Below are positions 1-64,000 of a DNA stretch of 64,000 bases, in pieces. The notes below the pieces were generated by a model. That model was not told the DNA's origin. It saw only the letters and a list, made by a program, of their open reading frames with translations, and did no database searches. Origin of the DNA: Saururus chinensis (lineage: Eukaryota > Streptophyta > Magnoliopsida > Piperales > Saururaceae); assembly GCA_035235625.1 (NCBI GenBank), contig CP141147.1:10963001-11027000 (forward strand), in the 5' to 3' direction. Each line of letters begins with the position of its first letter. Position 1 is the first letter of the stretch. The position numbers and the translations under genes were made by a program.

Positions 1-470
1 GTCTGTTGGACTACCTTTGTCGGTACATGATTAAGGATGTACACAGAGGTGTCTAAAGCCTCACCCTAAAAGTTGGTTCCTAACACAATGTGATTTAACA
101 TGGACCTTACCATGTCCATAAGTGTCCTATTATCCATTTCTGCCACTCCATTTTGCTATGGAGTGTACGGTAGGGTGTACTGATGAACTATTCCCTGATC
201 GGTACAGTAATCCTTAAACATTTGAGAGGTGTACTCGACACCCCTATTAGTCCTCAAGATTTTTACTTTCCTGCATAATTGGTTCTCTACCTCATATTTA
301 AATTCCTGTATTTTATCGAAGGCATCAAATTTCTTGTTTATCAGATACATGTACCCATATCTTGAATAGTCATTTATAAAAGTGATGAAGTATGTCATCC
401 CTCTGTGGGTCTGAATATTGAGGGGACGACAGATATCAGAATGAACTAACACTAACAATTCATTTGCCAT
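1..470 (-). pseudogene. copia integrase core fragment
   Basis: This is part of the integrase that inserts element cDNA into the chromosome. The open stretch 470-156 contains HSDIC, with the first catalytic Asp kept, followed by GMTYFITFINDYSRYGYMY, which is typical of copia integrases. The second catalytic Asp, normally in R-T-D-R-G-G-E, reads RTNRGVEY, so Asp has become Asn. A stop after LPYTP breaks the frame, and QNGVAE, the region of the catalytic Glu, continues to the window edge with more stops. A fold could form, but catalysis would be lost. Confidence 0.85.
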
Positions 471-1056
471 TTCTTCCTTTTGGAAGGATCGTTTACCTTT
501 CCCGATAAGAAATCCTCACATACACGTAGGTCTTTGGATATTTTGGGTAACAACCCCGCATTTGACATCCTATGTAATTTGTCTACATTCACATGACGTA
601 AACACATATGCCACAATAGAGCATCATCCACATACAATACAATATACATAGAAGAGCTTATGTCATTAGAATTAAGTGAGTCCATTACATCTAAACAATA
701 AAGTCCATCTACTAAAGAAACAGAAAAAACACTGATACACCCTTGCCCATAGTGGCTTTACTCCCCTAGAATCTAACTTCAAATCCCTTCTTGGTCAGAA
801 CAAGAATTGAAATTAGATTCCTCCTGATGGAGGGAGCAAATAGCACATCTGTAAGCACTAGGGTAGACCGTTCCTTCATAGGGATCCTGTAAGTCCCCAT
901 GGCCTCCACCTTGCAATATGTGTTGTTGCCCATGAAGACTTTGTTTTGGCCTGGGAGGAGATTGATCATCTCACCCTTATACCCCCTTGAATGAGACATA
1001 TGCACAGTGGCTCTAGAACCCAGCCACCAAGTCTTCTCCTTGATTCCAGCTATCAT
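452..1056 (-). pseudogene. copia protease and GAG-pre-integrase remnant
   Basis: At 1056-960 the translation gives WWLGSRATVHMSHS. Family members have W-L-D-S-G-A-T, so the catalytic Asp has become Gly and the adjacent Gly has become Arg: the aspartic protease is inactive. After stops, 685-480 encodes the integrase N-terminal zinc-binding region, with LLWHMCLRHVN followed by VCEDFLSGK. The expected second Cys (CEDC) is Phe here, so the HHCC zinc site is also broken. The same region of the plus-strand copy keeps CEDCLSGK. Confidence 0.82.
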
Positions 1057-1850
1057 AACCTTTGAGACAACACAAACGATTTCTCTTTACTTGTTCTTGT
1101 TGTTGTTGCTTGCCTGGTCATCCTTCTAGGGAAAGTTTGCCTTGAATCAAGCACCCTGGGGTTTGTTATTCCCCTTGCCATTGCCCTTGTTCTGAGGCTT
1201 CTTCCCCTTTCCCTTGAAGGCTTTTTTCTTTGAAGGTCCTGGCCTCTTTCCACCTTCCTTGCCTCTACCAGAGCTTTGTGCCAGGTTGGTAATAGTAGCA
1301 CCTGAAGCATTCGCATGGTTCCTCCTTTCCTGCTCAAGCTTAAGCTTGGCAGTTAGAGCCACCATTGTAAGCTTTTGGTCACTTATGTTAAGGTAAACCA
1401 CCATACTCTCCCAGGACTTAGGCGGCTGTTTAACATAGTAGACACTTTGACTCCCTTTATGATAGGGCCATCTAGTGTCTCTAGGTCATCAGCAATGGTG
1501 AACATGGCACTCAGGTGCTCATTCATATCATCTCCCTCCTTCATCCTAAAATTTTGATATTTGGAGTGCAACATCCTCTTATGAGCCTCAGTCTACTCCA
1601 CATACCTCAGATATACAGCCTCCAGCATCTCTCTAGGAGTCTTATACTTTTCAAAGAGCCTTTCCAGCTTAGGCTCCATGAAAGTAAGAATGATAGACCT
1701 GTCCCTGTTGTCATCATCCTTCAGTTTGTCATGGGCCTTCTTTTGTGCAGTTGAAGAATTCTCTGGTAGTGATATGAGCAAGATGAGAGAGTGTGAGGAT
1801 ATGATGTATCCTCCTCTTCCACACCAATTAATTATTAGCATTCATCTTTT
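1053..1850 (-). pseudogene. copia gag remnant (UBN2/gag-polypeptide type)
   Basis: The order matches the plus-strand gag at 18809-19620: an N-terminal part near 1841-1600 with LPENSSTAQKKAHDKLKDDD and STILTFMEPK-like residues, then a middle part (1574-1383), then a basic tail (1404-1147) rich in Lys and Gly. Gag would form the virus-like particle. The CX2CX4HX4C zinc knuckle present in the other copy is missing: between the basic tail and the protease, about two dozen bases holding the Cys/His residues have been deleted. Frameshifts split it into at least three reading frames. Confidence 0.8.
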
Positions 1851-1859
1851 CTGTCTTTC

Positions 1860-2808
1860 CTAATTCAGAGGTGACCATCTTGGAAGTCATTATACAACTA
1901 CAAAGAATAAGGCAAATAGACAGGATTTAATACTACGTTTGGCCAAAAGCTTCTTAAGTAATTATTGTTTAGACTCACTTAATCTAACAAAGAACAAAGG
2001 AACAAATTTATTATTCTGATTCAATTACCTTAATTGCACCTAAATTAGGCTTAGGTCACTATCAAGTGAAAACCCCTAACTACCCTTAAGTCCCCTTAAG
2101 GAAAGTTACCCTAATTGTGCAATTATGAGTTTATGGCTTATGGAATCCCTTAAACACACTCACTCAGCAGCAAAATAGCAAATAAACACCTCTAGGAATT
2201 TCTGGAATTTTTAATTTTCTGTCCAGAAAATTGTGGGTGAGAAATTACCAAAATAGCCCTAGGGCTAATTTCATCTTTTCACCCTTGAAAATCACACCAA
2301 GACAATACACCCAATAATAATTCAATGAATATATAAGAAAATGAATATAATTCTTGACAGCAAGCACATAGCCCCACACGCAACCCTTGTGAATTGACCA
2401 AAATGCCCCTAGGGCTAAAACGATCAATTCACACTATATTCTAATCCACTTAATTAATTAAATTCACAAAAAATAATCAATTAACTTTGCTGGACCAGAA
2501 ATTTTGTGTGAGAAGGGAGTGATCAGAGAATATTAATTGGGAAAAAATTCACATGGGTGAATTTACCCTTTTGCCCCTACACGTGCCAAATACACAAATC
2601 ACAATTAATTGACTAATCACACAAATTCTAGCAATCAAAGCATACCAATCAGTCCCATATATGATCAATTCAATTTAATTGCAAAATCCCTATGGATAGA
2701 TTAAGTAAATTAATCAATTTAGGTTTTCCCCTTTCTTTCATCAAAAAACCCTAAATCGGGTAACAAGATTTGATTTTTACACAAATCAGTGACCTAATCC
2801 CCCCAACC
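1860..2808 (-). other. untranslated leader of copia element 1
   Basis: Non-coding sequence between the primer-binding site and gag. It aligns with 17940-18800 of the plus-strand copy, including the shared run with 'cccctagggct' near 2405 and 2260. No coding potential is seen. Confidence 0.75.
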
Positions 2809-2824
2809 TAGGCTCCGATACTAC
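2809..2824 (-). other. primer-binding site of copia element 1
   Basis: Immediately inside the LTR, the minus strand reads GTAGTATCGGAGCC. This is a mutated match to the initiator-Met tRNA complementary site (TGGTATCAGAGCC) used by most plant copia elements. Confidence 0.8.
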
Positions 2825-3800
2825 TGTAGAGTAGCTGGCCAGTGGAAGTGTGGCGTTCCTAGGGCCTTGGGGGAGGCACTTAGCATAAAAAATCAATCTT
2901 TAATTGATTAACTACACAAAGAAGCATGCAAATCCAATTACATAAGCAATAATCTATCCAAACAAGAGCATGCATATATTGAAAACAAAATTTAGGAACA
3001 ATAACTCATTGACCTTGGGTTGATCAGCCCATAGCACATCCTCAAGCCTTCAAATGATCATCTAAATGCAATTGAACACAATTGAATTAGCAAGGGAATG
3101 GTTTTTTACCTCTTAAGTGTAGATCCCTCTTAACCCTTGATCTTGGCTTGAAATCTCGCCAAGAAACGCCCCAAAGCTCTGTCTTTGAAGCCCCAACCAG
3201 AAGGGATCACGATCTCCTTCTATTGCCTTGTCAAGTAGTGGAAGAGAGGAGAAGAGAGGGGGCGGTCAGGCCGCACCAAAGGGAAGAGAGGGGGCGACGG
3301 ATTGGGAGAGGGGAGAGGAGAGGGGGGCGGACTGCCTAGGGCACTCCTCTCCCCCTTCTTTCCCTTTTATACTCTTTCATTCTCTCTTAATTGGGCTTCT
3401 AATCAGGCTTAATTGAACGGGCTTTCCTATAAAATTCCTGGGCTTTTCTTTGAGGGTCTGACACAATGGGAGCAGTCTCTATCTCTCAAAGCCCGTGGGG
3501 GCTTGGACCCCCTGCACACGGCCAAGCCCGTGACAAGGTCGACCTCTTGCTAACCACGGGTCTGACCATCGACACTTAATTCGCGAGTTGGGCCCTACAA
3601 CGTGTATTTGCACATCCTAGTCACATGCCTAGTGTGTTTGTGTGACAAATGTGGGTCCAATTAGAATTAGTGTCATGATGGCTCATGTGGGGTCGACACG
3701 ACTGCCCCCACTAACCTTGGACCCCGTGCCCTATACCGGCTCACCTAGACCATGAATAACATGGATAATGATGGGTCCGAGCTCATACCCTAGTCCAACA
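2825..3800 (-). repeat. 5' LTR of copia element 1
   Basis: A 976-bp LTR read on minus, starting TGTTGGACTAGGGTATG (at 3800) and ending CTCTACA (at 2825). It aligns end to end with the LTR at 16929-17923 and with 5877-6890. It contains a C/T-rich promoter-downstream tract (3230-3370 on plus, purine-rich there) near the likely transcription start. The sequence following 3800 is attcc, presumably one half of the target duplication; the other half is outside the window. Confidence 0.92.
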
Positions 3801-5454
3801 ATTCCTAATATAGTTGTTATGAATTGTTTGAGAAATGATAGGCCAAATTTCTACTCAGTTGACAATGCAAATGTTTTTAGGTTGACGATGTAGTACCACA
3901 TAAATTTTAAGATGGAAAATACAGCAAGAATATTGTACTTTTTAAATGGATAAATTTAATAGAATGTTGGACCTATGGTAACCCAATATTGGACAGCCAT
4001 AAAATCCAATAAACTTATACTAAGATAAACAGATGGTTATGAATTTCAAGTTTACAGATTAGCAACACGGTTGAATTCTAACGATGAAAGTAGTAGTAGT
4101 AGTTAAGGAAGAAGAAATTAGAACCAAAACCCAAAAAGAAAAAATACTTTTCAAGTCTGTTCACATACAAAGACAACATATTTAGACAATTTTTGACAGC
4201 CTACAGAAAAAGTATAAATGTAAAATGAAGTTCAATATGTTTTCCGAAGACAACCCTTAATTGAGGTCCTAAAGAATGAAAAACTTCCCCATACATGAAT
4301 GCATGCGATGCTCTCCTCCCAAGCCAAAGTAACATCACATATCAATACATTTTTCTTATGCAGGTTATATATTTATTATCTTTTTCCAAAGTTTATGTAC
4401 ATATTAAAAAATATGAAGTAGAAAATATAAGACATAAAAAGTTGAAAGCGATGGAGGTCGCATGGTGCAAAAACATGTCCAGAAGGGATTTCCAACAGGC
4501 TATGGGGATAGAACATAAGATTTGTTTATACCATAAAAATCTTATATGGTCAATCTTTAATCATTGAGTGGGAAGAAAGATTAAGTTTTTTTTTAAATAC
4601 CTAGATAAATAATTTCAGCAGCAACATATTCTTCATTTCAACTCAAGATGACAACATATATTGCATTCAAGTAAAAGTTCCACACTTTATCATGTCAATT
4701 CCAGAAAAAAATTGCCCAACTATCATTGTGAGATTTCTTACCTTAAAATGTGTGCCTCAACTAACACATGGTTTGAAAAAGTATAAATTGCAGCAAGGAT
4801 GTCCTTTAAACAGAGCAATCAACATTAAATTGAGAAGAACTTTGGCTCATTCATTATATTCATCAGAAACCTGGTGGACAAAGAAAAGGAGCTCCTGGTT
4901 GACTAATGTGGGAAAGATCCCCACTAGCATATGAGTTCTAAAGAATAGTTATCAATGTATAGTTATGCCAAATGCAGAGTAAAAGGAGAGGGCATTTAAC
5001 CATACGACCAAGAGAAGGTGGTGAGGGTTCAGATCGGAGATGGAAGGCACAAACCTGGATGGAGGAGAAGAAAATTGAAAAAAAATGGAAAAGAAAAAAC
5101 TAAACACAGAGAATGTCGGCCCAATGGCAAGGGATTAGGGCGAATGTGATGCGGTGGAGGTTGGAAGAAGGCAAAATCAAGCATAGAATTTGGGTGAAGG
5201 TGATGTCGTAGAGGATGAAGAAGCAAATGCGGCAGCACCTCCCTTGTGTCAAAGTCAAATTAATGGCCATGGGGTGGAGGAGAAATCCCCGAGCAACAAC
5301 TTACCCATAATCCCCATAAATTAATGCAATTAGCGTTATTTACTTTGAAACGTCACAAAAATGTGACATTTAGTGAGTATTCTTTAAAATGTCACTATAA
5401 ATGTGTCCCTGATGTTTGATTAATATTGTGGACAGTAAACATTCAGCCACAAAC
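3801..5454. other. AT-rich spacer without recognisable gene
   Basis: No coding region can be supported. The open stretches at 4295-4567 and 4692-4934 lack recognisable motifs. Near 5345-5410 there is a small cluster of GTGACATT-like words in both orientations, reminiscent of subterminal repeats of CACTA-type DNA transposons, but no CACTA terminus is seen. Confidence 0.5.
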
Positions 5455-6890
5455 ATGGCCCTTATAAATTGACCAAAATGCCCCTAAGGTAATCAGTTAA
5501 TTTACATTATATTCTAATCTATTTAATTAATTAAATCTACTGGACCAGAGCATATGTATGTGAGCAAAGGGTGATCGGAAAATTTATTTGGGCAAAAAAT
5601 TCACACGGGTGAATTTACTATTTTTCCCCTACACGTGTCAAAAGTACAAATCCCAATAAATTGACTAATCACAAAAATTCTAGCAATCAAAACATGTCAA
5701 TCAGTCCCAAGTATACTCAATTTCAATTCAATAGAAAAATCTTTATCAATAGATCAATTATATTAATCAAATTAGGGTTTCCCCCCTTTCATACATCTAA
5801 ACCCTAAAATGGGTAAAAAGATTCGATCTTTATTCAAATCAGCGACCTATTCACCCAACCTAGATTGCGATACCACTGTAGAGTAGCTGACCAGCAGAAT
5901 CATAGCAGTCCTTTGGCCAAGGGGGAAGCACAGAACTTAAAAATCCTTTCTTTTTAATGACCAACTACACAAGAGGCATAATCAAGCAATCACATAAGCA
6001 ATAATTTATGTAATCAAGGGCATGAAAATGATCAAACTGAAATTATGGAGCAAGTACAAACTGACATCAAGCTAATCAGCACCTTGGACATGCTCTAGCC
6101 TTCACACAGCTATCCAATTACAATTGTAACTCAATTGATTAATCAAAGGAAGGGGGTTTTACCTCTTATGTGTAGATCCCTCTTGAACCTTCTTCTTGGA
6201 TGAAAATCACATTAAGGAAGGTGAACCAAACCTTGTCTTTGAAGCCTAAACCAGCAAGGAGAGAGATCTCCCTCAAGCACCACATCCAAGAGTGGAAAAG
6301 AGGATAAGGAGAGGGCTGGCCAGCAGTTTTTATCTCAACCACCAAGAGAGAGTGAGGCCGAAATAGGGAGAGGGATGGGGGCAGATTGGGAGAGAGGAGG
6401 AGAGAGGGGGGTGGCACGACTTGTTAGGGAACTCTCCTCTCTTAGTCTCCATTAAATATCCCTCTCACATACCTCCTAATTGGGCTTCTTAAACGGGCTT
6501 CATTAGTTCGACCCCTTATTGAAATTTTTGGGTTGTTCTTAGAGGTCTGACACAACGGGAATGGGCTCTGCTCCTCATAGCCCGCGGGGGCCTAGACCCC
6601 CTGTACACGGCCAAGCCCATGATAGGGTCAACCGCTCGCTAACAACGGGTCCGACCATTGAAACTTAATTCATGAGTTGGGCCCCACAACATGGTAATGC
6701 ACACCCTCGTCACATGCCTAGTGTGCGTGTGTGACGAATGCGGGTCCCATTAGAATTTGTGTCACGATGGCTCATGTGGGGTTGGCGCATCCTCCCCCCA
6801 CTAACCTTGGACCCCGTGGTCTGTACCGGCTCACCCGAACCACGAACAATGTGGACCAAAATGTGCTCGAGCCCATACCCTTGTCCAACA
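5455..6890 (-). mobile_element. truncated copia element 3 (LTR plus leader only)
   Basis: The minus strand carries a full-length LTR (6890-5877), a decayed primer-binding site just inside it (near 5862-5876) and about 400 bp of leader aligning with the leader of element 1. It stops near 5455, before gag. This is the third copy of the same family in the window. The right-hand neighbour of the LTR end is actca; no matching left duplication is visible because the left end is truncated. Confidence 0.88.
5877..6890 (-). repeat. LTR of truncated copia element 3
   Basis: A 1014-bp LTR, on minus from TGTTGGACAAGGGTATG to CTCTACA, with the same ends as the other two copies. It includes the same purine-rich tract (plus 6290-6415) that lies downstream of the probable core promoter in this family. 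Confidence 0.9.
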
Positions 6891-6923
6891 ACTCAACCAT
6901 GATGTCTAACCATCAACCCATAA

Positions 6924-6932
6924 TAATATTTA
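6924..6932 (+). repeat. left 9-bp target-site duplication of the MULE
   Basis: TAATATTTA directly precedes the left terminal inverted repeat and matches TAATATTCA at 15394-15402 in 8 of 9 positions. Confidence 0.88.
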
Positions 6933-6989
6933 GGGTTTTTTCCATATTGTCTTGCCGAAGAACACAATATTCCTTATTCCCTGGATTTT
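6933..6989 (+). repeat. left terminal inverted repeat of the MULE
   Basis: About 57 bp alignable in inverted orientation with 15338-15393, with roughly ten mismatches and a 1-bp length difference. It shares runs such as GTTTTTTCCATATTG and AAGAACACAA. Weaker similarity continues inward. Confidence 0.9.
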
Positions 6990-7740
6990 AAACACAAATA
7001 CCATATGACCTATTTATGAACAAAACTACCCTTAGGTTTCAAATAAACCAACTACCCAACATAATATAATAAATTAATGCTAGAATAGTGCGGCGTCGTT
7101 CCGGTGTGCTGGGATTCATCGGCGGCCAACGAAAGTTGCCAGTGGGAGGTGATCGGCAATGACTCCCAGACAAGATTTGTTGTTCATAAAAAAAACTATT
7201 TTTTGACACCACAGAAGTTGTTTGAGGTCTCCAAAGGCTTCATTTCACGGATTCAATCACCCTTTTACACCCATTATGGATAGGATTTGTATTTGCATAC
7301 ATTACAATGGAGAGGTAGGCAATGATGACATGTATATAGGTGGAAAGGCATTGTTGATGATCATTGATCCATTCGTGAGGTTTGGGAAGTTGTTGTTTCA
7401 AGTCAAAGCACAACTTGCCATCAATTGTATTGTGACTTTCACGTATTTAATTCCATCTTCCCAATCATCCATGATATATGAATTACAAGTCAATGAGGAC
7501 ATGCAATCAGTTTTCTCCATTCATAAGAAGGCAAATAAGGATGTGTTATAATTGTATGTCAAGATGAAAGAGCCCGACAACAATGACAAATAACCATCAG
7601 TAGAAAGGAACCAAACATCCAATAGAGCTAAATCACTTGTCGTAATGGCTTAGCCCAGCTATAATTTTGGATTGCAAATGGGATTCAATGATACATAGTT
7701 CACTTTTGAAACTATCAGGTAATGATGAACTTTTAGATAA

Positions 7741-8010
7741 TACGAGATTGCAATTTATCGTATACTCAAGAACACGATATCGAACATACCGTGTTAAGCT
7801 CAAAGCATATCGTGTGAAGCAAAAACGCGATTTATAATCTATCACATAAGTAATGATACGACATACACATGGGATATATCAATAATGATTTTCAGTGTAG
7901 ATGTAATAACACGACATGTATACCTATCATGTTAATGGTAATACGATATGAATTGTAAGCATGTAACCGAATACACGATGTCGAGTTATGTGACATTTTT
8001 ATTAACACAT
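7741..8010. repeat. 32-bp dyad repeat array 1 (between transposase coding parts)
   Basis: Degenerate tandem units containing TCGTGT-N8-ACACGA. The best unit is TCGTAT at 7758 and ACACGA at 7772, followed 11 bp later by CCGTGT (7789) and then TCGTGT (7810). Further decayed copies reach about 8000. No coding potential; probably an intron. Confidence 0.75.
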
Positions 8011-8821
8011 TAATATCCAATGTAGATTGGGAGAACAGAGAAATTTGCCCTCAACAAATCCATGACATTCTTCTTTCACCAATCCAATGACTACAAAAAT
8101 GTAATAGAATTCAATTAGAATGGATTAGAAGAACTGTCGCCAATGATGGGTGCGACAAGGACTTCATTTGATAACTATGAACCCCACAGCCCTTATAATT
8201 ACAACGGTGAAGAATTTGCAGAAATTTGGGGTGATGATCAGTTGAACGATAATGATATAGTTGGCATGGAAAGTATGTCTAACCATAAAGAATTCGTAAA
8301 CAGCGAGGTCCCTAGTAACTTTTACGTTGAGGCCGAGGCATAGTGGGAGATAGTTGATGATCTAAACCTGTTGGAACCAAATATTGCTGAAGGCTAGCTA
8401 ATGACTGGCAATTCGCAAGCAAAGGATTACCAAAAGCTCCTCGAATTGGGTTCACATTTTCTATGTCTGTTGCATTTCAAGAGGGTCTTGATTGACTTAG
8501 CAATAAAGTCAAATTTCACTTACCATGTTGTGGATAAAAACATGAATATATATGCAGCAAAGTGCTCCAATCATTCTTGTAATTGGTACATAAGGGCTTC
8601 AAATATAGGAGAGCATGTGACTATCAAGAGGTTAGAACCGAGCCATTCCTATGGAACCCAAAGGAAGTCAATTGACCATCCCCTAACATCGCACCTTTGG
8701 ATTGCAAGAAAATGTTATGGGTTGTTTAAATACTCAGTAGACATTACACCTAAGAGCATAGCAAGTTATATTTCAAAGAACTTGGGCATAACTGTGAGCT
8801 ACAAGAAATGTTGGCGCGTAG

Positions 8822-9078
8822 GTAAGGTCAACCTAGGAGACTCCTTGAAACATGTGTTCCATACCATGACATTTAAGTATGACGTATTATTAAGCACACG
8901 ATAAGAATACAACCACATTTTCTTATCACATGACTTAATTATAAATCATGTTGACATGAACACGATGATGAATTAGTTCTCGTTTATGATCTCATGCCTA
9001 CAAATGATGTCGTGTGATCAGGAACACGATGAATACACTTGTCATAAAACCTTTATTAAATTGTATTCGATCGTGCAG
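8822..9078 (+). other. intron of the MULE transposase made of 32-bp repeats
   Basis: The coding parts on each side join in phase: ...KKCWRVG ends at 8821 followed by GTAAGG, and the next part begins at 9079 after a pyrimidine-poor ...TCGTGCAG, giving W-R-V-G-K-A-L-T-D-L-I-D-G-D as in related transposases. The 257-bp intron is composed largely of the dyad repeat: ACACGA-like halves sit at 8864, 8896, 8928, 8960 and 9024, spaced by 32 bp or multiples of it. Confidence 0.78.
8850..9040. repeat. 32-bp dyad repeat array 2
   Basis: The clearest periodic stretch. Half-sites ACACGA/ACATGA begin at 8896, 8928, 8960 and 9024, and their partners ACGTAT, TCATGT and TCGTGT begin at 8882, 8946 and 9010, each with an 8-bp spacer. 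It lies entirely within the intron 8822-9078. Confidence 0.88.
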
Positions 9079-10004
9079 GTAAAGCACTAACTGATTTAAT
9101 AGATGGGGACCTAGACGAATCCTATCGCATACTTCATGCTTACGTAATTCAAATTGAATATATTAATCCAAGAAGTGTAGTTGTTCGAGTAAGATCATAT
9201 GATATTCCCAAACCTATAGGGGGGTATGATTTCAAAAGAGTATTTTGGATGTTTGTTCTTGTTGCTAGAGCTTTTAGAACAACATTGAGGCCGTTGCTAA
9301 TGGTAGATGCAACTTTCTTGAAGGGAAAGTATCCTGGACAGCTATTGGTAGCAGTTGCATTGGACGGGAACAATAATATGTTGTGCGTCGCATTTGCAGT
9401 GGTTGAAAACGAGTGTGAGAAAACATGGTGCTAGTTTCTTGAATTTCTTTGAAATCATCTATTTTCTTATCCTCCAGCCGAGTTGGATACAATTGTTTCT
9501 AATAGAATGAAGGGCTTTGCAAGTGCTATTAAGCAATTTTTCCATCTACACACCACAGATATTGCATCCGTCACACGGAAGCAAATATGTTGATAGATTC
9601 AAGGACAACTACCTAAAGAACAAACTCCATGTTGCAGCCAAAACTTTCTGACAGAACGTGTATGAAGGAAACAATGAATAGCATTAAAGAACATAATCCC
9701 GAAGCATTTTTGGCTAAATAAGATAGGCTCAGAGCACTAGGCCAATGTCACATTTCCAGGAAAAAGATATGGAACCCTCAGCTCAAACAAGTCTGAAAGT
9801 GCCAATGCAATGTTCAAAAAAATTGAGCATACAAGGGAGCACGCAACCGAATTATTTGATAATCGTCGCCAAAATATGATAGAAGATTTAACGCAATTTC
9901 CCCACAAACACATCAAAAACATGCGAGAAGAAGCAAGGAATGTGCATGTATTGCCTGTGTCAATGTATGAATTCTAGGTTAACTCACTATATCATCAGAC
10001 ACAT

Positions 10005-10160
10005 TACGTTTATATGTTGTCGTCCATATCGTGTGTACATGTATATGTTAAGTGTCCATATCGTGTAAGTGTGTTTGTTATACTTATACAATTGTATGGT
10101 TAACATTACGGGTCGTGTAATCAGTAACATGACATTGTTTATTTATCGTGATCTCATTCA
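10005..10160. repeat. 32-bp dyad repeat array 3
   Basis: Contains TCGTGT at about 10030, 10066 and 10113; the last is followed after exactly 8 bp by ACATGA (10127). It lies between the transposase core and the SWIM-finger remnant, where an intron is expected. Confidence 0.75.
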
Positions 10161-10739
10161 CATGATATGTAGTAAATAGGATGTTGTGAATCTCGTTGAA
10201 TGTAACCGCACATGTGGAAAATTTTAGCATCTGGGGCTACTGTGTAAACATGCAATCACAGCAATTCATCACACACTTCTATGTGTCTGACTACTACAAA
10301 AAATGGTACTCTACAAAAACAAATAAATTGACCTATCAAGAGCCAGTATACCCAACAAGAGATAGGCACCAGTTGGCACCGACTCAAGTTCTACCTACAT
10401 TCTGCCCATCTATCCTACTCAAGTAAAAAGGGCATCCATGAAAACATTGGATAGAGTAGCAACCAAAGGTCAAAGCCAAACAAAAATGGGAAGCATGCAG
10501 GCAGTTGGGTTAGAACCATAAATGATGTACCAGCGCACAAGGGGAACCTCCCAATGTGGCAGATGTTCCAGCTACAAGCTGAAGGAGGGTGAAGAAAAGA
10601 GTAGGAAAACCACGTAAGGAAGGGGAGCATAGATCAGGGTTGTCTTTTCCATGATGACATAGACATTGTACATTCATTGCCTTAGAAACGATTTCAGGAA
10701 CGTTTTGTATTTGCATCTTGTCATCAATAGCACGAACTA

Positions 10740-10960
10740 GTTAATAAACGTGTTGTCGAGAACACGATAGTTTGATTTTTTTTCTTTGTAAACACTCTAT
10801 ACTAAATATCTATTGTTTAATCGAAAAAATGCCCCGAGGGTTTGCGTGTAACCAATTACACGATAAGAACGAAATTTAACAAAATTTATTTTATATGCAA
10901 GACATGTCACCAATGACACGATATTGATAATGTCGTGTGATCGTAAACATGACAATGGCA
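10740..10960. repeat. 32-bp dyad repeat array 4
   Basis: Units: ACGTGT (10748)-N8-ACACGA (10762); isolated ACACGA at 10858; ACACGA (10916)-N11-TCGTGT (10933)-N8-ACATGA (10947). It lies just 3' of the transposase gene. Confidence 0.78.
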
Positions 10961-10974
10961 TGAAATAAACCACC

Positions 10975-11805
10975 CATTTATGAAGAGACACTCCAATTTA
11001 CGACGTCAACATTTCCCGAAGAGTCAATACAATTTACGGCGTATCAATCATAAATTCGAATCACCAATTCACAAGGAGTCATCTCCAATTTCCAATGCTT
11101 CAAATTCAAAATTGGCAAAATACAAAACTACAAGTTTACATGTTCGGGCTAAAGAAGACAATATGGAAACCCGGACCTACATATATAGGGAAAAAATTCC
11201 AAACCCCAGACCTACACGATATATGGAAACCCAGACCTCTAGTTCGGGTTGCCGAGCCTGTTGATTCGCTACCCTTGCAACCTTGCTATATATGGAAGTG
11301 ACCGCTGGAAATGCTTAAGCATAGCTACTTGGCCTGAAATGAGAGAAGGCGTACCCATGGGTGTGAACTTACAGAATTCCATGGGACTGCCTTCTCTCGG
11401 TTCCTACTTCCAGAAGTTTGTCAGGAAAAGTTCACCCATTGATCTTCAGTGCCGAGACGGAGCCATCGGGGCATTGCAATAGCGTTGGATGATGATTCAT
11501 CCCTCTTCAAAGGCGGTCCTCACTAGCCTCTAAAAGGGGCCAATTCATAGTTTGGCATTATATCAATGTCGAGAATGCTTCGTCGCATTTTACCTGATGA
11601 TTCAATAGTGTGTGGTCATAGAGACAGATGGTCTACTAATGTACTTCTTTCTTTCTTTGTTTTGTAATGTATCATTGCCGGCGACTAGATGTTTTGTTAT
11701 ACTTCGAATGTAATGGATCACCCTTTTGTAAAGGAATATATTAATAAATGATAAGTCTTTTTTCCCCAAGCAAAATTGTGTTCTAGAACTGTTTAGGACA
11801 AAATC
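10975..11805. other. MULE spacer between the two convergent genes, function unknown
   Basis: No family is recognised in 10980-11482. It contains two near-identical words, atatggaaaccc(g/a)gacct, at about 11162 and 11219, and short open stretches without known motifs. It could hold a 3' transposase tail or a captured fragment; nothing further can be supported. Confidence 0.35.
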
Positions 11806-11809
11806 ATCA

Positions 11810-12125
11810 TTATCGTGTTTCCAAGGACACGACAAATGTACATATCGTCTCATCGAATACACGACATCATCAACAGGTGTGTGTGTGTGTGTGTGTATTT
11901 ACACGATATCAATGATTATCGTGTAAACGATCAAATGACCTACACCCTTGCATTGTATTGCTTACAACAACACAGTAGTCAATATCATCTGATCGAATAC
12001 ACAACATCATCAACAGACATCTGTTTACTTACACGATGTCAACGAATATCGTGTGAATGATGAAACAACATAATATTGCTCGTGTTATTCCTTACACGAT
12101 GAAGTTCATTTCGAGTAGAGAATTA
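11810..12125. repeat. 32-bp dyad repeat array 5
   Basis: TCGTGT at 11813 and TCGTCT at 11845 are exactly 32 bp apart, each followed by N8 and ACACGA. ACACGA (11901)-N12-TCGTGT (11919), ACACGA (12031)-N12-TCGTGT (12049) and TCGTGT (12080)-N8-ACACGA (12094) follow. A short (GT)n run at 11878-11896 interrupts it. It lies between the 3' ends of the two convergent genes. Confidence 0.85.
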
Positions 12126-12308
12126 TAGGATATGAAATAAAAAAATAGTTATCAATTAATAAACTGTGTATTGTCAATAATAATTGAGTATTTACAATTT
12201 CTATATAGTATGTGTATAGAATGTCAAATGTATATTACCTAATTACAATTCATCTACATCTAGATCGAATTCCAAATCAATTCGGCCCGAAAGAATTATC
12301 TCAATGAT

Positions 12309-14393
12309 CTAAGGCCTGACCAAATTTGTGATATCTGTTTGGGTAAAATCAAGTTGAAGGACTCCTCCTGCCACCTTCGCTATGTAATACATGATGAACA
12401 CACCACAATCTTCATTGGTTTCTTGATACGGGCATTGGTTGATCTTCGTCATTGACCACTTCGTTGCACCCTTTATGCAAAGGACCCTCTCCATTTCATG
12501 GGCAACACGTTTCCTTATGTGGTCCACCTCTACAAAGTAGTGGCTGTGGTCACCCTTTAGTGGGTTGTACCACCTACCTCTTCTCCTTGCAGCAGACAAT
12601 AAGAAAAAGAAAGTGCCTAGTGATGTAGATCGGAATGAAACCTCTCTCCGTGTTAACATTTAGCCTACAGATCTTCAACTTGTTGAATCTCCATGTGGAA
12701 CACCATCTTCATTTCAAGATAGTTGTGTGGCACCAAAATGACTTCCTCCTTATCCCTCTGCTACTCAGCATGCTCTTCTACATCTATCACTTTGCAGACA
12801 CTCTCTAGTAGTTCCTGATCAACCGGAGGTGTATCCCATACAGTGGCACTACAATCGGCAACATTTGAGCCCACTGCCAATTGTGGTGGAGGTATAACTT
12901 TGCAGACACTCTCTAGTAGCTCCTAATCAACATGTGAAGCGTGTTATCCACTACTTTGGCTGTGGTGGAGGTATAACGTATGGGCCATGGACGGATGCCA
13001 CATAAACTTCATCCTTTGGCTTTGCCTTCCGATCCACACTCTCCATGCATCCTGACTTTGCTATCCTCTCTTCAATGTAGTTGCTAAAATTCTTTGGCCT
13101 CTTCGGCAATTGGAGTGATTCTGAGAATAATTTGTGAATTTGGCTTCAGACACATAAACACCTCCTCATGCCATTTCCTCATCCGGTGATGAGCTAGTAG
13201 CTTCTTCCTTATCTTTTCGTCGATTAGGTCAAGTTTTGCGGCCTTCTCCACGTCGTTCAACAGTTGGGTAAACTCGGGGCACCGCTTGCACCTCAGGCTA
13301 CATGAAGGACCACTAGGAGCCGAATAGAGGTATGCTAAAAAAACCATACCTAGTGGATAAGGCAAATCAAACTAGTTAGTAGTGTATGAATGTCACATAT
13401 GTCATGTTATGGATAACACGCTTCACTGCATCATCGTGTTATTGCTTACACTATATGCTATTATCGTGTAATGCAATATACACGATATAGTACTAAGTCA
13501 TCTTACCAATAACACATTATGTATCTTGCATGTTATACATCATGTTTTCGTACTCAAGATACAAATGATATCATGTGAGTAAGACGACGATATACATGAG
13601 TGTGATGAAACTATTGTGTCATTAGTACTACCCTAATTGAAGACGTCATGTTATTAATAAGACGAGATTTACCTAGATCATAAATGAAGCCCCAATGAGA
13701 ATTCCAGCAGAGACGGAGCGCTCGTCCTGTCTGCTCCTGATGTTTCAGTGCGCTAATGATATGCCTCGAATCAACATATCATGAATGGCCCCAGCCCAAT
13801 TGTACCTCCCCACAACTATCTAGTCATCTATGAAATCACACAGAGATGGGGATACAGATCTATTGCTCTGTGTGAATAACACTAGGACCCCATGTGTAAG
13901 ACAATCAACCGTGCTAAGTCCTTATCAGAGATAGTCTGTCTCTTGTCAGCCACTTCTTTCAACGTGTCTTCAATAACATTCTTCTCCAGTCGCTTCCCTA
14001 GGAAGAACTTTTTGAAGTATTGCCCCTTGCCTTCGGCAGCCTTCCCCTCGCCACTTTCCAATTTAAACGGGTTCCCTTTTCCACTCAAACCCCTGATCAT
14101 TGACACTTCATCCACAGTAAGGGGTAGTATTTTGACCCTAATGATGAACACTTCTTGTGAATCATCCCTGCACTCACCAATTAGAACATCTAGGAGCGGC
14201 CTGGAGATAATGATTAGCTCGCAATCATATACTAGGTAGAACCCAGTCTCCACCAAGATTGCCTTGCATCCTGATAGTGAATCAACAAGGTCTTTTGAAT
14301 GTCAAAGTCCAGCGGGAAAACTGTTCATTCCTAGCCCGGTCTTCCATAAATTCTCTTCTGCTTCTCTTCTGATGTCTTCACTGATTCAGCCAT
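12309..14393 (-). pseudogene. ULP1-like (C48) cysteine protease gene of the MULE, decayed
   Basis: Read on minus. A start at 14393 gives MAESVKTSEEKQKR, then after a frameshift a part ending at 13882 (LLDVLIGECRDDSQEVF, LPLTVDEVSMIRGLSGKGNP) resembles the N-terminal region of plant ULP-like MULE proteins. Next come VLFTQSNRSVSPSLCDFIDD and GRYNWAGAIHDMLIRGISLA near 13860-13740, a linker at 13365-13084, and the C-terminal catalytic part (12659-12309) with CPYQETNEDCGVFIMYYIAK. The last keeps the Gln and the catalytic Cys of the ULP1 family (Q-x5-D-C-G). ULP1 enzymes cleave SUMO from proteins; the role inside MULEs is unknown. Frameshifts and stops show it is dead. Array 6 probably marks an intron. 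Confidence 0.87.
13395..13670. repeat. 32-bp dyad repeat array 6 (inside the ULP1-like gene)
   Basis: TCATGT (13402) and TCGTGT (13434) are 32 bp apart, each with N8 then ACACGC/ACACTA. TTGTGT (13614) and TCATGT (13646) are again 32 bp apart. TCATGT (13571)-N8-CGACGA is another unit. The array separates two coding parts of the minus-strand gene, as an intron would. Confidence 0.85.
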
Positions 14394-14519
14394 TTGTTGT
14401 ATTATTCTAGCTTACAAAATTGGATATATATATATATATATCAACAATGGGTTGTTACCATAATCAATAGTTGTGTTGATTCACATTATATAACTAACTT
14501 GCTTATATATGTTAAGTTG

Positions 14520-14720
14520 ATATATGATGTTATGAGATACACGATATGATGCCTCTCAGACATGATAGCACAACACTTGAATGTCATGTGTCACTTGTCG
14601 TGTTATTAATGACATGTTATGTATGCAACGCATACACGATAAGATGGCATCTATATCGATTGTTGTATTATCGAACACATGATATATTAATTATCGTATA
14701 CTTGAAAACACGATAAGCTA
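14520..14720. repeat. 32-bp dyad repeat array 7 (upstream of the ULP1-like gene)
   Basis: TCGTGT (14598)-N8-ACATGT, TTGTAT (14663)-N8-ACATGA and TCGTAT (14694)-N8-ACACGA; the last two units are 31 bp apart. It lies just 5' of the minus-strand start codon at 14393, next to a short (TA)n run at 14424-14441. Confidence 0.82.
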
Positions 14721-15337
14721 CTGCGAAGACCTACTTTGTTTGTTCTATAACCCAAAATACCAAAAATCCTGCATATGAATATACAATGTAGATTTTGAAA
14801 AAGACCTTACCACGAAATTGATCCAAAATGGATTAACACCTGGATCGGCTAGTGATTTTCTCCAAAGTTCACTGCTTTACCCGGATTGTGTCAATACACT
14901 GTCTAACAGAATCTCGCTTCATGGCCCAAAAATGCTTTGGGGCATAAATTTTCAAAATCACCTTTCAAAAGCAAGAAAAACGGAATTAACGCCAAAGGTT
15001 TTCACAATCTCCTTTCAGAAACAAGAAAAACCCAACTGTTCGAAAAACCGACTAGAGTTTTTTGAAATCGCCTGTTGGATGGGTTGGAAATCTAAACTCA
15101 CACTGCTATGTGAATGCTTTTCACTACTTCGAATGCCAAAATCGATGGTGAGATGAGTCGATAATTGAAACAAAGGCTTCTCACTAAGGAATCGCCAGTG
15201 TGTGAAGTCGTTTGCCTGTGAATGCAACTGTCTTAGGGTTTTACACGATATAAAACCCTAAACCCTGACCAGGGGTATTTCTATCAAAAAATTCCTATAT
15301 ATCGCATAAGTCCTAGTTTGATGGCATTTTTCTTGGG

Positions 15338-15393
15338 AAAACTAGGGAATATAGAATGTTGTGTTCTTTGGCCAGGCAATATGGAAAAAACTC
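15338..15393 (-). repeat. right terminal inverted repeat of the MULE
   Basis: Reverse complement of the left terminal repeat with about ten differences. Ends in ...GGAAAAAACTC, immediately followed by the target duplication. Confidence 0.9.
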
Positions 15394-15402
15394 TAATATT
15401 CA
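15394..15402 (+). repeat. right 9-bp target-site duplication of the MULE
   Basis: TAATATTCA directly follows the right terminal inverted repeat and pairs with TAATATTTA at 6924-6932. Confidence 0.88.
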
Positions 15403-15824
15403 ATTGAACCAAGACAAGGGTTGAGAGTTGCTTCTTGAGATGTGTATGTTCTAGAGTGACAAGCAAATGAATGACAAGGAAATGAAGCAGTGTCAAAGCA
15501 ATCTCTCGTCTATGCTTCCCAGTGGTTTTTGTTAGTTGGATTTAGAATATTTATGTTCCATTAGTCATCATCGTTATATAATAAATTATAGCAAAAAGAG
15601 AAAATGAAAAAAAAATCCATCATAACTATGAAGATTGGAAGGTCCTGGTAGCGGTTAAATAGCATTAACCACTACAGGAAGAGGATGAACACTAAGTCTG
15701 AGTGTCATTAGGCAGTTTAAGGAAGTGGTGTACCTCTACTTGAGTTGAATGATGATGGTAGTAAAGGTAGTAGCAAGGTGACAGAGCGGGAGGTGGGGCC
15801 AAGGTGAAAGGAAGCAATGTGATG
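15403..15824. other. spacer, possible 5' remnant of the ABCF3-like pseudogene
   Basis: No gene can be supported here. It may contain more of the pseudogene's N-terminal half, but translations are too decayed to recognise. Confidence 0.35.
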
Positions 15825-16928
15825 CATGCTATAAACTTTGTCAGGTTTGGAAAGCATGAATTAGTGGAAGTTAAAGCAGTAGTTAAAATCCTTGCAACAA
15901 CTCAAAGCCTTCCAGCACCTCTGAGAATGTTTGACGGAGTAAATATAGATGAAACTCTTAAGAAATAGATAGAGGAACTTTATGGCCTTGTTCACCGTGA
16001 ACCAAAGCAAAGATTAAATAAAAAAACAAGAAAAGGAAAGATGAGCACCAAAGGACGACAAACTGTCAAATATGGTTGGTAGTAATGGAAGCGGTTGAAG
16101 CTGAGATGCCAGTTAATTGTGTGTGTAAACCATGAAATAAGTACAAATCGGCCTACTATACTAAGGATATTCATATGGGGAACTTTAATATCTCTATTGG
16201 AGGTCGTGACCTAATTAAAGAAGGAACCATGACGCTTGCATTTGGACACCATTATGCCCTTGTCGGTGGAAATGGTACAGTGAAAAGTTTTCTTAAGCAT
16301 ATGGAAATGGTGGTAGCGTGATTGATGACATTTCAAAAAGAAATCTAGGTAATACATGCTGAGCAAGAAGTTCGGTTATAATACAACAGCTTGGCAATGT
16401 GTTCTCAATCTGACATTGAAAGAATTTGGTTTTTAGAAGAAGAAGCCAGTCTAATTGCTTAACAAAGAGAGATTGAGTTTGAGGATTCGACTGAAAAGAG
16501 TGATGATCTTGATAAAGCTGTTGTGTCACAAAGGCTTTGACATATATCAGACTTGCTTGCATTCATGCAGATTTTCTGTTTAGAAGCCAGAGATCATATT
16601 ATTCCTGCGGGTCTGAGTTTGATTTCGGAAATGCCAAAAATGAACAAGGTCTTTTCTGAAGGATAGCACATGCGAATTGCTTTTGCTCAAGCCGAGTTTA
16701 TAGAGATTGCTTTGCTATCACTTGATGAACTTGCGAATCCTTTGGATCTTCATGTCGTTTTTATGGCTGAGTTTGACTTGGTCATGTAGCCGAAGACTAT
16801 CATAGTTGTTTCTCTTGGATACGGTAGTTACTAATATCCTTCATTTATATGGACCAAAAAAAATGGTTACCTACAAAGTGAACTATTATAGACTCAAGAG
16901 AAACAAGTCAAGAATCTGCATAAGGCCT
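15825..16928 (+). pseudogene. ABCF3/GCN20-like ATP-binding protein pseudogene, 5' part
   Basis: A decayed copy of a host ABC-F protein, a soluble twin-ATPase linked to translation control in eukaryotes. Conserved pieces occur in order with few gaps: FGKHELV near 15848, VCVNHE near 16120, DIHMGNFNISIGGRDLI near 16168, the Walker A remnant VGGNGTVKS near 16262 (consensus G-x-N-G-x-G-K), IHAEQEV, SDIERIWFLEEEA, REIEFE, AGLS, the signature remnant near 16654 (S-E-G-stop-H-M-R-I-A), the Walker B remnant LLSLDELANPLDLH near 16713, and PKTIIVVS and TNILHLYGP near 16840. Exon-like pieces are contiguous, suggesting a processed (intronless) copy; this is inferred. Several stops and frameshifts occur. 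It ends exactly where the copia LTR begins at 16929, and no continuation is seen beyond 23510. Confidence 0.85.
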
Positions 16929-17923
16929 TGTTGGACTAGGCTATGGGCTCGGGCCCATTTTGGTCCATAATATTTACGGTCCGGGTTAGCTGGTATAGGC
17001 CACAGGGTCCAAGGTTGACACGGGCGGTCAAGCCAACCCCATATGAGCCATCGTGACACTAGTTTAATTGGGACCCGTATTCGTCACACACGCATACTAG
17101 GCATATGACTAGGATGTATATTAATACTTTATGGGGACCGACTCACAAATTATGTGTTGATGGTCGAATCCGTGGTAGGGAGGGATCGACCTTGTCGCGG
17201 GCTTTGCCATGTGTAGGAGGTCCAGGCCCCCACAGGCTCTAAGAAATAGAGCCCACTCCCATTGTGTCTGACCCTCTAATAATAACCTGAAAAATTCAGC
17301 AAAGGTCCCTTCAATTAAGCCCAGTTAGAGGCCCAAATTAGAGAGGGATTAAGAGGGGTATAAAAGGGATAAGTAGGGGAGGAGAAGCCCTAATCTAGTG
17401 GTGTGTCCCCCTCTCCTCTCTCTCTCTCCCAATCCGCCCTCTTGCTCTTCCATTGGTGCAGCCTCCCTTGTGTTTGGGGAAAATCCTGTTGGCCACCCCT
17501 CTCTACTCCTCGACTTGGCTCCTTTGGCGAGGCAATTCAGGGATATCACTCTCCTCCCTGGTTGGGATGTCAAAAGAGGGCTTTGCGATGTCGTCTTTGG
17601 TGTGATTTTCATCCAAGAACTTGATGGTAAAGGCATCAACACATAAGAGGTAAAATCCCCTTATCTTCTTGATTCTATTGTAATCCATTACAACCGGATG
17701 ATGTGATGGCGTGCTAGTGGCTGATCAGCCCAAGATAAGTGTCTTTTTGTTCCTTAATTTCATTTTCAACATATGAATGCTCTGATATTGAGAGGTAATT
17801 GCTTATAGATTTGCAATTGTTTGTTGTTTTGTGTAGTTAATCATATAAAGGTTTGATTTTTATGCTCTGCGCCATCCCCAAGGCCCCAGGACCACCACGC
17901 TTCTACTGTTCAGCCACTCTACA
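16929..17923 (+). repeat. 5' LTR of copia element 2
   Basis: 995 bp from TGTTGGACTAGGCTATGG to CTCTACA. It contains a TATA-like ggtataaaaggg near 17356 and a C/T-rich tract downstream (17400-17470). Confidence 0.93.
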
Positions 17924-17940
17924 GTGTTATTGGAGCCTAG
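17924..17940 (+). other. primer-binding site of copia element 2
   Basis: GTGTTATTGGAGCCTAG directly follows the LTR end; it is a decayed match to the initiator-Met tRNA site. Confidence 0.75.
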
Positions 17941-18808
17941 GATTAGGGATTTGGTCGCTGATTTGATTAATTAAAAATCGAATCGATTTGCCTGATTTAG
18001 GGTTCTTGATGCTAGCAAGGGGGAAACCCTAAATTGATTAATCTACATGTTCTATCCAAAGGGCTTTTGTAATTAAGTTGAAATTGAATGTATTTAGGAC
18101 ATTTGGTATGATTTGTTTAAGGGAAATTTGGCAATAATTAATTAATTGTGTTTTGTGCATTTGGGAACGTGTAGGGGAAAAAGGGTAAATTCGCCCAATT
18201 AATTTTCTCTAATCACTCCCATGTTCACACACAAACTTTCTACTACATCAATAATAATTAATTATTTTGTTTAGATTTAATTAATTAAGTGGATTGGAAG
18301 ATTGTGTGAATTGGCTACGTGTGTGCCTTTTTGTTTTTTGTATATAAATGTATTCTTTGTGTTATATACTAATTGAATTATTTTTGGGTGTATTGTCTTT
18401 GTGTTTTTTTTCAAGGGTGAAAAGACCGGAATAGCCCTAGGGCTATTTTGGTAATTTTGCACCAACTTTTTTGGACAAAAAATTGAAAGTCCAGCAACCC
18501 CTAGAAGTGTTTATTTGTTGTTTTGGTGTTGAGTGGGGGTGGTTATGGGATTGCATAAATCATAAACACATAATAGCACAATTAGGGTAACTTTCCTTAA
18601 GGGGACTTAAGGATAGTTAGGGGTTTTCACCTTATAGTAACCCAAGCCTTATTTAGGTACAATTAAGTTAATTAACTCAGCATACTATAATTTGTCCCTT
18701 TGCTTTATTGTAAGATTAAGTGAGTCTAAACAATAATTACTTAAGAAGCTTTTGGCCAAACGAAATATTAATTCCTTCTCATTGCCTTATTCTCTGTAGT
18801 TGTGCAAT

Positions 18809-19640
18809 GACTTTAAAGATGGTCACCTCAGAATTAGGGATGATTAAAAAGCTGAATGCTGATAATTACTTAGTGTGGAAGAGGAGGATACATCATATCC
18901 TCACCCTCTCTGATCTTACTCATATCATAGAGCAGGTCATTGAGCCACTACCAGAAAATTCTTCAGTTGGACAGAAGAAGGATTATGACAAACTGAAGGA
19001 TGATGACAACAAGGTTAGGTCTACCATTCTTACTTTCATGGAGCCTAAGATGGAAATGCTCTTTGAAAAGTAGAAGACTGCTAGAGAGATGCTGGAGGCT
19101 GTATCTGTGAGGTATGGGAGCATATTGAGGCTCATAAGAGGATGTTGCACTCTAAGTACCACAATTCCTGGATGGAGGGAGATTATGTGAATGAGCACGT
19201 GAGTGTTATGTCCATCATTACTGATGAACTAGAGACACTGAATGACCCCATCTATGAGGGAGTCCAAGTGTCTACTATGTTGAACAACCTCCCTTAGTCT
19301 TTAGAGAGTGTGGTGGTCTACCTCAACATAAGTAACTAAAAACTTACAATGGAGGCTCTGACTGCCAAGCTTAGGCTTGCGCAAGAAAGGAAGAACCATG
19401 TAAATGCTTCAGGTGCAGTCACTACCAACTTAGCACAAAGCTTTGGTGGAGGCAAGAAAGGTGGATAGGGGCCAAATCTTTTAAAGAAAAGAGCTTTAAG
19501 AAAAAGGGGAAGAAGCCTCAGAAAATGGGCAATGACAAGGGAAATAACAAACCCTAGGGTGCTTGCTTCAAGTGTGGCCAAGTGGGCCACTTCAAGGCTA
19601 ATTGTCCCCAAAATGATGACCAAACAAGCAACAACAACAA
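18809..19640 (+). pseudogene. copia gag with zinc knuckle, interrupted
   Basis: Begins MTLKMVTSELGMIKKLNADN, followed by YLVWKRRIHHIL, typical of the gag-polypeptide (UBN2) family. A stop at 19071 follows STILTFMEPK. Later pieces (QERKNHVNASG, a Lys/Gly-rich tail) continue in other frames. At about 19561-19608 the knuckle is intact as CFKCGQVGHFKANC, fitting CX2CX4HX4C, which would bind element RNA. Confidence 0.88.
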
Positions 19641-19689
19641 GGGCAAGAACAGGGAAATTGTGTGTGTTGTCTGAGAAGTGATGATAGCT

Positions 19690-20030
19690 GATATCAAGAA
19701 GAAGAGTTGGTGGCTGGATTCTTGAGCCATTGTACACATGTCTCATTCCAAGGGGTCTAGGGGTGAGATGATCAATCTTATGTCTGGCCAAAATAAAGTC
19801 TTCATGGGCAACAACACATATTGTGAGGTGGAGGCCATGGGGACCTACAGGATCCCTCGGAAGGAAGGGTCCACCCTGGTGCTTACTGATGTACTATTTG
19901 CTCCCTCCATCAAGAGGAATCTAATAATTCAACCCTGTTCTAACTAAAATGGGATTTGAAGTTAGATTCAAGGGGAGCAAAGCCACTGTGGCAAGGGTGG
20001 ATTTGTGATGTAAACTGCTTCTTTAGTAGA
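19690..20030 (+). pseudogene. copia protease remnant with stop in the active site
   Basis: WWLDS is followed directly by a TGA where the Gly of the D-S-G-A active-site motif should be, then A-I-V-H-M-S-H. The frame continues as SKGSRGEMINLMSGQNKVFM and FMGNNTYCEVEAMG. The catalytic Asp is present but the protein is truncated at the catalytic loop. Copy 1 lost the Asp instead. Confidence 0.85.
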
Positions 20031-20043
20031 TGGTCTTTATGGT

Positions 20044-20640
20044 TTGGATGTAATGGACTCTCTTGATTCTAATGAAATAAGCTATTTTAAGTATCTTATA
20101 TTGTCTATGGATGATGCCCTGTCGTGGCATATGCATTTGTGTCATGTGAATGTAGACAATTTACATAGGATGTCGAACATGGGGTTGTTACCCAAAATAT
20201 CCAAAGACCTATGTGTGTGTGAGGATTGCTTATCAGGAAAGATGAGCAAGCAATCCTTCCAAAAGGGACAAAGGGCAAATGAACTGTTAGGGGTAGTTCA
20301 TTCTAATATCTATGGGCCCTTAAATGTTCACACCAAGAGAGAGATGACATACTTCATCACATTTATTGATGACTATTCTATATATGGGTACATGTATCTA
20401 ATAAACAAGAAGTCTGATGACTTAGATAAATTTAAGGAATTTATAGCTGAGATAGAGACCTAGTTAGGCAGGAAATAAAAATCTCGAGGACTGACAGGTG
20501 TGGTCAGTACACCTCTGACATGTTTAAGGATTTCTGTACCGATCAGGGAATAGTTCATCAATACACCCTACCATACACTCCACAACAAAATGGAGTGGCT
20601 GAAAGGCGTAATAGGAAGTTATGGGCATGGTAAGGTTTAT
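20044..20640 (+). pseudogene. copia GAG-pre-integrase and integrase, interrupted
   Basis: The open part 20044-20463 holds the zinc-binding region (LSWHMHLCHVN ... VCEDCLSGK) with its His and Cys residues kept, then HSNIYGPLN, where the first catalytic Asp of HSD is Asn. A stop follows EIET. The rest reads on with frameshifts: RTDRCGQYTS-like residues near 20495 and QQNGVAERRNRK near 20584. Integrase activity is lost. Confidence 0.86.
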
Positions 20641-21079
20641 GTTAAATCACTCTGAGTTAGGAACCAACTTCTAGGGTGAGGCTTTAGACACCACCATGTA
20701 CATCCTTAATCGTGTACTGACAAAGGTAGTCCAATGAACACCTTATGAATTATGGACGGGTCGATGTCCGAACTTAAGGCATCTTAGAGTGTGGGGGTCC
20801 AGAGCACACATAAAGGTGTCTGACCAACATAGGTCAAAGTTGGACCCTAAGACCATGAAGTGTAACTTTATTATTTATTGTGACCACTCTATGGGGTTCA
20901 GATTTCTTGTTCACCACACAGATGGGACAGTGAGGGTAATTGTGTTTTTGAGACACTTATTTCTTAGAGGAAGAATTAAACCCAAGAATACCTAACGAAA
21001 TAGTAGACTTGTTCGAGATTGTATAGGAGGCTGGTCCTAGCACTTTCATAGAGGAAGTAATTGGATCAGGTCAAAACCA

Positions 21080-22018
21080 AACCAAATAGGAACCCAGGGC
21101 ATTCAGGGACAAAAAACCTTCAACACAACTGAGAGACTTCTATACAATGCTAGAAGAGGCCAAATGGTTCACCCAGGTGTATGGGTCAATAGATAAGTAC
21201 AAAGCGAGATTAGTGGCCAAATGGTTCACCCAAGTGTATGGGAAGGTCTTTAAAAACACATATTCTCATGTGTCAAGATTTGACTCAATTAGATGTCTCT
21301 TCGCATGCATTGCTTAATTTGATTTAAAGCTACACCAGATGGATGTAAAGATTGCCATCATAAATGAAGATTTAGAGGAGGAGATTTAATGGAACAACCT
21401 CAGGGTTTTGTGGTTCTTGAAGAGGAACACAAGGTGTGCAAGCTGATAAAATCATTATATGGCCTAAAACAATCTCCAAGGCAATGGTACTTCACTTTTT
21501 ACAAGGTGATTAGTAAGTATGGGTTCATAGTGAACGATCACAATCACAATGTCTATACCTTCCGGGATGGGGCTAGGTATATGATATTGTCATTGTATAT
21601 AGACGACATACCCTTGATGAGGAATGACTTAAGTATGATTGTCAGTTTAAAGGAATGGCTCGAAACCAAGTTTGAGATGAAAGACGTGGGTGGGGCATCC
21701 TACATCCTTGGGATGAAGATTGACATAGATAGAAAGGCTAGAAAACTTAGTGTATATCGAGAATCATATATAGAGAGCATTCTCAAACTCTTCAATGTCA
21801 TTGGTTGGAAAACCATTGAGTCCCCTATTTACAAGGGTACAATGTTGTCTAAGAGAATGGCTCCTCAGACTGAGGAAGATAGACTCCAGATAGAGTTAGT
21901 ATCATATGCACAGGCTATTGGCAGCTTAATGTATGACATGACCTGTACGAGGCCTGATTTGAGCTTTATGGTAGGCTTGCCGAGTCATTACAAACCAGAC
22001 CCTAGACTTCAACACTAG
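21080..22018 (+). pseudogene. copia reverse transcriptase, interrupted
   Basis: The upstream part near 21185 reads GSIDKYKARLVAKWFTQVYG, followed by SIRCLFACIA and KLHQMDVKIAI with stops between. The open part 21389-22018 contains MEQPQGFVV, KLIKSLYGLKQSPRQWY, the catalytic box SLYIDDIPL (Y-x-D-D), FEMKDVGGASYILGMKI and SYAQAIGSLMYDMTCTRPDL. It would copy element RNA into cDNA. The Y-x-D-D Asp residues are intact, but the domain is split by stops and a local sequence duplication. Confidence 0.9.
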
Positions 22019-22029
22019 TAAGTAGTGAA

Positions 22030-22568
22030 TAGGGTATTTCGGTACCTTTTAGGGTCTAAGAGTTTTAAACTCACTTATCATGCGGAGAGTCTTTTTTGCT
22101 GGATATAGTGATTCAGACTATGCGGGGGATCCAAATGATAGAAAATTCATTGCCAAATTTTTCTTCATGTTTGGAGGCGGGGCTATATCGTAGGCAAGCA
22201 AGAAACAAAAGAGTGTTTCTAAGTCTATGATGGAAGTTGAGTTTTATGCATGCAGTATTGCAGCTTCCTAGGCAGTATAGATAAAGGAGTTTCTAGCAAG
22301 ATTGGGGTTAGAAAACTGGACTAATGCTCTTGTCCAGATTTATTGTGATAATCTGGCAACCGTGTCGACACTTAAGAATGGGGAGATCAATGCCAGGAGT
22401 AAGCAGATTAAGGTGCATTACTATTACATTTTCGACATGCTACAGAGGGGAAAAGTGATTGTGACTCATATTCCTACTATTGAGATGTTGACAGATCCAT
22501 TCACTAATGCCTTAATGATGGATCTATTTTCTAAGCATGCTCACAGTGTTGGTCTTCAACAATACTAG
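22030..22568 (+). pseudogene. copia RNase H remnant
   Basis: After a broken stretch (GYSDSDYAGDPND-like residues near 22100), the open part 22302-22568 reads IYCDNLATVSTLKNGEINAR, then SKQIKVHYYYIFDMLQRGK and ending HSVGLQQY, as in copia RNase H C-termini. The first acidic residues lie in a different frame. Confidence 0.85.
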
Positions 22569-22603
22569 CGCAAGTCGTTGTTGACCATATTAGCCCTTCA
22601 CCC

Positions 22604-22614
22604 ACAGTGGGGGA
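22604..22614 (+). other. polypurine tract of copia element 2
   Basis: The purine-rich GTGGGGGA directly precedes the 3' LTR start, the expected priming site for plus-strand synthesis. Confidence 0.65.
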
Positions 22615-23510
22615 TGTTTGACCAAGGTATGGGCTCGGGCCCATTTTGGTCCACAGTACTTGCGGTCCGGGTAGCCGGTATGGACCACGGGGTTCAAGTT
22701 TGTTGGGGGTGATCGCACCGCCCCCACATGAGCCATAGTGACACTAATTTTATTGGGACCAGCATTCGTCACACACGCATACTAGGCATGTGACTGGTCA
22801 GACAAGTGGTTAGCAAGGGGTCGGCCATGTCGCAGGCTTGCCCATGTGCAGGGGGTCTAGGCCCGCTCCCATTGTGTCTAACCCTCTAATAATAAACAGG
22901 AAAATTCAGCAAATGTCCCTTCAATTAAGCACAATTAGAGGCCCAAATTAGAGAGGAATTAAGAGGGGTATAAAGGGGATAAGTTGGGAAGGAGAAGCCC
23001 TAATCTAGTGGTGCATCCCCCTCTCCACTCTCTCTCCCAATCCTCCCCCTTGCTCCTCCCTTGGTGAGGCCTCCCTTGTGTTTGGGGAAAATTCCTGCAC
23101 CCCGCCCCTCTCTACTCCTATATTCCACTCCTTTGGTGAGGGAATTGAAGGAGATCACTTTCCTCACTAGTTGGGACGTCAAAAGAGGGCTTTGGGACAT
23201 AATCTTTGCTGTGATTTTCATCCAAGAACAAGGTGGTAGAGGGATCAACATATAAGAGGTAAAATCCCCCTCTCTTCTTGATTCTATTGAATCCCTTGCA
23301 ACCAGATGATGGTGTGAAGATTATGATGGCGTGATAGGGGCTGATCAACCTAAGGTCAGTGTGCATTTGTTCCTTAATTTCATTTTCAACATATGCATGC
23401 TCTAATTTGGATAGGTAATTGCTTATAGATTTGCAATTGCTTGTTGTTTTTCATAGTTAATCATATGAAGGTTTGATTTTTATGCTCTGCGCCATCCCCA
23501 AGGCCCCGGG
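22615..23510 (+). repeat. 3' LTR of copia element 2, truncated
   Basis: Starts TGTTTGACCAAGGTATGG and aligns with the 5' LTR until GCCATCCCCAAGGCCCC. The last 35 bp or so, including the CTCTACA terminus, are missing. The sequence passes directly into a MITE-like repeat whose own left end is also missing, pointing to a deletion across the junction. It also lacks an internal stretch present in the 5' LTR (after about 22790). Confidence 0.88.
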
Positions 23511-25348
23511 GTGTGGAATGTTTTAACAACAAAAGTAGAATTGTTTGGAATTAATTCCAAAAATTCACCGTTGAATGAAAAATTATGGTTGGTAATGAAA
23601 TTTTATAGAATAAAATAAAATGTCACATCAAGCCTATTTCTAAAACATTAAATCACTATAACTCTCTCCCAAACTCAGATATTCATGTTCTTAGTACTAT
23701 TGTAGTCCTAAAATCGAGCCCTATCAAACAAAATCCCACATGGGTAGGTAATTTTAGATTTTTTATGTGGGCTGCACCTATATGGCATTTTCAGGCTCAA
23801 ATCGATATGAGAAGTAACAATTAAAAAATAATGACATTTTTCATTCTAAAATGGGAGGTTGGGAGCTGGAATCACCTCACAAGGTGATTTAGTGATTCCG
23901 GATGTAAACTTCCTTAAATTAACTGATGCACTGAAATAATGTTGAATTAAATATTTTCAAATTTCAAATTGCAATCTTATTTTGTATTAATTCATTGCTT
24001 ATTTGGGTTATTAATGTTTTGAATAAGTTAGTTGGACCTTAATTGAGTTTACATATCCATACATGCTTCAACAGGATACAAGTAGAAGAAGAAGTGAAGC
24101 CCATCTAACCAAAGCTATTTAAAAGTAAAGAATGGGCTCCTAATGGTCTAAAAATTAAAGAAATGGTCGAACACAACCTTGTGGACCTATTGGATTTGAG
24201 ATTTGCATCAAGATAACTAAATTCGGGAAGAAGCTGATTTGGACAGATTGACTCAATGTTTTTATTTTGACCATAACGTTCTATATATAATTCGGATTGA
24301 TACGATTTTGGTAGCATTGGAAAGAAGACTTCTGTGGCTATAATCATTATTTTGGGAGAAATTCAAAATTATAAAGACATATGGGTCGAATTTTGCATGC
24401 AAATGGACAGCTAGTAAACTAACCCAAGGCCAGCACATGGAGAATATTTTCATTGGTTGTGATTGATACACATAAGGAAAGATAATGAGGCTAATTGGAT
24501 AACTAAAGGAAAATTCAAAGATACTTATTTGCTAAATAAATTATTGATTTATTTAATTTATTTAGAATCTAATCATTGCCAAAGAAGCAACAAATCAGGC
24601 AATAAATCAGGATGCAATCTAGAGATATGATTGGACTTTCCCCTTTGAAGTAACCCCTTCTACTCCTATAAATAGAGGGGTGGACGTGATAGAGAATGAT
24701 CCCCTCCTCTTTAGATCTCTCTTCTTCTATTTTTCTTCTCTTTTTTGTATTTTTGTTTTTAATTTTATTGTAATGGCTTTCTAAGCTCTCAAGCTAAGGC
24801 TAGAAATGATTTGTAACAATCTAATGGAGTTTTATTCATGTTTCATCAATGGTTTCAAGTAAATATTGGTTAGTTGAAGTGATATTTATTTAATATTATT
24901 CTTCTTCTTGTTTCTTTATGATTTGGATAAATAAGATGCTTGAAGGCTCTCCTTCTTTTATCTTTTGTGATTTGGATACATAGAACTCTTGAAGAAACAA
25001 TTGTTTTTATCTTTTATCTATTGAAAGTATTTCTTCTCTTTATTTTTGCTTTTAATGTTCATATCTTCCAGTTAGATAGAATTTTCATTTTATTCTAACT
25101 GAGATAACATCATACATGAAAAACATCATTAGATGTTACAATGATCCTTAATGTCTTAATCTTTTCTTTTATTGATTTTTTAACTCTTTATTGCCTCAAT
25201 ACTCTTCTACTCTTTCTTTCTTAATTTTTCTTTCCTCTACTTTTTTGTAATCATTTTCTTTGTTGAACAAGGCTTTCCATGTGGATCGACCTTGTCTACT
25301 ACGATTGACAAGTAAAAAAAATCTGAATTTGCATACCCAAACAAACCC
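23511..25348 (+). mobile_element. MITE-like repeat copy 1, interrupted by a solo LTR
   Basis: 23511-23923 aligns with 63335-63680 (shared TTTGGAATTAATTCCAA, AATTATGGTTGGTA and CCCACATGGGT). The right end after the inserted LTR, GCATACCCAAACAAACCC (to 25348), resembles the right end ATATCCAAACAGCCC of copy 2. No coding sequence: a short non-autonomous DNA element. Its left terminus is lost at the junction with the copia LTR. Confidence 0.65.
23924..25331 (+). repeat. solo LTR family S, copy A (right end truncated)
   Basis: Starts TGATGCACTGAAATAATG and aligns with copies B (33835-35211, minus) and C (54889-56325). It includes the TATA region cctataaataga near 24666, followed by a C/T-rich leader. 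The last 45 bp or so, with the ACGTAACAACA terminus, are missing. No internal genes, so it is a relic of LTR-LTR recombination. Confidence 0.82.
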
Positions 25349-27239
25349 TTAGGATGGTTAAGCTTAACTTCTATTTAGGATTCAATGCAATTAAATTCCA
25401 TGTAATATGCTTTCAATGGTTGTAAAGTTTATTTACATCATCAATATTGAAATGAATTGTCCTCGTAAAGATGATAAGGAAGGGCAACCTACTTAGGTAG
25501 GCCTAGGATAGTGTAAAGCATCATCTGCCTAACATAAAAAAATAAATAAGATTAAAAAAAGAATGATGCAAGTTGAGAGGATTCCGAAAAGCCGAGCCCT
25601 AGAAAAATGATTTGATGAAAATAACATAACACAAAAAAAAAGGCATGGGCAAGTTATAATTGAGCTTATTATTTTTCTATCTCTTTAGAAAATAATGCAC
25701 ATAGATTCTAGCTAATATGAGTGAAAAATGTGAACTATTTATTTATTAGGATCTTAACAAATTTCTCACAATTGAATAAGAGTGATATTACTAGATTTAT
25801 AAGTGAAAAAGACAAGGGTTAGAACATCAGTAGTTTCATAAAGTAATAAAAATAAAAGAAAATTAAAATGTTGAAAAGAACAAGTAAAATTGAGTATCAC
25901 AAACAAATGTACACTAATCTATGGCAGTTTATAACCAAACATAATTTATGGATGCACTTAGATTAAAAGAGAGTTAATGATATTTGTAAGGAGCACTCAA
26001 CATTTCTTATTGGATATTTTATTTTTATTTTAAGTTCTAGTCATCAAACAAAAATTATTCTAATGGAAATTGCATAGTTTTGAATTATGAATTTTTTAAT
26101 TTTTTGAAAAAATAATATATTATTAAATTTTTCAAAATTTATCGATAGTTAGGTTGGTGTGACTGATCACTGGTTTTCCTTTTCTCTACTGAATGTTTGG
26201 TTTTAAAATATCTGAACCCATTTCACTCCCCATTTTGACCAAAATAACCACAAGGAGGTCAATAGAGGAGTTCAAAGACACCTACGATAGTTTCTACATG
26301 AAAAGAAACTAGATTCAAGTGTTGATTGTTTTAATTTACTAGATCTACGTTTTTGCAAACTTTCATGCGATTTCAACAGCTAGAAATCAAGTTTCCAACT
26401 ATTATCACTTCGCTTTCGTGAAAACTTACCCAAATTGGGGATTTTAAAATTTGAGACTTTGTATTCGACATTGGCAATAGCTCCACTTATAAATTTTGTT
26501 TTAGACATTAAAATCTAGCTTCGGAAAAAAATTGGAATCAATTGGTCAATAAACTTTTTTAGTATAAATTAAATTTCAAAAAATTGGGAAAAACTTTTCT
26601 TTCAATTTTTTTTGAAATTTCCAGGAGTTATTTACTTCCATATGTTTAGTTCTTATCTTGTGTTTAGCCCTAGGACTTTTTTCTTTGCAATTTTAGATGG
26701 TGAGAGTAAAGATATAAAAGAGCACTTCTACTAGACCGAGCGACCCTAAGGGATCATCAGATGTTGCTAAGTGAATTAGGCTAGAGCCTATTGGTTAGAT
26801 TATTTTTGCACCATTTCTACCATAGACCAATCTATTTACCTAGACTCATTCGACAATGGTATTATTCCATCCATTTGCAGGTTGAGGAAACTGTTGTGCA
26901 CGTTCTAAGGCTACTACTAGGGGGCCACGTGCTAGGGTAATTAGTGCTTTAATTATTATTATGAAATAAGGGTATTTGGTAATTTGGTTAATTAGGTAAT
27001 TAGTTATTTATTTTAATTATGCTAATGGGCCTTAGGTGCTTGTTAGTGAGCCCATTAGGATTATTTATTTAAGTGTAAGGGTTGTGCCCTGATTTGAATA
27101 GTAAATGATTAATTATCTTATCTCTTCCCTTTCTTCCCTGCCTCTCCCCCTTTTATGTATGGCGGCCATGCCGTCCCCTCTCCCCTTTCCTGGCCTTTCT
27201 GCACCGCTCCCTTCCCTTATATCAGTTACCACACCGTTG
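25349..27239. other. AT-rich spacer, no gene recognised
   Basis: No open reading frame or RNA gene can be supported. The part 26880-27239, with C/T-rich stretches (27120-27170, 27180-27220), looks like the promoter-proximal part of an unidentified LTR, but no ends were found. Confidence 0.4.
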
Positions 27240-28440
27240 TGGAAAACCGTCTACAACATAAACTTGGTGTTGTTGAGAGTTTAATATATGTCTAATTGAC
27301 CTAGCGGATCACTAGATTGCTCCTAAAACTAGTACTTTGAGAAATAAGAATTAAGAGTTTTCTAGCCTCTATGTGCCAAAATTTTCTTCTATAGCGGAAA
27401 CAATAAAAACATAATGACTATGTGCATTCATGACCAAGCTATCAAGCAATCAAACCATAAAGCATGCAAGATCACACAAGGATTTAAAGTTGAATACACA
27501 AACTCGGGTAAAAAACACGACAATTACACACCTAAACCATATCAATGCACTACTAGTAAGCAAGATAATTAACATTGACACAAGCAAAATACCAACCTTT
27601 GCTTTGACTCTAATGCAAGCTCCTTTAGTTTAGATCTCCATAAATCTTTATTGTTGTTAGCCTTCAAGTTTTCTCCCTTAAGTACTTGAGATTTTCTTCT
27701 TCCTCCTTGCTTTCTCTTTGTCTTCTTCTAGCCTTCAATAAGTACCTCTTATTGTATTGGCTTTGGCTCTATGTAAATCTTCAATCCCCCATTGAAGATA
27801 TATTGCAACTCCTTTGAAATCTCTATGTGATATCTCCTTTTAGTTCTAGAATAGCTTCATGTGAATCCTCTCTGGAAAATAGTGTGCAGAAGGTATAAAC
27901 CTTTTTTCTCTATTCTCCTCTAAGTTTTGCTCTCTCAAATTTTGTGATTTCTTAACTTTTATGTAGTTTTTTAAGTTGGTTTATGTCTTTGACTTGAACA
28001 AGGAAAGAAATTGAAATTGGAATAGCTTAATTAGGGTAACTTGTCCATGAAGCGATCGATCACTCACTGTTTGTTTTGTACACAATACTTCAGCGATCGA
28101 TCGATAACTCTTAGCTTTGTTTTACACAGGGTAAGATCAAGTTCCCGATCGATCATTTTGTTCTTCATATTGTGTAACAGTAGATTGGTTTGCCCTAAAA
28201 CCTTTTGAAACCTCTAAAATCACTTATAAAACTTATCTAAGTAATTTTGTTATGTAAATGCGATCTGAATAAGCTTCAAAAACCATCAACATTCATTAAA
28301 TTCCAAATTTTGATCCATAAGAACACGTCTACTCCTATTTTGCAAGTATGTCAATTCCAAATTTTACTCAACCACAATAACCTTAAATCAAATTCTAAGA
28401 CTCAATACATACACAAGGTTTCTAGACATAATTTTAGCAT
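27240..28440 (-). repeat. SIRE-like copia LTR, copy 3 (minus)
   Basis: Read on minus, it aligns with the two LTRs at 52578-58860 and 58861-60120: the segment with 'agaagacttgaaggc(c/t)aacaac' (near 27665 here), the gcaatctagtgatcc block (near 27306), and ATATTAAACTCT near its 3' end. It carries three CGATCGATC-type palindromes at 28051-28155. Boundaries are approximate. Confidence 0.68.
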
Positions 28441-28989
28441 ATGACTCATATGTTCTGACAGTTCTAGGAGGCACAACGATTAAAGGGACCCCAATGTCAT
28501 TGTCAAGGTAAATGGATGCAAGTGACAAGATCTATGATATCAATCTTTGGTGGATATCCTTTTCCGTCCAATAGTTAGATTATTGGACGTCTGACTGGCC
28601 TTCCTCATAGCAGATCTCTCAACATCTCCATCTATAGCTGAGTACAACATTTGGACTACTAGGAAGGAGAGAGTTGATTGCACCATGACACATATACTAT
28701 TTTGTTTGTCTGAACCACATCTAGAGATAGATCTACCTTCTATCATATTTGGTCGTATGATGATGTTCCTCGATGGACACATAGTAGATGTTACTTTATC
28801 CATACATCTTATGTCGTATTTTCACCTCTATGTGACTGAGGATCTTGAGGACAGAGCCTACTATGACCGGTATGGGACCAATTGATCTTGCAATTGTTCG
28901 TAGGATAATGTCACACACATGTGGACATGGTTCATAGGATTGATTTTTATTGACTATGGGAAGTATTATGAAAGTATTTTTGATTATCA
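28441..28989. other. spacer, no gene recognised
   Basis: Short open stretches on both strands carry no known motifs. Flanks the long LTR starting at 28990. Confidence 0.4.
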
Positions 28990-29781
28990 TGTCAGGACCC
29001 GGTTTTTAAAACCCTTTTTAAATAGTACTGATGATAAGTCATGAGAAAAAATTTTCCCTTTCTTAATACAAAACAAACCAATAGGGTCATGACAAGTGGG
29101 GTTCACAAATACTTATATCAAAACATATGATATTATTGTACGTCTCAAAATCCATAAACAGCAAGCTATCCATCTAAGTATGAGTCCATCATTAATCTAA
29201 ACATAAATAACGAAGTTAGCTCTCATGCCAAAGATAAAATGACTTACTAGACGTGCAGAAACAAGGAACTAAATCCCACTCTCGTCAGTCCTAGTCCGAT
29301 TTGTCCTCACCTGAAGAACCTACAACCAACTAATCCAAACAACCAAACAACAACAAAAACTTTCCACCCTTAGGAAAAGAGTTCTCAAAAGAACAAAAAA
29401 ATTAATTAATATTTTTTGGATCGGGCCAACACCGCCAGATGTTAGTTGCCTACCTACTCATTGGAGAACATCTCCAATCTTACTTCTAACAAGATTGAAT
29501 CTAGACATTGTTCTACCTAGCAAATAACACTATCTCATGAAGCAGAAGTATTTTCAACCAAACTACATTTTATGAAAGTCCTTTAATTGTTCCCCTTGTT
29601 TAATTAACAATCAAAGTCGAGTAATGTCATTAATTATCTCACAAACCTCTGTTCAATAATCAATAAGCTTGTCTAATCCTTTGGATAGATAAACACATCA
29701 TATGTCAACTAGAATGGCACATGATAAAAACCACCCTTTATTGTTTTGACCCATATCACAGTGTAAGGAAATAGGAACATA

Positions 29782-29851
<70 letters not shown>

Positions 29852-31111
29852 CAACCCAAAGATTACTCGACTCTCGAAGAAGTCCCCAAATACTCAACTC
29901 CGACATTGGAGTAAGACTGCTTAAATAGTAGCTTGACCGAAATGCACAAGGCCCTCATGAGCTTGCCATGAATCTAGAGACACGGATCCCAACTGTGCTC
30001 ATGGACACAGATTGGCTAGAAACACAAGTCTTCCATGATGTTCATACAACTCTGCTTTTTATACATACTATGGTCCTATGAAGACCTACGCTAAAACCTC
30101 GGTAAAGACCTCTATAGGCCATTACCCAAACCGTCATGGCTGTGAAGAAAGTGTACAAGTATCACAATCTCCACCCTCCTTAATTCTGAGATAAATGTCT
30201 TCAATGACAATAAATAATGTAACTCATAGTAGACTAAAGCCTATATGACCATCAATTCCCCAATTCTTGAAACTTAGATTCGACCAATTTTATCCAGTCA
30301 ATTGTTCATCTAAAACATTGGGTCCTCTTCACACTGTGAATAAGTCCAATAAACAACTCATCCAATGAGCCATGACTCATAAATGATCCCAAACCTTATT
30401 AATCCCTGTAAGACTAGGGAAAGGTACGATAACTATCCTTGGTTCATTAACCAAGGTAAGTTTCTATGTCAGGGTCCCATTTACTCCATAAACCAGTCTC
30501 AAACCCCATTGAAGGTATTTAGTCTTTATCTTGAAGTGTTCTCCCCCAATCCAAAGTCAGGCAATCTCTCTTGATTAATCTTCATTAATTTCAAGTTACC
30601 ATTATTATACTAACACATCAACATCAAAAACATGCAATAGAGTAAGTAAACATAAATAACATGGGCTAACTCATGTCCCAACAGATAACACTAACAAGAC
30701 TTGTACTTATTATTTATTAACGAAGGCCCATTGTACTTATTTGCAGGGCTAGGGCTAGACAAATTCAAGCCCAGGAATTTAAATAAGTTCGACGTATCAT
30801 GCAAGTTATGTATATATTACCTTAGAAGTTTGATGTACTATATTGCATATGCATATATTATGCTACCATAAACCCTGGGAATGAGGGTTCTTCCTTCTAT
30901 TTTGCATGACATTATAACCTATAACGGTCTTTGTGTCATTTACGGGTCACACCCCTTTTGTTTAAAGACATTTACTATTTTCATTATAGGGTTCCCTAAC
31001 CCTTAGGCTAGGTTATCCGGTTTAGTGAAAATGGGGTAGACTACCCCTACGGTCATCTCCATTGGTCATTCTGGTCTTCTTACTATCCTTCCGTTGATTG
31101 CAGGTCATTTA
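28990..31111 (+). repeat. long gene-less LTR family L, copy 1, first part
   Basis: Starts TGTCAGGACCCGGTTTTTAA. It aligns in inverted orientation with the right half of 53574-58545, for example the block 'ggttcattaaccaaggta' near 30450 and the block near 30730 with 'gcagggctagggcta'. It continues at 50426 after the inserted gypsy element: the rejoined order matches copy 2 exactly (aggctccactct follows 50437). It contains a (TA)n(TG)n microsatellite at 29782-29849. Confidence 0.83.
29782..29849. repeat. (TA)n(TG)n microsatellite
   Basis: About 8 TA units followed by about 26 TG units, uninterrupted. Confidence 0.97.
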
Positions 31112-32469
31112 TGTCGTGCCCCGACGCCCGCCTAACCTGAGCTGAACCCAGTCCAAGGGCTGGTCAAAGCACACGCGGGTGACTAAATTGCATCGCAGAA
31201 GTCTTGAACCCCTTAATTGGGTATTTAACACATACACGGAGTTGCGCACCTCTAGTCCTTTGTGCAAGAGAAATAAGGTAAAATAAAAGAGAATAATATA
31301 TCTGAAATAAATCCTCAAACATAACCCACATACTTAATATTTTGAGCCTAAATACAGGGCTCGAATCAAAAATCTTAGATAAGTCTAAAAGCAGATGATA
31401 CACATAAGTCTGAATCATAATCATTCACACAAAGTGTTCAATGATCCTAATAGCATAAATTAGAAGACAAAATAACATCTGGAAGCATTCATGCCTAATC
31501 CCATGCATATCTCGGTCGTCCCTCATACAGGGAATCCTGATCAACTGCATGTCATGTAGCCCCAAAACAAAATACAGAAAGAGGGGTGAGTAAAACTCAG
31601 TAAGGTTTGAAATACGGTAACATTAATCAGAAAACAACCATGGCACATCAACATGGTAATTCAGATCCACATTTCACATATTATTCCCATTTAAGATTAA
31701 TTCCCTTACCATACCCTTATTTACCCATAAGTAATTATCCTGCATACAAGTATCTTATACATACTAATCATGGTATGAATAACCACAATATGGCATAAAA
31801 TCCATCGTGCATAATAAGTGATTTTCACTCAATCACATCATGCATAAACAACGTATATAACTTGCATTAACAGTGTCTCTAGCAAACATATAGATCATGC
31901 ATAATAAACAATTCTCATTCACAACATTCTACCTGCATAACATGTGCTCCCAACACGTAATCACATAATTCATATTAATATCATTCACCCTGCACGAAAA
32001 GAGTCACAATCATACGATACTAAATCATGAATAATAAATCATATTCACATGTGTCACATAATCTCAATTATCCCTACACAACCTATGTAACATAGGCATA
32101 AATAGGATTTACTACTAAAAATGGACAATCTTGCCTATTTAAACCCAAATTGAAGTATGAAAATTTTGAAATAATTATTTTATGTCTTAGGTTAAAGTTA
32201 GGTTCATTTACGGCTAATAACCCTAATTTCGCACGTGGGGTCCACAGTGGGTCATGCCCCCTAACTTTTCGGGAAAATTAATGAAAATTCCAAAAACTCC
32301 AAATGACTTAAATAAATGTAAAAACCTGAAATTTGAAGAAAATTTTGGTTAAAACCTTTGTTAACCACTTTAATATCAAAAATAGTCAAAACCGATCAAA
32401 ATTATCATTAAACCACACATAAACAATTAAATAGAATAAAATAAACTGGTTTAAGTTCAGGGATCTTAC
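31112..32469 (-). repeat. 3' LTR of the minus gypsy element, internally deleted
   Basis: On plus it starts tgtcgtgccccgacgcccg and ends ttcagggatcttac. It aligns with 43885-44696, 46713-46890 and 50040-50425 of the 5' LTR but lacks the roughly 2-kb part corresponding to 46890-50040, so it is 1.36 kb against about 3.35 kb. Confidence 0.85.
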
Positions 32470-33099
32470 TGTCACGCCTGAGGTTTTACCACACATTGAA
32501 TTTAAAATCTTACAAATATTTTATTTTAAAATATAGATGTAAATTAAATAAACCAACAAAATATCAAAATGTGTGAAAACGGTTTTCATAAACATACGAC
32601 AAAAATAACATTCTTAGGTGTGACCTGAAACGAAAACATATAAGTAAAACCCACCATGGCCATGGTCTTTAAAAACAAAAACCTCCCAGGCATCTCTAAG
32701 TACAAGTTCTTTCATAGTCTAAAAATAAATCGTACATACGTACAAAAGTCCAGTAATTAAAACATTTCTCTCACCTTAACTAATACATGAAATCGTGACA
32801 CCAAAATCCATGGAGCCTCGCTACAATTTCACTGTACTCCAGGTTGAAAAAGAATTGCCCACCACGGAAAAAGTCAAGTCTCATCAACTAACGATCGACC
32901 TGCAAAAGCCTCCAGTCGAAGGGGCTAAAAAGTTGGGGTGAGTATTTTCATACTCAACAGGAAAATACCTAGTAGGGGAAAAATAAGTCAATGAACTTCG
33001 TAAGTTCATTCATAGACGCGTCATCCAAGCAATCACACATGAAGCAAGTACATGCAGCATAAATAAAATGTCTTACACACATACCATCGAACTGGTGAA

Positions 33100-33350
33100 C
33101 TTACCCTTACTCTTGTACTTACCCTTGTCACATACTCTTACACTTACACTTACACTTACACTAACATACTCTTACTCTTACATTCTGAATCAAAGTCTTT
33201 CTCGTACCATCGTACACTTACACTTACAGCACATACATACTCGTACGACCTTACTCGTACGAACTTACTTATACGACCTTACTCGTACAATCTTACTCTT
33301 ACGCATAAACGTACTCTTACGTCTTCCTTAAAGGCTCACACATACACTTA
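33100..33350. repeat. TTACAC/CTTACT-rich simple tandem tract
   Basis: Irregular runs of 6-bp words such as CTTACA, ACTTAC and CTCTTA, clearest at 33148-33175. It is not the plant telomere heptamer. Confidence 0.85.
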
Positions 33351-33629
33351 CCCTGAATCATACTCGTTCAACTTACTCAGAATCCAAAACATTCTAACTC
33401 TTACTAGCAAACACATACTACTGACAACTGAAGCTCATTACAATTAATAAGCTCCAGCGTCGGAAAGGAGAGGAATGCCACTGGGGCGTCACCTTAACCT
33501 TCGGGGAGCAACTAGATGGCATGGACTTTTCCGAAGGCAAGGCACACCTATGCTCATGGGGCACATGATCAAATAGGTAAGAGCAGGTCCATGATACTGC
33601 TTACTTGAGCACGCAAATGCCCACTCTTT

Positions 33630-33790
33630 GGGGCCATACATTGCCAACAAGGGCCATACAGTGCCAACTAAGGGCGGAAAACATACAGTGCCTCTCTTGG
33701 GCAAGAATCTTACAGTGCCATTCTTGGGCAGAACATACAATGCCATCTGTAGGCAGAAAATATACATAGCCCACGAATGGTGGAAACTTA
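33630..33790. repeat. minisatellite, units of about 26-28 bp
   Basis: Five to six units sharing gggc followed by catacagtgcca at about 33632, 33652, 33673, 33699, 33726 and 33753, with variable spacing. Confidence 0.8.
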
Positions 33791-33834
33791 CAGCGCTCTC
33801 AACAGAGCATCAAACGTCTGGGCCGAAATACAAC

Positions 33835-35211
33835 TGTTGTTACGTCCAAACCAAGACTATGAATTAGTCTAGTTTAGATTTCTTTTTTACTTGTCAACTA
33901 TAGTAAACAAGGTCGATCCACAGGGAAAGCCTTGTGTGACAAAGAAAACTATTACGAAGAGAACAAAAAAGAGAAGGAAGTTGAAATAGGGAATAAGAGA
34001 CAATCAAAGATAAAGTGCTAAGGCATCGAAAATCCACTTATAATAAATCTCTAATGTATATTTGATTCAAATGATAACTCAATTAAGATCAAATGAAAAT
34101 TTGTCTCAATCGGAAAATTTATCTTTTAAAGAACTTTGAAATAGAACAAAAGTAATTGATTGTTTACTACGTGAAAGTATTAAGTGTATAATCATAGGGA
34201 ATTATAAGCATTCAGCGTGCCTTTCGTCAACGCTGAATCAAATAATTATATAGATTATAAACTCCTTAAATATAAAACATCAATTTAAAACTATAAAGAA
34301 CTTACTTGAATCAAAGCATCCATTAAACATCAAGTACAAGCTTCATTCCTAGCCTTAGCTTGAGAGCTTTAGAAAGCCATTACACTAAAAATTACAAAAT
34401 GAGAGAAGAAAATAGGAGAAGAGAGCTCCAAAGAGGAGAGAGTAAGTCATCTATCACGTCCACCCCTCTATTTATAGGAATAGAAGGGGTTGCTTCAAAG
34501 AGGAAAGTGAAATCATATCTCTAGATTGCATCCTGATTGATTGCCTGATTGGTTACTTCTTTGGCAATGATTAGATACTAAATAAATCAATGATTTATTT
34601 AGCAAATAAGTATCTTTGAATCTTCCTTTAGTTAACCAATCAGCCTCCTTGTCTTTCCTTATGTGTATCAATCATAATCAATGAAAATATTCTTCATGTG
34701 CTGGCCTCGGGTTAGTTTACTAGCTGTCTGATTGCATGCCAGATTCAACCCATATATCTTTAGAATTTAGAATTTCTTCCTGAAATATCATTTATATCTA
34801 TGGAAGTCTTCTTTCCAATGCCACCAGAATCGTATCCATCCGAATTATACACAAAAAGATATGATCAAAATACTAAGCCTCTGTCAATCTGTCCGAATCA
34901 GCTTCTTTCCTAATTTAGTCCTCTTCATACAAATCTCAAATCAAACGGGTCCACAAGGTTGTATTCGACCATTCCATGCATGTTTAGACCATTAGGGGCT
35001 CATTCTTGACTTTCAAATAGCTTTGGGTAGATGGGCTTTACTTCCTCTTCCACTTGGATCCTGTTAAAGCCTGTTTAGACATGTAAACTCAATTAAGGTC
35101 CAACTAACTTATTCAAAACATAAAAAGCCCAAATCAGCAATGAATTAACACAAAATAGGATTGCAATTCTAAATATGAGAACATTTAATTAAACATTATT
35201 TCAGTGCATCA
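33835..35211 (-). repeat. solo LTR family S, copy B, complete
   Basis: A 1377-bp LTR on minus from TGATGCACTGAAATAATG (35211) to ACGTAACAACA (33835). Perfect 5-bp target duplications ACAAC lie at 33830-33834 and 35212-35216. TATA-like cctataaatag on minus near 34478. Confidence 0.93.
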
Positions 35212-36864
35212 ACAACACCAAGACTAAATCCTGCAGGATGACACCATGGCTATACCAGGAAAGACGCTCAGTCGATTACTCATCAACTGGCACAAAATGA
35301 AACTTAATCCGTCGAAACCCTCAGTCTCAAACTCACATCGTTATTAAATTAGGGTGACTTACCATTCAAGTTCACATTAGATAACTTATGCATGTACAAT
35401 TATGCTCAGAACTACTTCCGTCTTACATTCTTCAGCCAACAAAGCAAGAACTGCGCCCGTTCTGAAGCTCTAATCCACAAAAGTAATATTCTTCTCTTAG
35501 ATCATCCCCCACCTTACACTTACAATTTTACAAATCTCAGTGTAGCCTTACTTATCAAACTTAAATTCCATACTCATACTCTTACCATCAAATACTTACG
35601 GTCTTACATCTTACCCCATCTGCCTCAAAACCGAATCGTCTTACTCGAACTCCTCAAATCAAACTCTTTAAACCCAAATCAAGTCATCAAACCCTTACTC
35701 ATTCCTTACTCATTGTTCTTCCATTACAATTCATATTACGTATATTATGCGTGTACAATTATGCTATTACCGCTCATTAACTCACAACCCCCAAGATGCT
35801 CTAAACCTTAAGTCTTCTAAATCCTTGCATCCCCGAAGCCTTCAGCGCTTTGCTTCAATATATCATCATCTCAATTCAAACCAATCTCCCAATCTCATCA
35901 AGTCCAACCTTCGCCCGTCCATTTTTCGTCTTTCCTCGCCCGACATATAATCCCCATTTCCATGTTGTAGCTTATAAATCACCCTTTCAACAAACTTACA
36001 AACAAATGCATGTATTCGTACTCATCGACCACACCTATTTATCACATACTCAAATCACACATATAATTCACCAATTACTTACTATCATACCTTTATTCCT
36101 CGCTAACATATGCATGATTCACATATATAAAGCATATTCATTTAATTAGCATTATCATGCAAAACATTAAGTTATAAACTCCTAGCATGCTACTACACAA
36201 TCAAAGCATGGCTATGATGAAATTACGAGTTCAAGGTCCCCTACCTCATAATCCATAGGAGTTTGATGGCGAGCAAACGACGATGGCAGCGTCGATAGGG
36301 GAATAGGTGGCCAAAAGCATCGCACTGAGAGAGTTGTTGTGTCCCGAGGATTTTCAAAGATGTTGAAATTAATCTCAATAATGTTAGATTAATTTCGCTT
36401 GAAACCAAAGGTTTGGGATGCACTAAGGCAAATAGACACAAGGTCGTGCCACTAGAAATGGCAGCAACCACATAATGGGGGCTGACTGATTGGAGGTCGG
36501 CCAACTGTTTAAAACACTTTGTTGGCGACAAAACATTAAAATGGGCAGCGGACCATATTCAACGGCAACAATTCTGCATTATCGAAGCCTCACAACAAGG
36601 CGGAGGGCCTACTTGTGTACACATGAATATAGGAGAGACAAAGGAGGGCTTTAACGGCCATATAGCTTAGTGGTGGAGTCGTTCCAAAAACAAGCATTGA
36701 GGCACTAAGGCCCGACAAAGGCAGCGTCATTTCTAAATGCTTACCGACAACCAAATCATCGTACATATGTCGTGCATCAAGCACGGCTTACGGTGGAGGA
36801 CATGGGCACGACATCGGTCGAGCCTACGATGGGCTGAGTCTAATGGCTTACAATAATACTTCCC

Positions 36865-38452
36865 CTTCATGCATTAGGTTGCCAGCGGTAGTTGCTCAAA
36901 ATTATGAAATTAAGCCAAATGTCATTCAAATGCTTCCATCTTTTTATGGACTAATAATGAAAACCCGTATAGGCACCTAGATGACTTCTTGGAAATATGC
37001 ACAACTTTTACGCTCTCAAATTTAACCGATGAAGCTGTTAAACTTCGCCTTTTCCCTTTCACATTGAAAGATAAGGCTAAGGAATGGCTTCACTCTTTAG
37101 AGCCAAACACCATCACAACTTGGGCCCAAATGCAACAAGAATTTCTTAAAAAGTACTTCCCTATAGGTAAGACCAACCAAATGAGAAAGGCCATAACCAC
37201 TTTTGCCCAACTTCCCACTGAGCAGTTCCATGAGAGTTGGGATAGACTTAAGGACCTTCTTAGGAGGTGTCCTCATCATGCTGTCCCTAAGTGGCAATTA
37301 GTGCAACGTTTTTATGAGGGTCTTACTGAACAAAATCGTCATCTTGTGGATGCAAGTTGTGGGGGTACCTTTTTGATAAAAAATGAAAATGAGGCATGGA
37401 AACTTTTTGTGGACTTGAGTGAAAATTCTCTTCAACATGCTGCGTTGAATAGAAATGAGAGTGGCCTATCTACCTTAAATAATGCCCCCTCTAGGGGTGG
37501 CTTGTATGAAGTCAAAAATCCATTAGACATCTCCTCTAAAGTTGATACTTTAAGTAGGAAGCTTGACCTCCTTATGACTTCAACACATCAGCCTACTCCC
37601 TTCACTCAAGATGCATGCACAATATGCCTTAGCCCAGCCCATACAATCATGGAGTGCCCCTCTGCCTCTCAATTTCCTGAGCTTGTCCAAGACCATGTGA
37701 ATGCTACCCAATCCTTCCATAGGGCTAAGAATAATCCATTTTCAAACACATATAACCCTGGGTGGAGGAATCATCCTAACTTTTCCTGGCGGGCACAAAA
37801 CGAAGGGGTTAAGGGTAACAAAGTTCCTATGCAACCATTCCAAGTCCCACCAACCCATATCCACCAACCTCAAGTCCAACATCCATATGTCCAACCCAAT
37901 AGGAGTCCAGGTTTTGAAGAAAAGGTCTTGAGTGCCCTGCAAGGCATTCAATCTCAATCCCAACTCCTCCACTCTCACACACAATCTATAGCAAAGTTAG
38001 AAGCCCAAATTGGACAACTAGCCAATGCTATCAATAAGAGAGAGATGAGGATGTTACAAAGTCAACCCATACAAAACCCTAAAGGTCAATTTCTGGTAGA
38101 GGGAGCTCCTCCCTCTAATGAACAAGTTAATTCCATAATGACCCTTACGAGTGGGAAGATAGTTGATAAGAGTGTTAGAGGGACACCAATGACAGATGAT
38201 AGGAGTGAGGAGTTAGAGAGGGCAGCCCCTAATGAGCCTCAAGTAGAAGTTAGTGTACCACATGAGAAGGAGTCAATCTCTCCTTCCCCTTCCTCAGAGC
38301 CACAGTCTAGGACCACTTCCGATGGATCTTATATCCCTAGGGCACCTTTTCCTCAATGTCTTGACATGGCCACACTATTTAGAAAGAGCACAGCTAAGAT
38401 GGATGATAATCTTGAGACTTTTAAACAAGTCAAAATTAATCTCCCCCTCTAA
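36865..38452 (+). pseudogene. gag of the TR-GAG-like element
   Basis: The open part 36989-38452 (487 residues) has the retrotransposon gag signature of Ty3/gypsy Athila/Tat-type elements: LRLFPFTLKDKAKEWLHSL, WAQMQQEFLKKYFP, then VQRFYEGLTEQNRHLVDASC and KLEAQIGQLANAI. A CX2C-type segment, CTICLSPAHTIMECP, is near residue 210. The N-terminal part (EIKPNVIQMLPSFYGLI, 36900-36945) lies in another frame; a frameshift near 36950 separates it from NENPYRHLDDFLEIC. It ends with ATLFRKSTAKMDDN before a stop where related proteins continue into the protease. Gag would build the particle and package the RNA; any movement would need enzymes supplied in trans. Confidence 0.9.
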
Positions 38453-39180
38453 GATGCCATTAAGCAAGTCTCTGCTTATGCTAAGTTCCTCAAAGACCTA
38501 TGCACTCAAAAGCTTAAATCTAAGACCCATGTATCTAAAAAGGTCTTTCTCACCGAGCAAGTTAGCTCTCTTTTGAAGTTTGACACCCCACCTAAGTATA
38601 AGGACCTTGGAGTGCCCACTATTTCTTGTGTCATAGGTGATCACTCCATTCATAGAGCCCTCCTTGACCTTGGTGCGAGTGTCAATCTACTCCCTTACTC
38701 GGTGTATGAGAAACTAGGGTTAGGTTAATTGCAGCCTACATCAGTTACATTGCAACTAGCTAACCATTCTGTGCGTAAGCCTAGGGGAGTAATTGAGGAT
38801 GTCTTAGTGAAAGTTGGCCGGTTTTTTTCCCTGTTGATTTTATTGTCTTAGATATGGAAACTGGTGCCAACTCCGCACATCAGATTCCTATCATTCTAGG
38901 TCGCCCTTTCCTTGCCACAGCTAATGCATGCATAAATTGTAGGACGGGGGTAATGGAGATGACTTTTGGGAAGATGAAAGTGCACCTAAATGTTTTTTAT
39001 GTATCCAACAATTTACCTGCAACTGGTGATGCTGAATGTTTTATGGTAGATAGTTTTACATTCGATGCTTATAATAGAGGTCCATCTTTTGTACCATCAG
39101 CTCATAATCAAGTTGTGCCTTCTAATTTTTTTGAACCATCATTTTGGAGACTTAAGAGAAGAGCCAATGCCACTATCTAA
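38453..39180 (+). pseudogene. retroviral-type aspartic protease of the TR-GAG-like element
   Basis: Continues from gag. Near 38670 it reads LLDLGASVNLLPYSVY, where the family's active site is usually D-L/T-G-A-S; the Asp is kept. A stop follows KLGLG near 38727, then LQLANHSVRKPRGVIEDVLV, a frameshift in a T-run near 38822, and finally 38854-39180 with PIILGRPFLATANACINCRT and FGKMKVHLNVF. Processing of gag would be its job; it is now broken. Confidence 0.87.
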
Positions 39181-41008
39181 CACCCACCTTGATATATTTG
39201 AGAATGTTGGCATTGTCTAGCTGAAGACAATAAACTTAGCGCTTCTTGGGAGGCAACCCATGTTTTTGTTATATTTCTTTTCCTTCCTTTTATTTATTTT
39301 CTTTGCTTCATTTAGGTTTTATTTACTTATTTTTCTCAGCTTTTATTTTCATTTCTCATTATAGTTTTTGTTGTTATCTCTTTTCTGGGAGCTTGGTATT
39401 TTAGGTTTGGGAAATTGCTCTTTGTATGTATGTTTCTCATGTTTTCTCAATCTTATGTACTTCATTTTCAGATTAGTGGATTAGTTACGCATTCAGGTGA
39501 TATCTTTCTTTCCCTCTCTTACTTATTCTTGTCATTGTAGTATATATTTTCTTTTACATTGAGGACAATGTTCAATTTAGGTTTGGGGGTGTAGAAAGAT
39601 ATTCTTCTTTCTTATATTTCTTTTAGGATGTTTTAGAGTATTTTTTTCGTTTTTACTTTTGTTTTTTTTTTCTTTTAAGTGGTTTTTATCGTTTATTTTC
39701 TTTTAAAAGCATATGTCTGTTTTTAAAGAGATCAATTTCATGAAGAAAGTTCAAGTAATTAATTAAGTGATGAAAGTGATTGAGTTAGTAATTTCTATTT
39801 TATTTTCTTTGTCTTGGATAATTGTGCTAATATTTTTAAATCACATTTCACACACTTGAAACTTGTAGGAATATAATTTTATGATTTATTACTTGTAATC
39901 TTAGTGGGATATCTTTAACTAAGCATATTTTTAAAAGCATGGCAATTGAGTAATTTTTAATATTTCATGATAGATCTTTGTGCTTGGCTATTATTTGAAA
40001 AAATGGGATAAGTGTGTGATGTAATGAAAAAAAGAATGAAAAAAAAATTATGAAAAAAAAAGAATGAGAAAAAAGTTGAAAAAAAATAGATTGATTGAAA
40101 ACAAAAATGATGAAAAAAAGAGAGTAAAAGTTTGTTTCTCTTTTCACTGAGTAACCGGGCCTTGTGCTTAGGCAAGTATAAGGGATCGCGTCAAAAGGTG
40201 AGAAGTTGAGATAAATTCTTTTATGACTTACTTGGTTCTGTAGCCTTTATAGTTCGAGTTATTAAGCCTGAGGGGTGTTTCAACAACTAGTGCCTTGAGC
40301 CAACTAGATTAGGGACACTGGCCTAACGCTTGTTACATAGACTATTTAGAAAGCTTAATAGAACTAAGTATTGCACAAGTCATATTTTGATATATATTAT
40401 GCTCTTATTCCCTGAATTTAATTAAAATTTGAAGGCTATTACATGAGGTTTTATTATGAGATGTTAAAGATGAATGATTGTCATTATTATATTTTTGAGT
40501 TAGTGAACTTTAATGAGCCTAGTTAATGGGTCACATAAGATATGCTTGTCAATAAAGAGTGAAATTGTATGACTACAAAGTTTCTACACTTTATGTTTTT
40601 GAAATGTATATATGTAGTGCACAATTATTTCTATGATGAGGTTATAGAATTGATGATTCCTTACTTGAAAGTGATCAGATCGATATTATTTACTTGTGTG
40701 TATTTGTGGTTGGTTCTTTTTAAAAATAGTTGTGTGTTTTTAAGAGAAGATTGTTTTTAGAATTTTTGTTTTATTGTTTTGTTTTATTTATTTTCTTAGG
40801 TTTAAATGTTTGTGGGTATCATTGCTGCAAACCCTCACGTGACACAACTCGTCCAACTAGGGACACCTAGGGGTTTAAAGGCTTGTTGAATACGCTAAAT
40901 GCAATCGTGATTCCCTACAAAAGTGGCATTTATTTATTTTTCTAGATTAGTTATTTTGTTTTGTTTTGTTTTGCTCGAGGACTAGCAAAATATAGGTTCA
41001 GGGGTATT
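39181..41008 (+). other. non-coding tail of the TR-GAG-like element
   Basis: No coding region. It contains the motif agcgcttcttgggaggcaac at about 39239, which marks the end of the gag-protease part in many plant gag-only elements, then a T-rich part, an A-rich purine tract (40020-40130), agtaaccgggccttgtgctt near 40150, and gaggac...aggttcaggggt just before the LTR. The motif gaggacaatgttc...taggtttgggggtg at 39561-39592 resembles the one at the polypurine tract. Confidence 0.75.
40992..41008 (+). other. polypurine tract of the TR-GAG-like element
   Basis: The purine-rich aggttcaggggtat immediately precedes the LTR start TGATAAG. Confidence 0.7.
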
Positions 41009-42488
41009 TGATAAGTATGAAATATATATCTATTTTATATGCCTTTTTACCTTATTTGCTAGCATAGATTAGGTTAATTTAGAGTTAGTTATGGTTTATA
41101 TAGATTAAGATAGATATTAGTATTTTAGTTTAATTATTAATAATTTTGTCGTTATTGGTAGTTTAGATATGTATTTGAATCAAGTTGAGATCTAAATTAT
41201 ATTCTACATGTCTAAAATGTGATGTTTTAATGCTTTGTAGGTAAAATGCACTTATCGAATAACTTAGTCGGTGTTTGGAATAATTCAAAATAGTCTTGAC
41301 ATGCTTTAAAGTGATTTGGACAACTTTTCAGAGTTATATACATGTTGGAAATTAATATGGACATGAAAGAAACAGCTTAATGAACAGAATATGGATCATC
41401 CGAGAAAAAGCTGTCAGATTGCGTAAAGCAGTGTAGCCGTTCGAACAGGGCATTTTTAAGGATCAAACGGGATAACGTGATTTTGAAGCAAAATGCAGTA
41501 TAGGCGTTAGAACGGGCATGCAGGGCGTTCGAATGGGCATGCAGGGAGTTCGAACGGGCATGCAGGGCGTTTGAACGGGATAACGCGTAGTTTCCTTGTT
41601 TAAGCCAATTTTGAGTCTTTTTCATATACAACTTCTTCATACGGTTCTTATGACTATATAAAGACATATTTGGCTCGAAATTGAAGGTTAGCAAGTAGAT
41701 TTTCTGAAGAGAAGAAGGAAGAAGAAGATGGAGAAAAACTCAAAGCTTTCAATGGAGATTCAAGTGCCTTCTTTTACCATGGAAGGCTAGACTTTTCTTT
41801 TACTTAGGAGTTGATGAAGCTATAGATAAGTTTCAATTTCTTTTCTTTTTAATTTAGATCTTAGTTGTTAATTATGACAATTGTATGATAAGAATTTCCT
41901 TTTTAATGGAAGAGTTTTTCATGTTTATTCAAATCTATATTGATTTATTGTCTTGTAGATGGTAGATTGATGTGGTTTTGATATTTGCATCAATTCTAAT
42001 ATATGTGATTTAGATGAGATGGTTATACAATAGTTTTAATATTCAGATAATTAATGACTTTGATGAGTTATACTAAGATTAGACGGGTCATGACTATAGC
42101 TAGTTTAGTGTAGATAATTCATACTATTGTCAAAGATAGTTCATGCCATAGAATTTAATTAATGATTCTTTCTAAAGTAATTCTAGCTTGTAGCTTAGAA
42201 TACTTGTTCATATTCACACTAGATTTAGAATAAAAGTTAAGGAATTGTTATTGTTCTATAGTGGATTCAATTTTCCAAGTAATTTCCATCATATTAATCT
42301 CTTGTTTGTAAACTAGTTGATTCCTTTCCTTTACTTAATTAAAGTTTAAGTTGTTTTAGTTTTTAATCAGAAAATTCCTCTTTAGATTTAGTAACAATTC
42401 ATCCGTCCCTGAGGTTCGACAACCCCTAAATACTCATCCTAGTACAATTACCTTGTACACTTGCAAAGGGTTTAATTATAAACGATCA
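41009..42488 (+). repeat. 3' LTR of the TR-GAG-like element
   Basis: 1480 bp from TGATAAGTATGAAATATA to AAACGATCA; the same ends occur in the solo LTR at 47582-48754. TATA-like gactatataaagac at about 41650. A 21-22-bp tandem repeat (41503-41586) lies 65-150 bp upstream of it, then a purine-rich leader. Confidence 0.9.
41503..41586. repeat. 21-22-bp tandem repeat upstream of the LTR TATA box
   Basis: Four units with the core GCGTTCGAACGGGCATGCAG and few mismatches; additional decayed cores (gttcgaaca, gatcaaacggg) lie at 41439 and 41461. Position in U3 suggests promoter or enhancer elements. Confidence 0.88.
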
Positions 42489-42493
42489 GGTGG

Positions 42494-42718
42494 CAAACCC
42501 GATAAGTCACTAGGGAGGACATCAGAAAACTCTGCTACAACTCGAATGGAATCCAAAGAAGGTAACCCTGTATTCATTCCTAAGACACATGCAAGGAAAG
42601 CCTCGCATCCCTTATCGATCAACTTCTTGGCTTTTGATGTAGATACCAAGAACTTGCTACTATGACGCTTAACCTCTTGAAAGATAAAAGGCTTAGCTCC
42701 TAGCAAACCAAACATCAC
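42494..42718 (-). pseudogene. gypsy pol, segment between protease and reverse transcriptase
   Basis: On minus it contains ISALKAxKLxxKG-like residues (STSKAKKLIDKGCEAFLACV), then VVAEFSDVLPSDLSGLPPD, the segment that precedes reverse transcriptase in chromovirus-type gypsy elements. It is cut exactly where the TR-GAG-like LTR begins; GLPP is the last gypsy-derived part. Confidence 0.85.
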
Positions 42719-42837
42719 CTTTCTCCCTCAACAATCCACATGCACATGATACTTAGACATCATATCCATGCCAAAAATTACATCAAAATCAATCATCTGC
42801 AAGATAATCAAGTCAACATACAACACATGCCCATCAA

Positions 42838-43077
42838 TCACCATGGAAAACATCTCAATATATTCCTCCACCTGAAGTGAAGACAAAGGTGTAGACACCC
42901 GGAAATGAACATATGCAATTTATGACCAACACCAATCTCATGAGCAAAATGCAGGGAGATGAAAGAATGAGAGGAACCGGTATCAAATAGAACTCTAGCA
43001 TAGTGGGAGGCAATGAGGAACATACCTTCCAGTATGCCCAAGGAGTTGGCCACTTTGTACGTTGATATGGCATACAC
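42838..43077 (-). pseudogene. gypsy aspartic protease remnant
   Basis: On minus: LEGMFLIASHYARVLFDTGS then SHSFISLHFA, a retropepsin-like active site (D-T-G-S) with its flanks intact. Frames before and after are broken. It follows gag and precedes pol as in gypsy elements. Confidence 0.87.
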
Positions 43078-43091
43078 CTTTCCTTCATTCG

Positions 43092-43487
43092 CTAGCTTCT
43101 TCCCCTTACCATCCTACTGTCCAATTTGGAATCTATCTCTGGGTTCTTGGTCCTGAGGAACCAGCTAATACTCAAGTGTACCATCCGTAGGTGTCTGCGG
43201 ACAATCTTTAATGTAGTGTTCTTTCTGCTTACACCTTTAGCATTTGACCTTGGCACTACGGTTGTCTCAAACCTGCTGCACATTGCTAGCATCCCTCTGA
43301 ACTCTCTTATGACACTCCCTTTTGTAATGCTCATGTTGCCCATAGAAGTAGCGGCTGATGTGGGCACGGTGACTATGGTGATATGGCTGCACGCGGCAAG
43401 TATGCATCCGCCCAAAGTCACCTCCACGGGGCTTCTAATGTTGTCCCTGAGTGTCCTCCTATCTAGCACTCTTAGGTTGTCCCTCAT
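43092..43487 (-). pseudogene. gypsy gag C-terminal part with zinc knuckles
   Basis: Reading minus frames, one CCHC knuckle survives near 43205-43245 (C-stop-RCKQKEHYIKDC, fitting CX2CX4HX4C with one stop inside). A second, more decayed one near 43305-43350 reads YFYGQHEHYKREC. Gag N-terminal parts to about 43860 are not recognisable. Confidence 0.7.
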
Positions 43488-43863
43488 CCAAATGGCACTC
43501 CTCTTAGCCCTTCTCCATCACTATGGTGGTCTGAAGTACTCCCGTTAAAGTCCGCATGACGTGTGTCAACCCTTCAATGGTGGTTAACATGTCATCAACT
43601 CTCGGGTCTCACATCGTGTGATCATCATTAGTGACAATGTAAATCTGTCTAGCTATCTACACAACCACTAGACACTAAATCACAAGGCCTAATTGCACTA
43701 AGCAACACGAGCACACAAGCAAAACAAACAACACAATCAAGCATTTAAGACAAAGAACTAACGGAATTCCACATCGCTAGTTAGGTCTAGACATTGATCA
43801 TCTCATAACCCATTAACCATTAAGACTCATCACCTAACCTTATTTACTCTTGGACAAAGAGGG

Positions 43864-43875
43864 GCTCCGATACCA
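43864..43875 (-). other. primer-binding site of the minus gypsy element
   Basis: The minus strand reads TGGTATCGGAGC, one mismatch from the initiator-Met tRNA complement (TGGTATCAGAGC), about 10 bp from the LTR end. It fixes the orientation of the element and identifies the LTR to its right as the 5' LTR. Confidence 0.87.
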
Positions 43876-45049
43876 AAAACTTTCTATCACAGCCCGGCGC
43901 CCGCTTGACCCAAGCCGAACCCTTTCCAAGGGCCGGTCAAAGCACACGGGGGTGACAAATTTGCATCGCGGAAGTCTTTAACCCCTTTAATTGGGTATTT
44001 AAACATACATGGAGTCATGCACCTCTAGTCCTTTGTGCAAGAGAAATAAGGTAAAATAAAAGAGAATAACAACTTTGAAATAAATCCTCAAACATAACCC
44101 ACATACTTAATATTCTGAGCCTAAATACAGGGCTCGAATAAAAAAATCTTAGATAAGTCTAAAAGTAGAAGACACGAACGAGTCCAAAACATAATCATCC
44201 ACACAAAGTGTTCAATGATCATAATAGCATAAATCAGAAAACAAAATAACATCCAGAAGCTTCCATGCCTAATCCCACACATATCCTGGTTGTCCCTCAT
44301 ACAGGGAATCCTGATCAACTATATGTCGTACCATGTAGCCCCAAAACAAAACATAGAAAGAGGGGTTAGTAAAATTCAGTAAGGTTTGAAATATGGTAAC
44401 ATTAATTAGAAAATAACCATGGCACATCCACATGGTAATTCAGATCCACATTTCTCTTATTAGTCCCATTTCTGATTAATTCCTTACCATACCCCTATTT
44501 AGCCATAAGTAATTATCCTGCATATAGGTATCCATACATATTAATCATGGTATGAATAACCACAGTACGGCATAAAATCCATCTTGCATAATAAGTGATT
44601 CTCACACAAATCACATCAAGCATAAACATCATATATAACCTATATGAATAGTTCTCTAGCACACATACAAATCCTGCGTAATAAACTGTAACAACCCGTT
44701 TTTCGGTTATGCTTAACCCGAGAGGGTTAAGGGTAATTCAGTAATTTGAGATTAATGTTAAGGGGTTTCATTAGATGAAATACCCATAGCCAGGTAGAGC
44801 TTGGCATAACGAGTGTAACGATTCGAAGAACGTGCGAAACGGAGGTCGGGACCGGAAGTTACGATCTCGACGAGCATAGAAAATAGGCGGGACCCACTTA
44901 GAAATAGTGTGATTTGCTACTTTAAGTGGGTTTATATTGAAGGGCTCGTTGATACGAGTCCAACGGTACCAAGAACGCGCAAATCCGATTCCGGGGTAGG
45001 GAGTTACGCGCGTTGGAAGATTAGGATTTTTATATAAAAACAAAGGGTA

Positions 45050-45295
45050 ACGGCGCGCGGCTGGCGCGCGCCGCAGCGCGAGCCGGCGCGCGACTAGGCG
45101 CGCCGCGGCGCAGGCCGACGCGGGCCGCGGAACCGCGGGCGCCGCGGTTCGTTTCCGCGGGCGCCGCGGTTACGCGGGCGCGACCCGCGTCGCGCGCGGG
45201 CGCGAACCGCGCCGCGCGCGGTTTTGCGCGGCTCCAGTGGGCGCCGCCGCCAGTTTCGGCGGCGCGGCGCCGTGGTTTCGGCGGCTCGGGGCTTA
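45050..45295. other. extremely GC- and CpG-rich block inside a solo LTR
   Basis: Dense CGCG, GCGCGC and CCGCGG words in an otherwise AT-rich region, with overlapping palindromes such as ccgcgggcgccgcgg near 45135. It lies directly upstream of the putative TATA box. Confidence 0.9.
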
Positions 45296-45984
45296 TTTAA
45301 ACCCCATTTTCCATTCATTTTTCACCCAGATTTTCTCTCACCCCCTTTCTGACCGTTCTGAAGCCGATTAAGGCCGTTCAAGACCCGTTTCCTACTAAAT
45401 CGAGCGTGCTCTACGCGATGGAGGGGTTCTTTCTTCGAGTCGGAGTCCATATAAGGAGGAAACGCCCCGAGACAAGGAGAGGTTCTGCCCGAGCACCGGC
45501 AAACTTCTTTCTCCCCGTTCTTAAGCATCTTAACTCCGATTTAGTCCATCCAAGAGGCGTTCTTGACTAAATCAAGTATGTTCTACGCGATGGAGAGGTC
45601 CGTTCTTTGATTCAACAACCGTATAAGGAAGAAATGCCCCAAGACAAGGAGAGGCTCCGCCCGTTATCCTCGAGCACCAAACAAGAAATATGGGCCCGAA
45701 GCAAGACGGGGTTCTGTCCAAAGTTGTCGGGCTACATCAAGAGAAGTAATCCAGAGTATGGGAGGTTCTGTCTGCCGTTCACGGCATAGAAAACGAGAAG
45801 AGTATCCGGCAAGGAAGACGTTATATGTAATCTTTCGACACAAGACGAAGAACATATGGAGACTCGAGGAAGCTTCTTTTATATCTTCGGATCTGAAGGG
45901 GAGGATGCTCATACGAGCAACTCCGAATACCGCTACCTTACGAATCATGAGGGCAGTAAGCATTTCTGATCTCCCGTCTTAATT

Positions 45985-46115
45985 ATGCCATGATGTGTGT
46001 CATACCATGATGCGTGCTATGCCATGATGCGTGTTTATATGTCATGATGTGTGCTATGCCATGATGTGAGCTTATATGCTATGATGAACGTTTATATGTT
46101 ATGAAGTGTGATGTC
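45985..46115. repeat. tandem repeat of atgccatgatg(t/c)gtg units
   Basis: Six to seven degenerate copies of roughly 15-28 bp spaced along the 3' part of the solo LTR (units near 45987, 46007, 46020, 46040, 46057, 46078). Confidence 0.8.
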
Positions 46116-46268
46116 TTGCTCTAGGGTAGAGCAAGACGTGTGTGTGTGTGTGTCCGGTCTCGGCTCAGTGATAGAGCGAGCTGGTTGATGTGCTCAGTCT
46201 CGATTCAGTAATGGAGCGAGATATGTGTATGTTATTTTCGATCCCGCTCTGTGGTAGAGCGAGATGTA
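46113..46268. repeat. tandem hairpins with GAGCGAG stems
   Basis: The first is a perfect 11-bp stem (GTCTTGCTCTA / TAGAGCAAGAC) with a GGG loop at 46113-46137. Three more decayed copies follow (near 46158, 46199, 46244), each pairing CTCG(n)CTC or CGCTCT with GAGCGAG or AGAGCG. A short (GT)n lies between the first two. Confidence 0.85.
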
Positions 46269-47581
46269 CGATTTCGTTAACTTCCGCTTGACTCCGATTT
46301 ATAACGAGTTTTGGTATACTTCCGATTAAATATTCGGAGATACGTACGTTATACGATTTTGCGATACTTGTTGTGTGTAGTAGCCACTAGGCAGAACTAC
46401 GTTCGGATCCGATCGTATTGGAATAATATCCAATACGTACGTAGGCAACCAACGGCAAGGCAACGTTGGCCCGATCCAAATCATTATAAATAATATGTTT
46501 ATTCTGTTTTACACGCGACGAACTATGAAGCTTCGTTGTGTGTAAATGGTCGTTACAACCTAAGTCTACGTACGAGGAAGCCTTAAGCTCTGTAATACGT
46601 AGGCGAACATTGTACCTCTTGCACTCAGACGATGATTCCTGGCTTAAGGAAAATTTTAAATTTCCTATCAGTGATTTTGTGGACCCGGCTCAGGTCGGGT
46701 CGTTACATAAACCATTCTCCTTCACAGCATTCCACCTGCATAACACGTGTTACCAACATGTAATCATATCATTCATCCATAGATCATTCACCCTGCACGA
46801 TATGAGTCATAATTACACAATACTAAATCATTCATAATAAATCATATTCGCATGTGTCACATAATCTCAATTATCCCTACACAACATGTGTAACCTGGGC
46901 ATATTATTATCTCATACACATACATCATCAACAAACGGTGAATGTCTCCATAATGGAGAGAATACAATCATACCACCCGCTCTCGACGTGGTCTAATTTC
47001 CTAACTGGAAACCTAGGGCATTGCCCGCTCTGGACACAATCTGAATTCCTTACAGATGCCTGGGGTGTTTGGGGTAGTCAGCCCCTCTGCTCGCCCTGGA
47101 CAATCCAAAAGGAACATCTAAATTCCTTATGGAAACCTAGAGCAGTGTGTTCCCCCTTGAAATCTCTGCAGTAGGAGAGTCTGAATCCCACACGAGGAAC
47201 CTAGAACACATGGTAGCTAGTGCACAAAGGCATACCATTCTGGATTCTCAAGGTCCAAATGACTTAATAAATAGATCTCAACCGCATCAAATGACTCATC
47301 TTAATTCAAATTGACTCAACCTGAAGAGTATCCATGTTCCACACAGGAAGTCAAATCGAAATCATGTCCTTTCGGACCAACCAATTTCTGACAAGCCCAT
47401 GATCGATTAATCTAACACAGCTAAACTCGATAAAGTCTCAATCGGAAATCTGTTTCATGATGCATGCAACATGGTACATACGTGGTAAAGCATACATGAA
47501 ACCTAATTCATGACGCATGCTCTCATCAACCCCTCATTCATCATTTATAATCATAATACTAAGCATCATCATAATCATCCC

Positions 47582-48754
47582 TGATCGTTTATAATTAAAC
47601 CCTTTGCAAGTGTACAAGGTAATTGTACTAGGATGAGTATTTAAGGGTTGTCGAACCTTAGGGACGGATGAATAATTACTAAATATAAAGAAGAATTTGC
47701 TGGTTTAAAACTAAAACAACTTAAACTTTAATTAAATAAAGGAAAAGAAATCAACTAGTTTAAAGGTAAGAGATTAATATGATGGAATTTACTTAGAAAA
47801 TCAAATCCACTATAGAACCATAACAATTTCTTAACTTTTAATCTAAATCTAGTGTGAATATGAACAAGTATTCTCAGCTACAAGCTAGAATTACTTCAGA
47901 AAGAATCATTAATTAATTTCCATGGCATGAACTATCTTCGACAATAGCACGAATCATCTATACTAAATAGCTATAGGCATGACCCGTCTAATCTTAGTAT
48001 AACTCATCCAAGTCCTTAATTATCTGAACATTAAAACTATTGTATGACCATCTCATCTAAATCACAGAAATTAGAATTGATGTAAATATCAAAACCACAT
48101 CAATCTATCATCTACAAGACAATAAATCAACATAGATTTGAATAAACATTAAAAAGCTCTTCCATTAAAAAGAAAATCCTTATCATACAATTGTCATAAT
48201 TCACAACTGAGATCTAAATTAAAAAGAAAAGAAATTGAAACTTATCTATAGCTTCATCAACTCCTAAGTAAAAGAATAGTTTAGCCTTCCATGGTAGAAG
48301 AAAGTAATTGAATCTCCATTAAAAGCTTTGGCTTCTTCTCCATCTTCTTCTTCCTTCTTCTCTTCAGAAAATCTACTTGTTAACCCTTAATTTCGTGCCA
48401 AATAAGTCTTTATATAGGCATTAGATCCGTAAGAAAGAGTTGTATATGAAAAGGACTCAAAATTGGGTGAAATAAGGAATCTGCGCGTTATGCCGATCGA
48501 TCGCCATGCATTCCCATTCGAACGCTTGAACTTAATTTTCTTCAAAATCACGTGTAACCGATCAATCGGTAAGTGACCCCGTTCGATCGCCAATGAAGAA
48601 TCTGCACAATAAGCCAATTTAATTCAAAACACCATGAAAGCTTTTTCTAACCTAATTAAATTTAATATCTAATAATTTAACCTATATTAATACTTAAATG
48701 AGACTAGAAAATAGAATAATTAAGGGTAAAATAACACATAAATTATACTTATCA
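47582..48754 (-). repeat. solo LTR of the TR-GAG-like family
   Basis: 1173 bp on minus from TGATAAGTATAATT (48754) to AAACGATCA (47582), with perfect target duplications ATCCC at 47577-47581 and 48755-48759. It aligns with 41009-42488. TATA-like cctatataaagac on minus near 48410. CGATCGATCGG lies upstream at 48493-48503, replacing the TTCGAACGGG tandem units of the other copy. Confidence 0.93.
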
Positions 48755-50425
48755 ATCCCCCACTTGTGTGTGTACATGGTAGAAACATTTAATTTTAAGC
48801 ATATGAACATGCCTTGTAATTAACTCATCACCATACCACATACATGCACATTAACATCTAATCATAATTCCTATTGAATGAAAACCATCGGAAAGCATCA
48901 TTCAAATCAAATGCAACCTCATGCTAATCTTATATAGACATATCCATTTCATACTTGAATCTAGACATGGCACCATCATTCACCCATAATCTAATCACAT
49001 TATATGAAGACATATCAGTTCATTCTCATGCTATAATCTTGCTTGAATCATGTTTAAAATATAAAGAATCATTCAATAATAGATTCAAGATAAACAATCT
49101 TAACATGTGTAGCCAACAACATGCAATTTCACATAATACTTAAATACTCTTCATAATTTCCAACATCAATAACATACCCTTCTAGTAGCTCATTCTAACA
49201 CAAATTACTCAACATTAACATAAGAAATAGTACTTAAGCATAAAAATAGGAAAATGAACCAAAATACACAAAATAGCTGAATTTGTTGTCTTGGTGTTTG
49301 AATGCCCTGCAGGGCTAGGCTACATGGTCGTTCGATCGCCATAATGGCAGTTCCTGGTTCGTCTCCCCTATTTCGAAATCAAAACCAAAACTTCACAAAA
49401 CATCAAATCTCATCCCCAAACTTCATGATATTCAAATTCATGCTTATAGAACATCAAATCTAGCCATTACTAAACATAAACCCCAAGAAATCTCATCAAA
49501 GATTACACCTTTCACAAATCACCATAGCTCATAACCATGGAATCCATTTCAAAACCCTATCAAAACTTAAATCCGAATTTACAACAACATTTAAGACCAA
49601 AGTACTTACCTTCCAGCAAGTTCTTGATTCAAAATGGCTCCTCAAACACCTTCAAAACCTACCCAATACATGATTTTTATTATTACTTCACATATCCAAT
49701 TTTTAAAACACCTAAAACTTTCAATAACTAGTAGATCTAAGGTTCAAGAGACTTAAAAACGAAATCCCTATCATTAGGTTTTGAAATAGAAACCTAAATA
49801 AGTAGTTTTTGAGTAAAAATTGAGATTAATCCAAAGCAAAGGAAGGGATTTGAAAGATTTACGATAAGCCCTAATAGATTAATGAAACATTAAGCAAATT
49901 CATACATTAATCTCATTTCTCTTTTAAGAAAATGAGGATTAGCCTCCTAAGCTTCAGGTCTCAGCCCTTTCCCAATTCGGAAAGTGGCTGGGCTTTTCCT
50001 TTTATAGTAAAGGGTGGGGTACACCTATTAGGTTTGTGGGGTATAAATAGGATTTCCTACTAAAAATGGACAATCCTGCTTATTTAAACCCAAATTAAAG
50101 TCTAAAAATTTTGAAATAATTATTTTATATTTTTGGTTAATGTTAGGGTCATTTAGGGCTAATAACCCTAATTTTGCACGTGGGGCCACAATGGGTCCCG
50201 CCCCCTAACTTTTCAGGAAAAATAGTGAATATTCCAAAAAATCCCAAAAAATCCAAATGACTTAAATTAACTTAAAAACCTAAAATATAAAGAAATTTTT
50301 GGTTAAAATCTTTGTTAACCACTTTAATTTCAAAAATAGTCAAAACTAATCAGAATTAGCATTAAACCACACATAAATAATTAAATATAATAAAATAAAC
50401 CAGCTAAAGTTCAGGGATCTTGCCA

Positions 50426-50919
50426 TTTATCACTCCATAGGCTCCACTCTGAAATTGGCATGTGCTTGAATTCACATGAATGCAGGCAGTTCACTTGTAG
50501 GAGCATTTTCATCATTCCTTTCAAATACTTGCTTGAAATCTAATGAGTCCAAAATTCGTTTTAAGGGTACCCCTTGATGTTAAGGGTCTATGGTATTTCA
50601 TGGGGTTATGAACCCCATGAAATGATCTTGGTTCACTTAATTGTTCACCTTTAATTCTTAGGAGAAAAATAGTCAATTACCTACTTATTTGTATTTTTAC
50701 TCATTATATGTTTTAGTCCATAATTAGGGTACACATTCACCTCTAATTGGGATTTTTTCAATTTTTAACTCTACTCATAGGCCCCTAAACTAGAGCCCAA
50801 GTCGAGTAATTGAAGAGCTTCATAACTAAAAGGGTAAGATGGTCATTTTATAGCCCAAGTCTGGATGTCTTTGTGTTGCAGTGGTGGAGTCTATCTTACC
50901 GCCACACCCTCACCTGTGC

Positions 50920-50965
<46 letters not shown>

Positions 50966-51024
50966 TGTGCGCATGTGAGAGAGAGAGAGAGTGTGTGTGT
51001 GCGCGCGTGTGTGTGTGTGTGTGC

Positions 51025-51057
<33 letters not shown>

Positions 51058-52192
51058 TCCTCTCTCTATTTTCCTCAGGATAGCGCCGTTGGAAATCTTG
51101 TCCACAAGTCTTCTCTGTCCAACCAACAATTCTAGGAGGTGGCCCCATTGTAGTCGCCGCTTTGAGATCTAGACCAAAGCAAAGGATATGCTCTGCACAA
51201 CTCTGCCTAGCTTCCTGATTCTCTTCATGTATCTCCAAATCGATGACAATGGAACATCGGTGATGACCAACCACGGCGAGAGAACCATCAGTCGCCAATC
51301 TCATACAACAAACCTCCATCAATGATCAAGCTAGCTAGGGCATGGCTTCTCCTTTGTTCGGGCCTATCTCCTCGTGACAATGTCCCTAGCCATTGCTAGC
51401 GATGCCTTACTAAGGCCACTAGGGTAAGCCATGGTCAAGCACATGACTTTCCACGGATTGACCAGCCATTGTATGTGGTCTGACTGCGGTGGTAGCCTTG
51501 CCTAAGACCCATTGTGGCCAGACCAACTTACTCGTAAGAGACCCGAATGATTGGCAGTACATAGGAAAGTGACCACTAATGATGCCAATGCCATCGGCGT
51601 CGATGGCAAATTTATTAGCCATAGATAGGAATTATTACCAAAAATCACTATTTGAATTTAATCAAAGTTAAGACTAGGCTTCTTACCTTTCAAAAGTTTG
51701 TCTTCCTGCTCACTTCCATGCCTCAATCACCGGCCATGCTCACCGGAAGGCCCTATGGTTTCTTTTCCCCTTATCCCAAGCCAAAGTCTCCCTCCAAAAA
51801 GCCCTAATTAGGTTTTTATAATAATGGGGATTAGGAATTAATCCCCTTAAACTTGGGCCAAAATCCTTAGGCAGCTTAATTGGGCCCCTAAATATTACTT
51901 TTTGTCACACTAATTAAATAGGCATGTAGAACGATGTAAATGACCTAATTGCATGTCTAATTTGGGTAAATGGGCCTTGTGCGACATGTTCATGGTCATA
52001 ACTTTATCATCTAAACTCCGATTTGTGTGTTCTTGGTGGCATTTGAAGCTACTTTTTTTAATTTCTATCTACATTGTTTCATCCATAAATTCCATCTATT
52101 TAGGAAGTTGTTCACTTGATAAGGTCGAGGAGTCAATACACTATTTTCCATTTGTCCAACTTCAAAAATTTAGAAAATTCCCGAATGTAATA
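50426..52192 (+). repeat. long gene-less LTR family L, copy 1, second part
   Basis: Continuation of 28990-31111. It aligns inverted with 53574-54883 plus 56331-57100: shared ggctccactct, tttttcaatttttaa near 50757, the ccaaaaagccctaatta segment near 51795, gtgttcttggtgg near 52028 and the end tagaaaattccc at 52171-52182. Copy 2 ends GACGTTACA; here it ends gaatgtaata. No genes. Confidence 0.83.
50922..51058. repeat. compound (GT)n/(GA)n/(GC)n microsatellite
   Basis: A run of about 20 GT units followed by interrupted GA, GT and GCGC words. Confidence 0.97.
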
Positions 52193-52577
52193 ATTTGATA
52201 CATGATGGACATGTGTTCTTTTATTATTATTATATTTTCATGTATTTTGGTGATTACTTGACTTGGATGTGTTTAATTGAAATTTTCTTTAATTATTTAT
52301 TCACTTTGTGTCTATTTGTGTCAAAAAGGGAGAGAAATGGTCATTGAAATCAAGTGCTTATTTTTATGCTTATTTGAGCAATGCTATAAAAACAAATTTT
52401 TTGAAAGTGTACAAGGTAAGTACAGATTTTACAAGGTTTTTCAAGATCATTTCCAAATGGTCTTAGTTGAGTCAACTCTTATGTACAAGTGAAAGTCAAT
52501 ACACTAAGTCAAGAGTTGTAATTTTTTGTTGATTTTCATATTTGTAGTGTTTTGTCATGAAATAGCCAAAGGGGGAG
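52193..52577 (+). other. 3' non-coding end of a SIRE-like copia element with polypurine tract
   Basis: The end of the stretch reads gccaaagggggagatttt (52566-52583), the polypurine tract typical of SIRE/Maximus copia elements, directly before the LTR start. No coding region is recognised upstream; the rest of the element is missing. Confidence 0.65.
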
Positions 52578-53573
52578 ATTTTAACAACATATGAGGCATA
52601 TGCGATGTAATTGGCTTATTTTGATGATCTAAACAATGTTAAAACTTCATGTATGTTTTAGTGTTAGGAGTCAGACAAGATGTTGTTGTGGTCAAGGTAA
52701 ATTTGGAATTGATGGACTTGAAAAATAGGAGCATACGTGTTCTAAAAATTCAAGATTGAAAACTATGATGAGCATTAAAGTTAAAATGTTTGATTTCATA
52801 CATTCACATACATAAATCACTTAGTTTTGATTGGGAATAATTAATTACAATAATTCTGGAAGTTTTAGCAAAAATATGATGAATTTCATAAATTTAGTAT
52901 TGCATAGATTGATCGCTAATTTATGTACTGAAGAGATCGATCGATCGGACTTTGAAAATGTCTTTGTAATGTTTAGCCAAGAGTTTCCCAATCAATTGAT
53001 ATATGTGAGAAATCAATCGCTTGATAAATTTTACTTGGATAGAATTAATGACCATCAATCACTATTTAAATTGGTTGATCGTTGTCTATCAAAGTTACCT
53101 AGTTTAAGCATCTTAAATAGAGACTATTTTTAATTGGACTCTATGACCTAATCCAATTTAATGGACTATATAAGGGCTAGGTGAAGACAAAATCTTAGAG
53201 AGGAAAACCTACAATTTGATAGTAGAAAAAGAGAGAGTCCTTTTGCTTTAGTTTTCCATCAAAATCAACATTTTTCTTAATAGGATAGCTTTAATGGTGA
53301 TTGATTCATAAGAAAGATACATCAAGGAGTATTTTTTGCACACAAACCAAGGAGATTGTCAACCAAGTCTTTAATGGAAGATTGAAGGAACTCAAAGCTA
53401 AATCAACAATCAAGAGGAGCTTGATAGAGGAGACTAGAAAGAGATAAAGACAAAACAAGGAGGGAGGTAGCTTCATGACTTGGGGGAAGACTTGAAGGCC
53501 AACAACAAAAGAAGAAGAAGATCTAAACATGAGGGAGTTGTATTAGAGTTTTCATGAGAAGGTGATAGTGTAA

Positions 53574-56500
53574 CGTCTGGGAATTTTCTAAATTTCCAAA
53601 GTCGACCACGTGAAAATTAGGGTGTTGGACCCCTTGACTTTCTCATAGGAATAACTTGATCATTATAGCTAAGACCTATATTGATGGAAATTAGACATAA
53701 AGATCTTTGAAACACCACCAAGAACACACGAATTGGAGTTCGTATAAGGAAGATATGACCGTTCGAAGTTGAACATAGCATGCAAGGCCTGTTTACCCAA
53801 ATTGGACGCACAAATTGATCATTTAAGTCACTCTACATGCCCGATTAATTAAAGTAACGAAATTAATTTTTGGGGCCTAATTAGGTTGCCAAATTGAGGA
53901 GGTTTTGGCCTAACTTCTAAGGGGATTAGGAACCCTAATCTCATGCCAATAGAAAGGGATAATTAGGGCTTTGGGGGGGAGGGCTTTGACCAGGAGAGAA
54001 GAGGAAGAACATTTTTTGGCGAAGGCGGCTAGCAACAAAGTCGAAGAGGAGCGAGCTCGAAGTTCTGGCGGCAGTGGATCGATGACAACCAAGCTTTTGA
54101 GGTAGGATCAACATCTTAATCTTCAAATGAATTAGTTTATTGAACGATTAGCCAATGAAATTACTGATCTTATTAACTTAATTAAGGAGACCCGGGTTGA
54201 AGTGGCTGAGGGCATCGGCCGACTAGTCTCTATCAATCAGTGCCTAGCATCTGCCAGTGATCTTTGGCTGCCATCATCCTTCACTCAGGTTGCAACCGAA
54301 CTTTCACTGGCCACTACCAGCGATGGGTGGTGGCGTCATCTATTTCCCATTTCTCCCCAGTTTAGTAAATGGTTGAAGAGAGGAAGAGAGGTGATGGCAC
54401 AGGTGGCCAGCCATCCGGAGGGCTAAGTTTCCAACTTTCTCCCTCTTTCCTTTTTCGGTGACAGCTGGAGGTCGTGGCCATCGGAGTTTGACAGAGGTAT
54501 TTTTTTTAGCTTCGGTGGAGTCGTTTAAAATAAGAGAGAGAACAGAGAGGGGCTTCTATCCATGGCGGAGGCTGGTAGCCATCCGCCAGTTGTGGGGCCA
54601 GTACCATGGGGATTGCCGCTCTACAACAATTCATCCACGCCTTGCCTAGCGGCCAGATGAGGTAGTTGTAGCCACGGCCATGCCAGTTGGCACGATGAAT
54701 AACTGCACCAGAGGATTCCTGGGGAGGAGTTGAGCCAACCATCAGACAGCGATTGACTCTGTCTTGGCCTTCCACTGGGAATCCCCTCCCCTTTGGCTTA
54801 CGGTCAGGGAAGCCCAAGCCACTGGCGGTAGCTGGACTCGAAGTCCAGCTGTTGCAGCTTCCATGGTCATCTCCGCAAGGGAGACGACTAATGTACTGAA
54901 ATAATGTTCAATTAAATATTTCACATTCTGAATTGCAATCCTATTTTGTGTTAATTCATTACTTGTTTGGGATATTTATGTTTTGAATAGGTTAATTGGA
55001 CCTTAATTGAATTTACATGTCTAAACAAGCTTCAACAGGATCCAACTGGAAGAGGAAGTGAAGTCCAACTACCCAAAGATATTTCAAAGTCAAGAATGGG
55101 CTCCTAATGGTCTAAACATACATGGAATGGTCGAACACAACCTTGTGGACCCGTTGGATTTGAGATTTGCATCAAGAGAACTAAATTAGGAAAGAAGCTT
55201 ATTCAAATTGACACAGACTTAGTATTTCGACCATATCTTTCTATGTATACTTCGGATTGATATGATTTCGGTGGAAATGGAAAGAAAACTTCCGTAGCTA
55301 CAAGTGTTATTTCAGGAAGAAATTCCAAATTCTAAATATGTATGGGTCAAATGCAGCATGCAAACTGACAGCTAGTTAACTAACCCGAGGCTAACACATG
55401 AAAAATCTTTTCATTGATTATGATTGATACACATAAGGAAAGACAATGAGGCTAATTGGATAAGTAAAAGAAGATTCAAAGACACTTATTTACTAAATAA
55501 ATCATTGATTTATGTAATTGATTTAGAATCTAATAATTGCCAAATAAGCAACCAATCAGGCATCAGGATGCAATCTAGAGATATGATTTCACTTTTCTCT
55601 TTGAAGCAACCCCTTCTATTCCTATAAATATAGGGGTGGACGTGATACATGGATAATTCCCTCCTCTTTGGAGCTCTCTTCCCCTATTTTGTTCTCTCAT
55701 TTTGTATTTTTGTTTTTATTTTTATTGTAATGGCTTTCTAAGCTCTCAAGCTAAGGCTAAAGGTGATTTGTAACAATTTAATGGAGTTCTATTCATGTTT
55801 CATCAATGGTTTCAAGTAAGTATTGGTTATTTGAAATGATGTTCATTTAATATTGTTCTTCTTTTTGTTTCTTTGTGATTTTGATACATAAGATGCTTGA
55901 AGGCTCTTCTTCTTGATCTTTTGTGATTTGGATACATAGAAATCTTTAAGAGACAATTATTTTTATCTTTCATCTATCCAAAGTATTTTATATCTTTATT
56001 TTCAATTTTAATGTTTATATCTTCCAGTTAAATAGAATCTTCATTCGATTCTAACTGAGATAACATGATACATGAATAACATCATTAGATGTTACAATGA
56101 TCCTTAATGCCTTAGTATTTTCTCATCTTGATTTCTTAAATCTTTATTCCCTCAATACTCTTCTACTCTTTCTTTCTTAGTTTTTCTTTCCTCTATTTTT
56201 TTTTCGTAATAGTTTTCTTTGTTGCACAAGGCTTTCCCTCTAGATCGACCTTGTCTACTACAATTGGCAAGTAAAAATAAATCTAAATTTGACTTCTTCA
56301 TAGTCTTGGTTCAGACGTAACAACAACGACTGCTAGATTGGGGGATTTAATCCCCAGTCCAGTTCAAAAAAATAACAAAGAGGAAAAGTATTGAATCGGG
56401 TCCGGTTCAAATACTTTTACTTATTGATAAAAATTAAAAAAAAATACCAATAGACCTAGGGAGGAGTTTGAGTATCTTGGCTAAGTTTTATACTGGGGAA

Positions 56501-58545
56501 AATTCTCAAAGTGTATAAAATAACTATTTTACCCTTAGAAGTGAACTCTAGTATTATTTAATTACAGTTTCAAGCTACGGTTCAGGGTGGTTTAAATGTT
56601 AGAGAAATTTGAAAAAAATAAATAACGACTTGAGAAACATGGCGAGTGAACTAACCAAGTTCCAGACTAGAGAAAAATCCTAGAGACTATGAAATAACCC
56701 TTTTACCCCTTGTAGTTAAATTACTGTGTGATATCCACCTACCCGAGTTAAGGGCTCTGGTTTATGGGCCTATGAGTGAACTTAAAAATTGAAAAAATTT
56801 TCCAGTGAGAGTTTAATGTGTACCCTCAATATACACTAAACCGCATAGTGAGAAGAAATCCCAGTGATTGGATAATTTACCATTTTGCCCCTAGTCTTAA
56901 TTATTAATTGTTAGGTCAACCAAGGTCAGTTCCAAGGGCACACGACCCCGGTGAACATTAGGAAAATTACCCCAAGTCCATGACGATAAGAAGTAAACGT
57001 GATTCTAATTTCGGACCCACTGGATGTTAAGAGGGCTTATAATAAAATGACAGCAATACCCCTTTGAGTGGACTGCCCACATTTGTGTGAATGGAAGCGC
57101 AAGTCAATTTGAGAGTGGAGCCTTGTGAGAGGTCAATGACTTATAAATCAATATAAGGGCAATGAGATTACCAGAATAACCCAAGGGAAGGTGTCATACC
57201 TTATTGGGTAAAATTACCCTAATGCCCTTAGGGCAATATATTCTGTTTCCACTGAAATGGATGACCTAGATACCCAAGAGTTAGGGTACCCTATAAATGA
57301 CTTCCAAAGTAAGGAGTGTGACCAATAGGTGACAAAAGACCTTTATAGGTCACAGTGTCATAGGAAACAAGGGGAAGAACCCTAATTATCAGGGTTTAGG
57401 GTAGCATACTACTCATATCTGCAATTAAGTATATCGATCTACAAGGGTATTATCTATGTAACTCGTGTGATGCGTTAAGATTTATTTACATTCTGGGGTT
57501 AAATTTACTTAGCCCTAGCCCTGCAAATGAGTGCAATGAACCCCCATTTATTTTTAATGGACTTGTGTAACTTCATGTTATTTATGTTACTTACTTTAAT
57601 GTATGTTTTTATTATTGATGCATTAATTTATAATGGTAACATGAGATTAATCAAGAGATATTGGTTTCCTTTGGATTGAGGGGAGAATATATAATCAAGA
57701 TAAAGACTAGAATACCCTTAATAGGATTTTGGACCGGTGCATGGAGTGAATTGGGCCTTGATATAGAATGTTATCTACCTTGGTTAATGAACCGAGGGTA
57801 GTAATGGGATTTTACCCTAGTCTTGTAGAGACTATTAGTATTTGTGGATGTTCTCTGAGTCATAGCTCAATGGATGAGCCATTTATTGGGCCAATTTACA
57901 AGGTGAAGCGGGCCCAAATGGTTGGGCAATTACTTGGCTAAATGAAAAGAATCTAGTCAAAGTTTCGAATGTTTGGGGAAGTCAATGGTCATAAAGACCT
58001 TAAGCTTCTTTGGGTTATATATTATTTATGTTTTTGCCGACATTGCTCCCAAAGTTGGGATGGTGGAGATTGTGATACACTTTCTTCACTAACACGACGG
58101 TTTGAGTATTGGCCAGCAAGGTCTCTACCGTAGGTTTCCGCAGGTCTTCACAAGACCATATAGTACGAATGAAAAACGAAGTTGTATGAGCATCATGGAA
58201 GGCTTGTGCTTCTCGCCAATCTGTATCCATGAGCACAGTTGGGATCCTCTTCTCCAAATTCATGACAGGCTATTGAGAGCCTTAGGGATTTGAATCAAGC
58301 TATTATTAAGCAATCCACTCCAATGTTGGAGTCCTATATCTAGGGATTTCTTCGAGAGTTGAATTATCTCTGAGCGAATACAGATTTATGTTAAACCTAG
58401 AGTTGGGTAAAAATGATGAAGGGTGATTAGTGTTATATGTCATTTTAGTTGGCATATGATGCTTCTGTCTTTCCAAGAAAAAAATTTCTCGTGACTTACC
58501 ATTCATGTTATTTAAAAAAGGCTTTTAAAAATCTGGGTTGTGACA
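53574..58545 (-). repeat. long gene-less LTR family L, copy 2, with nested solo LTR C
   Basis: On minus it begins TGTCACAACCCAGATTTTTA (58545) and ends GGGAATTTTC-complement...GACGTTACA (53574). Minus the nested copy C and its duplication it is about 3.5 kb, without coding regions. It matches copy 1 (28990-31111 plus 50426-52192) in opposite orientation. The flanks GATAG (53569-53573) and TTTAG (58546-58550) may be a decayed target duplication. The part 54200-54883 holds chance open stretches only. Confidence 0.82.
54889..56325 (+). repeat. solo LTR family S, copy C, complete
   Basis: 1437 bp from TAATGTACTGAAATAATG (mutated TGATGCAC) to ACGTAACAACA, with perfect target duplications ACGAC at 54884-54888 and 56326-56330. 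TATA-like cctataaatatag near 55621. Confidence 0.93.
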
Positions 58546-58860
58546 TTTAGTTTACTTGTGTCATATTAAAATTTTGCTTGCTAGTATATTTATTTTAAGC
58601 CAAGAGTGGTTTTCATGGTTTGTCACCCCAATTGGGGCTTTCACGTAAAAAATTTGTGTGAATTTGCATGATTGTGGTTCAATGGTTGATTGATATAATA
58701 GTCATGACATATGTTCAAGTTTAATTGATAGTTTCCACTATAGAAATACTTCTTGCATTAAATAAGCTAGAACTTGTAATTCTATTAAGAACTAGGGTTA
58801 GGACCATTAAGAAACCTTGGTGTGACATTAGTATGTATTTTGTTCTTGGACTGCCACGTA

Positions 58861-60120
58861 TGTTAGAACATATGTGGTCGTATATATTGTATTGGCTTAT
58901 TTTAGTGAACAAAATAATGTCAATTCGATGTCTAATTTTAGTCATAGGATAGTTTGCTTGCTAGTCAAGATCACATGGTGAAGATCAAGTAAATCAAAAG
59001 ACTCAAAAGTGTTTTGTACATAAAAACACACGCATATCACATTCACACACTTAGGATAAAGGGTTTATCATAATTATGTAAAAAATGAATGAAAATTTAC
59101 GTAATTATGTAAACTTTTCATCCAAGATTAGTCGGGATTAAAAAGGGGATTAATCAAAAAGAATTTTATTTTTTTACTGTAGCAATAATCTAGAAAACTT
59201 TTGTACTAGTACTGTAGCAATTTATTGTTCATCGATCGATCAATTACTACAGCGATCTACCGGTTAATGTAGTAATCTTCTCAAATTTTGGCTAGGCGAT
59301 TAGTGACCAATCGTTTACTATAGCGATCAATCAATAGAACCCACATTTTCCCAAAATAGGTCACTCCAAGTTGAATTTAATTCCTATTTAATGACTAACA
59401 CCTAAACTGACTTAGTTATCTATATAAGGGGTTCTTTGGATGTGGGAAAAGATGAGGGAATTCATTGTTAGCATAGATAGGTTGGTGAGTCTAGTGTATT
59501 GTGTTTTGATATTATATAGTTTTCCTTTGGCTACAAGCTTTAAAGATCAATTTAATTAAGCAAGAGTGAAGAGAAAATCATAACACACAAAGAGTTTGAG
59601 GAGTTGCAGTAAAATTTCAATAGGGGATTGAAGACTCAAGGCTAATGTCAAAGAACAAAAGGAGCTTGTTGTGGAGGCTAGAAGGAGACAGACAAAATAA
59701 GTAAGACAAAAAAGTTTCAAGGCTTGAGAAGAAGACTTGAAGGCCAACAACAAGAGGAGTTTTTTTCGAGATCTAAACAAAGGGGTTTTGGGTTAGAGTC
59801 TCAACAAAGATTAGTTGTTTGTTTATGTTGATATAGTGTCTTACTTATTAGTGCATTGTTTTAGTCGTTGAGTGGCTGCCAGGGGTTTTCCACATAAAAA
59901 ATTGTGTTCACTTATGCTTTGCAAGTTTTGTAGTTTGATTGATAAGAAAATGATCATAAATGCATAGAGATTAAATTTTATTGTTTTTGTTGCTTAATAA
60001 AAATTTCTACTTATAAAGGCTAGAAGTTCATATTCTTACTTTTATTAAGTACTAATTTAAAAAGCAATCTAGTGATCCAGTATCACTATCTTAACAAATA
60101 TTAAACTCTTAATGTACATA
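58861..60120 (+). repeat. SIRE-like copia LTR copy 2
   Basis: Starts TGTTAGAACATATG and follows copy 1 with no internal region between them. TATA-like ctatataaggggttc near 59420. ATCGATCGATCAA at 59231-59243 and related words (gcgatctaccgg, gcgatcaatcaa) lie upstream. It ends with gcaatctagtgatcc and aatattaaactctt. The right boundary is approximate. Confidence 0.72.
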
Positions 60121-60124
60121 AAGG

Positions 60125-60835
60125 GGAATGAATGTTATCTATGTGATGGTTGACAAATTTTTGAAGACGACACATTTTGCATTTTGCAATAAGACTTAAG
60201 ATGCATCTCAAGTTACATTACTGTTCTTTCAAGAGATATATCAGTAACATGGTACCTTATCCATAGTATTTGATTGGTATACTCGTTTATTGAGTCATTT
60301 TTGGCATTCTTTATAAAATAAGCACATATATCTCTTAATTTTAACCATTCTTATCATTCACAAATTAATGGTTAGATGGATTACGTAACTTACTAAGAGT
60401 TTGGTAGGTCCCAACTTAAAATCATTGGATCAACACTTACTTAAAGATGAATTTTTTTTATAATTAAAGTCTAAAAAGAAATATAAATTTTAACCCTTTT
60501 ACTGTTGTATTTGATGTTTACCCACGCTCTCCCCTGAATTTGGCTCCTATTCCTTACATAAAGCAATTAAGTGGTCAAGCTAAAGTTTTAGCTCTCAAAA
60601 TTAAAGGTGTTTAATTGGACATGTTGAGTTTAATTTTGGTGACTTTGTTTGGGCTATTTTGATGGAAAGCAGATTTTCAGCATTAGACTACAACAAATTA
60701 TCCACAAGGAATATTAGTTCTTTGGAGATTTTTTCATAAGTTCAATCTGAATGTTTATGTGTAAATGTTACTTCTACTGCTTACTGTTTTCATAAATAAA
60801 TATACCATATCAGCGTCAAAGACAATAAATCAACC
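60125..60835 (+). pseudogene. gypsy integrase C-terminal fragment, decayed
   Basis: Frame-shifting translations follow a gypsy integrase: VMVDKFLKTTHF and LLFFQEIYQ near 60150-60235, RLLSHFWHSL near 60285, then VVFDVYPRSPLNLAPIPYIK near 60505-60560, EFNFGDFVWAILMESRFSA near 60628, and a final ISVKDNKS near 60810 where family members have a conserved V-F-N-V-K-D segment. Catalytic residues are lost (the D-R of the core reads D-W). No gypsy LTR or other genes flank it, so it is a fragment. Confidence 0.8.
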
Positions 60836-61049
60836 AGAATGAATTTGCATCAGACTTTTATAGCTCAACCTGTTTGGAAGCCATCCTGAACCTGGAATGT
60901 GCCTAGAACCAAGGAAGCAAGATTGAACAAAAAAATAAATTATACAGTTCATAACTTCTGGTAGTTTACATAAACCCCAAAAAGTCAACTCAAACTTTGA
61001 GCCAACTTCCCTCATTGGCATTGCCCTATTACTAGTGCAAGGAAAAAAA

Positions 61050-61920
61050 CTAAGAGGCCCGCTTAGACGCCAGGCGTACAAGCTTCTTGTCCATCGTAAA
61101 CATTGAGCTAGACTCAATCTGCACAGAAATTGAAGGTCAGAGCAGAAGAAGTAATCCAACATCTAAGCATGAAAACAACAAATAGACTATATAGGCCAAC
61201 CTTCTCTAACAGTATGTCCCGTACTGGTTCCCCGTCATGCACGATTCCAGTCTTCTGAAGAGCCTTTAAGACAAGCTTTTCTAGTTTTTTAGTTTTCAAA
61301 ACACCATCTGGAGTCTGGTATTACCACACACATGCACAGAAACTAAAGCTGAGTCTACATGATCTGAAAACAGTGCATTTTATTAGAATAGAATAGATAA
61401 ACATACCGATTTTAATGCCCCTGCAATCAATTTCTTCCACTTTATCGTCCGCTCAATTTGAACTTCTTGTATTGTCGCATTTGTGCACATTTTTTTCTTC
61501 AACAAATTGTCAGACTCTACATCTTTTTGAGCTTGAATTACTTCACCATTGCACAAATCAGGCTTACAAGCATTTAGCTTCCTCTTTTTCATTGAGACAG
61601 TTTCTTCCATTGCTTCAGCATGAGATAAACTAGCATTTTTGGATGATACCCTATTTCCTTCAAGTTCCTCAGATTTTTCTAAATTTTTGCTTTCGCTAAT
61701 GTCTTCATTTACATGTACCTTTGTACCATATTTTTCTTCTTTAGCCATATCTCCATATAGATGGTCCTTTATAGACCCAATTTGATTTGAAGCAGAATCT
61801 TCTGCCTTACTAGAAAGTGGGTTCTTAGAAGCATGAAATGCACGGGCTTTTGCACGGTGTTTTTTGCCTTCCGCATGAAGCAACAGGGTCTGCTCGCTTG
61901 TAGTATTCAAATTACATAAA
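61050..61920 (-). CDS. LYAR-type / UBP1-associated-protein-1C-like zinc-finger protein, 3' exons
   Basis: Three exons join in frame on minus: 61920-61407 (acceptor TTTCAG, donor GTATGT), 61314-61201 (acceptor ACCAG, donor GTTGGC) and 61118-61050, ending in TAG. The first exon completes a C2H2 finger of the U1/matrin class (LCNLNTTSEQTLLLHAEGKK, followed by HRAKARAFHASK), then an acidic, Lys-rich linker with a basic KKRK stretch, a likely nuclear signal. The end of exon 1 and exons 2-3 form the conserved C-terminal domain of plant LYAR homologues: IKWKKLIAGALKS, TPDGVLKTKKLEKLVLKALQ, IESSSMFTMDKKLVRLASK. In animals LYAR is a nucleolar zinc-finger protein; plant function is less clear. No stops or shifts, so it is probably functional. 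N-terminal exons, with the LYAR-type finger, are not identified. Confidence 0.88.
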
Positions 61921-63313
61921 CTGAAAGAACAAGTGAAGTCTCATCAACATAAATGTACTTAAAAGTTGATTTCCTGTTTAGTAAGCTTTAATAATTCAGG
62001 CACCTACAAGCTACCATTTTTAGAAAATAACATTCCACTAATTTGTTACACCTTGTTCACAACAATATGGCAATCATGATTTAACTACTCTATTTATGGT
62101 TGTGGTAAAGTCAACTTCCACATCTACCCTTTTTAGATTGAGTAAAGAGAATCTACAATAACATTGTGTTCATAATTTTCTCTGGTTTGGGAAAAGTGGG
62201 GGTGGAGCATGGCCACTTATTGATCTTTTAAGAGTATTATAAGTTATTTTATACTTGTTGCTGCCTCATCATCACATAATTGTTATGATTTGTAAATTTT
62301 ACAAGACCACACAAAGAAAAACTCTAAAAACGGGAAGAAACTTAAAATACAAAAAAATAAAGTACAAGAAGGTATTTGCAAAAGTCAATTGTTCAAGGTT
62401 GGGAAAATGCATTTATTGCAACTAATGAGAACCCATTGAAATAATTCAATTAAAACAATATATAGGGGAATATGTGAAAAACAAAACCTTAAAAAGTTTA
62501 TGAAACTGAATACAGGAATATATAGGAAAGATTGATCGTCCTGGAATGACTTCTGATGCATAAATATTTTCCCATCATAGGTTAAGCATGTGTCTTCATA
62601 TGTAAATATCTTTCTAAATTAACTCACAGAGGCAAAGTATGCAGCCTTCATAGAAGAGCTATATTTGTACATACTATAAATAGTGGAGACTTATTATCCA
62701 AAATTTCCAATAAACTTTAAGGAAGCAAAATTCACATAAAACTACCTGGTACACCAAGTTCCAAAGAACACCATAACTTTAACATTTAGCCAGAATTAAT
62801 TTAAATTAGATCTGCACATTAAAATTATATCAGTCACTAGGGTGACAGACTTCGATAAAACTAATAAGATAAAAAGTGAAAAATAGAACAGAAAATTTAG
62901 CACAAGGCAGAGTATTTGTGCAATTAGTAAATGTATCAATGATAAGACAAGGAAAACATAGATAAGAATCTCGACATAAATCTCTTGCAAACACTACAGA
63001 ATTTGTATTTCTCATGACCATGTCAAAGAAGGCTTTGAATTGGGCCAAAAAGTAAATGATGTTAGGTAATCTGAGATAATTCCATCTCATGCAACCAAAA
63101 AATAACATAAAAAATGGTGGTGAGGTGTTATGGAAATACAGCTGGTACAAAAATCATAGGGACGAGAATTAAAAAAGGAAGAAGAGAGACATAGAGAAAT
63201 TTAAAACAACAGATGAAGAAAAGACAGGACAAAAGTTTGCACTTAGACTTATAAGTAGGGGTTTCATCCACCTTTACAATAATACATCCACCTAAAAGAA
63301 CCTCCACATATAG
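61921..63313. other. intron or 5' region of the LYAR-like gene
   Basis: AT-rich DNA without other recognisable coding sequence. The minus-strand open stretches at 62796-63150 show no known motif. Confidence 0.5.
62746..62774 (-). CDS. possible upstream exon of the LYAR-like gene
   Basis: On minus an ATG at 62774 gives MVFFGTWCT, then AG before a GT donor at 62745. The two leftover bases fit the phase of the exon starting at 61920, joining as W-C-T-S-L-C-N; plant relatives have W-F-C-S-L-C-N. The phase match is suggestive, but the first Cys is shifted by one residue and the upstream sequence is unknown, so this may be chance. Confidence 0.25.
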
Positions 63314-63697
63314 GGGCTTTGTTTAGCTGTTGGATTTTTTAGAAAAGGAAGTAGAAGTTTTTGGAATTAATTCCAATAATTTAACGTCGAATGAGAATTA
63401 TGGTTGGTAGTGGAATTTTCACATGTTTGATAACAAGATCCCACATGGGTTGGTAATTTTGAACTTTTAAAGTGAGCCCCACATATATGACACTTTTCAA
63501 GGCTCAAATCAATATGAAAAGTAATAGTTAAAAAATAACGGAATCTATAATTCCGAAATGGGGGCTAAGATTTTTAATTCTGCCCACCTTCTACACCCAA
63601 CCAGGATTATGACAGTTCTAGCCAGAATTGGGGCAGAATTGATAGAATCGGGGCAGAATTGATGGAATCTTACACAAATTTAATATCCAAACAGCCC
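63314..63697. mobile_element. MITE-like repeat copy 2
   Basis: The left end gggctttgtttagctgttgg and the reverse complement of the right end, gggctgtttggatatt, form imperfect inverted repeats. The interior aligns with 23511-23923. No coding sequence. Target duplication not clear (tag / ata). Confidence 0.68.
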
Positions 63698-64000
63698 ATA
63701 ATGCGTGATATTCTGTCTCACAAGTTCCCGGCAACATCGGGGAAGATATGTCACACCAAGGTAGCAACAAAAATTCTAATCATCCATGATCCTCTGCGAG
63801 CAGTTTCCTAATCCTTCATACACTTATTCTTGAAAGATAAAAAAATCTATTGACAGTGGACTAAATATCTATCCCAATAATTTTGTATACTATCACATAG
63901 TAGCAGATCTATGTTGAAGAGAGGGTGGTCTCTTTTTTTTTGGCTAAAAATACGTCTCTATTTAGTTGGGTTAGGAAAAGCTTCTAAACCCTATTCATTG
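63698..64000. other. window end, nothing recognised
   Basis: No gene, RNA or repeat boundary can be supported in the final 300 bp. Confidence 0.4.

Follow-up and report, generated by a model that had tools for sequence, protein, structure and literature searches.

Palindromic sites in the non-coding gaps of a degenerate two-gene MULE, probable docking sites for a VANC-like protein of its own

We found that the window, that is, the whole 64-kb stretch of DNA analysed, contains a MULE of 8,461 bp (6933-15393). It is flanked by a 9-bp target-site duplication, TAATATTTA on the left (6924-6932) and TAATATTCA on the right (15394-15402), with 8 of 9 positions identical, and it ends in TIRs of about 56 bp, the left on the plus strand (6933-6988) and the right on the minus strand (15338-15393). 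An alignment of the pair that takes in part of the target duplication gives 54 identities in 64 positions, and an ungapped comparison from the tip gives 51 in 68. Rfam and tRNA scans of the 64-kb window returned no match. In a host gene tree, with clade-test groups named after the first tree was viewed and unnamed rows assigned by their position in it, the host gene grouped with Aristolochia (98/90), suggesting a magnoliid; eudicot (p 0.12) and monocot (p 0.21) placements were not rejected.

The plus-strand gene encodes a MULE-type transposase, with DBD_Tnp_Mut (E-value 2.9e-8), MULE (2.7e-7, 44 of 99 profile positions) and SWIM (4.9e-5) domains each above the Pfam cut-off when the pieces are joined. 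The exon with DBD_Tnp_Mut (8401-8821) has an uncertain start; it may begin at about 8107, and the extra stretch contains in-frame stops. It is followed by intron 1 (8822-9078, AG/GTAAGG ... GTGCAG/GT), across which joining restores the frame and the alignment runs on to a Vigna MULE transposase; the only relative found at E <= 0.01 is from Vigna. One or more exons with frameshifts and stops (9079-9977) hold the beginning of the MULE domain (PF10551), and beyond a probable intron 2 with approximate bounds (9978-10190) comes a frameshifted C-terminal exon with the SWIM zinc finger (PF04434, 10191-10480).

On the minus strand, we found an exon at 13673-14393 with frameshifts, stops and a weak match to DUF1985 (PF09331), then a probable intron (13390-13672; donor AG/GTAAAT, acceptor not fixed), a middle exon with no credible Pfam family (13084-13371) and the C-terminal catalytic domain of an Ulp1 protease (Peptidase_C48, 12309-12659). 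The Ulp1 remnant covers profile positions 114-200 of 217, keeps QETNEDCG and is above the Pfam cut-off (1.3e-6). The DUF1985 match covers profile positions 16-139 of 141 (E 2.8e-4) and, with a frame-joined query, reaches 21.3 bits against a Pfam cut-off of 35.1; a single ORF with the frames unjoined gave an E-value of 0.11, and no DUF1985 match came from the reversed sequence or from two of the nine shuffles made. A protein search with the antisense gene gave no match at E <= 0.1 among 1280 candidates, and the predicted structure of its 139-aa ORF has a mean pLDDT of 34.7. From their order and strand, we infer that the DUF1985-like exon and Ulp1 belong to one gene, and these broken antisense exons appear to have the VANC or "Kaonashi" make-up of a DUF1985-like region plus an Ulp1 domain. 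The element reads as a degenerate two-gene MULE, of which this copy looks dead because both genes carry stops and frameshifts.

A preliminary description of this DNA had reported a binding-site-like dyad, TCGTGT-N8-ACACGA, in the introns and between the genes of one MULE, and our counts bear this out. With at most 2 mismatches in 12 bases, the dyad occurs 25 times in the 64 kb, all 25 in the 7758-14713 part of the MULE and none in the remaining 55.5 kb of the window, against a mean of 0.78 and a maximum of 3 in 100 shuffles of the whole window, which rules out a chance origin. In the element alone there are 3, 12, 25 and 34 dyads at 0, at most 1, at most 2 and at most 3 mismatches, compared to means of 0, 0.015, 0.23 and 2.91 in 200 shuffles. 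Fifteen of the 17 positions first listed have at most 2 mismatches, and the other two (13571 and 14663) have 3. A model trained on the element's own sites, whose scores are for that reason not independent, recovers 38 copies, 37 of them in seven non-coding gaps; the main counts were redone with the 25 sites chosen by their half-sites. With array and exon bounds that were drawn after the sites were seen, coding intervals hold none of the 25 sites (expected 11.1) and one of the 38 (expected 16.8), and under stricter ORF or domain intervals again none of the 25 (expected 6.8) and one of the 38 (expected 10.4). A stray model site of 15.3 bits lies inside a transposase exon at 9748.

Arrays A to G occupy the seven gaps. 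Array A (7741-7991, plus strand) lies upstream of the transposase gene, with dyads at 7758, 7842, 7895, 7927 and 7959; intron 1 holds array B (8850, 8882, 8946 and 9010) and the probable intron 2 array C (10029, 10113 and 10146). Array D (10700-10970, plus; 10716, 10748, 10844, 10902 and 10933) is located 3′ of the transposase gene, and array E (11790-12140, plus) has dyads at 11813, 11845, 11887, 11919, 11985, 12017, 12049, 12080 and 12111. The probable intron of the antisense gene contains array F (13402, 13434, 13464, 13498, 13540, 13571 and 13646), and array G (14500-14720, plus; 14525, 14598, 14663 and 14694) lies upstream of that gene.

The unit comes close to a palindrome of 24 bp, TATCGTGTTATCGATAACACGATA, whose middle CpG is inferred, CA being the commonest dinucleotide there. 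Scanning the element for spacers of 0-30 bp gave 25 dyads at 8 bp and at most 5 at any other length, and the reverse order, ACACGA followed by TCGTGT, peaked at a spacer of 12 (11 cases, next best 5); the 20 bp of the dyad and these 12 bp therefore make a unit of 32 bp. That the spacer varies, as had been proposed, is partly right, but it is also constrained, with 3.48 bits over the 25 sites chosen by half-sites alone, where 2000 null draws averaged 0.73 and reached at most 1.72. The companion statement that the half-sites stay is too simple, as CA stands in place of the left CpG in 14 of the 38 sites, and TG in place of the right CpG in 8. In the 38-site set, consecutive sites are 30-34 bp apart in 17 of 37 cases, 63-66 bp in 4 and 96 bp in one, but eight further distances under 200 bp (42, 42, 53, 58, 73, 75, 84 and 84) break the step. 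Inside the arrays, identity at lag 32 (0.338) is the highest of lags 5-139 (mean 0.277, z 3.4), with lag 64 second; element DNA outside the arrays gives no signal at lag 32 (z -0.2). Tandem Repeats Finder called no 32-bp repeat within the element; its closest call was a 30-bp repeat of 1.9 copies (10022-10080).

The further view that no described MULE has this layout could not be upheld, since a like layout is on record for VANDAL21 and VANDAL6 in Arabidopsis (PMC5735166), and remains of the kind of gene that binds such arrays are present in our element. The VANDAL transposons of Arabidopsis have motif arrays in their non-coding gaps that are bound by VANC anti-silencing proteins, which carry DUF1985, and VANC21 has as its targets short motifs that form dense and often tandem repeats in introns and in intergenic and terminal non-coding DNA (Hosaka et al. 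2017, PMC5735166). The likeness to VANDAL21 (Hiun) and VANC21 comprises a MULE, a single short motif that is dense in non-coding regions, an extra gene with DUF1985 (putative here, from a weak match) and 9-bp target duplications, as listed for the VANDAL group in the accessible part of PMC6446971. The VANDAL21 motif, however, is YAGTATTAY, 9 bp in one orientation, whereas here it is a palindrome of about 24 bp at a largely 32-bp step, and the available text of PMC5735166 contains no mention of palindrome, symmetry, dimer or inverted repeat. VANDAL21 arrays change fast, their repeats expanding and contracting via tandem duplication, whereas we see no recent homogenisation. VANDALs are said to be TIR-less or to have short degenerate TIRs, although some of the clade have TIRs (excerpt of PMC6446971), in contrast to TIRs of about 56 bp here. 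Pfam searches of the element's products did not detect DUF287, a domain reported for VANC proteins.

Kaonashi (KIU) MULEs have VANC-type genes with Ulp1, which is present in some VANC genes, and motif-dependent hypomethylation of cognate elements is reported for them (available portion of PMC13317346). The element would resemble them in the Ulp1 domain of its putative VANC-like gene, taken as one gene from order and strand, but Kaonashi elements are described there as MULEs without TIRs that are strongly conserved in eudicots, whereas here we have a TIR element in a perhaps non-eudicot host (PMC13317346). Because of its TIRs, we did not file the element as Kaonashi. Ulp1 is also carried by MULEs in grapevine, melon and rice, a subject of van Leeuwen (2007) as well. 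For these (PMC2528002), a figure legend gives grapevine families with Ulp1 opposite to the transposase orientation, and the accessible text mentions no internal motif arrays and has no subterminal or tandem repeat wording. The opposite orientation is a likeness to our element, and the arrays are a difference. A more distant parallel is En/Spm, of the CACTA superfamily, whose TnpA binds subterminal motif repeats near the ends, whereas here a MULE has its dyads in inner non-coding gaps. TnpA of Spm is named as an anti-silencing protein (excerpt of PMC10706983), the likeness being a transposon-encoded protein that sits on repeated motifs and counteracts methylation.

The element, its gene remains and the sites with their symmetry, spacing and non-coding placement are directly established; beyond them, we consider it probable, by analogy, that this MULE works like VANDAL or Kaonashi elements and that the palindromic arrays are docking sites for its own VANC-like protein, with an anti-silencing role. 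Under this hypothesis, a VANC-like protein with a DUF1985-like region and Ulp1, encoded antisense to the transposase, would dock on the palindromes in the seven non-coding gaps; by analogy with VANC21, it would then strip the whole element, arrays included, of DNA methylation, and with that loss the transposase and the VANC-like gene would stay expressed. The two-fold symmetry suggests that the protein would bind as a symmetric dimer, and a step of 32 bp, about three helical turns, would align neighbouring sites along the same face of the helix. Exons could not bear such sites, which would explain their restriction to non-coding DNA. Counting against docking are the DUF1985 match below the Pfam cut-off, which needs joined frames, the lack of DUF287 and of any protein relative in our searches, the departures from VANDAL21 in motif symmetry and in the likeness of neighbouring units, and the lack of a CpG mark. 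An apparent CpG excess in the arrays, considered as a sign of past hypomethylation (0.89 with the dyads removed), fell to 0.46 once the half-sites were also masked (just 8 CpGs in 656 bp), compared to 0.47 in coding and 0.57 in other non-coding DNA, so that the masked array DNA bears no trace of former local hypomethylation.

The dyads could instead be bound by the element's own transposase, as subterminal-type repeats moved inward that serve synapsis or promoter self-regulation, with no role for the antisense protein; we regard this as unlikely. In maize, the Mu TIRs contain a motif of about 32 bp to which MURA binds. Here both TIRs carry a half-site (AAGAACACAAYATT) at the same offset, half-site-like AAGAACACAATATT at 6958-6971 and the matching AAGAACACAACATT at 15355-15368 on the minus strand, with scores (10.6 and 10.2 bits) that are equalled by 0.17% and 0.77% of 3000 random 64-mers from outside the element. 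These half-sites would also suit a transposase, and MURA and Spm TnpA are both named among TE anti-silencing proteins (excerpt of PMC10706983). But the TIRs carry a half-site and not the palindrome, and they are copies of one another rather than two independent matches. Furthermore, in line with the reported lack of dyads in the left terminal 800 bp, the leftmost 825 bp and the rightmost 680 bp of the element contain none, though they do have single half-sites (ACACGATA at 15243, plus those of the TIRs), and dyads placed in the introns of the two genes and in the DNA separating them are ill suited to the synapsis of ends.

We find it still less probable that the arrays are neutral, minisatellite-like leftovers of tandem duplication, free of bound protein. 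Such an origin would fit the 32-bp period, the absence from exons, which would not tolerate these insertions, and one duplication of about 130-140 bp in array E (11812-11942 / 11952-12072). But conservation is concentrated in the palindrome, with only 0.01-0.17 bits in the flanking unit columns (-5 to -2, 24 and 25), and all seven gaps share one palindrome, its spacer fixed at 8 bp. Moreover, the variable columns are no more alike within a cluster (0.396) or between adjacent units (0.376) than between clusters (0.383), which argues against the sites having arisen by a recent expansion of the arrays and, that single duplication excepted, leaves the earlier suggestion of repeated array renewal unsupported. 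Host sites (for transcription factors, or promoter, enhancer or splicing elements) acquired to drive the element's genes would suit arrays upstream of both genes and in introns, but are very improbable, as all 19 copies of ACACGATA in the window lie within the element, no dyad occurs in its remainder, and arrays are also found 3′ of both genes.

With VANC-like docking as the preferred reading, what is new here would be a different kind of site, a palindrome, perhaps in a distant plant lineage, the anti-silencing trick itself being known from Arabidopsis. The VANC system is among the few cases of a transposon specifically undoing the host's silencing of itself. If the reading is true, the element provides a second target-site architecture (symmetric, CpG-bearing, with a 32-bp step and TIRs that hold a half-site) in a MULE that has TIRs, perhaps outside eudicots, and the origin and evolution of DNA recognition by VANC become testable. 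Only tentatively, and with considerable doubt, do we propose that a VANC-type system older than, or outside, the eudicots used a CpG-bearing palindrome with its half-site in the TIRs, so that a single motif could act at the ends as well as in the arrays, and the CpGs within it could render binding methylation-sensitive, a self-reading on/off switch. The dyad also provides a motif signature for finding such elements in plant genomes by sequence alone. In the present copy, many of the dyad CpGs have given way to TG or CA, which is what methylation after the loss of protection would be expected to leave.

We found that the dyad TCGTGT-N8-ACACGA is a real and strong feature of the 8,461-bp degenerate MULE at 6933-15393 (the element). 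Allowing up to two mismatches in the half-sites, there are 25 matches in 64 kb, all 25 inside the element, compared to a mean of 0.78 and a maximum of 3 in shuffled windows. When the spacer length was scanned, 8 bp alone was prominent (25 matches; runner-up 5, at spacer 10), and with the half-sites in the opposite order 12 bp alone was prominent (11 matches; runner-up 5), which together give the unit a length of 32 bp. Trained on the element itself, a weight matrix detected 38 sites within it at 13.1 to 27.8 bits and, outside it, four places of at least 8 bits, at 9.0 to 10.1. In this 38-site set, 17 of the 37 distances between neighbouring sites are 30-34 bp, and 34 of the 93 pairs at most 300 bp apart are spaced by a multiple of 32 bp, give or take 1 bp (expected 9.4%); the same count for the 25-site set is 16 of 38 pairs. 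Both the excess and the periodicity of about 32 bp claimed in the preliminary description are thus borne out. The outermost left and right dyads (7755-7779 and 14691-14715) are 88% alike as 25-mers.

The plus-strand gene encodes a MULE transposase with DBD_Tnp_Mut, MULE and SWIM domains. Its intron 1 spans 8822-9078, where joining AG/GTAAGG to GTGCAG/GT regains the frame, and the spliced protein aligns over this junction, at 26% identity, to the transposase of a Vigna MULE; intron 2 lies at about 9978-10190, just before the SWIM exon. The gene on the opposite strand probably has an intron at about 13390-13672. As the preliminary description had it, the dyads cluster in introns and between genes, in seven non-coding arrays: each gene has one array on its 5′ side and one on its 3′ side, both transposase introns hold one, and the seventh sits in the antisense intron. 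Coding intervals contain none of the 25 sites (expected 11.1) and one of the 38 (expected 16.8), and this lone site, at 9748 (15.3 bits), may be due to chance. Short ORFs occupy 10953-11780, between the two genes; the two that were scanned had no Pfam match, and a third gene, like vanB of VANDALs, may once have stood in this region.

Next we examined the spacer, which was ignored when the 25 sites were picked by their half-sites alone. It carries 3.48 bits of information, against a maximum of 1.72 in 2000 random draws. The commonest bases of columns -1 to 22 in the 38 sites read TATCGTGTTATCAATAACACGATA, and replacing the middle CA of TATCGTGTTATCAATAACACGATA with CG gives its own reverse complement; the unit is a long palindrome, and we infer that the middle CpG is the original state. 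CpG erosion in the sites leads mainly to TG or CA: the left CpG is CG in 19/38 and CA in 14/38, the right CG in 22/38 and TG in 8/38, and the middle CG in 8, CA in 12, TG in 4 and TA in 8. Individual sites follow this symmetry less closely, each of the four base pairs of the spacer being complementary in 8 to 13 of the 25. The earlier view of a varying spacer between constant half-sites is only partly right: the spacer is not free, and the half-sites are not simply kept. Half-site erosion is uneven, with 23 ACATGA-type versus 7 ACACAA-type changes in the column counts, and therefore part of it may be tolerated site variation rather than plain decay.

Units are no more alike inside one array (0.396) than between arrays (0.383), with no real difference except for one duplication of about 130-140 bp. 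In this one copy, the pattern therefore points either to old sites maintained by selection or to an element so old that recent expansion would no longer show.

The element ends, 6933 and 15393, carry TIRs with 54 of 64 positions aligned, bordered by a target duplication whose 9-bp copies differ at one position (TAATATTTA / TAATATTCA); the TIR tip (15-mer, up to two mismatches) has no further copy within the window. A half-site-like AAGAACACAAYATT was noticed post hoc in both TIRs at the same offset (6958-6971 and 15355-15368), with scores matched by 0.17% and 0.77% of 3000 64-mers from outside the element; it ties the TIRs to the palindrome of the arrays.

The 3′ part of the antisense gene matches the C-terminal portion of an Ulp1 protease domain (1.3e-6, above the Pfam cut-off) and retains QETNEDCG. 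The 5′ part matches DUF1985 across nearly the whole profile at 2.8e-4, a value below the Pfam cut-off and obtained with the frame-joined query only; the uninterrupted ORF gives 0.11, and the reversed sequence gave no DUF1985 match, nor did two of the nine shuffles made. A search of 5.8 billion proteins returned no relative of the antisense protein at E <= 0.1 among 1280 candidates. Because of the sub-cut-off, frame-joined DUF1985 match and this search result, we call the gene VANC-like rather than VANC. Between its DUF1985-like and Ulp1 parts (12785-12931), a 39-bp stretch recurs in direct orientation at a distance of 108 bp (92%); variable regions of VANC proteins are said to contain repeats (PMC5735166).

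Given this anatomy, the likeliest account is that the dyads form the target array of a VANC-like anti-silencing protein, which would have bound and demethylated them; the copy itself appears dead. Sasaki et al. 2022 reportedly describe, in their abstract, a eudicot origin and a helical periodicity of the motifs. According to a review (PMC13317346), some VANC genes, those of Kaonashi (KIU), carry Ulp1 and act on motifs within the non-coding regions of elements of their own kind, the Ulp1 capture being dated to the monocot/eudicot separation. In Arabidopsis, VANC21 binds a short motif that recurs densely, often in tandem, in the introns, intergenic and terminal non-coding DNA of its VANDAL element, and VANC proteins carry DUF1985 (Hosaka et al., PMC5735166). 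The claim that no MULE with this layout has been described therefore fails, and the kind of system is already known. In contrast to VANDAL/VANC, the motif here is palindromic, AAGAACACAAYATT occurs inside both TIRs, and array-mates, the duplication apart, resemble each other no more than units of different arrays; the TIRs themselves are clear, whereas VANDALs mostly have none, although some of their clade do (PMC6446971). A palindromic motif is not mentioned in the small sample of VANC literature examined, nor did the literature searched report a VANDAL in magnoliids. Within this limited reading, what appears to be new is the palindromic motif, its half-site in the TIRs and the likely host.

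A UBP1-associated protein 1C-like host gene, recognised through named relatives, lies in pieces on the minus strand at 61117-61940. In a 53-row tree, made from the window plus 52 relatives chosen among 120 matches listed of 333, the window and one further sequence group with three Aristolochia proteins (98/90), nested in a 16-row set (99/96); in the first tree this set comprised magnoliid and monocot rows and the window, with the Aristolochia grouping at 0.946. Placing the window with eudicots (p-AU 0.121) or with monocots (0.211) was not rejected. Judged from this one gene, the host is likely a Piperales-like magnoliid. Elsewhere, ORFs at 19339-22015 and 36914-38449 look, as judged by eye, like parts of a Copia polyprotein and a Gypsy-type gag. 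Together with the host gene, they mark the window as plant DNA. G+C-rich tandem repeats of 22 and 32 bp occupy 45051-45221, and the kilobase 45001-46000 has a CpG observed/expected ratio of 1.44 in a window otherwise mostly CpG-poor.
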